Below, piece after piece: positions 1 to 64,000 of a stretch of DNA of 64,000 nt. Below the pieces are notes generated by a model that searched no databases, was not told the origin of the DNA, and saw only the letters and a program-made list of their open reading frames with translations. The stretch comes from Carboxylicivirga linearis (lineage in GTDB: Bacteria; Bacteroidota; Bacteroidia; Bacteroidales; Marinilabiliaceae). Both the position numbers and the translations under genes were made by a program. How positions within the stretch are numbered: position 1 is the first letter of the stretch; each line of letters begins with the position of its first letter. The stretch lies in NCBI RefSeq assembly GCF_018271995.1, contig NZ_JAGUCO010000005.1:186001-250000 (forward strand), in the 5' to 3' direction.

Positions 1-273
1 CTTTTTAGTGATTTTCCTTTCTTTATTATTAATGATAATTGCTTTTACCCATCGTAGCAGAAAGTTTTCCTTTTTAAAATAGGGTTTTTTAAAGCTATAA
101 TAGTCTTTTGGGTAATAGCTCGCTAAATTAGATGGAGTATCCTGTATTCTCAAAGTTTTACAATGTTCACATTCTAAATAAAGAAATTCATCTTTCGTAC
201 CGTACATCATTTCCTCATAAATATGGGAACTGAATTTCTCATTTTTGCAGACATGGCAAATTATTTTATCCAT
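1..273 (-). CDS. Methyltransferase-like protein of the polysaccharide locus, 5' part only
   Basis: The ATG is at 271-273, two bases after the wzt stop, and 91 codons are visible before the frame leaves the window. The visible part has two Cys pairs (C6/C9 and C35/C38), which suggest a zinc ribbon, followed by a YYPKDYYSF stretch at about residues 53-61. This N-terminal layout is familiar from class I SAM-dependent methyltransferases that sit beside glycosyltransferases in surface-polysaccharide loci. The SAM-binding part lies outside the window, so the function is inferred from the N-terminus and from the wzt/wzm neighbours. The 2-bp spacing implies cotranscription with wzt. Confidence 0.6.
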   Translation of the reverse strand, partial: MDKIICHVCKNEKFSSHIYEEMMYGTKDEFLYLECEHCKTLRIQDTPSNLASYYPKDYYSFKKPYFKKENFLLRWVKAIIINNKERKITKK

Positions 274-275
274 AT

Positions 276-1574
276 TTAGCTATTTACATTCCATTTAAGC
301 TTGGGGCGAAATTTTCCTGGGAATGGGCCGCCATAGCCACATCTTATATCATTTAGTGTAATGTTTAAATCTTCTTCGATTTGAAATCCCAAAACCTCTT
401 TATGGCTAAAGTCAACATTAAAAGGATTTAGATAAGTTAGTGCAATGCCAATAGTGTAAAATCCTTCATTTAGTAAATTCCCAGGTATAATGCACTCTAC
501 TTGGTATTTTTCTTCACCTCTTTTATAATCTAAATCACTAAAATTTGAAATGAATAATAACTCATCATTGGAATCCTTCAAATGCAAATTCAGATAAGGC
601 TTTGTTTTTTCATTAAAATCAGTTGTAAACGTAACTAGCACTTTAAAATCTTCATGACTTTTAAAAACTGTATCAATTTCATTATCGCTATGACATGTTT
701 TAATTTCAATCAGATTTGATCTTACTTCTTGTATTGTATTTGAATTATACCATACACCTGTCTTTTTGTTTTTAACAAAATTAGTCAAGTAATTTTCAAC
801 TGTTTTATCTGTTTTACCAATTTGATTTATAGCACCGTTCTCTAAAATAAGGGCAGTATCACATATTGATTTCACGGAGTTCATATTATGACTCACAAAC
901 AGCACTGTCCGACCCTGGTTTTGACTTACATCCTGCATTTTGCCAATGGCTTTTTTTTGGAATTCGGCATCGCCCACGGCCAGTACTTCGTCTACCACTA
1001 AAATTTCGGGCTCTAAATGCGCGGCAATGGCAAAACCCAGGCGTACGGTCATACCGCTACTGTAGCGTTTGGTGGGGGTGTCGAGGTATTTGGCCACGCC
1101 GGCAAACTCCACTATCTCATCGAGCTTGCGGTCGATCTCCCACTTGCGCATGCCCATAATGGTGCCGTTCATATAGATATTTTCACGGCCCGTCATCTCA
1201 GGGTGAAAGCCTGTACCTACCTCCAATAAGGAAGCCAGTCGGCCTTTAACCTTTATGCTGCCGGTGGTGGGGGAGGTCACGCGGGAGAGGAGCTTTAGCA
1301 GGGTGCTCTTTCCGGCGCCGTTTTTGCCGATGATACCCAGCACTTCGCCTTCCTTAACTTCGAGGTTGATATCGCGTAGGGCGGCCACCAGTTCGCCTTT
1401 CTCGGCTTTGGCGGTGCGGTCGTTCACGTGGCCCACCTTGGCGTAGGGGTCATCTTGCCCCAATATATTCATTCTGACAAACCTGTTTAAATCGTGCGAT
1501 AAGGTGCCAGTACCTACTTCGCCTAACCTATAGATCTTTGAGAGATTTTCTATTTTAATTACTGTCTTCGACAT
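276..1574 (-). CDS. wzt: ABC transporter ATP-binding protein for O-antigen/polysaccharide export (Wzt-like)
   Basis: This 432-residue protein would power export of a finished polysaccharide across the inner membrane with the wzm permease upstream. The nucleotide-binding domain has a Walker A at about 83-91 (GKNGAGKST), the signature YSSGM at about 171 and Walker B VVDEVLAVGD near 200. A C-terminal extension from about residue 250 to 432 matches the size of the Wzt carbohydrate-binding domain, which reads the end of the glycan in the O-antigen systems. The DNA for residues of about 35-215 (roughly 930-1470) is clearly richer in G+C than the rest of the gene and its neighbours. This suggests mosaic ancestry between a conserved ATPase core and a locally evolved substrate domain. 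Confidence 0.88.
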   Translation of the reverse strand: MSKTVIKIENLSKIYRLGEVGTGTLSHDLNRFVRMNILGQDDPYAKVGHVNDRTAKAEKGELVAALRDINLEVKEGEVLGIIGKNGAGKSTLLKLLSRVTSPTTGSIKVKGRLASLLEVGTGFHPEMTGRENIYMNGTIMGMRKWEIDRKLDEIVEFAGVAKYLDTPTKRYSSGMTVRLGFAIAAHLEPEILVVDEVLAVGDAEFQKKAIGKMQDVSQNQGRTVLFVSHNMNSVKSICDTALILENGAINQIGKTDKTVENYLTNFVKNKKTGVWYNSNTIQEVRSNLIEIKTCHSDNEIDTVFKSHEDFKVLVTFTTDFNEKTKPYLNLHLKDSNDELLFISNFSDLDYKRGEEKYQVECIIPGNLLNEGFYTIGIALTYLNPFNVDFSHKEVLGFQIEEDLNITLNDIRCGYGGPFPGKFRPKLKWNVNS

Positions 1575-1779
1575 ACGATTCTGTCAACTAATTTTTTAAT
1601 ATTAGGTTACTACTTCGTAGTTATTTTGTCCACAGATTAAGCCGATTAAACGGATTTAAATTAGCTTAACTAATGGTCTATATTCACAAAAGGAGAAATA
1701 AGCCGTTTGTATTTGAGACTTTTTTCGCCAAAATTAATTAATAATCCTACTTTGAGATTTGTCGCTTTTAAATAATTCA

Positions 1780-2076
1780 CCCTGTGTAATAGGTTCACTT
1801 TTTATCTAGATATTCTTTCAATCTATTTTTAATTTACCTTTTCCCATAGGTTGTTTTCAAATACTTCTCTCTATGAGTGGCGTCTTGTTGATTAAGACAG
1901 GCTCCATAATATACTAGTTTTAATGGCCGTCTGTTCTTTGTTGAATCTACTTCGCCATTGTTATGGGCATTCACTCTTTGTTTTATATCAGCTGTGTATC
2001 CTGTATAAAACATTTCATCTTTCAGGCTAATTAATACATACGTATAATACATTTTCAATTTATTATTACACAGGGT
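1780..2076 (-). mobile_element. 297-bp element with 13-bp perfect terminal inverted repeats, carrying a GIY-YIG gene
   Basis: ACCCTGTGTAATA at 1779-1791 is the exact reverse complement of 2064-2076. The sequence between the repeats is almost wholly occupied by one GIY-YIG gene. The element lies inside the GxxExxY gene, and removing 297 bases (99 codons) restores that gene's frame and its conserved sequence, which fixes the ends to within a base. The exact cut is uncertain by one T at each edge. I do not recognise this as a described insertion-sequence family: it has no room for a standard transposase, so the nuclease itself is the obvious candidate for driving movement or spread. Confidence 0.72.
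1834..2052 (-). CDS. GIY-YIG endonuclease family protein, prematurely stopped
   Basis: The product is a single GIY-YIG domain starting at MYYTYVLIS (ATG at 2050-2052), with the YTG part of the second motif, QR and the catalytic glutamate in HREKYLK. An upstream start at 2097 would lie in host-gene sequence outside the element, so the internal ATG is preferred. The frame ends after TYGKR with TAA, but the following codons continue in frame as IKNRLKEYLDKK to a TGA at 1795-1797. Related proteins usually have Y at the position now occupied by TAA. One nonsense change therefore appears to have removed about 13 C-terminal residues from an 85-residue protein, and activity is doubtful. Confidence 0.75.
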   Translation of the reverse strand: MYYTYVLISLKDEMFYTGYTADIKQRVNAHNNGEVDSTKNRRPLKLVYYGACLNQQDATHREKYLKTTYGKR

Positions 2077-2421
2077 AAACTTGAGATTCATGCTCACCTG
2101 TTAATTCAGATAGTGCTTTAAGTTCAATAATTACACTATCAAAGCATATAAAGTCTGCATAATAATGTTTTGTATGTGTCAAGTCTTTATATTGAATTTC
2201 TAATTTCTCTTCTCTATGATAAGTGATGCCCTTAATTTTTAATTCATGTTCAAAAGCTTCCTGGTATACATTCTCCAAGAAGCCACAGCCAAGTTCTTTG
2301 TGAACTTCCATTGCAGCACCTATAATTGCATAAGTTTCTTGTTTTAGAGGAAAGTCATTATTTAATAGGTTTGGCATTTGTAATTATGTTAATCTGATAA
2401 ATCTGCTTAATCTGTGGATTA

Positions 2422-3267
2422 TCACACCGTGTCAATAAAGTTACGCTCTGTTTTGTGGAAGATGATAATTCCTAAGAATAAGATAACAGTAGCAACAGCT
2501 GCACTATATCCCAAACTTATCCAACTGAAATGTCCGGCTCCTAAAAAGGCATATTTAAAACCTTCGAGGATAGGAGTGAAAGGATTTAGTAATATTAAGT
2601 CTTTCATTAGGCCTGGTTCAATGGTGCTTACCGGATAAATAACCGGAGAGGCATACATTAAAAGTTGTACTCCAAAGGTTAACAAAAAGGTTAAGTCACG
2701 ATACTTGGTAGTCCAGCTAGTGAAAATTATACCTGCACCTAAGCCAAACATAGCCATTAAAAGCAAGTATACTGGCAGCAGTGCTATAGTCCAGTTGGGC
2801 TGTACTGCGCCTTCTTGTGTGAAAAGGAAGTACGAATACACTACCATAAAGAAAGTAAATTGTATTGCGAACTTAATTAGTCCACTGGTAACTTTGGCAA
2901 AAGGCATAATTAATCTTGGGAAATATACTTTGCCAAATATATTGGCGTTTTCGGTAAATGTTTTGGCGGTAGTGTTAAAACTTTCCGAGAAATAGTTCCA
3001 GATGGTTATACCAGCCAGGTAGAATAAAGCCTGAGGTGTGCCGTCCGTACTGATTTGTGCAATGTTACCAAAAACAACCATGTATATTAAAGTAGTCATA
3101 ATGGGTTGCACCACAAACCAGATTGGACCAAGTATTGTTTGTTTATATACGGTTATGATGTCGCGCTTTACAAACATTTTTAGTAAGTCGCGATAGGCCC
3201 ATATTTCTTTAAAGTTAATGTCGAACGCGTGGCGTTTGGGGCGTATTATTAAATCGTAATCTTTCAA
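2422..3267 (-). CDS. wzm: ABC-2 type polysaccharide export permease (Wzm-like)
   Basis: This 281-residue inner-membrane protein has about six hydrophobic segments and the ABC-2 layout. A cytoplasmic N-terminal stretch rich in aromatic and basic residues (YRDLLKMFVKRDI) precedes the first helix, and a conserved NPFTPILEGF region lies before the last helix. It would form the transmembrane pore that works with the Wzt ATPase encoded downstream, exporting an undecaprenyl-linked glycan. The two genes are separated by the GxxExxY cassette, which starts 4 bp after this gene's stop codon. The family is certain, but the exact glycan cannot be deduced. Confidence 0.88.
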   Translation of the reverse strand: MKDYDLIIRPKRHAFDINFKEIWAYRDLLKMFVKRDIITVYKQTILGPIWFVVQPIMTTLIYMVVFGNIAQISTDGTPQALFYLAGITIWNYFSESFNTTAKTFTENANIFGKVYFPRLIMPFAKVTSGLIKFAIQFTFFMVVYSYFLFTQEGAVQPNWTIALLPVYLLLMAMFGLGAGIIFTSWTTKYRDLTFLLTFGVQLLMYASPVIYPVSTIEPGLMKDLILLNPFTPILEGFKYAFLGAGHFSWISLGYSAAVATVILFLGIIIFHKTERNFIDTV

Positions 3268-3717
3268 TGTTGAAATGTTTATTTGTTGAGTCGTTGAATT
3301 GTAATTAACAGTTTAGTGTTTTTTTATCCACGAATTACGCGAATGATCGCGAATTTTAATTTAACTGTTTAATAGTCTAACTGTTTAAATATTGATTTGT
3401 TAAACTGTTTAATTGTTATTTGAGTGCATAGTAATAAGTGCGTAGTGCTTTGCCTATCTTCTTTCACTCTCTACTAAAATAAGCTGACAGCTATTAGCTT
3501 TTTAAAACCACAGATTATTGGGATTAAAGGGATTAAGATAGTTGTATTTGCTTTTTTGTTTAATTGTCAAATTGTTCACTTCCTTCTACTTCCCTTTTGG
3601 GGTACCTTTAAGGCGGGGTAGGGGGGTAATGTTAAGATGTGATATTTATGATGTTAAGATGTCGAATTGTTTAATGGTTGAATTGCTAATTGTATTTCGA
3701 TCTTTAACCTTTCTACT
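3268..3717. repeat. 450-bp intergenic region of word-like repeats, no gene
   Basis: No convincing frame is present. The stretch is built of short repeated words. AACTGTTTAA variants occur several times at about 3355-3420, and TTGTTGAGTCGTTGAATTGT at about 3287 recurs inverted near 6150. CCACGAATTACGCGAAT lies at 3328 and CCACAGATTATTGGGATT at 3508. A G/C-rich palindrome remnant with CTTCCCTTTTGGGG lies at about 3588-3630 and resembles the repeat at 12845-12902. It may be the scar of lost cassettes of the kind found nearby. Confidence 0.55.
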
Positions 3718-4518
3718 TTAACCTTCTTCATTCAACTCTGGTGCATATTTTTCAATACAGTAATCCAGTATATGCAAGTCAAAAAGTATGGTTTTCTGAT
3801 TGATTACCTCTTCGGCTTCGGGATATACCTGCATAGAGGTAAACAAAAAAGAATCCGTCATTAAAAGGTGATCTTTTTGTGCGACGAATTCAAATAGGGC
3901 TGCATGAGCAATGTATAGTTCCAGCGGATGAATGCTCTGTCGTCCTTTCATCAGTTGACTTAAGGTTGAATGTCCAAAGGTGGAATCATTAAGCAACATA
4001 GGTTTCTTATCCTGTATGATCAGGTATTGATCCTGCATCAGTTCCAACAACCTGTTCTCAGGGTATACTGAACAAGCCTCTTTTATTTTACGCAATATCT
4101 TCGCCGGTTCTTTTCCCTGAAGTTCCATGTCGATTATACTCATTAATGTATAGAAAGGTATTTCAGGATGCTGATCTGCCAGTTTGTTTAACTTAAACGG
4201 TTTTAGATCGTCTCCAAATTCCAGGGAGTTTATGATTTCGTCTATACGATCCAAATGTTCCTGGTCTGCTGTTCCACTTAATTCAACAGGAATCTCTGCA
4301 TCATTGGTTTCAATATCCCAGAAATCAAAAAAACGATTACGCGTATCGATAATTTCTTGCTCTGCAAAATCATTCAGAAATAAACGATTGCTGACATCCA
4401 ATAAAGATAAATCTTCATCCTCAGAGCGATTTTCTATTAAAGCTAATCGTTTTAATTCTTCAATGTCAGCGTGGCGTTGTTTTAAAGGTTCAGTATATAG
4501 AATTTGATTTTGGATCAT
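3718..4518 (-). CDS. Hypothetical protein of the polysaccharide locus
   Basis: I do not recognise this 266-residue protein. It has no signal peptide or membrane segment, is acidic, and looks largely alpha-helical, with Leu-rich helices in the second half (for example ILRKIKEACSVYPENRLLELM) that could be degenerate TPR-like repeats. Its ATG at 4516-4518 lies 2 bp downstream of the arm of the cassette holding the first four-helix-bundle gene, and cysC is upstream in the same direction. Operon position suggests a role linked to the polysaccharide genes, but nothing in the sequence shows one. Confidence 0.6.
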   Translation of the reverse strand: MIQNQILYTEPLKQRHADIEELKRLALIENRSEDEDLSLLDVSNRLFLNDFAEQEIIDTRNRFFDFWDIETNDAEIPVELSGTADQEHLDRIDEIINSLEFGDDLKPFKLNKLADQHPEIPFYTLMSIIDMELQGKEPAKILRKIKEACSVYPENRLLELMQDQYLIIQDKKPMLLNDSTFGHSTLSQLMKGRQSIHPLELYIAHAALFEFVAQKDHLLMTDSFLFTSMQVYPEAEEVINQKTILFDLHILDYCIEKYAPELNEEG

Positions 4519-4520
4519 GT

Positions 4521-5085
4521 TTAGATGTTGGGATGTATGATTTTTAGATGAATGATGTAAGGAGGTTTGATATATGATATACGATGTTTGATGTATAAGA
4601 TTATTAGATGTATTTTACTTTTTTAGCATTAATGATTTGCGGGTGACAATAAATATTGATGCTAGTTCGTGTGCTTCCTGTTTTATAGATTTTATATCTG
4701 GTAATAGATTGTTTTCTTCTATTAGCTCAAGCCAGAACTCTGTTTCGTCCGCTTCTTCAATAACAATACTTAATTTTGCAATGTACGATGCTCTTGATTG
4801 TGCCAGACATGCAGCTCTATAATTTGCTGCTACAGATGTAGCAGAACGGATGATTTGCTTTTTGATATGTTGGGCTAGATAAGAATCAGGCAATTTAGAT
4901 GCGAGTTTTATAATACTAACTGCAAATTGCTTAGTTCTTTTCTTTAGCTCTTCTTTGTTCATATTCTGATGTTTGATGTACGATTTTTAGATTTATGATG
5001 TTAGGATATATGATATAGTTTATTCTTTATATTTCTGCCCGTCTTCACATCTAACATCTCTACGTCTTCACATCCCAACATCTAA
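4521..5085. mobile_element. Candidate inverted-repeat-bounded cassette 1 (four-helix-bundle gene)
   Basis: TTAGATGTTGGGATGT at 4521-4536 is the perfect 16-bp reverse complement of 5070-5085. The two arms enclose one four-helix-bundle gene and fit tightly between the cysC stop codon (5093) and the ATG of the next gene (4518). Taking the segment out would leave about a 10-nt operon junction. In the transcript the arms could pair, enclosing the small gene in a loop, as in 23S rRNA intervening sequences. A second, direct similarity of about 50 bp lies inside both flanks (4524-4582 and 4968-5017). Confidence 0.5.
4615..4962 (-). CDS. Four-helix-bundle protein of the 23S rRNA intervening-sequence family (copy 1)
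   Basis: This 115-residue, all-helical protein belongs to the TIGR02436/S23 four-helix-bundle family. It shows the conserved second-helix pattern QIIRSATSVAANYRAA and a third helix with the EADETEFWLELIEE signature. Family members are encoded within intervening sequences of 23S rRNA genes in Leptospira and Coxiella and as free genes in many Bacteroidota, and their molecular role is unclear. This copy is clearly diverged from the other two in the locus. It lies between cysC and the unknown gene in operon direction, enclosed by 16-bp inverted repeats. Confidence 0.85.
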   Translation of the reverse strand: MNKEELKKRTKQFAVSIIKLASKLPDSYLAQHIKKQIIRSATSVAANYRAACLAQSRASYIAKLSIVIEEADETEFWLELIEENNLLPDIKSIKQEAHELASIFIVTRKSLMLKK

Positions 5086-5092
5086 CATCGTG

Positions 5093-5683
5093 TCACCATC
5101 TCACAGCTGCTCTTACATATTCATAGGCTAATTCAACGCCTTCTTCAATACTTAGTTTATTGGTGTCGACCACTAATTCCGGATTATCAGGACGATCAAA
5201 AGGTGCATCTAAACCGGTGAAGTTTTTGATTTCTCCCGCCAAGGCTTTTTTGTATAAGCCTTTAGGATCACGCTCTGTACATGTCTCAAAGCTGGCATCC
5301 ACAAAAATCTCAATAAAATCATCTGTGCCAATAATCTCACGAGCCATGGCGCGTACGTCATTGGTAGGAGAGATAAAGGCATTGATAGTGATGACTCCGC
5401 AGTTTAAAAAGAGCTTATTTATTTCTGCAATACGCCTGATATTTTCATTTCGGTCTTCTTCTGTAAAACCCAGGTTATTATTAATGCCCGTACGAATATT
5501 ATCACCATCCAACACTTGTGTCAGATAGCCTCTTTGTGCCAGTTTGCGCTCCAACCCATGAGCCAAAGTACTTTTACCAGATCCACTTAATCCGGTTATC
5601 CAGATAACTTTTCCGTTTTGTTTCAGATACTGTTCTTTATCTTCTCTGTTGAGATAGATGTTCGTGGGGTGTATGTTGTTCAT
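5093..5683 (-). CDS. cysC: Adenylyl-sulfate kinase
   Basis: This 196-residue enzyme would phosphorylate APS to PAPS with ATP. It has the P-loop GLSGSGKST at about 31-39, the LDGDNIRTGINNNLGF segment that binds APS, and the CTERDPKGLYKKA and GLDAPFDRP motifs of CysC. Length is normal for the family. No ATP sulfurylase (cysDN) or PAPS reductase lies in this window, and the gene is embedded between polysaccharide genes. This fits PAPS supply for glycan sulfation better than cysteine synthesis, although no sulfotransferase is visible here. Both its flanks carry four-helix-bundle cassettes. Confidence 0.93.
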   Translation of the reverse strand: MNNIHPTNIYLNREDKEQYLKQNGKVIWITGLSGSGKSTLAHGLERKLAQRGYLTQVLDGDNIRTGINNNLGFTEEDRNENIRRIAEINKLFLNCGVITINAFISPTNDVRAMAREIIGTDDFIEIFVDASFETCTERDPKGLYKKALAGEIKNFTGLDAPFDRPDNPELVVDTNKLSIEEGVELAYEYVRAAVRW

Positions 5684-5689
5684 ATGAAT

Positions 5690-6182
5690 GTTTAATTGTC
5701 GAGTTGCTTATTTGTTTAATTGAATTACCCAATTAAGTTTTTGTGGAATGAGTTAAGCTTATTTGATAATTCATTTATCTGAATTCGAAATTTAGAAAGA
5801 ACATTCTCTGTTATAAAATCCAAATCATTAGACAGAATCAATTGGTTTAAAACTTCTAAGAGACTTGAATATGCTATTTCAATAAACCGAGCTTTATCTT
5901 TTTTACTATTCCTTCCATTACCTTCAGCGATGTTAGATGAGATTGATACAGCTGCTCTTCTTAACTGATTTGTTAATCCAAATTTTTCAGACTCAGGAAA
6001 TTTAGAAGTAACGGAATATATTTCTTTTACTAATTTTCTGGATAACTGCCAGATTTCCAATTTTTCAAAACTGTAGGTATACATAGTTTACTGATTATTT
6101 GAGTTAAAATTTGAAAGATATAAGAACTAATTTAGACTTAAATCCTCAACAAATCAACGACTCAACAAATCAACAGTTAAAC
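5690..6182. mobile_element. Candidate inverted-repeat-bounded cassette 2 (four-helix-bundle gene)
   Basis: GTTTAATTGTCGA at 5690-5702 faces the reverse complement of GTTTAACTGTTGA at 6170-6182, matching at 11 of 13 bases. The arms are weaker than in the other cassettes and are made of low-complexity words, so taken alone this pair would not convince. The placement is the same as in the other cassettes: 2 bp after the epimerase stop (6185) and 6 bp before the cysC ATG (5683), with the small gene in operon direction. Confidence 0.38.
5725..6084 (-). CDS. Four-helix-bundle protein of the 23S rRNA intervening-sequence family (copy 2)
   Basis: This 119-residue all-helical protein starts FEKLEIWQLSRKLVKEIY, the classic opening of the family. 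It contains LRRAAVSISSNIAEGNGR and a third helix AYSSLLEVLNQLILS. It is closely similar along its length to copy 3 (7200-7559), which suggests recent duplication or repeated arrival of the same kind of element. The gene lies between the epimerase and cysC genes in operon direction and within the weaker inverted-repeat pair at 5690/6182. Function is unknown, but the family assignment is secure. Confidence 0.87.
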   Translation of the reverse strand: MYTYSFEKLEIWQLSRKLVKEIYSVTSKFPESEKFGLTNQLRRAAVSISSNIAEGNGRNSKKDKARFIEIAYSSLLEVLNQLILSNDLDFITENVLSKFRIQINELSNKLNSFHKNLIG

Positions 6183-6184
6183 TA

Positions 6185-7165
6185 TCAAACCTTATAATAC
6201 CCTTTATACCACTCCACAAACTTACCTAAGCCCTCATCAATAGAAGTCTGTGGTTTGAAGTTGATTCTGGTTTCCAGATCAGTAATGTCAGCATAGGTGC
6301 GGTAAACATCCCCTTTTTGCATTGGAAGGAATTCTTTAGGAGCTTCTTTTCCAATATGCTTTTCGAGAGTTGATACAAAATCCATCAGTCTTACCGGTTT
6401 GTTATTACCAATGTTAAAGAGTCGATAGGGTTTGTCTTTTTCTTCAGCTGTGTCAAAAGGAAGATCGACTAATTTCTCAATAGCGTTGGTGATATCATCC
6501 ACATAGGTGAAGTCGCGTTCCATATCACCATGATTATAAATTTGAATGCTATCTCCTTTTACAATTTTATTGGAGAATGAGAAATAGGCCATATCAGGTC
6601 GTCCCCATGGACCATAAACCGTAAAGAAGCGTAAACCTGTCATGGGTATTTTATATAAAGACGCATAACTATGCGCCATCATCTCGTTTGCTTTTTTAGT
6701 AGCTGCATATAATGATACCGGTTCATCCGTTCGATTCTCTACACTAAAGGGAACTTCTTTAGTATTGCCATATACCGAGCTGGAAGAAGCGTAAATTAAA
6801 TGCTTCACCGGGTTATTACGACAAGCTTCCAGAATATTGATAAAACCAATCAAGTTACTATCGATATATTTATAGGGTTTGTCAATACTATAACGAACAC
6901 CAGCTTGTGCTGCCAAATTGATGACTATATCAAATTTTTGTTCTTGAAACAGTTCATCCAAAGCATCTTTATCGCAAATGTTAACACTTCGAAATGTGAA
7001 GTTAGGGGTGTCTTTAAGAATTTTAAGGCGATCGAATTTTAACTGAACATCGTAATACTCATTTAAAGAATCTATTCCAATTACTGTGGTGCCATTCTTA
7101 GCTAATAATTGAGATAAATGAAACCCGATAAATCCGGCTGCACCGGTGATTAGTATTTTATGCAT
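6185..7165 (-). CDS. UDP-glucuronate 4-epimerase-like NAD-dependent epimerase
   Basis: This 326-residue extended short-chain dehydrogenase begins with the NAD-binding GAAGFIGFHL motif at residues 8-17. It keeps the catalytic YAATKKANE (YxxxK) and the FFTVYGPWGRPDMA motif typical of LpsL/CapI-type UDP-glucuronate 4-epimerases, which make UDP-galacturonate for surface glycans. The N-terminal SLNEYYDVQLKFDRL also fits that subfamily. Length is slightly below the usual 335-350. UDP-glucuronate could come from the ugd gene at 43.3-44.6 kb. UDP-glucose 4-epimerase activity is the main alternative. Confidence 0.85.
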   Translation of the reverse strand: MHKILITGAAGFIGFHLSQLLAKNGTTVIGIDSLNEYYDVQLKFDRLKILKDTPNFTFRSVNICDKDALDELFQEQKFDIVINLAAQAGVRYSIDKPYKYIDSNLIGFINILEACRNNPVKHLIYASSSSVYGNTKEVPFSVENRTDEPVSLYAATKKANEMMAHSYASLYKIPMTGLRFFTVYGPWGRPDMAYFSFSNKIVKGDSIQIYNHGDMERDFTYVDDITNAIEKLVDLPFDTAEEKDKPYRLFNIGNNKPVRLMDFVSTLEKHIGKEAPKEFLPMQKGDVYRTYADITDLETRINFKPQTSIDEGLGKFVEWYKGYYKV

Positions 7166-7190
7166 AGTTTTTTTAGGATAAAGGAGTATT

Positions 7191-7614
7191 GATTAATGAT
7201 TATGGATTGTTTCGTTGATACTTATATAATCCGCTTAGTTTTTTGGAAATCAATTCTATTAGTTTCTTTTTTTTTGATAAAGTATCTTCGTTTATGTAGT
7301 TGAGATCTGTTGCAATAATTAATTGATTCGCAACTTCCATTAGACTGGTATATGCAATTTCTGTAAAATGACTCTTGTCCTTATGAGAAAACCTGGAATT
7401 ACCTTCTGCAATGTTTGAACTTATTGAAACAGCTGCTCTTCTTAATTGGCTTGTCAAGCCAAATTTTTCTTCATCAGGAAATGAGGATGTAATAAGATAA
7501 ATTTCTTTGACAAGTTTTCTGGAATCTTGCCATACTTCTAATTTTTCAAAATTGAACATGATTATATGATTGGTTTATTGAATTTTTAGCTTATTAATCT
7601 ATAATCATTAATCC
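7191..7614. mobile_element. Candidate inverted-repeat-bounded cassette 3 (four-helix-bundle gene)
   Basis: GATTAATGATTATGGATT at 7191-7208 matches the reverse complement of 7597-7614 at 17 of 18 bases. The pair encloses one four-helix-bundle gene, and the left arm overlaps its last codons. The right arm overlaps the stop codon (7595-7597) of a glycosyltransferase remnant upstream. The left arm lies 25 bp before the ATG of the epimerase gene. The order stop, arm, small gene, arm, ATG is the same as in the other cassettes. Confidence 0.48.
7200..7559 (-). CDS. Four-helix-bundle protein of the 23S rRNA intervening-sequence family (copy 3)
   Basis: This 119-residue protein opens FEKLEVWQDSRKLVKEIY and carries LRRAAVSISSNIAEGNSR and AYTSLMEVANQLIIA. 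It is strongly similar to copy 2 over its whole length. The Lys-rich tail (SKKKKLIELISKKLSGLY) completes the fourth helix. It is the third family member in 3 kb, each placed before a different polysaccharide gene. Family membership is secure and function unknown. Confidence 0.87.
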   Translation of the reverse strand: MFNFEKLEVWQDSRKLVKEIYLITSSFPDEEKFGLTSQLRRAAVSISSNIAEGNSRFSHKDKSHFTEIAYTSLMEVANQLIIATDLNYINEDTLSKKKKLIELISKKLSGLYKYQRNNP

Positions 7615-7723
7615 TTCCTCTATTAATCTGTTTATACAGCTTCGCCTCCTCAGTCACAAAAGTGTGAGTATCGTAGGTTGGTACGATGATAGAGATGAAT
7701 GGTTGCAGCTTTGGAAGGAATAA
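7595..7723 (-). pseudogene. Remnant of a family 2 glycosyltransferase
   Basis: An open stretch of about 42 codons without a start codon reads LPKLQPFISIIVPTYDT near its beginning. The FISIIVPTYD core is the usual N-terminal strand of family 2 glycosyltransferases, in which it contacts the nucleotide sugar. It continues as HTFVTEEAKLYKQIN, which I do not recognise, and stops at 7595-7597. It has an in-frame stop just upstream and no other glycosyltransferase motifs, so it is best read as a decayed gene. The identification rests on about a dozen residues. Confidence 0.4.
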
Positions 7724-7961
7724 TTATATCACTCTTGAAAATTCATAATTTACCCATTAAACCGATATGATATCCGGTTTTTAGATGGTTTTTCTTATAA
7801 CATGTTGCAATATAATAGATACCGTCCTTTTATGCACTTCTTAAAAAATCATACTCTGATTCAAAAATTGAAACAAAAGTATTAAAAAAATATAAATTCC
7901 TATGTTTTAAAAGTCACATTTGGTGTACTATTAAAGCCGATTCTGACTGTTGTCGTGTAAA

Positions 7962-9932
7962 CTAATTCATTGTCAATTGTTCATCTTTAATCAACACTAT
8001 TTTTGAATTTAGAATCTGTGTTACTTTCGTCATAAATTGTTTTAATTCGTCATAGCTTTTAGCAGGGTAAGTCGACTTGTTAAAGTTATAAGACGCATAG
8101 ATTCTGATTTTATTGTTATCCATTTTCTGTGATAAAAAAGTCAACATTAAATCTTCTTTCTGAATGGTTTGTTTTTCTGGCAGAACATCAATAGTATAAC
8201 CCAATGGTATATCAATTAAGGCTGAGTATCTATATGCCTTTTTATTGACCATGTCAACCGGCAACATTCTTTTTTCCTGCTTAAATGGATTTTCTTTAAT
8301 CGGGAAGTGGGCAAAAGGATGGAGAATGATTTGGTCATCTATTACATCTATGTTCTGATTAAATGTAAAACTAAATTCAAAAGGTTTTTCTTCATCCATC
8401 AGATTGTCTACTGTAATGTCGTCATCTTCACTTAGGCCTAAAGATTCATATTTCTTTTTAAATTTATCCTGGTTGGAATAATAGCTTCTTCGTTGATCGA
8501 TAGCGATATAGCCGGTTGATGTTTTGTTGCATTGTCCTTCTATGGTAAAATTATCGAGGTTGATACTATATTGCAGGTTGGTTTTCTCCAAGGATGGAGC
8601 ATTGTTATCGATGGTTATCCAGTTTTCACTATCCTCAGATACAACAAAGCCTTGTCCATTAATGCATTCCTCAGGAATTAATTGATTAGGACAGAAGCCT
8701 TGTGTAGCGTCTAAAAGTTGATACGAATTATCAACCTTTGCCAGTATCAAAACATAATTAAAAAAGTCGGAATAGGGGAAATCTGTGTTAACCTTACCAT
8801 GATCGCGGGTGCTAATAATTACCGGTTCAGCCTCAATGTTATTGGCTCTTAAAATGCCTATGGTAAGTAAATTAATGTTGGCGATATTGCCACTTAATTC
8901 ATTTTGAAAATCCTTAAAACTTTTTTGGGCAAACTTACCTTCGTATCGATTCCATTTGTAATTACTTTTTACCATGTTAAGAATGGCATTTGATCTTTCG
9001 GATTCGGGCAAAGAAGAGAATTGACTAGCATTTTTGGCTGCCCACTTGGTTGATTTTTTTATGTATCTGCCAAAGTCATCCATGTCCAGTAAATCATTAG
9101 CCAATTTAGGCCACGTATCCATAAATTTTTGTTTATAACCGCCAGGGTGATTGATCTCGACAAGCTGAAAATCCAATTTTTTGATATAATCAGTTCTGGA
9201 TGATATAAAGCTCTCATCCTGAAATGAAGGGATGTTTTTTAGTCCAAATTCATATACATAATCACGAAAAATAATTCCACCAAAATGTCTGTCAATTCCT
9301 TTCTGCTCAAACTGATTGAAGTGATCTAAATTGCCTACTCCTTGTATGCGATAACGATAGGAGTAAAAAGGAATCATAGCAGCAGAATATTGACTATACA
9401 TGGTAGGTATGTCATTCTGAAACTCCCAATCGCGAAAGTGCACATGGTAAGGCGAGTCGATGGTGTAAGTAAATTCGATAATAGAGCCATCAGTCACTTT
9501 GGGCATGGCGAACTTCTTTAAATAAACATATTGGCTAATTTTTTCTTCATAAACCTGTTCAATATTCAAAGGAGTTTTTTCCATTTTAGCATCTTTGAAG
9601 TTATAAGTGAAGCCCTTAATATCGCGAACTTTTTCCCTATTGTGTTCAGAAATGTACAAGGGTATAACTATTTCTCCTTCGTCATATCCTCCTTCATTAA
9701 ATATTTTAATGCGGGTATGTCTTTTAAAATTAACAATAAAACCAGATCCTTCTTCTTGAATAAATTGTGATACACCATAATCGAAAAGAATAACTGCAGG
9801 TGCCTCTTTTTCAAAAGGACATTCTTTTAATCTTAAATCATCGGGATTTAATACGCCAAATTTCTCCGATCTGTTTTGGGCATTGCTAAAAAAGTAAATA
9901 ATAATAAATAGGGAAGTTGCGAATATTTTCAT
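7962..9932 (-). CDS. DUF3857 protein with a degenerate transglutaminase-like domain
   Basis: This 656-residue exported protein has a signal peptide ending near SNAQN, an N-terminal DUF3857 beta domain (about 60-250), a transglutaminase-like core (about 290-440) and a C-terminal beta region. In the core the segment that normally carries the nucleophilic cysteine reads ELSGNIANINLL (about 345-356), with no Cys. The His-bearing strand reads FFNYVLIL, with Tyr in place of His, and only an Asp (LLDATQ) remains. It is therefore probably not a catalytic transglutaminase or protease. This variant is seen in other Bacteroidota, as far as I recall. It lies 23 bp downstream of a related gene with an intact triad. 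Confidence 0.82.
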   Translation of the reverse strand: MKIFATSLFIIIYFFSNAQNRSEKFGVLNPDDLRLKECPFEKEAPAVILFDYGVSQFIQEEGSGFIVNFKRHTRIKIFNEGGYDEGEIVIPLYISEHNREKVRDIKGFTYNFKDAKMEKTPLNIEQVYEEKISQYVYLKKFAMPKVTDGSIIEFTYTIDSPYHVHFRDWEFQNDIPTMYSQYSAAMIPFYSYRYRIQGVGNLDHFNQFEQKGIDRHFGGIIFRDYVYEFGLKNIPSFQDESFISSRTDYIKKLDFQLVEINHPGGYKQKFMDTWPKLANDLLDMDDFGRYIKKSTKWAAKNASQFSSLPESERSNAILNMVKSNYKWNRYEGKFAQKSFKDFQNELSGNIANINLLTIGILRANNIEAEPVIISTRDHGKVNTDFPYSDFFNYVLILAKVDNSYQLLDATQGFCPNQLIPEECINGQGFVVSEDSENWITIDNNAPSLEKTNLQYSINLDNFTIEGQCNKTSTGYIAIDQRRSYYSNQDKFKKKYESLGLSEDDDITVDNLMDEEKPFEFSFTFNQNIDVIDDQIILHPFAHFPIKENPFKQEKRMLPVDMVNKKAYRYSALIDIPLGYTIDVLPEKQTIQKEDLMLTFLSQKMDNNKIRIYASYNFNKSTYPAKSYDELKQFMTKVTQILNSKIVLIKDEQLTMN

Positions 9933-9955
9933 GATTCTTTTAAATAGGTATTTAG

Positions 9956-11800
9956 CTAATAAGTTATTAGTATCTTTTGGTTTTCAAATTGATTAATTTT
10001 CTTAATGAAAGAATAAAACTCGTTATAGTTTTCATTCGGGTATGTACCGGCATATATGACGATATCTCTTATCACAGCAATTGTTTTGTCATATGTTTGT
10101 ACTTTTTTTCGATAGCCTCCAAAAGGCGTAGTCAGGTCGGAATCGTTTAAACCTTTTAACGATTTTATTGGTTGGTCGCATTGATACAAAATAGTGTCGG
10201 ATCGCACTATGGGCATATTAATTACGACCGGTTGAGTTCTTTTCTCCGGTTTCTCCATTTTAAAAGAATACGAATTGATGGGTCGGATCAGTATTTTATT
10301 ACCCATTTCCTCAGCCAGGTTCGGAATTTGTGCTGTAAAACTTAGTTTGGCAATACTCATATCTCTGTTAGGGATAGAATGGTGGATTTCAGTAAAATCA
10401 ACTCCTTTTATCAGGTTTATTCTGTCCAGTAAATCGGGTTGTTGACTTTTAGGGATATTGTTGCCCATTTGTTTAAAGAATTCGTAGTTTCTGCCTTTTA
10501 ATACTGCGTTCGAATTAATTATGGATGCTTTCTTTGTGTTAACGATTACCGTAGTTGAGAAATTGTTTCTGCATTGTTCAGTTGTCATAATGGGGGTATG
10601 CACCAGTTTGCTATTGTTATTATCAATCACTAGTGCTTTTCTGTTTTGCGTAAAACTACCCAGATAATTAAAAGGAGCGGTGGAGTCGGTGCATTCCAGC
10701 CAAACCGTATCGTTGGGTTGAGGAACGCAAAGTATTACATGGTTGAATTGGTTAGATGGAAATTCCTCCTTTATTCTCACCGGATTGGTATCGGCATACA
10801 CTATGGTGTAATTCGATTTTATGCCGGCTTCTTTCAACAATGCTTTCATATAATTCGTAAGGGCTTTACAATCGCCATATTTATTGTTACAAACATATTC
10901 TGCCGGATAAGTTTGCAGTCCGCCAAGTTCAAGAGATACATTAATATACCTGGTGTTATCTTGCATGTAATGGTAAAGTACTTTTATTTTATCTCTCGTA
11001 TTGCTTATGGTATCAGTAAGTTGGTGGACTCGAATCTGTTCTTCAACTGTTAACCGGTCTAGTTTATAATTTAACTGATATAACCAATTGCCGAATGATT
11101 GCCAGCTTTCTGTGCTGCCATCCAATCCATAATGAAACTTCTCGGGGATTATTTCAACTCTTGGAGCTAAGGAATATTGAGATGGAGAAAATCTTTCTTT
11201 TGTGGGATGTTGTGGATTAAATACTTTCCAGTAGTATGTTATTTCTGTGTTTGCTTCGTTGAGAGTTGTATAAGTTGTGTCTATTTTGTTTTCAATGGTT
11301 TTAAATGAGTAGTCGATAGGTAGAGTTGCAATTAATGTTGCCTCTTCTATGTTATCATCAAATTTATAAGTAGGAAGCCAGTTGTAAAGATGTATATAAT
11401 TCTTAATTTCAAAGGAGTACGTGTATTTTAATACATAAGGATATTGATTATATAGTAATGAGAAAGATGTGTATATACCATCATTGTGGAAGGTGGAATT
11501 GGAATATGCATTTGAGTATTTAAGATCTTTCTTCTTCAGTTTTCTAATTTCGTAACCAAATAAATCTACTAAACTGGCTTGAATATCTTTTAACTTATCT
11601 TCAGAATAGATGTCAACTTCAGCATAATTAGTGCCTTTGGGTGAGTTGATTAATATTTCAACTTCGGTGCTGACAATTACCTTGTTGTTATTGAAGTTTA
11701 TATGAGTGTCGTATTTTTTTACTAAAGCATGTTGACTTTGTGCCAAACAATAAATATTAAAAAAGAAGGTTATAAAAAAAAGAAAGAGGTGCTTAGGCAT
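9956..11800 (-). CDS. DUF3857 transglutaminase-like protein with intact Cys-His-Asp
   Basis: This 614-residue protein has a hydrophobic signal peptide ending around CLAQS, a DUF3857 domain (about 30-220) and a transglutaminase-like domain. The catalytic set is visible: C311 in YGDCKALTNYMKALL, H354 in FNHVIL and D372 in ECTDS. It would act in the periplasm or at the outer membrane, but the substrate is unknown. It is transcribed just ahead of the 7962-9932 gene, whose product lost the Cys and His, so the two may work as an active/inactive pair. Upstream lies a divergent gene for a DUF4382 lipoprotein. Confidence 0.83.
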   Translation of the reverse strand: MPKHLFLFFITFFFNIYCLAQSQHALVKKYDTHINFNNNKVIVSTEVEILINSPKGTNYAEVDIYSEDKLKDIQASLVDLFGYEIRKLKKKDLKYSNAYSNSTFHNDGIYTSFSLLYNQYPYVLKYTYSFEIKNYIHLYNWLPTYKFDDNIEEATLIATLPIDYSFKTIENKIDTTYTTLNEANTEITYYWKVFNPQHPTKERFSPSQYSLAPRVEIIPEKFHYGLDGSTESWQSFGNWLYQLNYKLDRLTVEEQIRVHQLTDTISNTRDKIKVLYHYMQDNTRYINVSLELGGLQTYPAEYVCNNKYGDCKALTNYMKALLKEAGIKSNYTIVYADTNPVRIKEEFPSNQFNHVILCVPQPNDTVWLECTDSTAPFNYLGSFTQNRKALVIDNNNSKLVHTPIMTTEQCRNNFSTTVIVNTKKASIINSNAVLKGRNYEFFKQMGNNIPKSQQPDLLDRINLIKGVDFTEIHHSIPNRDMSIAKLSFTAQIPNLAEEMGNKILIRPINSYSFKMEKPEKRTQPVVINMPIVRSDTILYQCDQPIKSLKGLNDSDLTTPFGGYRKKVQTYDKTIAVIRDIVIYAGTYPNENYNEFYSFIKKINQFENQKILITY

Positions 11801-11921
11801 ATTTTTTGATTTTGAATATATTATTTTTTAAAATATTAACAGAATATTTTCCACTATTTCATATATGATCTTTAGGAATGACACCTTATTAAGAATGGGT
11901 GTAAATTATGATGGGAAATAT

Positions 11922-11951
11922 TTTGGTTAAAAAAATATGACAGTAAATTTG
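11922..11951 (+). promoter_or_regulatory. Bacteroidota-type promoter for the DUF4382 lipoprotein gene
   Basis: TTTG at 11922-11925 and TAAATTTG at 11944-11951 are separated by 18 bases, matching the primary sigma consensus of this phylum. The predicted transcription start near 11958 leaves a leader of about 24 nt. Confidence 0.7.
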
Positions 11952-11981
11952 TCATGGGAAAACACACAAACAAAATAAAGT

Positions 11982-12749
11982 ATGAAAAAATTATTGATTT
12001 TAATGATGGCAGTGGCACTTTTCGCTTGTGAAGAGTCAAGGAAAGATGCCAAATTACAATTATTTCTAACCGATGCGCCTTCGCCTTACGAAGAAGTGCT
12101 GATCGACATTCAGGATGTTAAAATTAATGTTTCATCAGAAGATGATGAAGGTGGGTGGCGTTCTTTGGATGATATCAATACAGGTGTTTATAACCTGCTT
12201 GATTTCACCAATGGGTTAGACACTTTACTGGGTGAATATATTATGCCTGCGGGACGAATTTCACAGATCAGACTGGTTTTAGGTGAGGATAATCAGGTTA
12301 AGATTGATGGTGACTACTACGATTTAGATACCCCATCGGCACAGCAGTCAGGTTTAAAACTGAATGTACAAGTTGTATTGAATGAAGGTATAACTTACAA
12401 AATGTGGTTAGATTTTGATGCGGGGCGTTCCATTGTAGAAAAAGGAAATGGTGGATATGCTCTAAAACCAGTTATCAGAACTTTTACAGAAGCTACTAGT
12501 GGAGCCATAAAAGGCGTTGTAAAACCTGTAGAAGCAAAACCTTATATAATGGCTATATCTGCTGTTGAAGATACATTTGGAACATATGCCGATACTATTA
12601 CTGGTAATTTCCTGGTAAGAGGTTTGGAAGCAGGAAGCTATAAGGTCGTTATTAATCCGGCTAATGAAGATTACGAAAAAATAACTGTTGAAGATATAGC
12701 AGTTGAACTAGGTTTAGTTACCGAGTTGGATACCGTTAAATTTGAATAG
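11982..12749 (+). CDS. DUF4382 domain lipoprotein
   Basis: This 255-residue lipoprotein has a signal peptide with lipobox LFAC followed by EES. Residues of about 25-165 fit DUF4382, a beta-sandwich domain recognisable by LFLTDAPSPYEEVLIDIQDV and the later LDFDAGRSIV and LKPVIR patterns. The C-terminal 80 residues (AIKGVVKPVEAKPYI to the end) resemble a carboxypeptidase regulatory-like fold. It should be anchored to the outer or inner membrane facing the periplasm or the surface. Function is unknown. It stands alone behind its own promoter and is divergent from the transglutaminase-like genes. Confidence 0.85.
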   Translation: MKKLLILMMAVALFACEESRKDAKLQLFLTDAPSPYEEVLIDIQDVKINVSSEDDEGGWRSLDDINTGVYNLLDFTNGLDTLLGEYIMPAGRISQIRLVLGEDNQVKIDGDYYDLDTPSAQQSGLKLNVQVVLNEGITYKMWLDFDAGRSIVEKGNGGYALKPVIRTFTEATSGAIKGVVKPVEAKPYIMAISAVEDTFGTYADTITGNFLVRGLEAGSYKVVINPANEDYEKITVEDIAVELGLVTELDTVKFE

Positions 12750-12844
12750 AGTATTGTTCTAATAATAAAAAAAAAGAGAGGATATCTAAAAACTAAACAT
12801 CAAAACAACGTTTGTTTTAATTTGTAATAATATCACTCTATGTT

Positions 12845-12902
12845 ACCCCTAAATCCCCTGAAGGGGACTTAAGCCTCCCTTTTAGGGGAGGTTTGGTGGG
12901 GT
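12845..12902. repeat. Interspersed palindromic repeat (CCCCTAAATCCCC type)
   Basis: The unit starts ACCCCTAAATCCCCTGAAGG and ends GGTTTGGTGGGGT. It holds two inner hairpins (CCCCTGAAGGGG and CCTCCCTTTTAGGGGAGG) inside an outer ACCCC/GGGGT pairing. Repeats of this look are common between genes in Bacteroidota. It lies between the ends of two convergent genes and could also act as a terminator, although no long T run follows. Confidence 0.65.
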
Positions 12903-12973
12903 ATAATGTAAGTAAAGTTACAAATTGAAAGATTCCGTGTTTGCAAAATTACTTTTTGGACACCCTGTCTTTT

Positions 12974-13666
12974 TTATCGTTGAGTAATATCTCCTCCTCC
13001 TGATTCACTTATGTTTTTTACCACCGGGTTGCCAAAATAATCTATATCACTTCCTCCTGAAGCCTTAGCTGTTAATTCTTTCTCGGCCCAAACCTTGGCA
13101 TCAGCACCGCCGGAAGTACTTACTTTAACTTTTTGAGCTTTTAATTCTCCGGCATCTATATCAGAACCTCCACTTGCGGAAGCAGAAAGTATTTCTGTAC
13201 TACCTTTAATTTTAATATCGGAACCACCAGATGTGGTTAAGATAATTTCATCAGCAATAACTTCAAGGTAAGCATCAGCACCACCAGAGGTTGAAACTTT
13301 TATTTTAGTAGAATTGAATGTATTCTGACCGTAAACATCGGCACCACCACCGGCAATTATTTCGTTTATTTGTTTGATAGTCAAATACACTTTTGGAGCC
13401 TGTCTGACGCCCCACATGTAATTGCGCTTGTTGTATATTTTAAGAGTGTTGTTGCTGACTTCAGTAATGATCTTATGCATTTCACTTTTGTCGGCTTCAA
13501 CACTTAATTCTATTTCATCACCTTGTGTTAGGTAAAGGTTGATACCGGAAGAAACTTCAATTTTTGTAAAATAAGAAACTTTACGTTGCTCTTTTTCCTG
13601 GGCATTAGAAATTAATGTCGCTAGCAGAAATAGAGCAGAGGCTAAAAATGCAGATTTATATTTCAT
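12974..13666 (-). CDS. DUF2807 (putative auto-transporter adhesin head GIN) protein
   Basis: This 230-residue exported protein has a signal peptide ending at SNAQE. The rest is a right-handed beta-helix-like DUF2807 domain. The repeats are easy to see: GGGADVYG, SGGADAYL, SGGSDIKI, SGGSDIDA, SGGADAKV, SGGSDIDY and finally SGGGDITQR, spaced about 17-25 residues apart. Each SGG[AS]D turn would stack on the previous one. The family is widespread in Bacteroidota and its role is not established. The gene is separate from its neighbours. Confidence 0.85.
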   Translation of the reverse strand: MKYKSAFLASALFLLATLISNAQEKEQRKVSYFTKIEVSSGINLYLTQGDEIELSVEADKSEMHKIITEVSNNTLKIYNKRNYMWGVRQAPKVYLTIKQINEIIAGGGADVYGQNTFNSTKIKVSTSGGADAYLEVIADEIILTTSGGSDIKIKGSTEILSASASGGSDIDAGELKAQKVKVSTSGGADAKVWAEKELTAKASGGSDIDYFGNPVVKNISESGGGDITQR

Positions 13667-13763
13667 ATTTATGATGTGTTATTTTTTATACGACGCCTTC
13701 AGTGGTATAAAAGTTACAAACTCATGATAATTAGATCAATTAATACAAGTTATGAAATTCTAT

Positions 13764-15125
13764 TTAATCGAGAGATTTAATTTTAGAAAAGTATTTAACT
13801 GTTGCTTTCTTAACATGAGGGGCTAAAATAATGGCTGCAATCATGTTTGGAAAAGCCATTAAAGCATATGCAGAATCAATAAAGGCAACCACTACGTTAA
13901 TTGAAACAATAGCTGCTATTACAGCACTTACAACACTAAAACCGTTGTAAATATTTTTAGATTTTGAGCCAAAAAGATAGACAGAACATTTATTGCCATA
14001 ATAAGGAAAAGTAAATAGAGTAGATAAGGCAAAAAAGATAACGCATAGAATTAATAAATATGGACCGTAGGTAGGAATGGCCTTATTAAAAGCCATGGCT
14101 GTAAGGGTTATTCCGTTGGCTTCGGTTGTATGCCATACATCAGTCACTAATATGGCCAGAGCAGTCATAGTACAAACAATTAAAGTATCAACAATGGGGC
14201 CAAGCATTGCAACTAATCCTTCACGAACAGGCTCATTGGTTTTAGCTGCTCCATGAGCCAAGGGTGCTGTTCCTATACCAGCTTCATTTGAAAAGGCAGC
14301 TCTTTTAACTCCGGTTATAATTATGGTACCCAGTGCTCCACCTAAAACAGCATCGGCTGTAAATGCATCTGTAAATATTAACGCAATCGCATGCCAAAGC
14401 CTGTCGGGATGAGAAAAAATGATGAATAGTACGATGGCTATATAAATGACTACCATTAATGGAACCATTCGTGAAGTAACACGCCCAATTCGTTTGATTC
14501 CTCCGAAAATTACTATCGACATAAAAAGAGCAATGATCAGACCTGTAATCAAATCGGATAAAAAACCTACTTTAATGCCATTAGGTTGTAATACCACATC
14601 GCGAAATACCTGAGTTAACTGGTTACTCTGAAAAACCGGAAATACAGCAAACATAGCTGTAACAGCAAAGAAAACAGCCAGTGGCTTCCATTTCCTACCT
14701 AATCCTTCAATGATTATATACATAGGACCACCTTGTATTTCACCTTTGTCGTCTTTACCACGAAACATTACAGCAAGTGTATTAGTGAAATATTTAGTTG
14801 ATATTCCAAAGATGGCGCTAATCCACATCCAGAAAATAGCACCGGGACCGCCTTGAGAGATGGCAACTGCCACACCACTAATATTTCCCATTCCAACGGT
14901 AGCAGCCAGAGCTGTTGATAATGCCTGAAAATGGTTGATTTGGCCAGCCTCGTTTGGATCATCGTATTTACCTCGTAAAATATCTATTGCATGACCGATA
15001 TGACGAAAAGGAATTAATTTACTGTACAGGGTGAAGAAAAATCCGCCTCCAATTAGAAGAATTAATAAAGGAGTTCCCCAAATGAAATCACTGAATTGGA
15101 TAATGGTTTGTTCAAAAGCTTTCAT
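13764..15125 (-). CDS. Sodium:alanine symporter family amino-acid carrier
   Basis: This 453-residue inner-membrane carrier belongs to the AGCS family (TC 2.A.25) and imports Ala or Gly with Na+. It shows many hydrophobic segments and the family signatures ALAATVGMGNISGVA near residue 70 and GVKRAAFSNEAGIGTAPLAH near 275. Length is normal. It has its own promoter in the divergent region shared with fumarase. The exact substrate cannot be fixed from sequence. Confidence 0.92.
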   Translation of the reverse strand: MKAFEQTIIQFSDFIWGTPLLILLIGGGFFFTLYSKLIPFRHIGHAIDILRGKYDDPNEAGQINHFQALSTALAATVGMGNISGVAVAISQGGPGAIFWMWISAIFGISTKYFTNTLAVMFRGKDDKGEIQGGPMYIIIEGLGRKWKPLAVFFAVTAMFAVFPVFQSNQLTQVFRDVVLQPNGIKVGFLSDLITGLIIALFMSIVIFGGIKRIGRVTSRMVPLMVVIYIAIVLFIIFSHPDRLWHAIALIFTDAFTADAVLGGALGTIIITGVKRAAFSNEAGIGTAPLAHGAAKTNEPVREGLVAMLGPIVDTLIVCTMTALAILVTDVWHTTEANGITLTAMAFNKAIPTYGPYLLILCVIFFALSTLFTFPYYGNKCSVYLFGSKSKNIYNGFSVVSAVIAAIVSINVVVAFIDSAYALMAFPNMIAAIILAPHVKKATVKYFSKIKSLD

Positions 15126-15130
15126 TTTTG

Positions 15131-15160
15131 CAAGGTAATTATTCCTATTTGTTCTGCAAA
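15131..15160 (-). promoter_or_regulatory. Promoter of the sodium:alanine symporter gene
   Basis: Read on the minus strand, TTTG (15157-15160), 19 bases and TACCTTG (15131-15137) fit the phylum consensus. The ATG is at 15123-15125, so the transcript would be nearly leaderless. Confidence 0.5.
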
Positions 15161-15162
15161 TA

Positions 15163-15194
15163 TTTCAATTAAGAAGGCAATTATCTTAGTTTTG
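15163..15194 (+). promoter_or_regulatory. Promoter of the fumarate hydratase gene
   Basis: TAGTTTTG at 15187-15194 fits TAnnTTTG, and a T-rich -33 element (TTTCA) starts at 15163. The leader would be about 45 nt. Confidence 0.5.
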
Positions 15195-15244
15195 CATGTA
15201 AGTTAATGAACAAACAACTTTTGCTTTAAAAATACATTTAAATT

Positions 15245-16849
15245 ATGGGTGATTTTAAATATCAAAAACCATTTCCTATTCAAAAGGATACTACGCCCTA
15301 TAAATTGTTGACAAAAGATTACGTGTCAACAATTGAAGTCGATGGACGTAAAATATTGAAAGTTGATCCGAAAGGATTGGAACTACTTTCAAAAGAAGCA
15401 TTCTCAGATGTATCATTCTATCTTCGTCCAACACACCTTCAAAAATTAGCAGATATCTTGCAAGATGAAGAATCTTCAGATAACGATCGTTTTGTGGCGC
15501 ATACTATGTTGATGAACCAGGTGGTTACTTCAGAAGGAGAATTACCAACCTGTCAGGATACAGGTACTGCTATTGTAGTTGCAAAAAAAGGTGAGGATGT
15601 ATACACCGGTGCCAATGATGCTGAGCATCTGTCAAGAGGAGTTTACGAAACGTATCGCGATCGTAATCTGCGCTTTTCACAAGTGGTGCCTTACTCAATG
15701 TTCGAAGAAAAGAATACAGGAACCAATTTGCCTGCTCAAATAGATATTTATGCTGAGCAAGGAAATAAATATGAATTTCTGTTCCTGACAAAAGGTGGTG
15801 GTTCAGGTAATAAAACCTTTTTATATCAACAGACTAAAGCTTTGTTGACTGAAGAAAATCTTACTGCTTTTGTAAAAGAAAAGATTAAGGATTTGGGTAC
15901 TTCAGCTTGTCCTCCCTATCACTTAGCTATTGTTATTGGAGGTACTTCAGCTGAAGCAACTTTAGCGGCTGTTAAAAAAGCATCAACCGGATATTTCGAT
16001 CATCTTCCAACAGAAGGAAATGATGGTGGTCAGGCTTTCCGCGATTTAGAATGGGAAGCTAAGGTGCAAAAGATTTGTCAGGAGAGTACTATTGGTGCTC
16101 AGTTTGGCGGAAAGTATTTTGTACATGATGTAAAGGTTATTCGTATGCCACGTCATGCAGCTTCTTGTCCTGTGGGAATGGGAGTAAGTTGTAGTGCAGA
16201 CCGTAACATCAAAGCAAAAATTACAGAAGAAGGAATTTTCTTAGAAGAATTAGAGAAAAATCCATCACGCTTTGTACCTAAAGAAGCTCCACATATGGCT
16301 CCTGCTGTAGACATTGATTTGGATCAGCCAATGGAAGATGTATTGAAGGAGTTAACTAAATATCCAATCAAAACTCGTTTAAACTTGTCAGGAACTTTAA
16401 TTGTGGCTCGCGATATTGCACATGCCCGCATCAAACAAATGTTGGATGAAGGTAAGCCAATGCCTGAGTACATGAAAAAGCATCCTGTATACTATGCAGG
16501 TCCTGCTAAAACACCAAAAGGAATGGCTTCAGGTAGTTTTGGTCCAACAACGGCTGGCCGTATGGATCCTTATGTCGATTTATTCCAAAAGCATGGTGGT
16601 TCAATGATAATGGTGGCTAAAGGAAACCGTTATAAGTCGGTAACCGATGCATGTAAAGAAAATGGTGGCTTCTACCTTGGTTCTATAGGTGGACCAGCAG
16701 CTATTTTGGCTAAGAATTCAATCAAGTCGGTTGAAGTGGTTGATTTCGAAGAATTGGGAATGGAGGCTGTTCGTAAAATACGTGTGGAAAACTTCCCCGC
16801 ATTTATTATTGTAGATGATAAGGGTAACGATTTCTTTGAGAAAATGTAG
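15245..16849 (+). CDS. fumA: Fumarate hydratase class I (4Fe-4S)
   Basis: This 534-residue enzyme of the iron-sulfur fumarases interconverts fumarate and malate in the citric acid cycle. The N-terminal domain holds [12 protein letters not shown] and the GGGSGNKTF segment. Further conserved cysteines lie in SACPPYH and in CPVGMGVSC, matching the three-Cys ligand set that leaves one iron open for the substrate. The C-terminal domain has the [20 protein letters not shown] motif. It is a single-polypeptide (alpha plus beta fused) class I enzyme of typical length, with its own promoter and a terminator 22 bp after the stop. Confidence 0.94.
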
Positions 16850-16870
16850 AAATACAATTCTATAAATTAT

Positions 16871-16901
16871 AAACCCGTTTGCATTGGTGAACGGGTTTTT
16901 T
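16871..16901. terminator. Terminator after the fumarase gene
   Basis: AAACCCGTT and AACGGGTTT flank a TGCATTGGTG-containing loop and are followed by a T run. It lies between two convergent genes. Confidence 0.8.
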
Positions 16902-16960
16902 ATGCTACAAAAAAGGGCTGACTCATAAGCCAACCCCCGTAACTATTTGTATTTGATTAT

Positions 16961-17482
16961 TTAGAATCGTAATCCTAAACCAACCTGAAAACTATTGTTG
17001 TGAATTCCTTGATTAACATCAGTTAATCCCCACATGTATCTTGTGTCTATTGTCATAAATAACAATTTAAATCCTGCTCCAACAAAAGCATTGGTATCAT
17101 ACCATGATGATGAACTTTCGAAAGGGTTATTCTTCTCATTTAGTTTTACATTAAATGAAGCACCACCTAATGCATAAATTGGGCCCACTTTAACTTTCAT
17201 AGCTAAAGGTGCACCTAAATAATTTATTTTGTAATCGTGCGACTCAATTGTTGACTCAGATTGTGAATACTGAAGTCCTGAATGAAAGAATAAGAAGGGT
17301 AAAAGCTTGTTATCTCTATAAGCATTTACATAGAAAGAGTTACCTGAGCTACCAACTTTGCTGTTGTCAACCATCATGTATGAGCTTTGGTAGCCAATTC
17401 GCAATCCCATGCTTTTGTCTTGTGCTTGAGTACTAATAAATAAAGTTAAAACTACGGCTAATGTTAGAATTCTTTTGATCAT
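16961..17482 (-). CDS. Small outer-membrane beta-barrel protein
   Basis: This 173-residue protein has a signal peptide ending at STQAQDK, followed by alternating amphipathic strands with Gly and aromatic residues (LRIGYQSSYMMV, FFHSGLQYSQ, VGAGFKLLFMTIDTRYMWGL). It ends in a strand with terminal Phe (FQVGLGLRF), the usual signal for outer-membrane barrel assembly. This fits the PorT/OmpX-like outer-membrane beta-barrel families of Bacteroidota. Eight strands would fit the size. No function can be assigned. Confidence 0.78.
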   Translation of the reverse strand: MIKRILTLAVVLTLFISTQAQDKSMGLRIGYQSSYMMVDNSKVGSSGNSFYVNAYRDNKLLPFLFFHSGLQYSQSESTIESHDYKINYLGAPLAMKVKVGPIYALGGASFNVKLNEKNNPFESSSSWYDTNAFVGAGFKLLFMTIDTRYMWGLTDVNQGIHNNSFQVGLGLRF

Positions 17483-17747
17483 GTGTAATAAGTTAAAATT
17501 TACAATCAGCCATAATCAACAATAGTGCCACGTGTGAAAGGTTATCACTTGTACTGCCTTATATAATGGGGGATTGGGTTAAAGGTATTTGAATAGTAGT
17601 TGGTTAAAACAGTAGTTAAGAATTCTTAAATGAAAAAATCAATATTACTGGTTAATTGAATGCAAGAATTGAAATGAATCAGCATTTACAATATTTTTGA
17701 TGATATTACTATTAATTGCAAAACCATTCAAAACTTTCTATGTAAGG

Positions 17748-17778
17748 TTTCGTTATGCTTCGAAAATAATTATATTTG
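17748..17778 (+). promoter_or_regulatory. Promoter of the GH20 hexosaminidase gene
   Basis: TTTC at 17748-17751, 19 bases and TATATTTG at 17771-17778 fit the consensus. Transcription would begin near 17785, which excludes an upstream TTG start at 17776. Confidence 0.55.
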
Positions 17779-17817
17779 AAAGGTTATATAATGATTTTCA
17801 AGAAATATATTTTTAAT

Positions 17818-19353
17818 ATGAAGAACCTTTTGTTACTAATCGCAGTTGCAGGATTTAGTTTGTTTATGACTTCCTGCAATAAAACTATACCTGCCGATCT
17901 ATCATCTGTTGCTTTTATTCCTCACCCGGTAAAAGTACAGGCTAGTGGAGTATCATTTCAATTGGAAAGAAATAATGTAATAGAGATTTCTGATGCAGAC
18001 AAACTTAAACCGTTAGCCGAATTTCTAAAATCTAAGCTGAATTCATTCACCGGGCTTGAATATGAAATTAAAGTTGTGACCATGGCAAGCGGAAAGAATA
18101 TTTATTTAGGTCTGGATTCGAATACTTTAAATAATGATGGATACCAGCTTGAGATTACAAAAGTGGGTGTTACAATGATTGCCAAAGAAGAACAAGGGAT
18201 TTTTTATGGCATTCAGACTTTATTGCAGAGCATAACCTTTAACGATGAATATTTAGAATGGATTATTCCGGGAGGTACCATTTTAGATTATTCAAAATAT
18301 GCATACCGAGGAGTGATGTTAGATGTAGCTCGTCATTTTTTTAGTGTTGATGATGTTAAACAGCTGATTGATCTGATGGCAGCATACAAGTTAAATAACT
18401 TACATTTACATTTGAGTGATGATCAGGGATGGAGAATCGAAATTAAGTCGTGGCCTAAATTAACCGAGATTGGTTCTACAACGGCAGTTAATGGTGATAA
18501 AGGAGGTTATTATACCCAAGAGCAATACAAAGAAATTGTTCGGTATGCCAAAGAGCATTTTATTACTATCATTCCTGAAATAGATATGCCTGGTCATACC
18601 AATGCAGCTTTGGCTTCGTATGCTGAATTAAATTGTGATAATAAAGCCCGCGATTTATATACTGGCATTGAAGTAGGTTTTAGTACTCTTTGTACCAATA
18701 AAGAAGTAACCTATCAGTTTGTGGAAGATGTTATACGTGAGTTAGCAGAAATAACCGAAGGTCCTTATATTCATATTGGTGGTGATGAGTCGCTGGTGAC
18801 AGAGAAGGATGATTATATATATTTTATGAATAGGGTTAGGGAAATAACCAAGAAGTACGATAAAAAGGTAATGGGATGGGACGAGATAGCCCACGCCGAC
18901 ATTGATAAAAATGATGTGGTTCAATATTGGTCAGTTGATGAAAATGCAACATTGGCTGTTTCAAAAGGAGCAAAAGTTTTGATGTCACCTTCTAAAAAAG
19001 CATATCTTGATATGCAATACGATTCAACTACTCATTTAGGATTACACTGGGCTGCGTATATTGAGCTGGACAGTGCGTATATGTGGAAACCAGAGGAAAT
19101 GATAGAAGGAGTAGGTAAAGATCAGATTTTGGGAGTGGAGTCACCATTGTGGACCGAGACTATTACTAACTTATCTGAAATGCAATATATGATGTTTCCG
19201 CGATTAGTTGGTCATGCTGAAATAGGTTGGTCACCAAATGAACATCTAAATTGGGAGGAATATAAAATGCGTTTGGCTAAACATTCGGCCTATCTTGAAA
19301 AGTTAAATATTAACTATTATAAGTCGCCACAAATAGATTGGCCAATAGAATAA
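17818..19353 (+). CDS. Beta-N-acetylhexosaminidase (GH20) lipoprotein
   Basis: This protein of about 511 residues would cleave terminal beta-GlcNAc or GalNAc from glycans at the cell surface or in the periplasm. The chosen ATG gives a good lipoprotein signal (lipobox MTSC). An ATG at 17791 is possible but would leave a very short leader. A GH20b-type N-domain precedes the catalytic barrel, which begins YRGVMLDVARHFFSV. The catalytic Asp-Glu pair is in HIGGDES. Conserved HLHLSDDQGWRIEI and IPEIDMPGH motifs are present. The convergent neighbour is a YhcH-family protein, which also fits amino-sugar metabolism. Confidence 0.92.
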   Translation: MKNLLLLIAVAGFSLFMTSCNKTIPADLSSVAFIPHPVKVQASGVSFQLERNNVIEISDADKLKPLAEFLKSKLNSFTGLEYEIKVVTMASGKNIYLGLDSNTLNNDGYQLEITKVGVTMIAKEEQGIFYGIQTLLQSITFNDEYLEWIIPGGTILDYSKYAYRGVMLDVARHFFSVDDVKQLIDLMAAYKLNNLHLHLSDDQGWRIEIKSWPKLTEIGSTTAVNGDKGGYYTQEQYKEIVRYAKEHFITIIPEIDMPGHTNAALASYAELNCDNKARDLYTGIEVGFSTLCTNKEVTYQFVEDVIRELAEITEGPYIHIGGDESLVTEKDDYIYFMNRVREITKKYDKKVMGWDEIAHADIDKNDVVQYWSVDENATLAVSKGAKVLMSPSKKAYLDMQYDSTTHLGLHWAAYIELDSAYMWKPEEMIEGVGKDQILGVESPLWTETITNLSEMQYMMFPRLVGHAEIGWSPNEHLNWEEYKMRLAKHSAYLEKLNINYYKSPQIDWPIE

Positions 19354-19360
19354 TAACTAA

Positions 19361-19390
19361 AAGCAGCTGAAAACTCAGCTGCTTTTTTTA
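19361..19390. terminator. Bidirectional terminator between the GH20 and YhcH genes
   Basis: AGCAGCTG and CAGCTGCT form the stem around AAAACT, followed by a T run on the plus strand and flanked by A's that serve the minus strand less well. Confidence 0.8.
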
Positions 19391-19864
19391 TTTTACTGCA
19401 ACTTTAAATACTATTTTCTCAACTTTTGCCGGAGCGTCAATGCGAATACCGGGAGCGTGCAAATCTTCCGGATACAAAATACATCCGTTTCCGGCGTTCA
19501 TTCTAAAGGTTGAATAGTCAGCTACCATAGGAAAATAAACATCTCTGGTTTCATCATAGGTATCGTCTTTGATCATCCTTTCTTTGGGAGTCACCAATAT
19601 TTGCTCTGATCCATTGTGCAAGTATTGAATATCAATGTACTTTTTATGACCTTCCATTTTTGCATCTTCAAAGGGTTTAGTCTCGTAAGTTTGAAAAATG
19701 GCAAATACATCTTTTCCATCAATCTCTATTTCAATAGGGTTTCCAATAGTTACATCTTTAAAGACCTTATCTATATCAGTTTTTTGCAGGAAGTTCAATG
19801 CCTTTTCAAATAAAGATTGATCGGCCTGTTTTAAAAGTGTCTCAAGTGTGCCAATAATAGCCAT
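19388..19864 (-). CDS. YhcH/YjgK/YiaL family protein
   Basis: This 158-residue cupin-like protein belongs to DUF386. It shows the family's EGHKKYIDIQYLHNGSEQI stretch and FPMVADYSTFRMNAGNGCIL, with the closing FPEDLH-like YPEDLHAPGI. Family members such as E. coli YhcH lie in sialic-acid gene groups and YiaL in sugar-acid groups, and several are thought to act on or sense free sugars. The neighbouring hexosaminidase fits an amino-sugar theme, but they are on opposite strands. The substrate is unknown. Confidence 0.88.
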   Translation of the reverse strand: MAIIGTLETLLKQADQSLFEKALNFLQKTDIDKVFKDVTIGNPIEIEIDGKDVFAIFQTYETKPFEDAKMEGHKKYIDIQYLHNGSEQILVTPKERMIKDDTYDETRDVYFPMVADYSTFRMNAGNGCILYPEDLHAPGIRIDAPAKVEKIVFKVAVK

Positions 19865-20225
19865 AATTTATTTCTCTAATATTAAAACATAAAGATACTA
19901 AAAATACTGCCATACCTTTCATTCATGTTTATGTTGGAAATAATTAATGGGATCATAAAAGATATTTAATACAGCCGTTAGGTAATTATTAATTACTATG
20001 AGATGATAACCGTTAGTTTTAAAAGTTTGCGGGGTCTTAAGTTGCATAATTACAATTGTATAGCAAGTTTTAAGAAAAAAACTTTCAAAAAAGGTGTTAC
20101 GATTTATCTTGTTTGGGTATTAACTAGTGTCTTAAGCTGGATATCTTTTCAATTTTGAGGAGTGAAAGGGATCATGGATGGCATTCGGCTAGCAATCAAT
20201 TATATAATTGTTAAACTAGCTTTTG
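19865..20225. other. 361-bp intergenic region without a gene
   Basis: The region separates two divergent genes and is AT-rich. No coding frame is convincing. Near the right end GCTAG and CTAGC flank the near-palindrome CAATTATATAATTG just before the start of the fusion gene. This could be a leader hairpin or an operator. A clear promoter was not identified. Confidence 0.4.
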
Positions 20226-22361
20226 ATGAAGAAAAAAATGAATGAAGAAAAGTCTTACTTGAGAAGTAAGTCTTTTGAAGCGTTTCGTAGTTTCTATAAA
20301 GATTCTGCCCAAAGTGGAGAAACTTTAAGTTCGGCGTCGCCCATTAAATTACGATCAACCCGTAGTTTAATCACGCGACGTACCACACTTTTACGCGAAT
20401 CTTTTAAGCCGGAAGTAAATGTGATGGCTACCTCTTTATTGGTGCCATCCGAACTGTCGTGGGCATTAAATTGTGTGCCTTTAAATCTTGAAATGTTTAG
20501 TAGTTTATTGGCTTCTCATTCAAAAATTATTGATCTGTCGAATAAAGGTAGCTTAACGGCACCTCGATGTAGTTTTATTAATTCGGTGAAAGGTGCGTTG
20601 GTAGAAAACCTGATTCCAAAACCAGATATCTTGGTGAGTTCTTCTGCTTATTGCGAAGGTGTTAGCTATGTGTTTGAAGATTTTCGTCAGGAGTTTGGTA
20701 GTGAACATTTTCATATCGATCTGCCTGTTTATGCTGATAAAGAATCAGTTCCGGAATTAGCTTCTCAATTAAAGGTTTTATTTCTGAAAATGGCCGATTC
20801 TTTAGGATTGACTCATGCCGAAGCGTTAAGTAATTTCAGAAATGTGATGTATAATAGCACAGTGGCTCGAAAGGAGTTTCTGGACCTTTGGCAATTTAGG
20901 CATGAAAACGGACCTATTGATATTGGTTTAGAGCCGTTGCACTGGCATATGCAATTTCTGCCTATGTGGGGCGATGAAAAAGCAGCTGGAATATGTAAGC
21001 GTTTAAAAGAAGAGTTTATTGAGTATGCTGGTCATTATGTGCCGGATGAGGAAGCTGTGCCTATTGGATTTTTTGGGTTGATACCTTATGGCCGAACAGA
21101 AATGTGGAGCATATTGAAAGAGAATAAGGCTTATATGGCTTTTGAAGGAGTTAATTTTCTTGGGGATTATGTATTGCCGGATATTGAGCAATTTGATAAG
21201 CTGACAATAGATGACTTATTTCAAAATCTTGCTCAGAATCTTATCAATGTACCAATGAGAGGAGGAAATATCATTGAGAAATCTAATTTCTTCATGAAAG
21301 AAGCTCATCAGATGGGTGCTAAAGGAATGATGATTATATCACATGAACATTGTCAGCTATTAGCTCCACGTTTACATGAACTGGAAAATGAGGCCACAAA
21401 GAATAATCTTAAAGTTGTTTCTCTAGGAGGAGACTGTATATTGGGAATGCCTAAGGGGCCAACTAATTTTAGGTTACGTACTTTCTTATCATCTATTACC
21501 AATGTTAAAATAAAAGAACCTGATTTTGCAGGTTTAAAACCAGTTAATCAGGATCAAATTGCTGGATATAGATTAGGTGTTGATTTTGGTAGTGGGTTTA
21601 GTAAGTATATGTTACTGGATGAAAAGCTGGATGTTAAGTCAAGCGGTGTCATTTCTTCCGGTATTGATTACCCTGGTTTGTTACACGATATTACTCGAAA
21701 ACTGGCTATTGATGGTCCGGTTCGGCTGGGTGTTGCCGGTATTGGTAGTGATAATCCAATATTTAAAGATTTAGTCCATAGTCAAACAACAGAGATCAAT
21801 GCACTCATTGGATCATGTCGTCAGTTATTTAAGCAACGAGATAATCTATTAGTGATTGATATAGGTACTCAGGATGTTAAGATATTAAATTTTAATAATA
21901 TGGATGAGGCACCATGGATTAATACCAATAAAAGTTGTGGCGCGGGAACAGGTATGGTATTAGTTCAAATATTAGAACGGTGGCGTCAGACCATGCCAGA
22001 TGTAACATTTGATACTTTGGATAAGTGGGCTATGGAAGCGACGGAAAGTGAAGTTATCAATACAACTTGTGGAATTTTTGCTGTTACCAATGTAGTTTCT
22101 GCCTTGGTTCAGGCTTCAGAAGAAAGAAGAAAATCAATATTACGAGGTTTATATGATTATGTAGCAACTCAGGCAATTAAATTATTGCCATCTCATTTAC
22201 AGAGAGGGTACGAGGTTTATTTGACGGGAGGAGTTGCTAGTCATGAGACACTTAAAGAAGTGTTTCGACAACGAGGTTTTACATTAATTAACCCCGAAAT
22301 GGACATTCATCCACAATTTTTAGTGGCTTTTGGAACGGCCCTTTCGGTTCCTAATTATTAA
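20226..22361 (+). CDS. Fused 2-hydroxyacyl-CoA dehydratase-like domain and BcrAD/BadFG activator ATPase
   Basis: The protein of about 711 residues joins two partners that are usually separate. Residues of about 60-425 resemble the HgdB/BcrB-type subunit, with possible Fe-S cysteines near 83, 115, 143, 376 (SHEHCQ) and 404 (GGDC). Residues of about 445-711 are an ASKHA ATPase of the HgdC type, with [19 protein letters not shown] and the two 4Fe-4S cysteines in SCGAGTGM and TTCGIFA. In the known systems the ATPase injects an energised electron into the dehydratase. Related double-cubane proteins reduce small molecules. No CoA-substrate genes lie nearby. A chemoreceptor-like gene follows after 5 bp. 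Confidence 0.82.
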
Positions 22362-22366
22362 ATATT

Positions 22367-23494
22367 ATGAGCATTTTCACTCTTGGTGTAGTATTAATTG
22401 TTTTAGCTGGGGTACTTTGTTGGTTTATTGTCTATTGGGCATTTCGTAAATCTTTTGTACTTCTCATCGGGTCATTGTTTCTTGCAGTAATTGATGCAGT
22501 GGCTTGTTTTGCTTTTGTTGTGGGAAATCAAGGATTAGTTCATTTGGCATGGGCAGTTCCTGTATCAATTGTTCTCATTGTTTCATCCTATTTTGTTTTA
22601 TCTAAAAAGGTGAAGGATCCAATTCAACACCTGACGATCATTCTTCAAAAAATGAGCGAGAAAAACTTAAAAGATGATGTAAATGAAAAATTTCTGCATG
22701 AGCGATATGAAATAGGAGAGGTTACTGCTGCTGTAATTAAGTTGATGGATTCGAACAGACAAATGGTGAAATTAATGGATGATAGTTCTTCTGTTTTAGT
22801 TGGCTCCAGTTCTAATATTACTTCCAGTTCTTCAAGTATTAGTTCCGGAGCATCGGAACAAGCTAGTGGTATAGAAGAAATATCAACATCAATAGAGCAA
22901 ATGACAGCTAATATTGCTACCAATGCTGATAATGCTAAAAAATCACAGAACTTATCTGCAGAGGCACAGAGTCAACTTGAGTTATCATTTAAAAAAGTAA
23001 AGGATAATGTTGAGTTGATGAAACTGATTGATGAACAAACCGCTTTTGTGAGACAAATAGCTGAGCAAACCAATATTTTGGCTTTAAATGCATCTATTGA
23101 AGCTGTGAAAGCAGGAGAAGCTGGTAAAGGTTTTTCAGTTGTGGCGAAAGAGGTAAGAACTCTCGCAGAGCAGGCTAACATCGCTTCCAACAAAATTGTT
23201 GCAATGGTAAAAGATGGAGTAAATCAGGTAAATGAAGTAATGGATGAAATAACTTTGCTTGTAACTCAAACCGGTGAATCGCTACGTTTGGTTCAGGAGG
23301 TAGCTGCAGCCAGTGAAGAGATGAACATCGGTGCTAACCAGATTAACTCTGCAATTCAGGAATTAAATAGTGTAGTTCAGGAGAATGCAGCTTCTGCAGA
23401 GGAATTAAGCGCATCATCAACACAATTGTTAGATGAAGCAAAAGGAATGAAAGGTATTGTTAATACCTATCAGTATAAAGTGATGGCAAATTAA
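22367..23494 (+). CDS. Methyl-accepting chemotaxis-like membrane protein
   Basis: This 375-residue protein has three hydrophobic helices in its first 80 residues and no periplasmic ligand domain. A short HAMP-like linker ([17 protein letters not shown]) leads into a long coiled coil. The hairpin tip reads [24 protein letters not shown], shown here only to place it near residue 240, and matches the CheA/CheW-binding tip of chemoreceptors. No other chemotaxis or motility gene is in the window. The 5-bp gap implies cotranslation with the dehydratase-activator fusion, so the membrane helices or the fusion protein may provide the input. A terminator follows. Confidence 0.85.
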
Positions 23495-23536
23495 AGTTCA
23501 CATTTATAAAATTCATTAAAATCTAATTCAACTTCG

Positions 23537-23565
23537 AAGGGTGTCGTTACAGGCACCCTTTCTTT
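23537..23565 (+). terminator. Terminator of the fusion/chemoreceptor operon
   Basis: AAGGGTG and its partner CACCCTT enclose TCGTTACAGG and are followed by TCTTTGTTT. Confidence 0.7.
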
Positions 23566-23745
23566 GTTTATAGAATAATAGTATTGAAAATGAGTTAGGT
23601 TATAAGATGTTTTGTTTGGTTGTAATCAAATTTTTTGATATTTTTCTAGTGGCTCAGGTTAGAGGAAAGAGCATTGTGTGTGAATAGAGCCAGCTATTCA
23701 AAGGCCTTTGATTAACCTTTTATTGCTAATATAAATCCTATAACT

Positions 23746-24915
23746 ATGTTAAACATTGCTCTTTTTGGCCCTCCTGGTGCCGGTAAAGGTACCCAATCAG
23801 AATTTCTACTCAAGCAATACAATTTGTTTTACATTTCAACCGGTGATATTCTCAGAAAGGAACTAGCTGAAGAAACTAAGCTTGGTTTAGAAGCTAAAAG
23901 CATAATTGCGAAGGGAGGTTTGGTATCTGATGAAATCATTGTTCAGATAATAGAGAAAACGATCAAAAACAATCCGGATGCGAATGGCTTTTTATTTGAT
24001 GGTTTCCCCCGAACCTTTGTTCAAGCATATATATTGGAAGGTTTGATGATTAAGTTGGGTACTGCCCTTGATTTATTGATTAGTGTAGAGGTGCCTCAGG
24101 AAGAATCTGTAAAAAGACTTTTGCTAAGAGGTGAGACATCCGGACGTATGGATGATAATGAAGAAGTAATTCGGAACAGGTTGCGCGAATATGATGAAAA
24201 GACCTTGCCTGTTTTGAACTTTTATAAAGAACGAGGAAACTATGTTTCAGTCAATGGTCTTCAGTCGATTAAAAAAGTTACCACCGATATAAAAAAACGC
24301 ATTAATGAAGTACTGCGGGGTAAATATTTGAATATTGTTTTATTTGGATATCCCGGTTCTGGAAGAGGGTCATTAGGAAGAGCCATTGCAGAAAAATACA
24401 AGTTGGAATTTATTTCTACTGGTACGATGCTGGATGAAGAGATAGAAAAAGGTAGCGAAACGGGTAAGAAAGTGAAAGAGTTATATGAAAATGGCCGTTT
24501 AGTACCCGATGAGATAGTGATTCGTTTGATAGAGAAGAAAATAGAGCAATCAAAAAATGCGAAGGGTTTTATTTTTAAAGGATATCCACGCACATTGGTT
24601 CAGTCTTATATTTTAGATGGAATATTGAAAAAACATAATTCCTTCATCAATAAAATTATTGAAATTGATGTTGATACTTTAGAATTAATCAGACGGTTAG
24701 ATCAAAGAAGTAAAACGGCTCAACGAATGCCTTACGATTCAAGTACTGAAAAAATAGTAAAAAGGCTTCAGGAGCATAAAGATAAAACACTGCCGGTAAT
24801 CAATAAATACAAAGAGGTTCACGATGTTGCGGTAATTGATGGCATGGCTTCCTTCGATGAGGTTTTTAATCGTATCTCAAAAGTGATTGAGAGTGGATTC
24901 AAAACTTTAGATTAA
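23746..24915 (+). CDS. adk: Tandem adenylate kinase; the second domain appears inactive
   Basis: This 389-residue protein is two adenylate kinase domains in a row, twice the usual length. Domain 1 (about 1-190) has GPPGAGKG at 8-15, STGDILR at 31-37, FDGFPRT at 84-90 and RGETSGRMDD at 128-137, so it should interconvert ATP+AMP and 2 ADP. Domain 2 (about 194-389) aligns throughout but has GYPGSGRG (Lys replaced by Arg), STGTMLD in place of STGDILR, and FKGYPRT. Nucleotide-binding and catalytic residues have thus changed, and it is probably a pseudo-kinase. Both domains have a short LID. The gene stands alone. Confidence 0.88.
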   Translation: MLNIALFGPPGAGKGTQSEFLLKQYNLFYISTGDILRKELAEETKLGLEAKSIIAKGGLVSDEIIVQIIEKTIKNNPDANGFLFDGFPRTFVQAYILEGLMIKLGTALDLLISVEVPQEESVKRLLLRGETSGRMDDNEEVIRNRLREYDEKTLPVLNFYKERGNYVSVNGLQSIKKVTTDIKKRINEVLRGKYLNIVLFGYPGSGRGSLGRAIAEKYKLEFISTGTMLDEEIEKGSETGKKVKELYENGRLVPDEIVIRLIEKKIEQSKNAKGFIFKGYPRTLVQSYILDGILKKHNSFINKIIEIDVDTLELIRRLDQRSKTAQRMPYDSSTEKIVKRLQEHKDKTLPVINKYKEVHDVAVIDGMASFDEVFNRISKVIESGFKTLD

Positions 24916-24976
24916 ACTTACTATTTGATTAAAACATTTTTCGTTGCATTTGTTACTATAGCAGTAAATATTTGCA

Positions 24977-26764
24977 ATGACAGAAATAAAAAAGAAAAAA
25001 ATAACACGCAGTGGCCTCAAGGAGGCTTTTCAGCTATATAAATTCATTAAACCTTATCGTGTAGAATATTTCATTGGGATATTTTTCTTGTTAGGTTCGA
25101 GTTTGGCTTCTCTGGCCTTTCCTAAGCTTTTAGGAGATCTGGTAAGTGCTGGCAGTAGTGGCTTATTAGCTGAAAAAATCAATAGCCTGGCAATATTAAT
25201 CGGTTTTGTTTTGATTGCACAAGCAGTGTTCTCATATTTCAGAACCTACTTATTTGTGCGTGTAACAGAAAAAACACTTTCTGATGTTCGACAGTACACC
25301 TATAATCATTTAATCAGGTTACCACTGGCATTTTTTGAAAAAAGAAGAGTAGGGGAATTAAACAGTCGTTTGTCGTCAGATATATCATTATTGCAGGAAT
25401 CATTGACTACCACATTAGCTGAGTTTGTGAGGCAAATAATTACTATTTTGGGAGGCATTGCAGTAATGGTATACATCTTGCCTAAGTTGACTGTTTTTAT
25501 GTTGGCTGTTATCCCGGCTGTAGTTCTATTGGCTGTTGTTTTTGGACGTTTTATCAGAAGGTACTCTAAAAAGTCACAAGCTGAGGTGGCTGATTCAAAT
25601 ACCATTGTAGAAGAAACATTACAAGGTATACAAAGTGTAAAATCCTATACCAATGAGTTCTGGGAGATGGCTCGTTATAAGAAGAAAACCAACGAGATTG
25701 CTTCTGTGGGTATAAAAGGGGGTGTTTACAGAGGAGCCTTTGGTTCGTTTATGGTATTTGGTTTATTTGGAGCATTGGTAGCTATAATCTGGAGAGGAGC
25801 ATCTTTAATAGCTACAGGTGAGATGGATGCCGGTGAATTATTCTCATTTGTATTGTACTCAGGATTTATTGCCGGATCTATAGGGGGATTAGCCAGTTTG
25901 TTTGCTAAAATTCAACGTTTTCTCGGAGCAACGGAAGATTTATTTGAAATAACAAATGAGAAAGAGGAAGAGATAATTGAAATTAAAGATGTGCGTCCTG
26001 CTGATAAGTTGAAGGGAAGAGTTGAATTTAAGAACTTATCATTTGCTTATCCGGTGCGGCCCGATACGAATGTGTTAAAAAATGTGAGTTTTGTTATTGA
26101 ACCTGAGCAAATGGTAGCTCTTGTTGGAGCTAGTGGAGCGGGTAAAACAACGATTACATCTTTGCTATTTCAACTGCATAAAACAGATGAAGGCATGCTT
26201 TGGTTTGATAATAAAGAAGCTTCTGAAATACCTTTGTCTGTGCTAAGATCACAATTAGCATTGGTTCCGCAAGATATTTTCCTTTTTGGAGGATCGATAA
26301 GGGAGAATATAGCTTACGGAAAACCTACAGCATCAGAAGAGGAGATTATTAGCGCAGCTAAAAATGCAAATGCATGGGAATTTATTGAGGATTTTGAAGA
26401 AGGGTTAGATACTATTGTTGGTGAACGTGGAACGCAGCTTTCAGGAGGTCAGCGTCAGAGAATTGCAATTGCCAGGGCACTATTACGTAACCCAAGAATT
26501 CTCATTTTGGACGAAGCTACTTCAGCACTGGACTCTCATTCTGAAAAATTAGTGCAAGATGCATTACATACTCTAATGCATGGACGAACTACTATTGTTA
26601 TTGCACACCGATTATCAACCATTAAAAATGCAGATCAGATAATAGTATTGGATAAGGGACAACTCATTGAAAAAGGTACTCATGAAGAGCTGTTAGAAAT
26701 GTCGGATGGTGTTTATAAGAAGTTATCTAGTTTACAGGGAATTGAACAACAGGTAGTGTCCTAG
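24977..26764 (+). CDS. MsbA-like ABC exporter (fused permease and ATPase)
   Basis: This 595-residue half-transporter would act as a homodimer in the inner membrane. Six transmembrane helices span about residues 30-320. The ATPase domain has Walker A GASGAGKTT at about 390, the signature LSGGQRQR, Walker B ILILDEATSALD and the H-loop VIAHRLST. The type IV exporter fold covers lipid A flippases and multidrug exporters, and sequence alone does not choose between them. It follows adk by 61 bp. Confidence 0.88.
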   Translation: MTEIKKKKITRSGLKEAFQLYKFIKPYRVEYFIGIFFLLGSSLASLAFPKLLGDLVSAGSSGLLAEKINSLAILIGFVLIAQAVFSYFRTYLFVRVTEKTLSDVRQYTYNHLIRLPLAFFEKRRVGELNSRLSSDISLLQESLTTTLAEFVRQIITILGGIAVMVYILPKLTVFMLAVIPAVVLLAVVFGRFIRRYSKKSQAEVADSNTIVEETLQGIQSVKSYTNEFWEMARYKKKTNEIASVGIKGGVYRGAFGSFMVFGLFGALVAIIWRGASLIATGEMDAGELFSFVLYSGFIAGSIGGLASLFAKIQRFLGATEDLFEITNEKEEEIIEIKDVRPADKLKGRVEFKNLSFAYPVRPDTNVLKNVSFVIEPEQMVALVGASGAGKTTITSLLFQLHKTDEGMLWFDNKEASEIPLSVLRSQLALVPQDIFLFGGSIRENIAYGKPTASEEEIISAAKNANAWEFIEDFEEGLDTIVGERGTQLSGGQRQRIAIARALLRNPRILILDEATSALDSHSEKLVQDALHTLMHGRTTIVIAHRLSTIKNADQIIVLDKGQLIEKGTHEELLEMSDGVYKKLSSLQGIEQQVVS

Positions 26765-26923
26765 CTGATAACCATTCTTTGTATAGGTGTTTTATAAATA
26801 TTTATATAAAGTAAGAAAACAATAAAAAGTAAATGTGTTAGCTTTAGGTGAATTCTTTACAAAATGGTTTATTTTGTGATATAATAGCATAAGATAAGCA
26901 ATCAAGAGTCATTTACAGGTAAC

Positions 26924-27772
26924 ATGAATTATCTTTCGGAGAAAACAATTAACCTAAGAGGTAAATTACATAGCTGGGAGCATCCCATGGTGATGGGGAT
27001 ACTAAATATCACTCCCGATTCATTTTTTGATGGTGGCCAATATCAACTTCAAGCGGATATTTTAAAACGTTGTGAATCTATTCTTCTGGAAGGAGTAGAA
27101 ATAATTGATATCGGAGCTTACTCTTCAAGGCCAGGTGCTGAGAATGTTTCGGGGGAGGAGGAGTTAAAGAGACTTTCGACTGCATTGACTTGGATTAGAA
27201 AGGAATATCCGAATACCATCATTTCAGTGGACACCTTTCGAGCTTCTGTTGCTGAAGAGGTCGTAAAAAATTTTGAGGTTGATATAATCAATGATATAGC
27301 TGCAGGAGAATTAGACAATAAAATGTTTGAGACAGTAGCTCGTTTAAATGTTCCCTATGTAATGATGCATATGAAAGGAACTCCTCAAAGTATGCAGCAA
27401 AATCCAAAATACAACAATCTTATTCAAGAAATTAGTAATTATTTTGCGAAGAAGGTGGAGCAATTATCATACCTGGGAGTAAATGATATTATTATTGATC
27501 CGGGTTTTGGTTTTGGAAAAACACTAGAGCATAATTACCAACTTCTGAAAGAATTAACTCAATTACATCTTTTTCAATTGCCAATTTTGGTGGGGGTGTC
27601 TCGTAAATCAATGATATATAAGTTACTTGAAGTTGAACCAAAAGATGCCTTAAATGGAACATCGGTGTTAAATACGGTTGCATTATTAAATGGAGCCAAT
27701 ATTTTAAGGGTACATGATGTAAAAGAAGCGGTGGAATGTGTTAAATTAGTGCAACAACTTCAAAATGCATAA
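26924..27772 (+). CDS. folP: Dihydropteroate synthase
   Basis: This 282-residue enzyme joins p-aminobenzoate to the pterin pyrophosphate in folate synthesis. Motifs include MGILNITPDSFFDGG near the N-terminus, EIIDIGAYSSRPGAE, ISVDTFRA, NDIAAGELD, MMHMKGTPQSMQ, DPGFGFGKT and VGVSRKSM, all with the pterin- and pABA-binding residues of the TIM barrel. Its stop lies 6 bp before cdaA, so the two are cotranslated. Confidence 0.95.
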   Translation: MNYLSEKTINLRGKLHSWEHPMVMGILNITPDSFFDGGQYQLQADILKRCESILLEGVEIIDIGAYSSRPGAENVSGEEELKRLSTALTWIRKEYPNTIISVDTFRASVAEEVVKNFEVDIINDIAAGELDNKMFETVARLNVPYVMMHMKGTPQSMQQNPKYNNLIQEISNYFAKKVEQLSYLGVNDIIIDPGFGFGKTLEHNYQLLKELTQLHLFQLPILVGVSRKSMIYKLLEVEPKDALNGTSVLNTVALLNGANILRVHDVKEAVECVKLVQQLQNA

Positions 27773-27778
27773 GAGCTA

Positions 27779-28546
27779 ATGACTTTTTTAGAGATACGCT
27801 TAATAGATCTTATCGATATTGTATTGGTTGCATACCTCATGTACAGAGTGTATAAGCTGATAAAAGGTACCGTTGCACTAAATATTCTTATAGGCATTTT
27901 TGCTTTTGTATTGTTGTGGTTGCTGATTAAGGCGTTTAACATGGAATTGTCTGCCAGTATTATGGATAATTTTGTGAACGTTGGAGTATTAGCTTTTATA
28001 GTTGTTTTTCAGCAAGAAATCAGACGTTTCCTTATTTTATTAGGATCACGATACAATCTTACTTCAAAGTTTTCTCTGGATAAAGTTTTTATGAATGAAT
28101 CGAAAGGAATGATGGATATTTACAATATACCCTTGGTTCGGGCATGTGAAAACTTGGCAAAGACAAAAACCGGAGCATTGGTTGTTATTTCAAAAGAATC
28201 GGAGTTGGTAGATTATGTGCAGACTGGTGAATTAATAAACGGAGTGATATCTAGTCAGTTGATTGAGAATATATTCTTTAAAAATAGTCCGTTACATGAT
28301 GGTGCTGTTATTATTACCCGAAATAAAATTAAAGCGGCAGGTTGTATTTTACCTGTTTCTCAAAACAGAACTCTACCTAAAAAAGTTGGGTTGAGGCATA
28401 GAGCTGCTATGGGTATTACGGAGGCTACAGATGCAATGGCCATTGTTGTTTCTGAAGAAACCGGTCGAATATCGTTTTTTAGTAAAGGTCAGATGGAAAT
28501 GGGAGTGAGTTCTGATGAGTTAAAAGAACTTTTATCTAAGAATTAG
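27779..28546 (+). CDS. cdaA: Diadenylate cyclase CdaA
   Basis: This 255-residue membrane enzyme condenses two ATP to c-di-AMP. Three hydrophobic helices occupy about residues 8-85, followed by a DAC domain with the active-site motifs LHDGAVII and GLRHRAAMGITE. Length and layout match the CdaA/DacA type (TIGR00159). The partner CdaR found in Firmicutes is absent. Close coupling with folP suggests that folate synthesis and c-di-AMP signalling are expressed together. Confidence 0.93.
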   Translation: MTFLEIRLIDLIDIVLVAYLMYRVYKLIKGTVALNILIGIFAFVLLWLLIKAFNMELSASIMDNFVNVGVLAFIVVFQQEIRRFLILLGSRYNLTSKFSLDKVFMNESKGMMDIYNIPLVRACENLAKTKTGALVVISKESELVDYVQTGELINGVISSQLIENIFFKNSPLHDGAVIITRNKIKAAGCILPVSQNRTLPKKVGLRHRAAMGITEATDAMAIVVSEETGRISFFSKGQMEMGVSSDELKELLSKN

Positions 28547-28585
28547 CGTAAATTTTAAAAGTCAGATTAAAAATATAATGTTTTA

Positions 28586-29452
28586 ATGGAAGGAAAAGAA
28601 AAAATAGCAATAAGTGGAGCAACAGGTTTCATAGGAAAAAAGCTGGTTGATTTTCTTGAACAGAACGGATACCAGGTTTTAAAGCTAAACAGAGCTATTC
28701 TTCATAATCCGGCAGAATTAACAAAAGCAATTAATGGTAGCGATGCAGTAATTAATCTGGCAGGGCATAGCATTGCTAAGAAATGGAATGAAAAGACTAA
28801 GCGAAAAATTTTATATAGCAGATTAAATGTTACAAGACGAATTGTTGATGCAGTGGAAGCAGCAGTTGATAAACCTGATGTAGTTATCTCTGCATCTGCA
28901 GTTGGTATTTACGATGCTTTTGAAGTACATGATGAATTTTCTACCAGTTATGCAGATGATTTCTTAGGCGAAGTATGTCAAAAGTGGGAAGCCGAAGCTC
29001 TTCGAATTAGTAATGTTAAGAATGTTCGACTTTGTTTAATCCGATTGGGTGCTGTATTAGGCAAAGAAGGAGGTGCTTTTCCTAAATTAATAAAACCTTT
29101 TAAGTTTGGCTTTGGATCAACGCTAGGAGATGGCCATCAGGTTTTTCCATTTATTCATATTAAAGATGTTTTAAGTGGGATATGGTATTTGCTAAAACGC
29201 GAAGCTTCCGGTGGTATTTATAATTTTGTGGCACCTGAAATGATCTCGAATTTAGAATTTAGTATTGCATTAGCCGAAAAACTAAACCGTCCACTTTGGT
29301 TAAAAGTGCCTGAATTTGCCTTACGAATGATTTTAGGTGAAGGAGCAAACTTTCTATTAGTTGGCCAAAAGGTAGTGCCTAAAAGAATGCTGAAAGATGA
29401 TTTCCATTTCTCTTACCCGACATTAGAATCGATCTTAAACGACCTTTGTTGA
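28586..29452 (+). CDS. TIGR01777 (SDR39U1) family NAD(P)-dependent epimerase-like protein
   Basis: This 288-residue protein begins with the nucleotide-binding motif SGATGFIGKKL. It has the family's SASAVGIYD segment in place of the usual catalytic Tyr region, the IRLGAVLGKEGGAF stretch and the C-terminal KMLKDDF-like RMLKDDFHFSYPTLE typical of TIGR01777. Family members are widespread and few have a known substrate. It follows cdaA by 39 bp and may belong to that transcript. Confidence 0.88.
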   Translation: MEGKEKIAISGATGFIGKKLVDFLEQNGYQVLKLNRAILHNPAELTKAINGSDAVINLAGHSIAKKWNEKTKRKILYSRLNVTRRIVDAVEAAVDKPDVVISASAVGIYDAFEVHDEFSTSYADDFLGEVCQKWEAEALRISNVKNVRLCLIRLGAVLGKEGGAFPKLIKPFKFGFGSTLGDGHQVFPFIHIKDVLSGIWYLLKREASGGIYNFVAPEMISNLEFSIALAEKLNRPLWLKVPEFALRMILGEGANFLLVGQKVVPKRMLKDDFHFSYPTLESILNDLC

Positions 29453-29453
29453 A

Positions 29454-29484
29454 TAAAAAAAGGCTGTCTTAAAAAGACAGCCCT
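29454..29484 (-). terminator. Terminator, mainly for xerD
   Basis: On the minus strand GGGCTGTCTT and AAGACAGCC pair and are followed by TTTTTTTATTC. It lies between convergent genes and may act both ways. Confidence 0.8.
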
Positions 29485-29501
29485 TAATATTTTAGAATAT
29501 A

Positions 29502-30401
29502 CTACGATCTTGGGTGAAACTGAATTAAAGTATTTTTTAAATACTCTTTATCAAGATGTGTGTAAATCTCTGTTGTAATAATGGATTCGTGTCCTAACAT
29601 TTCCTGAACTGCTCTCAAGTTCGCACCACCATCAATCAAATGAGTTGCAAAAGAATGACGGAAAGTATGTGGACTAATGTTTTTCTCGAAACCAAGTTTC
29701 TTAGTTAAATTTTTAATGATGGTAAAAATCATTACTCTGGATAATTTTTTACCTCGTCTGTTAAGGAAAAGAATATCTTCATCGTCTGGATTAATCTTAA
29801 GATTACGACGATATTCACTTAAGTAAAGATTAATCTCCTTAATAGCTTTAGTACTAATAGGCACTAATCTTTCTTTATTTCCTTTTCCTTCGATTTTAAT
29901 AAAACCTGATTCGAAGAACAAGTTAGAAATTTTAAGATCAATTAGTTCTGAAACGCGAAGACCACAACTATAAAGTGTTTCTAATATAGCTTTGTTACGT
30001 TGTCCTTCTGGTTTTTTAGTGTCAACAGCACTAATAATAGAATCAATCTCCTGAACAGAAAGAATATCAGGTAATTTCCTACCAATTTTTGGTGATTCTA
30101 ATAAGGCTGTAGGGTCTTTTTCTACTTTTTCTTCAATTAAAAGAAATTTATAGAACGACTTAATGCCGCTAATAACCCTGGCTTGAGTTCGTGGACTGAT
30201 CCCCCGGTGTCCAATCCATTCCATCATCTCTTTAAGGTCAGCGAGAATAATGTCTTCAGGTCCTTTCTTAAGCTTATTCTCCTCTAAAAACGCTACAAGC
30301 TTCGTAAGGTCTGTTACGTAAGCGTGTATTGAGTTTTCTGATAACCCCTTTTCAATTTTGAGGTAGTTTCGAAACTCATTAATTTCTGATTCCCAATTCA
30401 T
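29502..30401 (-). CDS. xerD: Tyrosine recombinase XerD
   Basis: This 299-residue recombinase resolves chromosome dimers at dif with XerC. The ATG at 30399-30401 (MNWESEINEF) gives the standard length. An upstream start would add a 24-residue stretch unlike the family. The SAM-like N-domain is followed by the catalytic domain with Arg in SCGLRVSELI, Lys in EGKGNKERLVP, HTFRHSFATHL and the Tyr in TTEIYTHLD. It shows no att-like repeats or cargo and is a housekeeping copy. Confidence 0.92.
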   Translation of the reverse strand: MNWESEINEFRNYLKIEKGLSENSIHAYVTDLTKLVAFLEENKLKKGPEDIILADLKEMMEWIGHRGISPRTQARVISGIKSFYKFLLIEEKVEKDPTALLESPKIGRKLPDILSVQEIDSIISAVDTKKPEGQRNKAILETLYSCGLRVSELIDLKISNLFFESGFIKIEGKGNKERLVPISTKAIKEINLYLSEYRRNLKINPDDEDILFLNRRGKKLSRVMIFTIIKNLTKKLGFEKNISPHTFRHSFATHLIDGGANLRAVQEMLGHESIITTEIYTHLDKEYLKNTLIQFHPRS

Positions 30402-30533
30402 AATTTTTAAGTTTATTACAGTTTCCCGATTGCAAGTATAACCAAAAATAAATATTACAGTAATAAAGATCAAATATTTTACTAAAAAATACTATTATAA
30501 ATATTAAAAACTGTTATTCATAACCCTTTTAAG

Positions 30534-30564
30534 TTTTATTTTCCAATAAACAATCGTAATTTTG
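30534..30564 (+). promoter_or_regulatory. Promoter of aroQ
   Basis: TTTT at 30534-30537, 19 bases and TAATTTTG at 30557-30564 fit the consensus. The leader would be about 20 nt. Confidence 0.6.
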
Positions 30565-30589
30565 CGCTCACGATATCAACAGATATTAT

Positions 30590-31021
30590 ATGAGTATACT
30601 TATAATTAATGGTCCTAACCTGAATTTGTTAGGAAAAAGAGAACCTACTATATATGGATCTGACACTTTTGAAGATTATTTTCAAAAAATTCAAGAAGAG
30701 TTCGGTCAAATTGATTTAGAGTATTTTCAATCAAATCATGAAGGTGAAATTATAGATAAACTTCATGAAAAAGGTTTTAACATTGATGGTATTGTGCTAA
30801 ATGCAGGTGCGTACACGCATACTTCATTGGCCATTGCAGATGCAATAGCTGCCATTAAGAGTCCGGTAGTTGAAGTACATATAAGTAATGTTTTTAAAAG
30901 GGAACAATTCAGGCATCATTCATTTATAAGTTCGGTATGTGTAGGAAGCATATCAGGTTTTGGGCTCGATTCTTATCGATTGGGTATTGAGGCCTTAATA
31001 AGAGTGAATAAAAAAATATAA
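30590..31021 (+). CDS. aroQ: 3-dehydroquinate dehydratase, type II
   Basis: This 143-residue enzyme performs the third shikimate step. It begins with INGPNLNLLGKREPTIYG, which carries the lid Arg and the catalytic Tyr. QSNHEGEIID, LNAGAYTHTSLAI and VEVHISNVFKREQFRHHS, which holds the catalytic His region, complete the type II signature. It would form a dodecamer. It has its own promoter and precedes pyk. Confidence 0.95.
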   Translation: MSILIINGPNLNLLGKREPTIYGSDTFEDYFQKIQEEFGQIDLEYFQSNHEGEIIDKLHEKGFNIDGIVLNAGAYTHTSLAIADAIAAIKSPVVEVHISNVFKREQFRHHSFISSVCVGSISGFGLDSYRLGIEALIRVNKKI

Positions 31022-31111
31022 ACTAGAATTTTATTAATTTTTTGGATCGAGCAGGGGAAGGGCTGGATTCAATATGTTTAAATAGTTGCATACCTCCAGA
31101 AAAATTTAATT

Positions 31112-32536
31112 ATGAAGAAGTTTACGAAAATTGTTGCTACAATTTCAGATCGTGATTGCGAAGTTGACTTTTTAAAAAAGTTGTACAAGTCAGGAATGAA
31201 CGTTGTTCGTTTGAACACTGCTCACCAGGACTTTGAAGGTGTTAAGAAAGTAGTTGATAATGTTAGAGCTGTATCTGACAAGATTGCTATTTTAATTGAT
31301 ACAAAAGGACCTGAAATCAGAACATCAAAATGTGATGGAAACCTTCAATTCAAAACAGGTGATGTTGTAAAGGTTAAAGGCGGTATTGAAAATGAATCGT
31401 CTAAAGAATGTATCTATGTAAGTTACGAAAGCTTCGTTCAGGATGTGCCGGTAGGTGGTGACATTTTGATCGATGATGGTGAAGTTGCACTTGTGGTTGA
31501 TGCTAAAGAAGGAGATCATTTAGTATGTACTGTTACCAATGATGGTGAAGTAGGAAGCCGTAAGAGTGTTAACGTTCCAGGTGTGAGAATCAATCTTCCT
31601 TCTGTTACAGAAAAAGACAGAAACTTCATTAAGTATGCAGCTGAAATCGGAATTGATTTTGTAGCTCACTCTTTTGTTCGTAACAAAGAAGATGTATTAG
31701 AAGTACAGTCTATCCTTGATGAGAAAAATAGCCCGATGAAAATCGTTGCTAAAATTGAGAACCAAGAAGGTGTTGAGAATCTTGAAGAGATTTTAGAGCA
31801 TGTTCACGGTATTATGGTAGCTCGTGGTGACTTAGGTATTGAAGTTCCTCAGGAAAAAATTCCTGGAATTCAGCGTCAAATGATTCGCGCTTGTGTGGAA
31901 GCTAAGAAACCTGTTATTGTAGCAACTCAAATGTTGCATACAATGATTAAAAACCCTCGTCCTACACGTGCTGAGGTAACAGACGTTGCAAACGCAATCT
32001 ATCACCGTACAGATGCTATCATGTTAAGTGGTGAAACTGCTTATGGTAGTTACCCTGTTGAAGCTGTTAGAACAATGTCGAAAATTGCTAAGGAGGTTGA
32101 AGCTGCTAAAGATTCACGTAACGACATTCCTGTACCTAAGAATGAGGCAGAAGTAACTGCATATTTAGCAGATACAGCTGTGAATGCAAGTAAAACATTA
32201 GATGTTAAAGCTGTATTGACAGAGGCTTTAACTGGAAAAACAGCTCGTTATATTGCTGCTTTCCGTGCTACTGTGCCTGTTTATGCATTAAGTCATTCTG
32301 CTGAAGTTGGTCGTCAATTAGCTCTTTCTTATGGTGTTTATCCACGTGTAATGGAAGATGGAACCGACGCTAAGGATATCCTTAAGAAGACGCTTAAAAA
32401 ACTTATGAAAAAAGAAGTTTTAGAGGGTAGCGATTTAGTTGCTTATTTAGGCGGTAGCTTAGGACTTGGTGGTGGAACCACTTATTTGGAAATTATCACT
32501 GCTGATGCATTGTTAAAGAAAATAGAGAACGCTTAA
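31112..32536 (+). CDS. pyk: Pyruvate kinase
   Basis: This 474-residue enzyme makes pyruvate and ATP from phosphoenolpyruvate and ADP. Active-site regions are visible: NVVRLNTAHQ, IDTKGPEIRT, the KIENQEGVENL Lys strand, MVARGDLGIEVP, and VATQMLHTMIKNPRPTRAE with TDAIMLSGETAYG. The C-terminal regulatory domain is present. At the position of the family's usual CTSGPASE start, this one has ATISDRDCE, a mild variation. A strong terminator follows. Confidence 0.94.
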   Translation: MKKFTKIVATISDRDCEVDFLKKLYKSGMNVVRLNTAHQDFEGVKKVVDNVRAVSDKIAILIDTKGPEIRTSKCDGNLQFKTGDVVKVKGGIENESSKECIYVSYESFVQDVPVGGDILIDDGEVALVVDAKEGDHLVCTVTNDGEVGSRKSVNVPGVRINLPSVTEKDRNFIKYAAEIGIDFVAHSFVRNKEDVLEVQSILDEKNSPMKIVAKIENQEGVENLEEILEHVHGIMVARGDLGIEVPQEKIPGIQRQMIRACVEAKKPVIVATQMLHTMIKNPRPTRAEVTDVANAIYHRTDAIMLSGETAYGSYPVEAVRTMSKIAKEVEAAKDSRNDIPVPKNEAEVTAYLADTAVNASKTLDVKAVLTEALTGKTARYIAAFRATVPVYALSHSAEVGRQLALSYGVYPRVMEDGTDAKDILKKTLKKLMKKEVLEGSDLVAYLGGSLGLGGGTTYLEIITADALLKKIENA

Positions 32537-32556
32537 TAGGGTTCTCAAAATAGTTC

Positions 32557-32594
32557 AAAAAGGCGCTATCCACTTGGGTAGCGCCTTTTTTTTG
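32557..32594 (+). terminator. Terminator of pyk
   Basis: AAGGCGCTAC-like stem: AGGCGCTATCC pairs with GGGTAGCGCCT around ACTT and is followed by eight T's. Confidence 0.9.
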
Positions 32595-32678
32595 ATTTTT
32601 TTTCTTTGGTAAAATATTGATAAGCAATAGCTGAACAAATATGAACAAAGAAAATATTAACTGATTTGAAAAATAGTA

Positions 32679-32708
32679 TTGCATATAAAAAAAGAAGAGT
32701 TACCTTTG
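32679..32708 (+). promoter_or_regulatory. Promoter of the tRNA-Asp array
   Basis: TTG at 32679-32681, 19 bases and TACCTTTG at 32701-32708 match the phylum consensus closely. Transcription should begin near 32715, about 120 bases before the first tRNA. I see nothing coding in that stretch. Confidence 0.7.
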
Positions 32709-32837
32709 CATCGCTTTCAGAAAGAGATATACCTGATAAGCTTAATGAAAAGCTTGCCAAGTAAGGAGTTCAGAAGAAAGTAAAGAATCTCAAATGTGTG
32801 ATTCTATTAACAAGAGATGTTGAAAGATATCTAAACT

Positions 32838-32911
32838 GGTCTGGTAGTTCAGTTGGTTAGAATGCCGGCCTGTCACGCCGGAGGTCGCGGGTTCGAGTCC
32901 CGTCCAGACCG
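32838..32911 (+). tRNA. tRNA-Asp (GTC), copy 1
   Basis: GGTCTGG and CCAGACC form the acceptor stem, the anticodon loop CTGTCAC gives GUC, and GGTTCGAGTC forms the T arm. The 74-nt gene does not encode CCA. It is the first of four tandem copies. Confidence 0.97.
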
Positions 32912-32952
32912 CTAGTTTAGAAAAAAGATTTTTGATAATATTCAAAGAAATT

Positions 32953-33026
32953 GGTCTGGTAGTTCAGTTGGTTAGAATGCCGGCCTGTCACGCCGGAGGT
33001 CGCGGGTTCGAGTCCCGTCCAGACCG
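32953..33026 (+). tRNA. tRNA-Asp (GTC), copy 2
   Basis: Identical in sequence to copy 1 over 74 nt, with anticodon GUC and the discriminator G. It is separated from copy 1 by 41 bases. Confidence 0.97.
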
Positions 33027-33050
33027 CAATCTTTTTGAAATTATCTTTTA

Positions 33051-33124
33051 GGTCTGGTAGTTCAGCTGGTTAGAATGCCGGCCTGTCACGCCGGAGGTCG
33101 CGGGTTCGAGTCCCGTCCAGACCG
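33051..33124 (+). tRNA. tRNA-Asp (GTC), copy 3
   Basis: The same as copy 1 except for one T-to-C change in the D arm (AGCTGG for AGTTGG). The spacer before it begins CAATCTTTTTGAAA and is nearly repeated before copy 4. Confidence 0.97.
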
Positions 33125-33146
33125 CAATCTTTTTGAAACATCTTTT

Positions 33147-33220
33147 GGTCTGGTAGTTCAGTTGGTTAGAATGCCGGCCTGTCACGCCGGAGGTCGCGGG
33201 TTCGAGTCCCGTCCAGACCG
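33147..33220 (+). tRNA. tRNA-Asp (GTC), copy 4
   Basis: Identical to copy 1. It is followed 10 bp later by the array's terminator hairpin. Confidence 0.97.
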
Positions 33221-33230
33221 CATAAAAAAA

Positions 33231-33255
33231 GGGAGCAAAATTGCTCCCTTTTTTG
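33231..33255 (+). terminator. Terminator of the tRNA-Asp array
   Basis: GGGAGCAA and TTGCTCCC form the stem, followed by six T's. Confidence 0.88.
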
Positions 33256-33274
33256 TTTTATAAGCATTTTGAAT

Positions 33275-33691
33275 TTATTGATTTTGCAACGCATTTTTTA
33301 TGAATTCAGGGGTGCGAGTCGGCTTGCCTGAATTACTATGCATAAAGGCAAGTGTCACCGTGGCGGTATTAATAGTCTCACCGTTTTTTATGGTAGCGTA
33401 TTTGAAGCTTATTTTTACATTTGTAAGATTTTCAATGCTCACTTCAATTTGAAGATTATCGTCGTAAAAAGCCGGCTTAATAAAATGAAAATCCATATTA
33501 ATCACAGGCATCATTATACCTAGTTCTTCAATTTTAGAATATGATATATTTAGTGATCTAAAGTATTCCCATCGTGCATTTTCATATATACGTGCGTAGT
33601 TTGAGTGATGTAAAAACTGCATTTTATCAGTTTCTGCATAGCTAACCCGATGTTCATATATAAAGATGTCGTTGTTGCTTAATGACTGCAT
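33275..33691 (-). CDS. Hotdog-fold acyl-CoA thioesterase (YbgC/4HBT type)
   Basis: This 138-residue protein has the 4HBT signature VSYAETDKMQFLHHSNYARIYENARWEYF, cited only to place it at residues 15-43. It carries the catalytic Asp-equivalent region near Y-A-E-T-D and continues with strands such as YATIKNGETINTATVTLAFM. It would hydrolyse an acyl-CoA, but the chain specificity is unknown. Its start overlaps the end of the upstream NifX-like gene by 13 bp, so the two are translationally coupled. Confidence 0.87.
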   Translation of the reverse strand: MQSLSNNDIFIYEHRVSYAETDKMQFLHHSNYARIYENARWEYFRSLNISYSKIEELGIMMPVINMDFHFIKPAFYDDNLQIEVSIENLTNVKISFKYATIKNGETINTATVTLAFMHSNSGKPTRTPEFIKNALQNQ

Positions 33692-34056
33692 TGGTGCCCT
33701 TCTTTAGCGCTGTTATCTGAATGTTGCTCACATACAATTTTAGAATCGATTGTTTCGCCTTTTAAGTATGCCTTTATTACATCTTCAATTTCACCTGAGC
33801 AGCCTCTGATTACCTGAATATTAGATTGGTTAATTTTATTCACTGCACCTTGTCCCATGTTTCCGGCAAGCATTACGGAAACCCCTTTGTTCTTTAATGT
33901 ACCAACTATGTCAGTCTTGCATCCACATCCATTAGGAGAAGGGATTTCTTCTATTTCTACAATCTCATTATTGCTAATTGTAGCTACACTAAAAAATTGG
34001 CAATGACCAAAGTGATCATCAACCATTTTGTCTTTTGTTGGAATTGCTATTTTCAT
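33679..34056 (-). CDS. NifX/NifB-type (dinitrogenase Fe-Mo cofactor family) protein
   Basis: This 125-residue protein has the family start MKIAIPTKDKMVDDHFGHC, whose HFGHC bears ligands, and a Cys pair in PNGCGC. It has the GMGQGAV-like loop NMGQGAVNKI and a Cys/His-rich tail ending EGHQCSH. Small stand-alone members of this family bind iron or Fe-S clusters and occur in organisms without nitrogenase. No nif gene is present. It lies after a DUF134 gene, a frequent partner, with 16 bp between them. Confidence 0.87.
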   Translation of the reverse strand: MKIAIPTKDKMVDDHFGHCQFFSVATISNNEIVEIEEIPSPNGCGCKTDIVGTLKNKGVSVMLAGNMGQGAVNKINQSNIQVIRGCSGEIEDVIKAYLKGETIDSKIVCEQHSDNSAKEGHQCSH

Positions 34057-34072
34057 TATTTAAAATATTAAA

Positions 34073-34360
34073 TTATTCGTCTGGTTTATCTTTAATTGCA
34101 ATGGCATTACCATTAATTAATGCTTGCGCAATTTTTTGATGTGCTGAACTGATAATTCTACCGAATGTCTGGCGACTGATGTTCATTAATTTTGCAGCTT
34201 CCTCCTGATAGAGACCCTCGTAATCAGCTAATCTAATACTTTCGTATTCGTCAAGTGTTAATTCGGTTTCTGTTATATCTCGCAAAGGAACACCTGCAGG
34301 TTTGAAATAGGTAATCGACGGTTTGCCACAGATGTGTCTGTATGTCTTTTTTCTTGGCAT
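34073..34360 (-). CDS. DUF134 helix-turn-helix protein
   Basis: This 95-residue protein has a DUF134 beginning (MPRKKTYRHICGKP) and a helix-turn-helix of the sigma-70 region 4 kind (LTLDEYESIRLADYEGLYQEEAAKLMNISRQTFGRII, placed about residues 33-69, shown in part: EEAAKLMNISRQTFGRII). It probably regulates its own operon with the metal-cluster protein downstream. Two copies of a 17-bp site overlap and precede its start codon, 31 bp apart. Confidence 0.88.
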   Translation of the reverse strand: MPRKKTYRHICGKPSITYFKPAGVPLRDITETELTLDEYESIRLADYEGLYQEEAAKLMNISRQTFGRIISSAHQKIAQALINGNAIAIKDKPDE

Positions 34361-34404
34361 ATGCTAATTATAATGTTGCAAATATAAGCATATGCTCATT
34401 ATAA
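34357..34404. promoter_or_regulatory. Two-site operator candidate of the DUF134 operon
   Basis: GCATATGCTAATTATAA at 34357-34373 and GCATATGCTCATTATAA at 34388-34404 differ by one base. Each holds the palindrome GCATATGC. The 31-bp spacing is close to three helical turns, and the first site overlaps the start codon, so binding by the DUF134 protein would repress the operon. This role is inferred. Confidence 0.6.
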
Positions 34405-34454
34405 ACAAGGGGCATGAGACCTTATTTGTTATAATGAAAGTTGAGAGTTTTTAA

Positions 34455-34994
34455 TTATAAGTTGGTAAAAAAAGAGAAATGTACTTTACCATACTTCTTT
34501 AATTCGCTAAAATTTGGATGATTTTCGAATGATTTTTTGTCGGAATGTTCAAGTATAAATAATCCGTTTTCATTCAATAATTCTTGTTGAAAGAAAAGAT
34601 CCGGAATCGTATCAAATTGTTTCAAATCAAAGGGAGGATCAGCGAAAATAAGATCAAATTTCTCACTGCTTTTCTGCATATATTTAAAAGCATCCGCTTT
34701 AATTGGTCTGATATATTTATCTAATTCCAGTTCTTGAGTTGTTTTTTTTATAAACGAAAAGTGATTATAATTAAATTCCACTGTAGTTATATTTTCACAA
34801 CCTCTGGAAGCAAATTCGTATGAAATACTTCCTGTACCGGCAAAAAGATCTAAAACTTTTAAATCTTCAAAATCTAAACGATTCATTAGAATATTAAACA
34901 AGCTTTCGCGTGCAATGTCTGTTGTAGGGCGAGCCTTAAAACTTTTTGGTGGGGAAAAACGTCGTCCTTTTAAGTATCCACTAATTATACGCAT
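34455..34994 (-). CDS. rsmD: 16S rRNA (guanine(966)-N(2))-methyltransferase RsmD
   Basis: This 179-residue protein begins MRIISGYLKGRRFSPP and then shows RPTTDIARESLFNIL, the SAM-binding VLDLFAGTGSISYE and the catalytic FADPPF motif. These mark RsmD, which methylates G966 of 16S rRNA during 30S assembly. It overlaps the end of the DUF3822 gene by 10 bp and is in the same operon. Confidence 0.92.
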   Translation of the reverse strand: MRIISGYLKGRRFSPPKSFKARPTTDIARESLFNILMNRLDFEDLKVLDLFAGTGSISYEFASRGCENITTVEFNYNHFSFIKKTTQELELDKYIRPIKADAFKYMQKSSEKFDLIFADPPFDLKQFDTIPDLFFQQELLNENGLFILEHSDKKSFENHPNFSELKKYGKVHFSFFTNL

Positions 34995-35839
34995 ATTGCC
35001 AAATTAAATAGATTGTGATGCTCTTGTTTATATTGATCTTTTATTTTTAGTGTATCGCTAAAATTAAAATGATAAGATGGTGTGACAATTTTGGTTTGTC
35101 GTAAGTAGTTTTTTAATGCCAGATAATAAGGATTCTGGCGATCGTATACTCCGTGAAGATGAATACGTGTGTTCTCTGTTGACATTTTTAGCTGTTCAAA
35201 TGTAAACAGGACAAAATAAATAAAATCGTTAGGGGTCGTAAACTTGAACGAGTTGCAAAGCTTCAGAGCTCTTGATTCCATCACTACAATATCAAAGAAG
35301 TGATCATGTAAGTCGATGTGGATACTGTTTTCGTCCTTTTTGTTTTGCGCTGACAATAAACAGCCTTCAACAAAAGGAGAGTGTTGTTGATAAAATGAAA
35401 CAGAATCAAACTGATTTTTTATCAGATGATATAAGAATTTAGGAATCGCAAAGATATTCCATGCGTCAGCCATTTTAATTTTATGCTCCTGTAATTCACA
35501 ATCAACAGAATTGATGCTGTGGTTCAGATTAAATAGTTCCTGTTTTTTTGCGGGATCGTATAAGGCGGTTGGTACCAATGTTGCGTTAGGCGTTTCGATC
35601 ATAAACAATACCTTTTTATAAGGTAAATTCAGGAGTTTTTCAGTAATTAATAATTCCTGTGTTTTGATATGATCAGCACTAGAATCCTTAAATGGAATAT
35701 TGGCATACGCAATATATGTGTTTGTAACAGGGTCTAAAACACAAAAAGAAAGTCCATCCGAAGCAGATCGGATGGACAAAAAATATGAAGTTGTAATGCT
35801 TTCGTCAAACGAAGAGGATACAACGTATGTTTTGGTCAT
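34985..35839 (-). CDS. DUF3822 family protein
   Basis: The ATG at 35837-35839 (MTKTYVVSS) gives 284 residues. The longer frame upstream runs into the neighbouring gene and has no family resemblance. The protein resembles DUF3822, a Bacteroidota family with an actin-like ATPase appearance found just before rsmD. It shows LSIRSASDGLSFCVLD near the start and HIDLHDHFFDIVVME in the middle. No catalytic role is known. The coupling to rsmD is a family-wide pattern as far as I recall. Confidence 0.82.
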   Translation of the reverse strand: MTKTYVVSSSFDESITTSYFLSIRSASDGLSFCVLDPVTNTYIAYANIPFKDSSADHIKTQELLITEKLLNLPYKKVLFMIETPNATLVPTALYDPAKKQELFNLNHSINSVDCELQEHKIKMADAWNIFAIPKFLYHLIKNQFDSVSFYQQHSPFVEGCLLSAQNKKDENSIHIDLHDHFFDIVVMESRALKLCNSFKFTTPNDFIYFVLFTFEQLKMSTENTRIHLHGVYDRQNPYYLALKNYLRQTKIVTPSYHFNFSDTLKIKDQYKQEHHNLFNLAICV

Positions 35840-35843
35840 TGTA

Positions 35844-36473
35844 CTATTCCCAGTTACCAGCATTATTATTTGCTTCCTCCAATGAACCAACTTTAAGACC
35901 AGGATATCTCTCCAATTTTTGAGTCTTATCATTTAAATTAATGATTTCCTGAGCCTCAAGACCATCTAAGTACACGTTGTTATGCACTTTAGCCTCAAAT
36001 ACCTGCACTTTAACTCCTGAACCTGTTTCTACAACTCCGGCGCCCATTTCAAATTTTTCGCCTTCAACAAAAGGAATAAATGGTAATGAATCTACCGAAT
36101 AACCTTCCGGGAACAAAGAGTCTTTAACACTAACACGAATAGTGTCCCTTTTAATAATACCTAAAGCTAAAGCTTTTACTTCAGTCATACCGGCTTCCAA
36201 CATACTGTCAGTCAAACTACCTTCTTTTCTAATTAATGGTAGAGAGTCGTTTTTGATAAAACTGATCAAAGTGTCGAAACTTCCTGTATATTTGTTGTAA
36301 ACAGACTTGTATGCAACCTGCGCATCACGAGTAAGCATCAATTTTTCCACATTCGCATCTTTTCTCATTTCATGAGCTTCCTGAAAGCGGATTGGTTTTT
36401 GAATACTCTCAACACACAAATAGCCTAAAGCAATAATAGCAACTGTAAGGACAATCTGAATCACTGTTTTCAT
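35844..36473 (-). CDS. Membrane-anchored hypothetical protein
   Basis: This 209-residue protein has one N-terminal membrane anchor (IQIVLTVAIIALGYLCVESI) and then a short coiled helix. A mixed region follows with no Cys or catalytic motif that I can name. I recognise it only as a type of conserved protein found next to DUF3822 in this phylum. It ends 4 bp before the DUF3822 ATG, so it is likely the first gene of the rsmD operon and may be an envelope-biogenesis factor, which is a guess. Confidence 0.6.
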   Translation of the reverse strand: MKTVIQIVLTVAIIALGYLCVESIQKPIRFQEAHEMRKDANVEKLMLTRDAQVAYKSVYNKYTGSFDTLISFIKNDSLPLIRKEGSLTDSMLEAGMTEVKALALGIIKRDTIRVSVKDSLFPEGYSVDSLPFIPFVEGEKFEMGAGVVETGSGVKVQVFEAKVHNNVYLDGLEAQEIINLNDKTQKLERYPGLKVGSLEEANNNAGNWE

Positions 36474-36562
36474 TATCTTCGGATTTTTGTTTTAGTTTGA
36501 ATGCCCAAAGTTAAAAAAAAAATCAAATTACGATTTTTTCCGGGGCTTTATCTACATTAAAA

Positions 36563-37987
36563 ATGCTAAATAAACATATAAGTAACTTAATTCTTGAAGG
36601 GTTTAACTTTGAACCAACACCTTCTCAACAAAAATTAATTGGGGGATTAGGTGATTTTGTCATGTCTGAAGAACAAGAAAGTGTCTGTTTAATAAAAGGA
36701 TATGCAGGTACAGGTAAGACCAGCTTGATGAAGGCGTTCACAGATGTGTTGGAAAAGCTTGAAATACCGTTTCAGCAAATGGCACCTACCGGAAGAGCTG
36801 CAAAAGTTTTAAGTAGCTATACCGGAAAGCCTGCCTATACCATTCATAAACAAATTTACCGTCGCGAATCCTCAAATGATGATTTTAGTAATTTTCATTT
36901 AAACTTCAATAAGTCGAAAGATGCCATCTTTATAATTGATGAAGCATCAATGATATCAAACAGCAGTTTAGAATATACCACTTTTGGATCGGGAAGGCTT
37001 TTAGAAGATGTGTTGAATTTTGTATTTGGGAAAGGAAATTGTAAACTAATTCTCATAGGTGATGTGGCACAGTTGCCTCCTGTGGGCTTTGAAGATAGTC
37101 CGGCCTTAGATAAAGATAACCTAAGAAGCTTGGGCTTGCATGTTCAGGATTACTTTTTAAGTGAAGTGGTGAGGCAAGAAGAGAATAGTGGTATACTTTA
37201 TAATGCTACTAAATTACGCTTAGCTTTAAATGAATCTTTTTTTGAACCTACATTCCCAGAATTAGAAGCTAAGAATTTTGCAGATTTTAAGAGAATATCC
37301 GGAGAAGAGTTGATTGATGAACTGAATTGGTGTCAGGAAAATTATGGTTTAGATGAAACTCTGGTTGTGTGCCGATCTAATAAAAGAGCAAATCTGTTTA
37401 ATCAGGGAATACGAAATTCAATTTTGTATCGTGAGGAGGAATTGACTGTTACGGATCATTTATTGATAGTTAAAAATAATTATCATTGGCTAAAAGATAG
37501 TAAAGAGGCTGATTTTATTGCCAACGGTGATATTGCAGAGGTGATACGTATTAACGGGTATGAGGAATTGTATGATAGAAGGTTTGCTAATGTTACGGTT
37601 CGGTTATCAGATTACAAACTACTTGAGATTGATGCCAAAATTGTATTAGACGCTCTTCATTCCGATACCGCTGGCTTCTCTCGCGAAGAGCAGGAAGCTT
37701 TTTTTAAAACTGTAATGGAAGATTATCAATTTGAAAGATCAAAGCGAAAACAATATGAAGAACTGAAGAAAAACCCTTATTATAATGCCTTGCAAGTTAA
37801 GTATGCCTATGCTATGACCTGTCATAAATCGCAGGGTGGACAGTGGAAAGCGGTTTTTATTGATCAAGGTTATGTGCCGGAAGAACAAATGGGAAAAGGA
37901 TATTTTCGGTGGTTATATACAGCTATCACCCGTGCTACAGAAAGAGTGTATTTGGTTAATTTCAAAGATGAATTCTTTGCAAAATAG
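36563..37987 (+). CDS. RecD2-like ATP-dependent DNA helicase
   Basis: This 474-residue superfamily 1B helicase has Walker A GYAGTGKTSLMKAF at about 43-56, motif II FIIDEASM, motif III LIGDVAQLPPV, and the C-terminal UvrD_C_2 region YAMTCHKSQGGQW and LYTAITRATERVYL. It is much shorter than RecD2 (about 720) and lacks the N-terminal helix-hairpin-helix part, but this short form is common in Bacteroidota. It would unwind DNA 5' to 3' during repair or replication. It is monocistronic, with a terminator after it. Confidence 0.87.
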   Translation: MLNKHISNLILEGFNFEPTPSQQKLIGGLGDFVMSEEQESVCLIKGYAGTGKTSLMKAFTDVLEKLEIPFQQMAPTGRAAKVLSSYTGKPAYTIHKQIYRRESSNDDFSNFHLNFNKSKDAIFIIDEASMISNSSLEYTTFGSGRLLEDVLNFVFGKGNCKLILIGDVAQLPPVGFEDSPALDKDNLRSLGLHVQDYFLSEVVRQEENSGILYNATKLRLALNESFFEPTFPELEAKNFADFKRISGEELIDELNWCQENYGLDETLVVCRSNKRANLFNQGIRNSILYREEELTVTDHLLIVKNNYHWLKDSKEADFIANGDIAEVIRINGYEELYDRRFANVTVRLSDYKLLEIDAKIVLDALHSDTAGFSREEQEAFFKTVMEDYQFERSKRKQYEELKKNPYYNALQVKYAYAMTCHKSQGGQWKAVFIDQGYVPEEQMGKGYFRWLYTAITRATERVYLVNFKDEFFAK

Positions 37988-37997
37988 AAACAAAAAA

Positions 37998-38022
37998 AAA
38001 CTCCGCTATTGCGGAGTTTTTA
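37998..38022. terminator. Bidirectional terminator between the helicase and phosphohexomutase genes
   Basis: AAACTCCGC and GCGGAGTTT enclose TATT, with A's before and T's after. Confidence 0.85.
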
Positions 38023-38041
38023 GTAGTATGTTTAATGAAAA

Positions 38042-39787
38042 TTAAATTCCAAGGTCTTTAGCAATATTGCCAATAATCTCATCAGCTTTTTCATTTGCTG
38101 CGTAATATTCATCTTTACTGTTCATAGGAACCTGAACTTCGAAGTAAAACTTGATTTTAGGTTCGGTACCTGAAGGACGAACAGATACTTTGTATCCTTT
38201 TTCGGTAAAGAATTGAAGCACGTTTGAAGTTCCTGGTAAATCAATAGCTTCATCTTTTCCTTCTAAGACGTACTGAGCATTAAGTTTAGAATAGTCTTTG
38301 ATGATACTTACTTTATCACCACCTAAAGTTTGTGGAGGTGTAGATCTAAAGTCTTGCATGATTTGCTTGATTTCATCAGCGCCACTCTTACCTTCACGAA
38401 CAATGTAAATCATTTTTTCTTTTGAGAATCCGTATTCCATGTAAATGTCTTGCAATACGTCAAATAATGATTTACCATTGTCTTTAGCCCAGGCAGCAAT
38501 TTCAGCGGTAATTGTAATTGCGGCAACAGCATCTTTATCGCGTACATAATCACCAGGTAAGAAACCGTATGATTCTTCACCTCCGCATATATATTTTTTC
38601 TTGCCTTCCAAATCGCGAATTACTTTTGCAATCCATTTGAATCCGGTATAGACATCAAAATATTCAACTTCATTTTTAACAGCAATCTCTTTGATAAGCT
38701 CAGAAGTAACAATTGTTTTTACAATGTACTCTTTACCGGTTAAGCGACCTTGCTCTTTCCATTTTTTTAAGATATACCATGTCAGAAGGGTAGCAGTTTG
38801 GTTACCATTAACCAAAACAAATTCTCCTTTTTCATTTCTAACAGCAATACCCAATCGATCACTGTCTGGATCTGATGCCATTACCAGATCAGCATCCGTT
38901 TCGTTGGCTTTATTCAAGGCCATTTCAAGTGCTGCTGGTTCTTCAGGGTTTGGAGAAACTACTGTTGGAAAATCTCCACTAACCACATCTTGCTCCGGTA
39001 CATTAATAACGTTTTCAAAACCACAACGACGTAATGCCGCAGGAATCATCTTAACTCCAGTACCATGGATTGGCGAATAAACAATTTTAAGATCTTTGTT
39101 GCGATCAATAACTTCCTGATCAAGCACTAATGATTGAACCTGATCAAGGAATTGGTTATCCATATCTTCACCCAATATCTCAATCAACTCTTTATTACCA
39201 TCAAATTTGATGTCGTTAACAGAAGTAATATCGTTTACTTCATCAATTACATTAGTATCGTGTGGCGCTGTTAATTGTGCACCATCATTCCAATAAGCCT
39301 TGTAGCCATTGTATGCTTTAGGGTTGTGTGAAGCTGTGATAATAACACCACTCTGACATCCTAACTGACGGATAGCATATGAAATTTCAGGAGTAGGACG
39401 TAAATCTTCAAATAAGTAAGCCTTAATTCCGTTGGCACTGAAAATATCAGCAACCACTTCGGCAAAAAGTCTGCTGTTATTACGACAATCATAGCCAATA
39501 ACAACGCTTTTCTCACTTGCATCAGCAAATTCTTTATTAATGTAATTGGCTAATCCTTGAGTGGCTGCTCCAACGGTATAACGATTCATGCGGTTTGAGC
39601 CAGGGCCCATGATTCCACGTAAGCCACCTGTTCCGAACTCTAAATCCTTATAAAATGAGTCGATAAGAGATGTTTTATCCTCATTGTCCATCATTTGTTT
39701 GATGGCACTTTTTGTTTCTTCATCATAAGCACCATCCAACCATGATTGTGCTTTTTCTAATACTGAGTTTAATACTTCCTTTTGCAT
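38042..39787 (-). CDS. Phosphoglucomutase/phosphomannomutase
   Basis: This 581-residue alpha-D-phosphohexomutase interconverts hexose 1- and 6-phosphates. The phosphoserine loop is ITASHNPKAYNGYK, the metal loop DPDSDRLGIA, the sugar loop GGEESYGF and the phosphate-binding loop RPSGTEPKIKFY. The early segment GTGGLRGIMGPGSNRMN is also typical. It lies after rfbD with 24 bp between, in the operon for nucleotide-sugar genes, and could supply glucose 1-phosphate to RfbA and to UDP-glucose synthesis. Confidence 0.9.
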   Translation of the reverse strand: MQKEVLNSVLEKAQSWLDGAYDEETKSAIKQMMDNEDKTSLIDSFYKDLEFGTGGLRGIMGPGSNRMNRYTVGAATQGLANYINKEFADASEKSVVIGYDCRNNSRLFAEVVADIFSANGIKAYLFEDLRPTPEISYAIRQLGCQSGVIITASHNPKAYNGYKAYWNDGAQLTAPHDTNVIDEVNDITSVNDIKFDGNKELIEILGEDMDNQFLDQVQSLVLDQEVIDRNKDLKIVYSPIHGTGVKMIPAALRRCGFENVINVPEQDVVSGDFPTVVSPNPEEPAALEMALNKANETDADLVMASDPDSDRLGIAVRNEKGEFVLVNGNQTATLLTWYILKKWKEQGRLTGKEYIVKTIVTSELIKEIAVKNEVEYFDVYTGFKWIAKVIRDLEGKKKYICGGEESYGFLPGDYVRDKDAVAAITITAEIAAWAKDNGKSLFDVLQDIYMEYGFSKEKMIYIVREGKSGADEIKQIMQDFRSTPPQTLGGDKVSIIKDYSKLNAQYVLEGKDEAIDLPGTSNVLQFFTEKGYKVSVRPSGTEPKIKFYFEVQVPMNSKDEYYAANEKADEIIGNIAKDLGI

Positions 39788-39811
39788 CTTTCTTAAAATA
39801 CAGTTGTTAGA

Positions 39812-40684
39812 TTACTGATTAATTAGTGCTATACATTCCTTTAAACTGTCTTTCCAGTATGGAATGTCAACATTATAGATTGTTTTGATTTTGGTCTTGT
39901 TTAAAACACTGTAATGCGGCCTAGGTGCAGCAGTCGGATAATCTTTGCTTTCTATTGGCTTTACATTGCAGTTTATATTTGCAATTTCGTGAATGGTCTT
40001 GGTAAAATCAAACCATGAACAAACACCTTCGTTGCTATAGTGATATATGCCACTCTGAAAAGGAATGGCTAAGTTAATGTCTTTTTCAATAATATAAAGA
40101 ATAACTTTAGCTAAGTCGCGAGCATAAGTTGGGGTGCCAACCTGATCGAAAATTACATTCAGCTCATCTCTTTCATTTCCCAGCTTCATCATGGTTTTAA
40201 CAAAGTTATTTCCAAACGAAGAATACAACCAGGACGTTCTAAGAACGATAGATTCCGAATTTTCTTTTAACAGGGCCAATTCACCATCAAGTTTCGTTTT
40301 TCCATAAACAGAATTAGGAGATGTTTGATCTTCCTCAGAGTATGGTTTGAAGTTACTACCATCAAATACATAATCAGTTGAAACATGTATCACTTTAGCA
40401 TTTATCTCTGAAGAACTTTTTCCAATAGTTTTAATAGCTTGATTGTTAATTATATCGGCTAAATCCTTATCCGTCTCAGCTTTATCAACAGCAGTATAAG
40501 CAGTACAATTAATAATATAATCAAAGGAGTCTGAAGTAATTTTATTTTTCAAAGCTACTTGATTGGTAACATCCAATGATTCTATAGTTGTGAATGTAAA
40601 TTTGGCTTCACGGAATTGGTGATACAATTCTTTTATTTCATTGCCTAATTGTCCTTCAGAACCAATAACCAAAATCTTCTTCAT
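39812..40684 (-). CDS. rfbD: dTDP-4-dehydrorhamnose reductase
   Basis: This 290-residue extended SDR has the NADPH motif IGSEGQLGNEI, the STDYVFDGS segment and the YxxxK catalytic pair in VYGKTKLDGE. The C-terminal PRPHYSVLNKTK carries the usual substrate contacts. It catalyses the final step to dTDP-L-rhamnose. It follows rfbC by 3 bp and so is cotranslated with it. Confidence 0.93.
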   Translation of the reverse strand: MKKILVIGSEGQLGNEIKELYHQFREAKFTFTTIESLDVTNQVALKNKITSDSFDYIINCTAYTAVDKAETDKDLADIINNQAIKTIGKSSSEINAKVIHVSTDYVFDGSNFKPYSEEDQTSPNSVYGKTKLDGELALLKENSESIVLRTSWLYSSFGNNFVKTMMKLGNERDELNVIFDQVGTPTYARDLAKVILYIIEKDINLAIPFQSGIYHYSNEGVCSWFDFTKTIHEIANINCNVKPIESKDYPTAAPRPHYSVLNKTKIKTIYNVDIPYWKDSLKECIALINQ

Positions 40685-40687
40685 AAT

Positions 40688-41239
40688 TTAAACAAAATTA
40701 TATTCAGCTTCTCTTAGAGTAGGTAAAATACCATCTTTCTGAGAAATGATGATTTTATCTTGCGGAATTTTCCAGTCGATATTCAACTGAGTATCGTTAT
40801 AGGCCAAGCCTCTTTCTGCTTCTCGATTATAGTAATTATCACATTTGTACATAAAAATGGCTGTTTCGCTTAAAACTGAAAAACCATGGGCAAAACCTTG
40901 AGGAATAAAAAACTGTGTTTTATTTTTAGCTGATAATTCTATTGAAAAGCTTTGACCAAAAGTTGGTGACTTTATTCTTAGGTCAACTGCAACATCTAAC
41001 ACTTTACCTTCAATAACCTGTACTAATTTAGATTGAGCAAAAGGAGCTAATTGGTAATGTAATCCTCTTACTGTACCGTAGCACGATTTAGATATGTTAT
41101 CCTGAACAAAGTGGGGGAGTACTTCATTTTCAAAATATCTGTTTTCGTTATATGATTCCATAAAGAAACCACGGTCGTCAGCGAATACTTGGGGTTGAAT
41201 AATTACTAAACCAGGAATATGTGTTTTTTCAATTTTCAT
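40688..41239 (-). CDS. rfbC: dTDP-4-dehydrorhamnose 3,5-epimerase
   Basis: This 183-residue cupin has the family's FADDRGFFMESYNE, VRGLHYQLAPFAQSKLVQV with the catalytic His, VDLRIKSPTFGQ, and PQGFAHGFSVLS. The conserved Tyr lies in KCDNYYNREAE. It converts dTDP-4-keto-6-deoxyglucose to the L-lyxo form. It lies between rfbA and rfbD in the standard order. Confidence 0.94.
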   Translation of the reverse strand: MKIEKTHIPGLVIIQPQVFADDRGFFMESYNENRYFENEVLPHFVQDNISKSCYGTVRGLHYQLAPFAQSKLVQVIEGKVLDVAVDLRIKSPTFGQSFSIELSAKNKTQFFIPQGFAHGFSVLSETAIFMYKCDNYYNREAERGLAYNDTQLNIDWKIPQDKIIISQKDGILPTLREAEYNFV

Positions 41240-41308
41240 TTAATATTTCTTGAGCTGCAAAAATAACAATGCATTATTAAAATCGAGTAATTAATAAACG
41301 ATTCGTTG

Positions 41309-42181
41309 TTATTTTGCCAAACGAATTAGGTATTGACCGTATTCGTTTTTCTTTAGCGGTTCAGCTAACTTTAGTAATTGGTCTCGGTTGATATACCCTT
41401 TAGTGAATGCAATTTCTTCTATACAAGCAACTTTTAATCCCTGACGATTTTCAATGGTTGATATAAAATTACTTGCCTGAAGTAAACTATCGTGCGTTCC
41501 GGTATCTAACCAGGCAGTTCCTCTACCTAATTGACTTAGTTGAAGTCTCTTTTCGTTTAAATAAAGCATATTAAGGTCTGTAATCTCCAGTTCACCACGT
41601 TTGGAAGGCTTTAAACTTTTGGCTTTCTCAACTACATCGTTAGGATAAAAGTACAATCCTGTTACTGCATAATTTGATTTTGGCTTTTCAGGTTTTTCTT
41701 CAATTGAAGTTACCATTCCTGAAGAATCAAAGTCAGCAACTCCATATCTTTCCGGATCGGTAACATAGTACCCAAAAACAACCGCTGCATCTTCAGTTTT
41801 AGTTACTTTCGATAAGGTTTCACTAAAACCATAGCTGTAGAAGATATTATCACCTAGTACCATGGCAACGTCACTATCGCCAATAAATTCTTCGCCAATA
41901 ATAAAAGCTTGAGCCAATCCATCTGGTGATGGTTGTTCTGCATAGCTAATTTTAAGTCCTAAATCAGATCCGTCTCCAAAAAGGTTTTCATATAATGGCA
42001 GGTCATGTGGTGTGCTAATTATTAGTATTTCACGAATATTAGCAAGCATTAAAACCGATAAAGGATAATAAATCATTGGTTTGTCATATACCGGGATGAT
42101 TTGCTTTGAAATGCTTTTTGTTGCCGGGTATAATCTAGTACCCGAGCCACCTGCTAATATTATTCCTTTTCTTTGCTTCAT
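41309..42181 (-). CDS. rfbA: Glucose-1-phosphate thymidylyltransferase
   Basis: This 290-residue nucleotidyltransferase has the start [29 protein letters not shown], the metal-site VLGDNIFY, and [11 protein letters not shown]. It makes dTDP-glucose. The dehydratase rfbB that should follow in the pathway is not found in this window, so this operon depends on a copy elsewhere. Confidence 0.95.
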
Positions 42182-42204
42182 TGGATTTACATTTAATTAA
42201 GGAT

Positions 42205-43164
42205 TTATTTTCTCGTCCAGCCACTTTTTAAAAGACCATCGAAATATTCAATTGTTTTGGTTAAACCTTCACGAAGCTGTACTTTGGGCTCCCAGTCATT
42301 TAACTCTTTTTTAGCCAATGATATGTCTGGCTGGCGTTGAGTAGGGTCATCTGCTGGTAAAGGTTGGTTTGTTAACTTAGATTTCGAATTCGTTAGATCA
42401 ATGATTTCATTAGCCAGTTCAATCATTGTAAATTCATTTGGGTTTCCAATATTAACGGGCCCGTTAAATTCTTTTCTGCTTCCCATCATTCGAATCATTC
42501 CTTCCACTAAATCATCAACGTATTGGAAACTTCTGGTTTGTTTGCCATCCCCAAAAATAGTTATGTCTTCTCCTAATAAAGCCTGAACTATAAAGTTAGA
42601 TACAACTCTTCCATCTTCAGGATTCATTCTTGGACCATAGGTGTTGAATATTCGTATAATTTTAATATCAACATCATTTTGCTCGTGATAATTAACAAAA
42701 AGACTCTCTGCACAACGTTTTCCTTCGTCATAACATGATCTGATACCAATTGGATTTACATTTCCCCAATAAGTTTCTGGTTGAGGATGAATCAGAGGGT
42801 CTCCATAAACCTCGCTGGTAGAAGCTTGTAATATGCGTGCTTTAATTCGCTTAGCTAAGCCCAGCATATTAATGGCTCCCATAACGGAAGTTTTAATGGT
42901 TTTGATTGAATTATATTGATAATGAACTGGTGATGCCGGACATGCCAGATTATAAATCTCATCCACCTCAATAAAATAAGGATGGGTCACATCATGGCGA
43001 ATCAATTCAAAGTAAGGATTGTCAAGCAGGTGCACTATATTATCTTTTGCGCCAGTAAAGTAATTGTCCATACAAATTACTTCATTCCCTTCATTCAGCA
43101 ATCTTTCGCATAAATGAGATCCTATAAATCCAGCTCCACCAGTAATTAAAATTCTTTTCTTCAT
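42205..43164 (-). CDS. uxs: UDP-glucuronate decarboxylase (UDP-xylose synthase)
   Basis: This 319-residue SDR has [38 protein letters not shown] and the YxxxK in [29 protein letters not shown] is the diagnostic segment of UXS1-like enzymes, which turn UDP-glucuronate into UDP-xylose. Its substrate would come from ugd immediately upstream. It is followed by rfbA after 23 bp. Confidence 0.93.
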
Positions 43165-43225
43165 GGATGATTAGATAAAATGTCTATGATATTGATTAAT
43201 GCAATATTAGGAAAATAAAAATAAA

Positions 43226-43254
43226 AAAGTCTGGAATCAAAAATCCAGACTTAA
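43226..43254 (-). terminator. Terminator between ugd and uxs
   Basis: On the minus strand AAGTCTGGA and TCCAGACTT pair around TTTTTGAT and are followed by TTTTATTTTT. It should separate ugd from the uxs-rfb genes or lower their readthrough. Confidence 0.75.
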
Positions 43255-43275
43255 TTGTATTGTAATGAATAATAT

Positions 43276-44586
43276 TTATCGTCCTATACCATAATAGGTA
43301 AAGCCGTTTTCTTTTAATTCAACCGGATCATAAATGTTTCGACCGTCAAAAATTACTTTTTCATTCATTAGTTTTTCCATCACTTTATAGTTAGGAATTC
43401 TAAACTCCGGCCACTCAGTTATTAATATTAGGGCATCAGTATCAATTAGTGCATCGTACTGGTCTTTGCCATATTCAATTGTGTCACCTAAAATCTTATG
43501 GGCTTCTTCAGCAGCAACAGGATCATATGCCTTAACTTTTGCACCTTCCTTAATAAGGGCATTGGCAATAACAACTGATGGAGCTTCTCTCATGTCATCA
43601 GTCTGTGGCTTAAATGATAAACCCCACATTCCAAACGTTTTTCCTTTTACGTTGCCAAAATGCTTTAATATTTTACTAACAATCACCATTTTCTGATCGT
43701 TATTCACATCTTCAACAGATTCTAATAAACGTAAACGATAATTGTATTGCTGAGCTGTTTTAATAATGGCTTTTACATCTTTAGGAAAGCATGAACCACC
43801 GTATCCGGCACCTGCATATATAAATTTATTTCCAATTCTGGTATCAGAACCAATACCACGACGAACATTAGAAACATCAGCACCAACAATTTCACATAGG
43901 TTAGCAATGTCATTCATAAAGCTAATTTTAGTTGCTAACATCGCATTGGCAGCGTATTTGGTCATTTCTGCTGATGGTATATCCATGAATAAGATAGGAT
44001 GCCCGTTGAGAGTGAAAGGCTTGTATAGCTTTTGCATAATCTTTTCAGCCTTTTCCGATTCTATACCTACAACAATTCTGTCAGGCTTAAGAAAGTCTTC
44101 AACGGCATTACCCTCTTTCAAAAATTCAGGATTAGATGCAACATCAAAATCAATTTCTACGCCTCTTTTCTCTAATTCATCCTGAACAGCAGCTTTTACT
44201 TTTTTAGCTGTGCCAATCGGCACTGTACTTTTTGTGACAACTACAATATGTTGCGTAATGTGTTTACCTATTTCGCGAGCAACAGCTAACACGTGGCTTA
44301 AATCAGCACTTCCATCTTCACCTGGAGGTGTTCCAACTGCAATGAAGACTGCCTCTGCTTGTTCAAGACTTTCTTTTAAGCTTGTTGTAAATTGTAATCT
44401 TTCTTTTTCAACGTTAGCAAGAACCATTCTGTCCAGGCCAGGTTCGTATATAGGAATAATCCCATTTTTAAGATTTTCTATTTTTTTTTCGTCAATATCA
44501 ACACATGTTACATTCACACCTGTATCAGAGAAACATGTTCCTGTTACTAAGCCAACATAACCTGTACCTATAATTGAAATTTTCAT
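43276..44586 (-). CDS. ugd: UDP-glucose 6-dehydrogenase
   Basis: This 436-residue enzyme oxidises UDP-glucose to UDP-glucuronate with two NAD+. Motifs are IGTGYVGLVTGTCFS, AVGTPPGEDGSADLS, STVPIGTAK, NPEFLKEGNAV, and the catalytic Cys in GYGGSCFPKD. The C-terminal domain contains KPQTDDMREAPS. It supplies both the UXS enzyme downstream and the epimerase of the polysaccharide locus at 6-7 kb. Confidence 0.95.
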   Translation of the reverse strand: MKISIIGTGYVGLVTGTCFSDTGVNVTCVDIDEKKIENLKNGIIPIYEPGLDRMVLANVEKERLQFTTSLKESLEQAEAVFIAVGTPPGEDGSADLSHVLAVAREIGKHITQHIVVVTKSTVPIGTAKKVKAAVQDELEKRGVEIDFDVASNPEFLKEGNAVEDFLKPDRIVVGIESEKAEKIMQKLYKPFTLNGHPILFMDIPSAEMTKYAANAMLATKISFMNDIANLCEIVGADVSNVRRGIGSDTRIGNKFIYAGAGYGGSCFPKDVKAIIKTAQQYNYRLRLLESVEDVNNDQKMVIVSKILKHFGNVKGKTFGMWGLSFKPQTDDMREAPSVVIANALIKEGAKVKAYDPVAAEEAHKILGDTIEYGKDQYDALIDTDALILITEWPEFRIPNYKVMEKLMNEKVIFDGRNIYDPVELKENGFTYYGIGR

Positions 44587-44642
44587 GGCGTATAATTTAA
44601 TCTATTAAAGATTGTTGAATAGATGAGTTTTTTTTCGAACAT

Positions 44643-44673
44643 CAAAAATAGAAAATATTATATGATTTAAATA
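44643..44673 (-). promoter_or_regulatory. Candidate promoter of ugd
   Basis: On the minus strand TATTTTTG (44643-44650) fits TAnnTTTG. The -33 element about 19 bases upstream (TATT) is weak. The leader would be about 50 nt. Confidence 0.4.
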
Positions 44674-44799
44674 ATGATAAATCTTATTAGTGGGTTATAC
44701 TTTGTGAAAGTGTTTGAATATGTGATGAATGTATTAGAAAATATTGATGAACATGGTGGGGTTAGACATTAGTATAATTAGTTTGTATCCGATGACTTC

Positions 44800-44830
44800 T
44801 TGACGACACCTTTTTAATAAGCTAAATTTG
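44800..44830 (+). promoter_or_regulatory. Upstream promoter of rpsA (P1)
   Basis: TTG at 44800-44802, 20 bases and TAAATTTG at 44823-44830 fit the consensus. Confidence 0.5.
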
Positions 44831-44861
44831 CAACTTAGCTGTAAAATATTGGCTTAGAAAG

Positions 44862-44892
44862 TTTTTTAACTAGAAAAAAGTTAATACTTTTG
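44862..44892 (+). promoter_or_regulatory. Proximal promoter of rpsA (P2)
   Basis: TTTT at 44862-44865, 19 bases and TACTTTTG at 44885-44892 fit the consensus. The leader would be about 50 nt, rich in A and T. Confidence 0.6.
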
Positions 44893-44948
44893 CAGCGATT
44901 TTTTACAATATATTGTCTAACTACTAGTTATTTAACATTTTAACAAAA

Positions 44949-46802
44949 ATGGCAGAAGAAAAAGAAAACGTTCAGGAACCTGTTGAAAACACTCCTGAAG
45001 TAAAAGAAACTCCAGTTGCAGCAGTTCCAGCTGATGATTTTGATTGGGATAGCTATGAAGCCGGAGATGTAGTTGGTGCTGGTGCATCAAAAGAAGAATT
45101 GGCTAAAATGTATGACGAAACTCTTTCTACAATTTCTGAAAAAGAAGTTATCGAAGGAGAGGTTATTACATTAACTAAACGTGAAGTTGTTATTAACATC
45201 GGTTTTAAATCTGATGGTATCGTTAGCCGTAACGAATTTCGTTACAACCCAGAATTAAAAGTTGGCGATAAAGTAGAAGTTTACGTTGAAAGTCAAGAGG
45301 ATAAAAAAGGACAATTAGTTCTTTCTCACAAGAAAGCAAGAGCATTACGTTCTTGGGATCGCGTAAACGAAGCTTTAGATAACGATGAAGTTATCAAGGG
45401 TTACATCAAATGTCGTACTAAAGGTGGTATGATCGTTGACGTATTTGGAATTGAGGCTTTCTTGCCAGGTTCGCAAATTGATGTTAAGCCTATTCGCGAT
45501 TACGATATGTATGTAGGTAAAACTATGGAATTCAAAGTGGTTAAAATCAACCCGGAATTCAAAAACGTAGTTGTATCTCATAAAGCACTTATTGAAGCTG
45601 AACTTGAACAGCAAAAGAAAGACATTATTTCTAAGCTTGAAAAAGGTCAGGTTCTTGAAGGAACCGTTAAAAACATCACTTCTTACGGTGTATTTATCGA
45701 CCTTGGTGGCGTAGACGGATTGATTCACATTACAGACCTTTCTTGGGGTCGCGTGACTCATCCAGAAGAAATCGTTCAGTTAGATCAGAAATTGAACGTT
45801 GTAATTCTTGACTTCGATGATGAGAAGAAGAGAATTGCATTAGGTTTAAAACAGTTAACTTCTCACCCATGGGATTCATTGGATTCAGAGCTTAAAGTGG
45901 GTGATGTTGTTAAAGGAAAAGTGGTTGTTATGGCTGACTACGGTGCTTTCGTTGAGATTGCTCCAGGAGTAGAAGGTTTAATCCACGTTTCTGAAATGTC
46001 ATGGTCTCAGCACTTACGCAGCGCTCAAGATTTCTTGAAAGTTGGCGACGATGTAGAAGCTATGGTATTAACTTTAGATCGCGACGAGCGTAAAATGTCT
46101 CTTGGTATCAAGCAATTGAAAGCTGATCCATGGGAGAAAATCGAAGAGAAATATGCAGTTGGTACTAAGCACAAAGCGTATGTACGTAACTTCACTAACT
46201 TCGGTGTATTTGTTGAAATCGAAGAAGGAATTGACGGATTAATCCACATTTCTGACTTATCATGGACTAAGAAGATTAAGCACCCGGCAGAATTTACTGC
46301 AATTGGTGAAGAAATCGACGTTGTAGTTCTTGAAATCGACAAAGAAAATCGTCGTTTGAGCCTTGGTCACAAGCAGCTTGAAGAAAATCCATGGGATGTA
46401 TTCGAATCAATCTTTACTGTAGATTCAATTCATGAAGGTACTATTGTTGATATTTTCGACAAAGGTGCTGTAATTGCACTTCAGTATGGTGTTGAAGGAT
46501 TTGCTACTCCACGTCACCTTGTAAAAGAAGACGGAGCACAAGCTAAAGTAGACGAAAAACTTGATTTTAAAGTAATTGAGTTTAATAAAGCGGCTAAACG
46601 CATTATCCTTTCTCACTCTCGTATTTTCGAAGATGTTCAGAAGGGTGAAGAAGTAGCAGCTAAGAAAGCTCAAACTAAAGCCACTAAAAAAGGTGTGAAG
46701 AAGTTGAATGATAACTTAGAAAAAACTACTTTAGGAGATATTTCTGATTTGGCTGCCTTGAAAGATCAATTGGAAGCCGATGAGAATTCATCAAAAGAAT
46801 AG
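44949..46802 (+). CDS. rpsA: 30S ribosomal protein S1
   Basis: This 617-residue protein is made of six S1 (OB-fold) domains after an acidic N-terminal extension of about 55 residues. Successive domains are recognisable by repeats such as GTVKNITSYGVFIDLGGVDG, GKVVVMADYGAFVEIAPGVEG and AYVRNFTNFGVFVEIEEGID, each followed by LIHISDLSW or LIHVSEMSW. S1 brings mRNA to the 30S subunit, a role with extra weight in a phylum that seldom uses Shine-Dalgarno pairing. Codon use is visibly biased towards a highly expressed set. Two candidate promoters precede it. Confidence 0.95.
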   Translation: MAEEKENVQEPVENTPEVKETPVAAVPADDFDWDSYEAGDVVGAGASKEELAKMYDETLSTISEKEVIEGEVITLTKREVVINIGFKSDGIVSRNEFRYNPELKVGDKVEVYVESQEDKKGQLVLSHKKARALRSWDRVNEALDNDEVIKGYIKCRTKGGMIVDVFGIEAFLPGSQIDVKPIRDYDMYVGKTMEFKVVKINPEFKNVVVSHKALIEAELEQQKKDIISKLEKGQVLEGTVKNITSYGVFIDLGGVDGLIHITDLSWGRVTHPEEIVQLDQKLNVVILDFDDEKKRIALGLKQLTSHPWDSLDSELKVGDVVKGKVVVMADYGAFVEIAPGVEGLIHVSEMSWSQHLRSAQDFLKVGDDVEAMVLTLDRDERKMSLGIKQLKADPWEKIEEKYAVGTKHKAYVRNFTNFGVFVEIEEGIDGLIHISDLSWTKKIKHPAEFTAIGEEIDVVVLEIDKENRRLSLGHKQLEENPWDVFESIFTVDSIHEGTIVDIFDKGAVIALQYGVEGFATPRHLVKEDGAQAKVDEKLDFKVIEFNKAAKRIILSHSRIFEDVQKGEEVAAKKAQTKATKKGVKKLNDNLEKTTLGDISDLAALKDQLEADENSSKE

Positions 46803-46827
46803 TTATTACTAAGTTAAAACAATAAGA

Positions 46828-47184
46828 ATGGACTTTAAGATTGATAAATTAGACGGATTTACATTGGTTCAGGTTTTGAAAGAAAAGTTGGATACTCACG
46901 TTGCACCAACGCTTAAATCAGAATTAGTGTTGCTTTCTGGTAATGGTGAAAAAAATATTTTGCTTGATCTCGGTAAGTGTAATTATTGCGATTCGTCAGG
47001 TCTAAGTGCCATTCTTGTTGCTAATCGACTTTGTAAAAATGCCGATGGGGTATTTGTATTGGCTGGTCTGCAACCTGCAGTGGAGAGATTAATTTCTGTT
47101 TCGCAGTTAGATTCAGTGTTAAATATAGCCCCGTCATTAAATGATGGTACTGAAATGATTCGTAAAGCATTAGAATCGAATTAA
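46828..47184 (+). CDS. STAS-domain anti-sigma-factor antagonist-like protein
   Basis: This 118-residue single STAS domain has the conserved phospho-acceptor region in KCNYCDSSGLSAILVANRL, where the second Ser of DSSG is the usual target. Proteins of this kind bind and release partner-switch kinases or anti-sigma factors. No kinase or phosphatase partner is adjacent. It lies 26 bp after rpsA and 4 bp before rnz, so it is probably cotranscribed with both. Confidence 0.86.
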   Translation: MDFKIDKLDGFTLVQVLKEKLDTHVAPTLKSELVLLSGNGEKNILLDLGKCNYCDSSGLSAILVANRLCKNADGVFVLAGLQPAVERLISVSQLDSVLNIAPSLNDGTEMIRKALESN

Positions 47185-47188
47185 TTCG

Positions 47189-48103
47189 ATGAGCTTTTCT
47201 GTAACCATTTTAGGAAGTAATTCAGCATTACCAACATCGGATAGATATCCTACCGCTCAGATACTACGTGTATCTGAGCGTTTTTTTTTGATTGATTGCG
47301 GGGAAGGCACGCAGATGCAAATGAGAAAAAATAAGATTAATTTCTCAAAAATACATCATGTCTTTCTTTCACATCTTCATGGAGATCATATTTTTGGTTT
47401 GATGGGATTTATTTCAACTCTCGGACTTCTTGGGAGGAATAAAAAACTGACTATTCATGCGCATCCTGACTTAAAAGATTTATTGGAACCACAATTAGCT
47501 TATTTCTGTGAAGATTTACCTTATGCAATCGAATATAAAGATCTCACTTTCGATTCTCCAAAGATTATTTACGAGGATAAGAAGGTAATTGTAGAATCCC
47601 TTCCTTTATCGCATCGCATACCTACTTGCGGTTTTATTTTTAGAGAAAAGCCCAAAGAGCCTAATATCAGAAAAGAGGCAATTTATAAGTATAATTTGGG
47701 AATTGCAGATATAGTTTCAATTAAAAATGGCGAGTCTTTTTACGATGATAAAGGGAGAGAGGTTGATATGAATAAACTGGTTATTCCAGCCCCAAAACCT
47801 CGCTCATATGCTTTTTGTTCAGATACCCGATATTTTAGAAAGATTATACCTGCTATTACAGGGGTTGATTTGTTGTACCATGAAGCCACCTTTTTGCATG
47901 AATTAAAAGATCTGGCCAAATCATCGACTCATACAACTGCTAAACAAGCAGCTACTATTGCAAAAGATGCCAATGTTGGCAAGCTTATAATAGGTCATTT
48001 TTCCAGCCGATATAAAGATCTAACTCCTTTAAAAAATGAAGCAATGGAGGTGTTTGAAAATGTTGATCTTGCCTTAGATAATCAACAGTACTTTATTGAA
48101 TGA
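47189..48103 (+). CDS. rnz: Ribonuclease Z
   Basis: This 304-residue metallo-beta-lactamase fold nuclease removes the 3' trailer of tRNA precursors. The zinc motif is HVFLSHLHGDHIFG, with further ligands in LSHRIPTCGF, FCSDTRYF, YHEATF and IGHFSSRY. CCA is not encoded by the tRNA-Asp genes in this window, which fits the need for RNase Z processing. It starts 4 bp after the STAS gene. Confidence 0.94.
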   Translation: MSFSVTILGSNSALPTSDRYPTAQILRVSERFFLIDCGEGTQMQMRKNKINFSKIHHVFLSHLHGDHIFGLMGFISTLGLLGRNKKLTIHAHPDLKDLLEPQLAYFCEDLPYAIEYKDLTFDSPKIIYEDKKVIVESLPLSHRIPTCGFIFREKPKEPNIRKEAIYKYNLGIADIVSIKNGESFYDDKGREVDMNKLVIPAPKPRSYAFCSDTRYFRKIIPAITGVDLLYHEATFLHELKDLAKSSTHTTAKQAATIAKDANVGKLIIGHFSSRYKDLTPLKNEAMEVFENVDLALDNQQYFIE

Positions 48104-48117
48104 TGATGGTTTAAAGG

Positions 48118-48627
48118 TTATTTTTCCTTTGTGAAAGTTGCGTCAGCTAAGTCTACAACTAATGTATAGCCAATGTTGCTTATTTGTAGATATAGCTTTT
48201 TAGCTCCCTGTATCTCTAGTACTTCGCCTGTAATACCTTTTAATGGACCTGATGTTACAGTTATGGTTTGACCTTTTTCTAATTTGTCCGTTTCAACATC
48301 AAAATCTAACTGATTCTCAATGGTACGTCTCATAGCTTCTATGTCAGAATCAGGTATAGTACAAGCTTTACCTTTATAAGAAACATATGCAACAACACCA
48401 TTGGCCTCAAATACACGCCTGTAGTCTTGTTTGGGTATGTTAATGAATATGTAGGAACTAATAACCGGCATTTCCACCCATTTCTTGCGATCACTCCATT
48501 GACGAAGAACCTTTTTCATGGGTAAATAAGCTTTAATGCCCATTCTTGTTAATTGCTCCAATACCTTTTTTTCAGCCCTAGACTTAGTATAAAGTGCATA
48601 CCAAGTGTATTTAGTTTTATCCTCCAA
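48118..48627 (-). CDS. UpxY-like NusG-family antitermination protein
   Basis: This 169-residue protein has a NusG N-terminal domain (WYALYTKSRAEKKVLEQL, KKWVEMPVISSYIFINI) and a C-terminal KOW domain (GPLKGITGEVLEI). UpxY/RfaH-like paralogues load on RNA polymerase and allow transcription of long polysaccharide operons. The start is a TTG at 48625-48627: an in-frame TAG lies two codons upstream and the next Met is past the middle of the NusG domain. The gene is alone and convergent with rnz, not at the head of a capsule locus, so it may act in trans. Confidence 0.86.
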   Translation of the reverse strand: MEDKTKYTWYALYTKSRAEKKVLEQLTRMGIKAYLPMKKVLRQWSDRKKWVEMPVISSYIFINIPKQDYRRVFEANGVVAYVSYKGKACTIPDSDIEAMRRTIENQLDFDVETDKLEKGQTITVTSGPLKGITGEVLEIQGAKKLYLQISNIGYTLVVDLADATFTKEK

Positions 48628-48690
48628 ACCCTATTGTGTATTTTTTTGCGAAGGTAATAAAATTGAAATTCTTTAATAAACAGAGATAAA

Positions 48691-48720
48691 AAAAAGAGCA
48701 CTATAATTGTGCTCTTTTTA
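48691..48720 (-). terminator. Terminator of the FprA gene
   Basis: AAAAAGAGCAC and GTGCTCTTTTT flank TATAATT, so it can act in both directions. Confidence 0.85.
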
Positions 48721-48742
48721 TGAAGGGAGAAATATTTTACTC

Positions 48743-49933
48743 CTATGACTTTAATTTTTCTGCCATTGCAACACCTAATTGCCAGCAGGCTTCATATTTA
48801 TCTTCTTTTAAAGAATGCTTTTCCTCTACAGGCTCAGCAACAGGTTCCCATTTTAGTGTTTGTGCAGCCTCGTTTAGTTTTTTAACCGAAGCACCGGCCC
48901 ATGTGTATGAGCCTAAAATACCATAGACATGATTGCTTACACCCATGTGTTGTAATTTAGAAACTAAAGCTTCCATATTAGGATGTAACTCGTTACTGTA
49001 TGTTGGGCTACCTAAAATAATACCCTTAAACTTAAATACATCAGATATAATATATGATGGATGTGTTTTACTTACATCATACACTCTAACATTTTTGATG
49101 CCTGATTCTGCAATTGCCCGTGCCGTAACTTCTGCCATTTCTTCTGTATTGCCATACATTGAGGCATATGCTACAACTACCCCTTCTTCTCCTTCGTATT
49201 TACTCCACTGATCATACCATTTAAGCATTTGTGCAATGTTTTCGCGGTAGACTGGACCATGTGACGGAGCAATCATTTTTAGGTCTAAAGCTCCTAATTT
49301 TTGAAGTGCTTTCTGAACAGGATTTCCATATTTACCAACAATGTTTGAGTAGTATCTACGCATCTCGTCAGTGAAATAATCAAAATCTAATTCATCATCA
49401 AAAATGCCACCATCTAATGTGCCGAAGCTACCAAATGCATCTGAAGAAAAAAGAATTTGGTTAGTTTCTTCAAAGCAAACCATCGATTCTGGCCAGTGTA
49501 CCATTGGTACTGTGTAGAATGAAAGTTTGTTTTTTCCTAACTCAAGACTATCACCTTCTTTAACTTCTTTACAATTAGTTGTGATACCATAATATCCTTC
49601 AATCATAGGAAGCGTCTTTTTGTTTCCAACAATTTCCATGTTAGGATACAGTTCAGTAAGGATACGAATGGCGCCAGAGTGATCTGGTTCCATATGATTT
49701 ACTACCAAATAATCAATAGGACGATCGTTTAGTACGGCTCGTACCTTGGCAATCCACTTTTCAAATTGTCCGGCTTCAACGGTGTCAATAACGGCTACCT
49801 TTTCATCGGCAATAAGGTAAGAATTATAAGAAACTCCTCTATCCAAAGGCCACATGTTTTCAAATAGTGAAGTGCGTCGGTCGTTAACACCAACGTAATA
49901 GATTTGCTCAGATAGATTTACTGGTTTATACAT
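48743..49933 (-). CDS. FprA family A-type flavodiiron protein
   Basis: This 396-residue enzyme has an N-terminal beta-lactamase-like diiron domain with VVNHMEPDHSGAIR (H-x-E-x-D-H), MVHWPESM, SDAFGSFG and APSHGPVY supplying the iron ligands. A flavodoxin domain (VVAYASMYGNTEEMAEV from about 255) follows. Proteins of this class reduce O2 to water or NO to N2O and protect anaerobes or microaerophiles. The electron donor, often a rubredoxin, is not seen nearby. Confidence 0.92.
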   Translation of the reverse strand: MYKPVNLSEQIYYVGVNDRRTSLFENMWPLDRGVSYNSYLIADEKVAVIDTVEAGQFEKWIAKVRAVLNDRPIDYLVVNHMEPDHSGAIRILTELYPNMEIVGNKKTLPMIEGYYGITTNCKEVKEGDSLELGKNKLSFYTVPMVHWPESMVCFEETNQILFSSDAFGSFGTLDGGIFDDELDFDYFTDEMRRYYSNIVGKYGNPVQKALQKLGALDLKMIAPSHGPVYRENIAQMLKWYDQWSKYEGEEGVVVAYASMYGNTEEMAEVTARAIAESGIKNVRVYDVSKTHPSYIISDVFKFKGIILGSPTYSNELHPNMEALVSKLQHMGVSNHVYGILGSYTWAGASVKKLNEAAQTLKWEPVAEPVEEKHSLKEDKYEACWQLGVAMAEKLKS

Positions 49934-50013
49934 CTTGAATCTGGTTTTTATCTTTAATTGTTATTATTTCGGTATTTGAATGCGCAAAAATAAAAAAAAG
50001 AAAAGGTTTAAAA

Positions 50014-50040
50014 TAAAAAAAAGCCCCTGAAAAGGAGCTT
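50014..50040 (-). terminator. Terminator of the SPOR lipoprotein gene
   Basis: On the minus strand AAGCTCCTTTTCAGGGGCTT forms an imperfect stem followed by eight T's. Confidence 0.75.
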
Positions 50041-50058
50041 GAATTAAAGTTTTTATAG

Positions 50059-50505
50059 TTATCGTTTTCTTATAAGTAACCACACATCGCTGTATTTTTC
50101 GTAACCAGCTCGTATATTCCCAATTTTATTTCGGGCCGGCTCTTCATCATTATAGGCTGAAACTGAAACCCGATATAAACCATTCTCATTTTCAAGAATC
50201 ACTGGAGTGAAGCCTTCTTCAATTAATTGTGTTTTGTAGTTTTTTGCGTTGTCTAGTACTTTAAACGAACCAATTATTACATAGTATTTAAATACTTCAT
50301 CTTCGGTTGTGTCAACAGCTTTAACCTTTTCTTCTTTAACAACAATATCTTTTGGCTTAGGTGTTTCTTTTACCTTGGGTTTTGCTTCTTCCGTCACATA
50401 AGGACTATCGCTATCATCAAAACTAGATGATCCTTTATTTAACGAAGCGCACGATGTTAAAATAGTAATAGCTATGATTAAGGTAAAAATGGTTGAAAAT
50501 TTCAT
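50059..50505 (-). CDS. SPOR-domain lipoprotein
   Basis: This 148-residue lipoprotein has the lipobox LTSC, a Pro/Lys/Glu-rich linker (about 35-70) and a C-terminal SPOR domain beginning YYVIIGSFKVLDNAKNY. SPOR domains bind denuded peptidoglycan strands at the septum. The next genes upstream (mltG and murB) also concern peptidoglycan, which supports a cell-wall role. Confidence 0.87.
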   Translation of the reverse strand: MKFSTIFTLIIAITILTSCASLNKGSSSFDDSDSPYVTEEAKPKVKETPKPKDIVVKEEKVKAVDTTEDEVFKYYVIIGSFKVLDNAKNYKTQLIEEGFTPVILENENGLYRVSVSAYNDEEPARNKIGNIRAGYEKYSDVWLLIRKR

Positions 50506-50620
50506 ATAAGGTAATTTTATCAGTTAACAGTATTAAAATACAATATTTCAGTTGATTAATTTTAAATGCGAAAATAGCTAAAATTCTTTTTTGAGGAATT
50601 TTTCATTGGAAAGAAAATAT

Positions 50621-51688
50621 TTAACGATAGATCTTTCTTTTATTCAAAGCTCTCTGAAACTTAGCGGCATTTTGATTATGTTGTTTTAATGTTTTAGCAA
50701 AATTATGATATCCCGAAAAATCTTCTTTAGCGCACATGTATAGGTAATTATGCTGTGTTCGGTTTAATACCGCATTAATGCCAGAAATGGAGGGTATTCT
50801 TATTGGACCAGGAGGTAAACCAGCATATTTATAAGTGTTATATGGAGAGTTTATTTCCAGATCTTTTTTTAAAATTCGTTGAACACTAAAGTCACCCATT
50901 GCATATTTAATGGTTGGATCCGCTTGTAAGCGGATATTCTTTTTTAAACGATTTAAATATAAACCAGCAACTTTTGGTTTTTCATCAGCTTTAATGGTTT
51001 CTTCATCTACAATAGCAGCTAAAATACTAACTTCAGTAGGGGTGAGGTTTAGTTCTTTTGCTTTGGCTGTTCTATCTTCGTTCCAAAACTTTTGATGCTC
51101 GGTATTCATTCTTTTTATAAACTTTTCTGCAGTTGTGTTCCACCAAAATTCATATGTATTGGGTAGAAACAAAGTCAGTATAGTTTCTGAATTAACTCCA
51201 ATTTCCTTTTGAAGTATATTGTCATTTAAACTTTCAAGAAGGCTGATACTATCGGCTTCAATATAATGGCTGATTACTCCAGCTAATTCTTCTTTAGTTC
51301 TAATGTTATTGAAGGTGACTTTAACAGGTGATTGTTTGCCGGAACGAAGCAGGTTTATCAGCGTGTTATTAGACATACCTTCTTCTATTTGGTATCGTCC
51401 GGGTTTAACAGCCTCATACTTTTTTAATTCGGCTACCCATTTAAATGATATGGAGTTCTTTAATAGTTTATTCTCATCCAGTATTTGAATAAGATCTTCA
51501 AATGATGAATGGGTAGGGATGTAAATGAATTCTTGTTGGTTTTGAGTAAGGTTAATATTTTCAGCAAAAATCCACTTATAATATTTTAGTCCCATTAATC
51601 CGGTAGCCACAAATAGGGCAATAATAATGGTTAAGCCAACTAAAAGTCTGCTTGTCTTTTTTCTTTTATTTCGTTGTTTTATTGACAT
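50621..51688 (-). CDS. mltG: Endolytic peptidoglycan transglycosylase MltG (YceG-like)
   Basis: This 355-residue protein has one N-terminal membrane helix (LLVGLTIIIALFVATGLMGL), a LysM-like domain (about 55-100) and the YceG catalytic domain with LAAIVDEETIKADEKPKVAGLYLNRL, given only for placement near residue 225, followed by LQADPTIKYAMG and SPYNTYKYAGLPPGPI. The Glu in DEET is the catalytic residue. MltG cuts nascent glycan strands and so sets their length. Confidence 0.92.
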   Translation of the reverse strand: MSIKQRNKRKKTSRLLVGLTIIIALFVATGLMGLKYYKWIFAENINLTQNQQEFIYIPTHSSFEDLIQILDENKLLKNSISFKWVAELKKYEAVKPGRYQIEEGMSNNTLINLLRSGKQSPVKVTFNNIRTKEELAGVISHYIEADSISLLESLNDNILQKEIGVNSETILTLFLPNTYEFWWNTTAEKFIKRMNTEHQKFWNEDRTAKAKELNLTPTEVSILAAIVDEETIKADEKPKVAGLYLNRLKKNIRLQADPTIKYAMGDFSVQRILKKDLEINSPYNTYKYAGLPPGPIRIPSISGINAVLNRTQHNYLYMCAKEDFSGYHNFAKTLKQHNQNAAKFQRALNKRKIYR

Positions 51689-51761
51689 GTAATAATCCTT
51701 TGGATGATAAATTTAATCATTCAATGCTCTTTAATCAACGATAAAGAAGCGCGTTTATTTT

Positions 51762-52775
51762 CTAAATGATATTAACTTCTGGCTCTAGTGAAATCTGAAA
51801 ACGATTCCTGATGTCTGAGATAATGGTGTTTGACAAATTGATGATGTCTTGTGCTAAAGCATTATTTTTATTGATCAGAACCAAAGCTTGCTTTTCGTGT
51901 ACAGCTGCTCCTCCAATAGATTTACCTTTCCATCCGCTTGTATCAATCAGCCATCCAGCAGGAATTTTAACTAAGTCATCAGAAATTATGTAGTGAGGCA
52001 TTTGAGGAAATACCTTTATTAATTCTTCAAACTTACTTCGTTGAATAATCGGATTTTTAAAGAAAGAACCGGCATTTCCCATTTCTGAAGGTTCGGGCAG
52101 TTTACTTTTTCGTATATCAATAATTGTTTCGCGTAGGGTTTGTAAATCAGCTGTACCCTTTTTCATTACTTCCTCTTTTACCGGACCATATGAAAGATTT
52201 AATTTGGCTGATTTCTTTAGTTTAAAAACGACTGATGAAACGATTACTTTATTTTTAAGTTCACCTTTAAAAACACTATATCGGTAATCAAACTTACAAT
52301 CCACATTATTCATGGTAAAAAGCTTACCGTCTTTTATAAACACACCATTTACAATTTCAATACAATCTTTTACTTCTACACCATAAGCCCCAATGTTTTG
52401 AACCGGTGAGGCACCTACATTTCCTGGGATGTAGGATAAATTTTCTAAACCGTAGTAATTATTCATAACGCAATAAGCAACCAAATCGTCCCATTCTTCA
52501 CCTGCTCCAGCTTTAATCCAAACATGGTTATCATCTTCTTCAATAATTTCAATGCCTTTAATGGTGGGATGGATAATTAATCCTTTAAAATCTTTTGAAA
52601 ATAATAGGTTACTTCCTCCTCCAATAACTAAATATGGTTTAGGGTCTGTATTTAATAAGTTAATTACTTCAATTAAATCGTCAAGAGAAGAACATTCGGC
52701 TAATTCGGTTGCATTAACACTAAGGCCAAATGTATTATATGATTTTAAGTTCGCGTTTTTCTTTATCGCAAGCAT
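51762..52775 (-). CDS. murB: UDP-N-acetylenolpyruvoylglucosamine reductase
   Basis: The ATG at 52773-52775 (MLAIKKNANL) gives 337 residues. The upstream TTG start is less likely. The FAD-binding motif is YLVIGGGSNLLFS, with YIPGNVGASPVQNIGAYG and RYSVFK following. The catalytic Ser lies in GNAGSFFKNP and the catalytic Glu in LEPEV at the end. It is of the type I (E. coli-like, long) form. It reduces enolpyruvyl-UDP-GlcNAc to UDP-MurNAc. Confidence 0.94.
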   Translation of the reverse strand: MLAIKKNANLKSYNTFGLSVNATELAECSSLDDLIEVINLLNTDPKPYLVIGGGSNLLFSKDFKGLIIHPTIKGIEIIEEDDNHVWIKAGAGEEWDDLVAYCVMNNYYGLENLSYIPGNVGASPVQNIGAYGVEVKDCIEIVNGVFIKDGKLFTMNNVDCKFDYRYSVFKGELKNKVIVSSVVFKLKKSAKLNLSYGPVKEEVMKKGTADLQTLRETIIDIRKSKLPEPSEMGNAGSFFKNPIIQRSKFEELIKVFPQMPHYIISDDLVKIPAGWLIDTSGWKGKSIGGAAVHEKQALVLINKNNALAQDIINLSNTIISDIRNRFQISLEPEVNII

Positions 52776-52874
52776 ATCGTTTGTTTTGAAATGCAAATAT
52801 AATTTATTCAGCTTGTCCGGGAAATGTGATGCTATTATAAACTTCTTTCAGGTTTAATAATTAAGACAAATATG

Positions 52875-52882
52875 TACTTTTG
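52875..52882 (+). promoter_or_regulatory. -7 element of the menA promoter
   Basis: TACTTTTG matches TAnnTTTG. Transcription would begin near 52890, so the gene must start at the ATG at 52899 and not at an upstream start. The -33 element is weak. Confidence 0.5.
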
Positions 52883-52898
52883 CTCAAAATTTGATTTT

Positions 52899-53804
52899 AT
52901 GTCATCAGTTAAAGCCTGGATTACAGCTTTTCGTTTACGAACTTTACCATTAGCTTTTTCTTCCATTTTAGCAGGAAGTTTTGTGGCTGAATTTTATAAT
53001 TGTTTTCAATGGCCTGTTTTGTTGTTGGCCTTGTTCACAACCTTGTTTTTGCAGATTCTTTCTAATTTGGCAAATGATTATGGCGACACTGTTAATGGCG
53101 CTGATCATGAAGGTCGATTAGGGCCCCAAAGAATGGTGCAAAGCGGAATGATAACATTATCGCAGATGAGAATTGCAATTGTTATATTTTCTGTATTGTC
53201 GTTTCTTTCAGGGATAGGATTGATTTATATTTCTTTTGGAGGGTTTATTCAGTTACGGTTTCTTTTATTCCTATTGTTGGGTATGGCTGCCATTGCTGCA
53301 GCATTGAAATACACAATGGGATCCAATCCATATGGTTATAAAGGTTTAGGTGATTTTTATGTGCTGGTGTTTTTTGGATTAACAGGTGTTGGAGGTACTT
53401 ACTTTTTACATTCTAATAATTGGGACTGGACTTTGTTGCTTCCTGCTTTTAGTATTGGCTTTTTAAGTACTGGCGTGCTTAATGTAAATAATATGCGCGA
53501 TATTAAAAGCGATCAGGTAGCAGGAAAAAGAACTCTTGTGGTCAAAATTGGTTTGAATTCTGCCAAAGTGTATCATTACAGCTTAATAATATTGTCGGTA
53601 GTTTTGTTAGTTGTATTCAGTATTATCAACAAGTTTAGCTTGTTAAGCTATCTTTACTTGGCAGGAGTTCCGCTCTTGTTTTTGCATATGAAGGCCATAA
53701 AAAATGCAAAGGTTGCTGATGATTTTGATCCACAACTTAAAAAGCTAGCTCTGTCAACTTTGGTGTTGGTTTTATTGTTTGGACTAGGAATAATGATTGG
53801 TTAA
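52899..53804 (+). CDS. menA: 1,4-dihydroxy-2-naphthoate octaprenyltransferase
   Basis: This 301-residue membrane enzyme of the UbiA superfamily attaches the polyprenyl tail to dihydroxynaphthoate in menaquinone synthesis. The Mg-binding motif is NDYGDTVNGAD and the second Asp motif NNMRDIKSDQ. About eight or nine transmembrane helices are visible. The RTLPLAFSSILAG opening is typical. The start is set by the promoter at 52875. It is followed after 1 bp by menC. Confidence 0.94.
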   Translation: MSSVKAWITAFRLRTLPLAFSSILAGSFVAEFYNCFQWPVLLLALFTTLFLQILSNLANDYGDTVNGADHEGRLGPQRMVQSGMITLSQMRIAIVIFSVLSFLSGIGLIYISFGGFIQLRFLLFLLLGMAAIAAALKYTMGSNPYGYKGLGDFYVLVFFGLTGVGGTYFLHSNNWDWTLLLPAFSIGFLSTGVLNVNNMRDIKSDQVAGKRTLVVKIGLNSAKVYHYSLIILSVVLLVVFSIINKFSLLSYLYLAGVPLLFLHMKAIKNAKVADDFDPQLKKLALSTLVLVLLFGLGIMIG

Positions 53805-53805
53805 C

Positions 53806-54849
53806 ATGTTAAAAGCAGATTTTACAAAGCATATACTCAAGTTTAATTTCCCAGGAGGCACTTCGCGTGGCGTTTTATACGAGAAACCGAGTTGGTATTT
53901 AAGATTGCAAGATGATAAGGGAAACACAGGGATTGGAGAGATTTCCATTATACCCGGATTAAGCCTGGATGCCGAAGAAGAGTTGGATCAAATATTAAGC
54001 GGTTTAGGTAATAATGCAGAATCAATTCAGGATAATTATCAAACACGATTTAAGCATTTACCTGCTTTAAGGTTCGGAATTGAGTCGGCTCTATTGAGTT
54101 TAAGAGGAAAATCTACTTATGAATTATATCCCTCAAGGTTTTGTCAAGGTGATGATGCTGTGAAGATAAACGGTTTAATCTGGATGGGAGACATTCCTAA
54201 TATGAATAGACAGATTGAATTAAAGCTGGAACAAGGATTTACCTGTTTGAAAATGAAAATAGGAGCTTTAAACTTTGAGGATGAAATACAGGTATTAAAA
54301 AATATCAGGAAAAACTACTCAAAGGATGTGCTGGAACTTAGAGTAGATGCCAATGGAGCATTTAGTCCAAATGAAGCTTTATCAAAGTTAGATCAATTAG
54401 CTATGCTTGATCTACACTCAATAGAACAACCTGTTAAGGCCGGACAGTGGGATGTAATGGCAGATCTTTGTAAAAAAACTCCTTTGCCCATTGCTTTAGA
54501 TGAAGAGTTGATAGGTATTCATGAAGTATCTGAAAGAACTCAACTACTTGATACAATTAATCCACAATACATCATTTTAAAACCAAGTTTAATTGGAGGT
54601 TTCGATTCATCATTGGAATGGATAAAACTTGCTCAAGAAAGAAATATGGGATGGTGGGTGACATCGGCCTTAGAGGGGAATATTGGCTTAAATGCTATTG
54701 CCCAGTGGACATATACTTTAAATAATTCAATGTCTCAGGGCTTAGGAACGGGCCAAGTATTTAAGAATAATATTGATTCACCTCTGTATTTAAAGGGAGA
54801 TAACTTGTATTACAATCCATCAAAACAATGGGCTAATCCTTTTCTATAA
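53806..54849 (+). CDS. menC: o-Succinylbenzoate synthase
   Basis: This 347-residue enolase-superfamily enzyme dehydrates SHCHC to o-succinylbenzoate. The catalytic Lys lies in CLKMKIGALNFEDE, the metal ligands in LRVDANGAF, SIEQPV and ALDEEL, and the second Lys in YIILKPSLIGG. The ATG at 53806 is preferred to a TTG at 53797 because it leaves a 1-bp gap after the menA stop. Dipeptide epimerase activity is a distant alternative ruled out by the men context. Confidence 0.9.
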   Translation: MLKADFTKHILKFNFPGGTSRGVLYEKPSWYLRLQDDKGNTGIGEISIIPGLSLDAEEELDQILSGLGNNAESIQDNYQTRFKHLPALRFGIESALLSLRGKSTYELYPSRFCQGDDAVKINGLIWMGDIPNMNRQIELKLEQGFTCLKMKIGALNFEDEIQVLKNIRKNYSKDVLELRVDANGAFSPNEALSKLDQLAMLDLHSIEQPVKAGQWDVMADLCKKTPLPIALDEELIGIHEVSERTQLLDTINPQYIILKPSLIGGFDSSLEWIKLAQERNMGWWVTSALEGNIGLNAIAQWTYTLNNSMSQGLGTGQVFKNNIDSPLYLKGDNLYYNPSKQWANPFL

Positions 54850-54856
54850 ATATTAA

Positions 54857-55957
54857 ATGATATCAACCATCAAACATAAACACTACAACACCTTATATTT
54901 TAATCATACCTTTTATGATGGTGAAGATCAATTAAGGAAGTTAAGCGACGAACTTAGTTTGAGCGATTTAGATTGGGAAATAGCTTTGGGATCTTTCTTG
55001 AAAGAATGGTTGAGTGATGATTTAGATATTGAGCTATTTACATCAGGAAGTACAGGAGTACCGAAAAAAATCATAATGAATAAATCAGCAATGGTTTATT
55101 CAGCAGAACGTACCCTTGATTTTTTTCATTTGAAAAAAGGAGCTAAAGCCTTGTTGTGTTTGTCAACCGACTATATCGCAGGAAAAATGATGGTGGTGCG
55201 TGCCTTGGTTGGAGGACTTCACCTTATAGCTCATGGTGTAGATTCCAATCCTTTAAAATATTTAAAAGAAGAAATTGATTTTGCGGCATTAGTACCAACA
55301 CAAGCAAAGGAGTGTTTTGTGAATTCGCGTGATCAGTTTAAGCTGGTTAAGACTATAATACTGGGTGGAGCTAAGGTGGATTGGGATTTAGAACAAAAAT
55401 TGAATCAAGTATCATCTGAGTGTTGGGAAACATATGGAATGACTGAGACAGTATCACACATTGCCTTAAAAAGAATAGCATTAGAGCCTAATACTCCCTT
55501 TCGTCTTTTACCTGGAATTGAAATTAGGCAAGATGATAGATCGTGCTTGGTAATTGAGCCATCAGACATAAATCAACATCGATTAGTTACGAACGATATT
55601 GTTGAGTTAAAGAGCGAGAATGAGTTTATTTTAAAAGGACGATATGATAATGTAATTATTACAGGAGGGCTAAAATTATATCCAGAAGAATTGGAAGGAA
55701 AACTTTCCAAAAAGATAAATCAGGATTTTATATTTTGTGGTATTCCCGATAGTAAATGGGGAGAATCAGTTGTGTTGGTTGTCGAATCAAATGATTCACT
55801 AAAATTTGATGAATCAATCTACTTAACTTTGAAGAAATACGAAAAGCCTAAGAATATTTATTTTTTGGAAAGTTTTCCCCGTACAGAAAGTGGCAAAATA
55901 CAGCGTTCAAAAATAAAAGAAATCATACTTAAAAGAATGGATTCTACTAATGCTTGA
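54857..55957 (+). CDS. menE: O-succinylbenzoate-CoA ligase (AMP-binding)
   Basis: This 366-residue adenylate-forming enzyme is short for MenE. It has the P-loop ELFTSGSTGVPKK, STDYIAGKMMVVRALVGG, the LGGAKVDWDLEQ and YGMTETVSHIALKR active-site motifs, and the C-terminal Lys region ESFPRTESGKIQRSK. Short MenE forms are usual in Bacteroidota. It lies 7 bp after menC and activates the product of that enzyme with CoA. Confidence 0.9.
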   Translation: MISTIKHKHYNTLYFNHTFYDGEDQLRKLSDELSLSDLDWEIALGSFLKEWLSDDLDIELFTSGSTGVPKKIIMNKSAMVYSAERTLDFFHLKKGAKALLCLSTDYIAGKMMVVRALVGGLHLIAHGVDSNPLKYLKEEIDFAALVPTQAKECFVNSRDQFKLVKTIILGGAKVDWDLEQKLNQVSSECWETYGMTETVSHIALKRIALEPNTPFRLLPGIEIRQDDRSCLVIEPSDINQHRLVTNDIVELKSENEFILKGRYDNVIITGGLKLYPEELEGKLSKKINQDFIFCGIPDSKWGESVVLVVESNDSLKFDESIYLTLKKYEKPKNIYFLESFPRTESGKIQRSKIKEIILKRMDSTNA

Positions 55958-55999
55958 TGCATTAATACTATATTTGTTTAAAAAGACTGGAAAGATAAA

Positions 56000-57748
56000 A
56001 TGACTCGTATCTATATAATCGCAACCGCACTATTGATTTTAACATCTTGTTATAATAAGCGCAAGGATGTAGCAATTAACACATATCAGGAAGCAGACCT
56101 TAGTAATGCCAGTGAAGATCCTTTATGGGAAAGAACGGGAAGAGGTTTGCATGCATCGTTTGGTTCAACAGATGTTAGATATTCGAAATACAAGGTTCCG
56201 ATGGAGATTGTTGTCAAAGATTTTGAATTAACTGCATGGAAAGGTGAAAGAATAAATACACAGATAGTTTTATGGACTGTTTCTGATATAAAGCAAGTTG
56301 AATGTGTTTGGCAGCCTTTGGTGAGTGAGAATGGAGATACAATTTCAACAACAAAAATTAATACCCGGTTTGTGCGTTATGTTATTGCCGATAAATATGG
56401 AAATGGCTGTGGAGAGCGCACTAATGACCCCACAAATGCGCATTTAGTTGCTGATGTATTGGATCAATTGCCTGCTATGGATATGGTGGCACATACTGTT
56501 AGGCCTGTTTGGGTTAGTTTTGATGTGCCGGAAGATGTATCACCAGGAAAATACACTTCTTCAGTCAAAATATATTCTAAAAAGAATTCCCCACAGGAAT
56601 TACGTTTAACACTTAATGTACAGAATAAACAAATTCCATCTTGCGATCAGCAAAAGTTTCATCTTAACTTAAGGCAAAATCCTTTGGCAATTGCTTTGTG
56701 GCACGATGTTAAGCCATGGAGCGAAGAGCACTTTAAGGTAATGAAACCCTATATGAGATTGCTTGCTGAGGCAGGACAGAAAAGTGTAAGTTGCTTGCTT
56801 TACGAAGGAGTGAATGAAGATGTAACCTTTAATCTTCCAACATCCATGATTCAATGGGTGAGAACATCCAATGGTAAATGGAAGTTTGATTATTCTGTAT
56901 TGGAGAAGTGGATCAATTTTATGCAGGAAAATGGAATTGATAAACACATTAATTTATACTCAATTTTACCTCTAAATAAGCAGTTGTTTTATCGTAATGA
57001 GAAAGATGGGCAAAGTAATCTTATTTCATTGAAAGAAGACAGTGAGTTACGTAGAGAAATACTTAAAACCTATTTTGCAAATTTACGTCAATTCCTGGCT
57101 GATAAAGGATGGATGGAGAAAACCAGTATTGTTATTGAGGATAAGAATCAAGAAGATTTATCCGATTTTATTTATTGGATGAGGAAATATGAACCGGACT
57201 TTAAGATTACTTTAATAACCAAACGTTACCGTCCTGATTTGCTGGATAGTGTTCAGCATCTAGGGTTGTCGGCACAATATATTAGTGCGGAATCAATGCT
57301 GGAATTGCTAGAAGTAGATGATACCAAAACGAGTTTAACCATTGATTGTTCGTTAGAAAGACCGAATTTATTTTCATTTTCATCACCCGCTGAAGCTACC
57401 TGGTTTGGCTGGTTTGCTGCCGCTCATGGTTTAGATGGTTTGTATTATTCAGGTTTTAATGATTGGAATGCTAACCCGTTAATTGACGGAAGATCGATAT
57501 ATGCACCAGCTGGTGCTAATGCACTCGTTTATCCGGATTGTAGAAGCTCCATTAGATTTGAAAAGCTAAAAGAAGGAATTCAGGATTATGAGAAGCTGAA
57601 TGTTCTCTCAAAGGACTTTACCAGTAACGATCTTGAAGAATTGGCAAAGATTCAGGCCCGTTTTACAGTGCATAGGATGAATGATAATGAGGCCGAGATT
57701 GTTGTTAAGAAAGGCCGAGAAATTATTAATAAATTATCTGAAAGGTAA
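56000..57748 (+). CDS. DUF4091 glycoside hydrolase-like lipoprotein
   Basis: This 582-residue lipoprotein has the lipobox LTSC and an N-terminal beta-sandwich (about 60-215). A TIM-barrel-like middle and the C-terminal DUF4091 domain follow, the latter recognisable by DWNANPLIDGRSIYAPAGANALVYP and EGIQDYEKLNVL, which are given for placement near residues 490-540. DUF4091 proteins are regarded as likely glycoside hydrolases, but the substrate is unknown. It follows menE by 42 bp in the same direction, possibly cotranscribed by readthrough. Confidence 0.82.
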   Translation: MTRIYIIATALLILTSCYNKRKDVAINTYQEADLSNASEDPLWERTGRGLHASFGSTDVRYSKYKVPMEIVVKDFELTAWKGERINTQIVLWTVSDIKQVECVWQPLVSENGDTISTTKINTRFVRYVIADKYGNGCGERTNDPTNAHLVADVLDQLPAMDMVAHTVRPVWVSFDVPEDVSPGKYTSSVKIYSKKNSPQELRLTLNVQNKQIPSCDQQKFHLNLRQNPLAIALWHDVKPWSEEHFKVMKPYMRLLAEAGQKSVSCLLYEGVNEDVTFNLPTSMIQWVRTSNGKWKFDYSVLEKWINFMQENGIDKHINLYSILPLNKQLFYRNEKDGQSNLISLKEDSELRREILKTYFANLRQFLADKGWMEKTSIVIEDKNQEDLSDFIYWMRKYEPDFKITLITKRYRPDLLDSVQHLGLSAQYISAESMLELLEVDDTKTSLTIDCSLERPNLFSFSSPAEATWFGWFAAAHGLDGLYYSGFNDWNANPLIDGRSIYAPAGANALVYPDCRSSIRFEKLKEGIQDYEKLNVLSKDFTSNDLEELAKIQARFTVHRMNDNEAEIVVKKGREIINKLSER

Positions 57749-57903
57749 TTCGTACTCAAATACTCAAAATCATGAATAATGTCATGATTTTTGTGGCACT
57801 TCTATGCTTATTTTGTCTTCTAAATAATCTTAACCCCTAAATATTCCTATAAATATTTATTAAGTCAGCAGTTTTTAATGTTGATAGGGGAAATAAACCG
57901 TAA

Positions 57904-59094
57904 TTGAAGATGAAAATATTAATGACATTATGTATGGTCTTGTTTTCTGTAGCTATTATTGCACAGGACGAAGCCAAGGGATTTGAGTTTGAAACTATTT
58001 ATGATTTAGAAGCTACTTGTGTAAAGGATCAGTATAGATCGGGTACATGTTGGAGTTTTTCAGGTTTAGGATTTTTTGAGTCAGAGATGATTCGTTTAGG
58101 TAAAAATCCGGCTAACCTTTCAGAGATGTTTGTAGTACGTCATTGTTATTCCGATAAAGCAGAAAAATATGTGCGTTTACATGGTTCGTTAAACTTCGGT
58201 GGAGGTGGTGCTTTTCATGACGTTGTTTATGTGATGAAGAAGTATGGTATGGTTCCTGAAGAAGTTTATGGTGGATTAAACTACGGTGAAGAAAAACACG
58301 TTCATGGCGAAATGGATGAAGTGTTAAAAGCTTATGTTGATGCAGTCATTAAAAATAAGAATAAGAAACTAACCACAGCCTGGAAAAATGGTTACGAGGG
58401 TATTTTAGATGCTTATTTAGGAGAAATGCCTGAGTCGTTTGAAGTAGATGGTAAAACATACACTCCACAAACATATTTAGATGATGTTATTGGTATTAAT
58501 CCTGATGATTATATTCAGGTAAGTTCTTATTCACACCATCCATTCTACTCAAAATTTATTATTGAAGTGCCAGATAACTGGATGTGGGGTGAAGTATATA
58601 ATGTGCCAATGGATGATTTAATGTCTATTTTTAATAATTCGTTAGAAAACGGATATAGCATTGGTTGGGCTGCTGATGTGAGTGAGAAAGGATTTTCGTA
58701 TCGCAATGGATTAGCTATCGTTCCGGAAAGTAATATTGAAGAGTTGGCTGATTCAGAGCAATCGAAGTGGGAAGCAATGACACCTGCTGAGCGTAATAAA
58801 AGACTGTATAGTTTTGAAGAGCCAGTTACAGAAAAGGTTATTACCCAGGAAATGCGTCAGGAAGCTTTCGATAACTATGAAACGACAGACGACCATGGAA
58901 TGCAAATTACCGGTATGGTAAAAGATCAGAACGGTACTGTATATTACAAGGTTAAAAATTCGTGGAATACAGGAAATAAGTACGATGGATATATATACGC
59001 TTCAGAAGCTTTTGTGAAGTATAAAACAATGTCTATCATGATTCATAAAGATGCTTTAACTAAAGACCTAAAAAAGAAACTTGGTGTTAAGTAA
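57904..59094 (+). CDS. C1 family aminopeptidase (bleomycin hydrolase-like)
   Basis: This 396-residue exported cysteine peptidase has a signal peptide ending around IIAQDE. The Cys is in RSGTCWSFSGLGF, His in DDHGMQITGM and Asn in VKNSWNT. The segment SEMFVVRHCY is typical of the PepC/bleomycin hydrolase branch in Bacteroidetes. The C-terminal arm (about KDLKKKLGVK) may reach the active site as in PepC. Being exported, it probably works on peptides in the periplasm. A strong terminator follows. Confidence 0.9.
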   Translation: MKMKILMTLCMVLFSVAIIAQDEAKGFEFETIYDLEATCVKDQYRSGTCWSFSGLGFFESEMIRLGKNPANLSEMFVVRHCYSDKAEKYVRLHGSLNFGGGGAFHDVVYVMKKYGMVPEEVYGGLNYGEEKHVHGEMDEVLKAYVDAVIKNKNKKLTTAWKNGYEGILDAYLGEMPESFEVDGKTYTPQTYLDDVIGINPDDYIQVSSYSHHPFYSKFIIEVPDNWMWGEVYNVPMDDLMSIFNNSLENGYSIGWAADVSEKGFSYRNGLAIVPESNIEELADSEQSKWEAMTPAERNKRLYSFEEPVTEKVITQEMRQEAFDNYETTDDHGMQITGMVKDQNGTVYYKVKNSWNTGNKYDGYIYASEAFVKYKTMSIMIHKDALTKDLKKKLGVK

Positions 59095-59116
59095 TATTGG
59101 CATTACAGATGATATT

Positions 59117-59147
59117 AAAGGGCGATCGTTGATCGCTCTTTTTTTAT
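59117..59147 (+). terminator. Terminator of the C1 peptidase gene
   Basis: GCGATC and GATCGC pair around GTT and are followed by a run of seven T's. Confidence 0.88.
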
Positions 59148-59470
59148 GAAATCAAACCAAATAAGTATGAAAAAAAATAATAGTCAGTAATTGTATTGTA
59201 ATATGCATATATTCAGATTTATGCATTGAATTTTTAATATTGTTTATAGGAATTGTTGATTATAAAATCTCAACTTTTATTAAAAAAGTTTCCATTTTAA
59301 AAAAAAAGTTCCATATTTGCATATGTTAAAATGTGTAAACAAAAAGATAAAATTATTTGTTTATATATTTGAAATAAACAAGATTTCTATGTTGAGTTAA
59401 AAAAGGTTAATATTGTGAATTATAAAGTATTAATTCAAAACCTTTTTAAATCAATTAAGTATAAAGAGTT

Positions 59471-59550
59471 ATGAAGCTTTCTTCATAAGTTAGGGTTAAG
59501 GTTAGGTTGAAGAAGGAATGTTCGAAATGTCGAGCATTCCTCTTTTTTTT
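59471..59550 (+). ncRNA. Candidate small RNA or leader unit 1
   Basis: The unit has a small hairpin (ATGAAG/CTTCAT, 59471-59486), then AGTTAGGGTTAAGGTTAGG, then an 11-bp terminator stem (59515-59540) closed by AATG and followed by eight T's. The first hairpin also encodes the mini-frame MKLSS-stop. The same layout recurs 120 bp downstream. No gene starts on the plus strand after it. The type assignment is an inference from structure. Confidence 0.4.
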
Positions 59551-59591
59551 GCCCGATTTTAAACTAAAAGTACTCGTTAATGGTTATATTA

Positions 59592-59669
59592 ATGAATCAA
59601 TTTATTCATAGATTTGGATTTTAGTTAGGGTTAGATGAAAAGAGAGGATAGCAGAGTCCTCTCTTTTTA
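59592..59669 (+). ncRNA. Candidate small RNA or leader unit 2
   Basis: The unit has a hairpin ATGAAT/ATTCAT (59592-59609), the sequence TAGTTAGGGTTAGATGAAA and a terminator stem GAGAGGA/TCCTCTC (59642-59665) followed by T's. The first hairpin lies inside a mini-frame MNQFIHRFGF-stop. It resembles unit 1 in order and in the TTAGGGTTA core, but stem sequences differ. It also ends just before the macrodomain gene's stop and may serve as that gene's terminator. Confidence 0.4.
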
Positions 59670-59671
59670 GT

Positions 59672-60166
59672 TTATAACCTTAGTTTCTGTTCGTATAAGT
59701 GGAAGTTTTCACTATCAAATATCACAAAAATAATCTCCAACTTGTTTTGCGAAATAAAATTCTGTACTGATCGAATGGCAATCTCAGCTGCCTGATCTTT
59801 GGGGTAACCATAAGCACCAGTGCTTATGTTTGGGAATGCAATGGATCGGATATTGTGTTTAAGAGCTAATCTAAGGCTATTAAGGTAACAGTTGGCCAGT
59901 AACTCTGCTTCGTTATTATTTCCGCCTTGCCATACAGGACCAACCGTATGTATCACATATTTTGCCGGAAGATTATAGCCTTTAGTGATTTTCGCTTTCC
60001 CGGTTGGGCATCCATTAAGAGTTCGGCATTCTTCCAGTAAATGAGCTCCTGCTGCACGGTGAATAGCTCCATCAACACCACCGCCACCCAGTAAAGACGA
60101 GTTGGCTGCATTAACAATGGCATCTACCTTTAATTGCGTTATATCACCCTTTATTAATTGTATCAT
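59672..60166 (-). CDS. Macrodomain protein (O-acetyl-ADP-ribose deacetylase-like, YmdB type)
   Basis: This 164-residue single macrodomain has [26 protein letters not shown] near the N-terminus, with the catalytic Asn-Asp pair, cited only to place it at about 10-35. It also has [21 protein letters not shown] and [17 protein letters not shown]. Such proteins remove ADP-ribose from protein or O-acetyl-ADP-ribose. It is alone, convergent with the twin hairpin units. Confidence 0.92.
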
Positions 60167-60478
60167 GGTTGTAGCTTTAGTAAGGTAAAATTATTTATTC
60201 CCTCAGTTTATTGCAAAGAGAGTTTTTTGTTAGTTGGCAAAGGTAAGGGTGTTTAGTATAGCAGATATTGGGATGTTGTTCTTTTGGAGATTGTTGCTTT
60301 ACAAGATTATAATGTGAAGCCTTAATGTTTTGGTGTAATTGCAGAAAATATTCTTTTTAACCTAGAATTGCATTTGTTAATTAATAGTGGTTTTGTATTT
60401 TAGATATCATAAATGATTGTAATAGAAGAAATCTTTTAAGAGATATTCTATTTTACCCAAACTAGTACTTAATACCTA
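60167..60478. other. 312-bp intergenic region
   Basis: The region separates divergent genes and is AT-rich. No gene is seen, nor a promoter clear enough to name. Confidence 0.4.
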
Positions 60479-60961
60479 ATGAAACAAAATGCTGTAATTC
60501 TATTCTCGTTAATTTTACCTTTATATATGGTTGCTCAGAGCAATGTTGGTGATAAAATAATCAAAAAAGAAGGGTTGTATTATCTGAATGATGGTTTGTG
60601 TACGGGTGTTTATTTGTCGTATCATACGAATGGAGTTGTTGCATCAAAGGAAGGTTATTTTAAAGGGCATCCTAATGGATTATGGACATGGTGGTGGAAA
60701 AATGGACAGAAAAAGAAAGAGGAAAATTACATTTATAAAAACGGGTGTTCGTATCGCGATGGCTTTGTTTATGAATGGTACGAAAATGGCAATTTAATGC
60801 AGAAAGAAACATATAAAGACGGACTCCGGCATGGTAAATGGTATAAATATGATAAAAGAGGAACTATTGTGCTGAAAGGTGTTTGTAGCTATGGTGAGCT
60901 TGTATCAGGAGATAAAGTACCCGTGCCGGTTTCTTGTTCAAGAAGAATGGTTTCTTATTAA
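60479..60961 (+). CDS. Exported MORN-repeat (YwqK-like) protein
   Basis: This 160-residue protein has a signal peptide ending at MVAQSN and at least three MORN-like repeats: HTNGVVASKEGYFKGHPNGLW, WWKNGQKKKEENY and WYENGNLMQKETYKDGLRHG (each given in part). Databases often label such proteins as YwqK antitoxins, but no toxin partner is next to it and it is exported, so that label is doubtful. Function is unknown. Confidence 0.75.
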   Translation: MKQNAVILFSLILPLYMVAQSNVGDKIIKKEGLYYLNDGLCTGVYLSYHTNGVVASKEGYFKGHPNGLWTWWWKNGQKKKEENYIYKNGCSYRDGFVYEWYENGNLMQKETYKDGLRHGKWYKYDKRGTIVLKGVCSYGELVSGDKVPVPVSCSRRMVSY

Positions 60962-61016
60962 TGTTTCAAAAATGTATTAAAATGCCATTCTATAAGAGAT
61001 GAGAGAATTAATTCTT

Positions 61017-61045
61017 AGTCCCGGCAAAAGTGTCGGGACTATCTT
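61017..61045 (+). terminator. Terminator of the MORN-repeat gene
   Basis: AGTCCCGGC and GTCGGGACT pair around AAAAGT and are followed by ATCTTATTT. The T run is poor. Confidence 0.6.
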
Positions 61046-61143
61046 ATTTATACCGGAAAGTTAATTGACAACAGGGCTTATTATTTCGTAAATTAATATA
61101 AAGATCAGTTTTGTAATAATAGGGGATAATACAACTAAAAGAC

Positions 61144-61599
61144 ATGAAAAAGTTACCGAATTATGCGTTTTTATTGACTTTTTTAATTCCTGTACTTGTT
61201 TTTTTAGCTTGTGAAAAAGAGGAAGGTAAGGAAGTGGAAAGGTCAGAGGTGTTTCTAACTCTTACGTCGCATTCCTGGGCTTATGATACGGTTTATATTG
61301 AGTGCGATGATCCTGATATTATCTGGTGGTTTACTTTTCTTGATAGTGCTGCTTCGGCCACTAATTATGAGATTTTATTTAAGGAAGATTTTACATTTAT
61401 TGGTAGTCCGGATGGTGATGCCAAATGGCGGTTGCAAAACAATGAAACGGAGATTATGATTGTGGATGATGATGATGCGATGGATATCTATAATCACTTT
61501 CGAATTGATGAATTAACGGATCAACTTTTAAAAATTACTGATATGGGTGATGTACCTCCTTCAGATACTTGCTATGTACAGTTTGTATACCGTAAGTGA
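61144..61599 (+). CDS. Hypothetical lipoprotein
   Basis: This 151-residue protein has a lipobox LACE after a hydrophobic signal. The rest is acidic and predicted to be beta-rich (SHSWAYDTVYIECDD, YEILFKEDFTFIG), and it ends in a strand (SDTCYVQFVYRK). It resembles the lipocalin-like small lipoproteins of Bacteroidota in size and start (TSHSW), but I cannot assign it to a family with confidence. Confidence 0.6.
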   Translation: MKKLPNYAFLLTFLIPVLVFLACEKEEGKEVERSEVFLTLTSHSWAYDTVYIECDDPDIIWWFTFLDSAASATNYEILFKEDFTFIGSPDGDAKWRLQNNETEIMIVDDDDAMDIYNHFRIDELTDQLLKITDMGDVPPSDTCYVQFVYRK

Positions 61600-61611
61600 T
61601 TGGAGGTTTCG

Positions 61612-61973
61612 ACGAAGTTGAAAACTTCGCCGAGCAATAGGGGTTGATTACGGATAGGTTCTCTTGTTTACTACAGTCGCCCCTACAGGGCTCCGTATGA
61701 ACATTGCATAATTCACAGCACTAACGTACTGTGCTATTAAAGTCAGGGCTCCGCCCTTCATTTATATTGCATCATCCGTGTCCAGTTGAGGTGTTTGTAA
61801 TTAACCAAGTCAAAAGTGATTAAGTCAAATTTCAAAAGTAAAATAACACTCTGATTGATACTGTGGAGTGATAAGCTATCAGCTAAACAGTCCTGGAGGG
61901 ACGCCTGTAGCAGCATAGTACGTAAGTGCTATGTGTTTGGCAATATGTACACAAGTCCCGGAGGGACGTCTGT
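61612..61973. repeat. Cluster of short palindromic repeats (REP-like)
   Basis: Between 61612 and 61973 there are at least six palindromic units: CGAAGTTGAAAACTTCG, GTCGCCCCTACAGGGCTC, AGGGCTCCGCCCTT and the pair GTCCTGGAGGGACGCCTGT (61890) and GTCCCGGAGGGACGTCTGT (61955). AGCACTAACGTACTGTGCT at 61717-61735 recurs inverted at 61912-61930, with 17 of 19 matches. No transposase gene is present in the window. The units look like non-autonomous palindromes of the kind mobilised by Y1 transposases. Confidence 0.6.
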
Positions 61974-62040
61974 GGTTAATGGAGGATAGTTATAGCTTGA
62001 CAGGAATAATAGTTGCAAACCTGGCCAAATCATACATAAA

Positions 62041-62073
62041 TAAAAAGCGAAGCCTTTCGACCTCGCTTTTCTT
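62041..62073 (-). terminator. Terminator of pheT
   Basis: On the minus strand AAAAGCGAGG and CTTCGCTTTT pair, followed by TATTTATG. It lies 75 bp after the pheT stop. Confidence 0.75.
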
Positions 62074-62147
62074 TATTTTGATTTGTTATCGTTTATAGGT
62101 GGCAATTAAACTACTGCCTTCTGCCTAATAAACTAACAAACTCATAT

Positions 62148-64000
62148 CTACTTTCTAATCTGCGCACCTAACTGATGTTCGTAGGTCGACATTAGCTTAT
62201 TCATAATCTTATCAATCTGCTTATCTTTCAGCGTTGCATTTTCATCCTGAAGAATAAAGCTAACTGCATACGATTTTTTGCCTTCACCCAGTTTTTCGCC
62301 TTCAAACACATCAAATAACGAAACGCTTTTCAATAGTTTTTTCTCTGTTTTAAGGGCAATTTGTTTCACCTGAGCAAACTTTACATCTTTGTTTAATACC
62401 AAAGCCAAGTCGCGTTTTACTTCTGGGAATTTCGAAATCTCTTTATAGATAATCTCTTTCTTGGCGCTTTTCTTCAATAGCATATCCCAGTCGATTTCGG
62501 CATAGTAAACCGGTGCATCAATATCAAATGCTTTTAATAATTTACCATTCACCGTACCGAATTCAATAACCGTTTTTCCGGCAGCGTATGCTAAACCATC
62601 ACCCAATAAATCAGAAGTAGAATCTTCTTCTTTAAAATCATCAAAGGTTAACCCTAAACGAACCAAAATGTTTTCAATCTGATTTTTTAAATCGAAGAAG
62701 CTGGTAGCTTGTTCAGGTGTATTCCAGTTGGTTTGAGCTTTGTTTCCGGTAAGGAACATAGCTAAACGCTGACCTTCGTTATAGTTGTTTACATCGGTTT
62801 TTTCTGTTCCGGCTTTATAGAAATAACAATTTCCGAACTCGAAAAATTTCAAATCGGTATTTCTACGATTGCGGTTGTGCTGAATGGATTCCAAACCTCC
62901 AAAAAGCAATGTCTGACGCATACCGTTTAGGTCATTACTTAATGGGTTAGCCAATTCAACCACCTGATTGCGTGGATAGCTCTCCAATGCCTCGTAATAA
63001 TCAGCTTTGGTTAATGAGTTACACATTATTTCATTGTATCCAACCGACATTAATTGGTTGGCAATACGTGTTTTTACTTTATGATCATCCGGCTTTTGCG
63101 AATACACAATAGTACTATGCACGGTACTTGGCATTTCAATGTTGTTGTATCCGTAAATACGCAAGATGTCTTCAATTACATCTGCTTCGCGCTGTACATC
63201 CACACGGTATGGAGGTATCAATAGGCTTAAACCTTCTGCAGTTTCTTCTGTAATCTCCATCTCCAAAGCCGTAACGATCGCTTTAATTCTGTCGGCACCT
63301 AAATCTTTACCAATTAGGCGTTCAACATTCTTATAACTGATGGCTACTTCGAATGGTTGAACCGGAGAAGGGTAGATGTCGGTTACTTCGCTGGAGATGG
63401 TTCCGCCAGCTACTTCTTTAATCAATAAAGCAGCACGTTTAAGTGCATAAACTGTAATATTTGGATCAATACCACGTTCGAAACGGAAGCTGGCATCAGT
63501 ACTTAAAGTATGACGTTTAGCTGTTTTTCGAACCCAAACAGGATTGAAATAAGCACTCTCTAAAAATACTTTAGTAGTTGATTCGCTTACACCGCTTTTG
63601 CTACCTCCAAACACACCGGCAATACACATGCCTTCTTCAGCATTACAAATCATCAGGTCTTTGTCTGATAACTCACGTTTTACTTCGTCCAGCGTTTCAA
63701 ACTCGGCACCATCGTCCAGTGTTTTAACAATCACCTTATCGCCGGTAATGGCTCCGTCAAATGCGTGTAAGGGCTGACCTAATTCGTGTAATACAAAATT
63801 GGTGACATCTACTATATTGTTAATCGGACTTAAACCGATTGCTTTTAAGCGTTTTTGTAACCACTCTGGCGATTCTGCAACTTTAACATCGCTGATGGTT
63901 ACACCGCAGTAACGAGGACAAGCCTCATTGTTTTCAACGGTTACGTCAACCGGAAAATTATTATTATCAATCTTAAAATCGTCAACCGATGGAAGAGTTA
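62148..64000 (-). CDS. pheT: Phenylalanine-tRNA ligase beta subunit, 3' part
   Basis: The frame enters from the right edge and continues for about 617 codons to the stop at 62148, so roughly the last three quarters of a normal 800-residue protein are here. The B3/B4 part starts near the edge (ENNEACPRYCGV, INNIVDVTNFVLHELGQPLHAFD, given for placement), followed by the B5 domain (SYKNVERLIGKDL, RVDVQREADVIEDILRIYGYNNI) and the catalytic-like core. It ends with the ferredoxin-fold anticodon-binding B8 domain (FPEVKRDLALVLN). The GTG at 63734 is internal, not a start. The subunit pairs with PheS to charge tRNA-Phe. Confidence 0.93.
   Translation of the reverse strand, partial: TLPSVDDFKIDNNNFPVDVTVENNEACPRYCGVTISDVKVAESPEWLQKRLKAIGLSPINNIVDVTNFVLHELGQPLHAFDGAITGDKVIVKTLDDGAEFETLDEVKRELSDKDLMICNAEEGMCIAGVFGGSKSGVSESTTKVFLESAYFNPVWVRKTAKRHTLSTDASFRFERGIDPNITVYALKRAALLIKEVAGGTISSEVTDIYPSPVQPFEVAISYKNVERLIGKDLGADRIKAIVTALEMEITEETAEGLSLLIPPYRVDVQREADVIEDILRIYGYNNIEMPSTVHSTIVYSQKPDDHKVKTRIANQLMSVGYNEIMCNSLTKADYYEALESYPRNQVVELANPLSNDLNGMRQTLLFGGLESIQHNRNRRNTDLKFFEFGNCYFYKAGTEKTDVNNYNEGQRLAMFLTGNKAQTNWNTPEQATSFFDLKNQIENILVRLGLTFDDFKEEDSTSDLLGDGLAYAAGKTVIEFGTVNGKLLKAFDIDAPVYYAEIDWDMLLKKSAKKEIIYKEISKFPEVKRDLALVLNKDVKFAQVKQIALKTEKKLLKSVSLFDVFEGEKLGEGKKSYAVSFILQDENATLKDKQIDKIMNKLMSTYEHQLGAQIRK

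Follow-up and report, generated by a model that had tools for sequence, protein, structure and literature searches.

The function and origin of the intervening sequences (IVSs) of rRNA and of the S23 proteins have been called unclear (PMC4990558). In the same account, heptameric GACAGAT repeats lie directly upstream of the ORF in the Coxiella burnetii IVS, and the S23p of X. campestris is described as a homopentamer (PMC4990558). Eighteen such genes have been reported inside cas loci (PMC3936711). Heptameric repeats are also on record as TAACTGA in Beggiatoaceae and as GGGAATC and GGGGA(C/T)T in Xanthomonas and Nostoc (PMC4679880, PMC4692102). No description of operon cassettes consisting of a four-helix-bundle gene and word arrays was found in the open-access literature, subscription papers being mostly outside the search. 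Here we analyse three such cassettes in a 64,000-nucleotide stretch of Carboxylicivirga linearis DNA (the window), and compare them with their counterparts in other genomes.

Organization of the cassettes

An earlier note on this DNA took the three genes to be of the four-helix-bundle type, and the profile search bears this out, since all three exceed the cut-offs of PF05635 (33.8) and TIGR02436 (24) (Table 1). This family is common to them and the rRNA IVSs, and the kinship proposed between the two is thereby upheld. Inverted arms were recovered at each gene, with scores of 33, 26 and 26 for cassettes 1, 2 and 3, respectively, and the order of stop codon, arm, gene, arm and ATG in the direction of the operon is as had been described. 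The arms of cassette 1 are complementary at 16/16 positions (4521-4536/5070-5085), and a segment of its downstream flank (4532-4574) recurs as a direct repeat (84%) at 4975-5017, in the other orientation. In cassette 2, the pair first picked out (5690-5702/6170-6182) reads 11/13, and the best computed pairing, mismatches included, is in another register (Table 1). The pair 7191-7208/7596-7613 of cassette 3 was recovered at score 31, equal to 17/18, with its downstream half running into the last codons of the gene; 402 nt separate this cassette from the gene upstream. On the operon strand, each window cassette holds a single ORF of 70 aa or more, the PF05635 gene, and no transposase, nuclease or reverse transcriptase is present within them. 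Removal of cassettes 1 and 2 would presumably leave spacings of about 10 nt; a clean empty site was seen for neither.

Table 1. Positions in the window of the cassette genes, their arms and the features with other cargo
Feature	Position	Strand	Details
Cassette 1 gene	4615-4962	-	115 aa; PF05635 57 bits; TIGR02436 82.5; pI 9.4
Cassette 1 upstream arm core	5070-5088	-	GATGTTA-type words
Cassette 1 downstream arm core	4517-4536	-	extends to next gene's ATG
Cassette 2 gene	5725-6084	-	119 aa; PF05635 130.6 bits; TIGR02436 122.5
Cassette 2 upstream arm	6148-6175	-	TTGTTGA-type words
Cassette 2 downstream arm	5689-5716	-	best-scoring inverted match
Cassette 3 gene	7200-7559	-	119 aa; PF05635 132.2 bits; TIGR02436 120.7
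Cassette 3 upstream arm	7593-7615	-	GATTAATGATTATAG-type words
Cassette 3 downstream arm	7175-7208	-	overlapping solutions 7191-7208 and 7175-7197
GxxExxY cassette	1629-2418	-	ORF 2066-2377; remnant 1703-1831
GxxExxY cassette arms	2391-2418 and 1629-1656	-	period 9
GIY-YIG ORF	1834-2097	-	inner inverted arms 2064-2079/1776-1791; between two GxxExxY gene parts

All eight copies in the same genome lie between protein genes. Among the IVS loci collected up to that point, no cassette was found inside a 23S gene, and three 23S probes matched none of them. The setting between protein genes thus stands as noted earlier, but was drawn too narrowly, because GxxExxY genes also carry inverted arms, comparable to those of the four-helix-bundle cassettes. 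For this comparison 30 GxxExxY and 30 GIY-YIG loci were taken, of which 5 and 10, respectively, were dropped for want of a usable ORF. GIY-YIG was rejected as a third cargo: 5 of its 20 usable loci reach a score of at least 28, but on visual inspection they proved to be hairpins that had been duplicated, and hence the claim is confined to the copy in the window.

Arms compared with chance

Three sets of ORFs were scored. The clade set covers the genus and its relatives and holds 103 distinct ORFs, truncated ones included, left from 128 hits after removal of identical genes; its sources are the window, the best profile matches and 60 hand-picked stretches. The many-phylum set holds 82 ORFs from the best 80 of at least 583 loci, and its counts of wobble, polarity, period and direction refer to the 77 ORFs with full 150-nt flanks. 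The later set comprises 40 high-scoring loci, one per genome, chosen after the score had been fixed and with the start shifted to the first ATG. Locus L207, which duplicates L066 from the same genome, is present in both earlier sets.

Strong arms (score of at least 28) were present at 54/103 clade ORFs, against 2.4% of mismatched flanks; the corresponding values are 52/82 against 2.6% in the many-phylum set and 17/40 against 2.2% in the later set. With the threshold lowered to 26, 63/103 clade ORFs are included, against 3.6% of mismatched flank pairs. In an 864-kb sample, made up of the window and 40 stretches of 20 kb from the congener G001 (3 of its 4 IVS genes come from the window), arms of at least 26 with period 7/8 were found at 4/4 IVS genes and 0/630 other genes; when the period condition is dropped, 9/630 other genes reach this score. 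Cassettes 2 and 3, alone, score just 26, which for each taken singly is only moderate, and this is what could be said for chance or AT-rich composition as the source of the arms. The mismatched-flank, control-gene and later-set tests refute such an origin, and we regard it as next to impossible.

Recognisable inverted arms are missing (score below 20) at 15/103 clade ORFs, 12 of which still show a one-sided 7/8 array. An unbiased scan returned nine period-7/8 inverted pairs, with a PF05635 gene within five and absent from four, and small hairpins without cargo exist (L293, 8165-8252; L298, 1972-2098). The genes are codirectional with both neighbours in 97/103 cases of the clade set, 67/77 of the many-phylum set and 32/40 of the later set, against a high background of 374/413 neighbouring ORF pairs in clade loci. 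On both counts, strong arms and codirectionality, the later set falls behind the other sets. IVS-type genes are present in 233 of the 296 sampled genomes of the phylum, and such cassettes occur in named Flavobacterium and Pedobacter strains.

Word arrays and their link to the protein

In the arms, a 7-8 bp word is repeated in tandem and in degenerate form; upstream arrays are rich in G and downstream arrays in C. Degenerate heptad repeats are known from introns of cyanobacteria and from intergenic regions of nif genes. A period of 7/8 was found in 106/118 upstream and 113/118 downstream arms, compared with about 27/118 after shuffling. G exceeds C in 106 of the 118 upstream arms and C exceeds G in 7; in the later set the numbers are 16/17 and 0/17, and the flanks of control genes show no G/C skew.

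According to the earlier note, the arms differ from one cassette to another, which would argue against a sequence-specific factor. This argument fails, as related proteins at unrelated sites have a common word: it is found in 24 of the 31 protein pairs that are 70-80% identical and sit at sites without related neighbour genes (20/27 when the four L207 pairs are removed), the 31 pairs stemming from about six protein lineages and therefore not being independent. Words diverge below about 60% protein identity, and below 50% identity a common word is found in 135/4649 pairs (about 3%). Such a link between word and protein can also come from simple joint descent. Among divergent orthologues, pairing of an arm with its own partner beats cross pairing in 47/66 cases (p 7e-6); over all orthologous sites with at least three members the co-variation is smaller (40/63, p 0.0015), and the four sites that have just three members show the opposite tendency. 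The cassette protein is under purifying selection, with dN/dS of 0.035-0.11 at dS of 0.6-1.4 in the 6 computable of 7 pairs; at such distances neutral sequence would be scrambled, and hence the words persist where it would not.

Variation of the cassette in histidine operons

In the his operons of 14 genomes of the genus, the cassette turned out to be present, absent, decayed or exchanged. Cassette-free hisA-hisF gaps in congeners measure about 5-45 nt. G003 and G008 have HisF proteins that are 97% identical, whereas at the hisF-hisIE gap they carry cassette proteins of 57% identity, with different words. Between the near-identical genomes G001 and G000, the upstream arm in the hisA-hisF gap is 15 nt longer in the former, the addition being a copy of the neighbouring piece. 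In one operon, an arm has turned into HisH coding sequence. Several cassettes of the genus look vertically inherited with losses. By eye, no target-site duplication was recognised in comparisons of filled and empty sites.

Mechanistic interpretation

The reading that we consider fairly probable builds on the observed arms, period, polarity, common words at unrelated sites, presence/absence polymorphism, co-variation of the arms and purifying selection on the protein, and takes the cassette as a small mobile gene unit whose own protein would recognise the arrays in the arms. Two degenerate 7-8 bp word arrays, inverted to each other, would enclose one S23/Avd-like four-helix-bundle gene, and the cassette would settle sense-oriented in operon gaps, use the operon's transcription and be gained, exchanged and lost as one unit. 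The protein, whose solved relatives 2gsc and 2rld form rings of five, with five chains in either structure, may bind the word array of its own lineage; the arms may serve as the element's recognition ends, and an enzyme acting in trans would cut or copy the cassette. The opposite polarity of 7/118 arms and the existence of period-7/8 pairs without a gene speak against a mobile cassette, as do the ORFs lacking recognisable arms, the absence of a mobilising enzyme from the window cassettes and of recognised target-site duplications, the seemingly vertical inheritance of several cassettes in the genus, the divergence of words below about 60% protein identity, the weaker later set and the smaller co-variation over all orthologous sites. 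A broader proposal, which we advance tentatively, is that of a large, unrecognised class spanning many bacterial phyla, in which a ring protein might read a lineage-specific 7-8 bp word at both ends, with the rRNA IVSs as the branch settled in rRNA and GxxExxY as a second class of the same layout and another period. If true, this would amount to an evolving protein-to-word code.

Selected RNA helices are expected to tolerate G.U pairs. In the arms, G.U mismatches number 52, 34 and 11 in the three sets, against 70, 65 and 23 A.C mismatches, which are their strand-mirror control (97 against 158 in sum); with other alignment settings the two come closer in the clade set, at best being equal (78 and 78). 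The selection on RNA pairing put forward in the earlier note is therefore unsupported. As RNA, the intervals of cassettes 1 and 3 fold better than shuffled sequence (z -3.45 and -2.67), that of cassette 2 no better (z -0.86). An mRNA-borne IVS, with arms kept for pairing in the transcript and RNase III freeing a small mRNA from the operon, could draw on these two folds, the sense orientation, the common protein family, the arm co-variation between orthologues, and the parallel of an rRNA IVS, which has inverted repeats at its ends, is excised by RNase III and contains heptameric repeats (PMC4990558); given the lack of a G.U excess and a cassette 2 that folds like its shuffles, we find it unlikely. 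The missing G.U excess suits processes at the DNA level, including one where replication slippage makes the 7-8 bp arrays, template switching keeps the arms alike and the protein ignores the word. Such passive arms agree with the array length that varies between G001 and G000, with the hairpins without cargo and with the abundance of heptameric repeats in bacterial genomes, for which slippage has been proposed (PMC4679880, PMC4692102). They leave unexplained, however, why none of the 630 other genes has such arms, why the G-rich polarity is constant and, unless arms move with the gene, why a common word appears at new sites, and we doubt that they are the answer.

A retroelement, in which an Avd-like protein escorts the element RNA to a reverse transcriptase in trans, would fit the sense orientation and the homology of PF05635 with Avd (a weak bAvd match of 30.8 bits; PMC10053308). 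We hold it to be very improbable, as G001, a genome in one contig, has nine PF05635 genes and no RVT_1 match, and G002, G006, G007, G009 and G013 each have 5-11 PF05635 genes and likewise no RVT_1 match, although such an enzyme may have been active in the past. The window's own genome has five RVT_1 matches, none of them on its contig. With six congeners carrying 5-11 copies and no RVT_1 match, reverse transcriptase was rejected as a required mover. The Y1 transposase (PF01797) of REP/RAYT systems, with matches in 35 of the 40 listed genomes, the window's own included, is probably not required in this role either, in view of G013 (about 740 contigs), which has nine PF05635 genes and neither an RVT_1 nor a PF01797 match. 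By eye, PF05635 copy number shows no link with the RVT_1 or PF01797 counts.

The cassette is apparently a widespread small mobile element, kin to the rRNA inserts and so far undescribed. Its copies in ordinary operons open the function and origin of IVSs to testing, and the association of protein and word permits a direct binding test. It also carries a warning about guilt by association: such genes in cas, histidine and capsule loci may be resident cassettes rather than parts of the pathway.

Comparison with known systems

Like the cassettes, the heptameric intergenic repeats are tandem 7-bp arrays, mainly intergenic and with few inverted pairs; they differ in being arrays of a given word, and the passages that describe them contain no link to a four-helix-bundle gene (PMC4679880, PMC4692102). 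Avd/bAvd of the diversity-generating retroelements is a small four-helix bundle too and a distant homologue, but the window proteins stay below the cut-offs of bAvd (30.8 against 40) and DivGenRetAVD (32.4 against 80), and such a retroelement would need a reverse transcriptase at the locus, whereas the window's contig has no RVT_1 match. Insertion sequences and MITEs resemble the cassettes in their terminal inverted repeats, in moving as one unit and in having small derivatives without cargo; in contrast to them, the window cassettes have neither a transposase nor a fixed end sequence and are sense-oriented in operons. The 23S rRNA IVSs, e.g. that of Coxiella burnetii, resemble the cassettes in having a four-helix-bundle ORF within terminal inverted repeats and in their sporadic distribution (PMC4990558). 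Known IVSs are located in rRNA helices, mostly 9, 25 and 45, where RNase III cuts them, whereas the window cassettes lie between protein genes (PMC4990558). Unlike these RNase III-cut rRNA IVSs, cassettes of the window type gave no sign of selection at the RNA level. Finally, the Coxiella protein was reported as probably not expressed (PMC4990558), whereas purifying selection acts on the cassette protein.

Inverted arms around PF05635 genes

On its minus strand the window carries an operon of polysaccharide type, three genes of which encode proteins of 115-119 aa that match the profiles of the 23S rRNA intervening-sequence family (PF05635, TIGR02436). The earlier note had described each of them as enclosed by arms that are mutual reverse complements, and sequence reading, repeat search and scored alignment all bear this out. 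The same genome carries eight PF05635 genes, and its flanks, as read, place every one between protein genes with inverted repeated words around it. The layout of cassette 1 (gene plus arms) is more complex than a plain arm pair, because positions 4975-5017 of its upstream flank form an 84% direct repeat of 4532-4574 in its downstream flank.

Features of the window and of sampled loci (L-numbers), with the PF05635 sites of the window's genome
Feature	Position	Setting	Remarks
Cassettes 1, 2, 3	window, genes 4615-4962, 5725-6084, 7200-7559 (-)	polysaccharide-type operon	three of the eight PF05635 sites
PF05635 site		redoxin-like gene / hisH	names by reading of translation
PF05635 site		hisA / hisF	as above
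PF05635 site		hisF / hisIE	as above
PF05635 site		two methylmalonyl-CoA-mutase-like genes	as above
PF05635 site		queE-like / queF-like	as above
GxxExxY cassette	window 1629-2418	between ABC ATPase and permease genes	inverted arms, period 9, CCACAGATTAAGC type
GIY-YIG ORF	window 1776-2097, own inverted arms ATTACACAGGGT included	splits GxxExxY gene in two
Cargo-less stretch	window 3267-3718	intergenic	several differing repeat words, TTTGTTGAGTCGTTGAATTG of cassette 2 among them; looks like scars or miniature derivatives
CTGAGGAGGCGAAGCTGT with hairpin before it	window 7625-7690	upstream of cassette 3	kept, by eye, in G000 (own genome) and congeners G001, G006; probably leader of the polysaccharide operon
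AT-rich inverted pair	window 44469
NusG-like ORF	window 48118-48627		own reading of translation
Cargo-less hairpin	L293 8165-8252		heptad arms; word of the same kind as in a cassette ~1.5 kb upstream
Cargo-less hairpin	L298 1972-2098		heptad arms
Pair of cassette proteins	L050 570-932; L063 1473-1832		proteins 68% identical, arm words alike, polarity swapped (L050 C-rich upstream)
Arm within hisH	L001 1841-1930	hisH start

To score the arms, the 150 nt upstream of each gene was aligned with the reverse complement of the 150 nt downstream. A score of at least 28 was reached by 54 of 103 distinct PF05635-like ORFs from the genus and its relatives (clade set). Among pairs of flanks drawn from different cassettes 2.4% did so, as did 10 of the 307 remaining ORFs of these loci. 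The corresponding figures were 52 of 82 ORFs against 2.6% of mismatched flanks in a many-phylum set (the best 80 of at least 583 loci, with record titles including Bacteroidetes, Verrucomicrobia, Planctomycetota, Acidobacteria, Desulfobacteraceae and candidate phyla), and 17/40 against 2.2% in a later set, which took 40 loci within the phylum, one per genome. A less biased sample joined the window to 40 stretches of 20 kb, evenly spaced along the one contig of congener G001. Here arms scoring at least 26 with period 7 or 8 enclosed all four PF05635 genes (three of them the window's own), neither of two GxxExxY genes and none of 630 other genes, nine of which reach 26 without such a period. A gene-blind scan of this sample returned 47 inverted pairs scoring at least 28, nine of them with period 7 or 8; five enclose a PF05635 gene and four do not (the AT-rich pair, one within an arm, and two cargo-less hairpins). 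The observation of inverted arms around four-helix-bundle genes is confirmed in all three sets and by comparison with ordinary genes, and reaches far beyond the window.

The arms are degenerate tandem arrays of a short word. Their self-match at lag 7 is 0.52-0.56 in the clade set and 0.48 in the many-phylum set, versus 0.31-0.32 in shuffles, and a best period of 7 or 8 is found in 106 upstream and 113 downstream arms out of 118 each (about 27 in shuffles). The two sides differ in composition, with G prevailing upstream of the gene and C downstream: in the upstream arm, G exceeds C in 106/118 and C exceeds G in 7/118 (16/17 and 0/17 in the later set), and flanks of ordinary control genes have no comparable skew. 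At a threshold passed by 5% of shuffled flanks, a 7/8 array lies up- or downstream of 96 of the 103 clade ORFs; those without a good inverted match mostly still have a one-sided array.

Apparent movement and exchange of cassettes

Among cassettes that have no related neighbour gene in common, an arm word is shared by 24 of 31 pairs with proteins 70-80% identical versus 135 of 4649 pairs below 50%; the 31 pairs stem from about six protein lineages, and four rest on a duplicate record (L207 = L066), leaving 20/27 by our own count. Words of the cassette 2 type (TTGTTGA) are found again elsewhere in other genomes, beside proteins 75% identical. In congener G002 a similar operon carries, in another of its gaps and again between GGATTATGGATTA-type arms, a gene whose protein is 74% identical to that of cassette 3. 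Judged from these sequences, gene and arms appear to move jointly.

The histidine operon was compared across the genus in 14 genomes, that of the window among them. Nine have the hisF-hisIE cassette, and the remaining five have cassette-free gaps of ~21-86 nt. Seven have the hisA-hisF cassette; G013 has a truncated one with both arms, G005 and G012 retain arm remnants, and G004, G007, G010 and G011 lack it (gaps of 5-45 nt, in some of which small remnants may persist). In 10 of 13 genomes inspected at hisH, the downstream arm lies inside, and has become, a coding N-terminal extension of HisH. The hisH of G004, which has no cassette, lacks this extension; G010 has lost the cassette gene while retaining the cassette's end and the extension; in G011 the cassette is a different one and the extension is missing. 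Between G003 and G008, HisF is 97% identical, the cassette proteins of the hisF-hisIE gap are 57% identical and their words differ. The gap upstream of the window's epimerase holds a PF05635 gene in the own genome, a quite different one in G006 and a decayed one in G001, where the cassette 1 gap has only a cargo-less hairpin-like stretch with another word. The cassette proteins are under purifying selection: dN/dS is 0.035-0.11 at dS 0.6-1.4 in six comparisons (a seventh is saturated).

RNA pairing or protein-specific ends

The earlier note proposed that the arms are kept by selection on RNA pairing, in which case G·U mismatches should exceed A·C mismatches in the sense transcript, A·C being G·U only on the other strand. 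The counts, G·U versus A·C, speak against this: 52 vs 70, 34 vs 65 and 11 vs 23 in the three sets, reaching at most parity (78 vs 78, clade set) under alternative alignment settings, and likewise 19 vs 31 in GxxExxY arms. Counted by cassette, A·C prevails in 48 and G·U in 28. For the reverse asymmetry (158 vs 97 over the three sets, naive binomial p 0.00016) we offer no explanation. Folding of the window intervals beats shuffled sequence at cassettes 1 and 3; at cassette 2 it does not. Arms pair better with their own partner than crosswise in 47 of 66 comparisons of divergent orthologues and in 40/63 when every site with at least three members is counted, an effect concentrated at hisF-hisIE (8/8) and one other site (7/7), the rest being near even and four three-member sites giving 1/3 each. 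The arms thus co-evolve while G·U does not exceed A·C: pairing or word identity is maintained, though not in the chemical manner that an RNA helix would predict.

The best-supported reading is a mobile cassette whose end arrays are specific to its protein. Five four-helix bundles in a ring, often basic, would be well suited to reading a short repeated word; the solved relatives 2gsc and 2rld have five chains each, and the pI is above 8 in 55% of 97 proteins (9.1-9.4 in the window). On a bold reading, this would be a protein-to-word code evolving across phyla. The window cassettes encode no moving enzyme, and neither a reverse transcriptase nor a Y1 transposase was found in every genome with many PF05635 copies. 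Cassettes are codirectional with both neighbours in 97/103 clade, 67/77 many-phylum and 32/40 later cases. Since neighbouring ORFs in clade loci are themselves codirectional in 374 of 413 pairs, this mainly means residence in operons, hardly ever antisense, most simply because the cassettes would lack a promoter of their own.

Kinship with rRNA intervening sequences

The GxxExxY cassette of the window has the same layout with other cargo. In this family, 12 of 25 usable loci score at least 28 (7.5% of mismatched flanks), 19 of 24 genes point the same way as both neighbours, and the arms (n=17) have their top self-match at lags 9-10 (0.35-0.38, a figure standing without a shuffle control). In L204, which is from another genus, a stretch that reads like GxxExxY coding sequence lies next to a GIY-YIG ORF whose arm word is similar.

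Published rRNA intervening sequences have the same protein and likewise inverted ends, and for Coxiella burnetii the heptamer GACAGAT is described as repeated in tandem ahead of the ORF (PMC4990558). Of the interpretation in the earlier note, it is the kinship to these elements that stands, and not the selection on RNA stems. Whereas an rRNA intervening sequence is strictly defined by its location in rRNA, the operon cassettes do not lie within rRNA; because the two have the protein family, the inverted ends and, in the C. burnetii case, tandem heptameric repeats in common, we read the cassettes as kin of rRNA intervening sequences in another habitat rather than as strict members.
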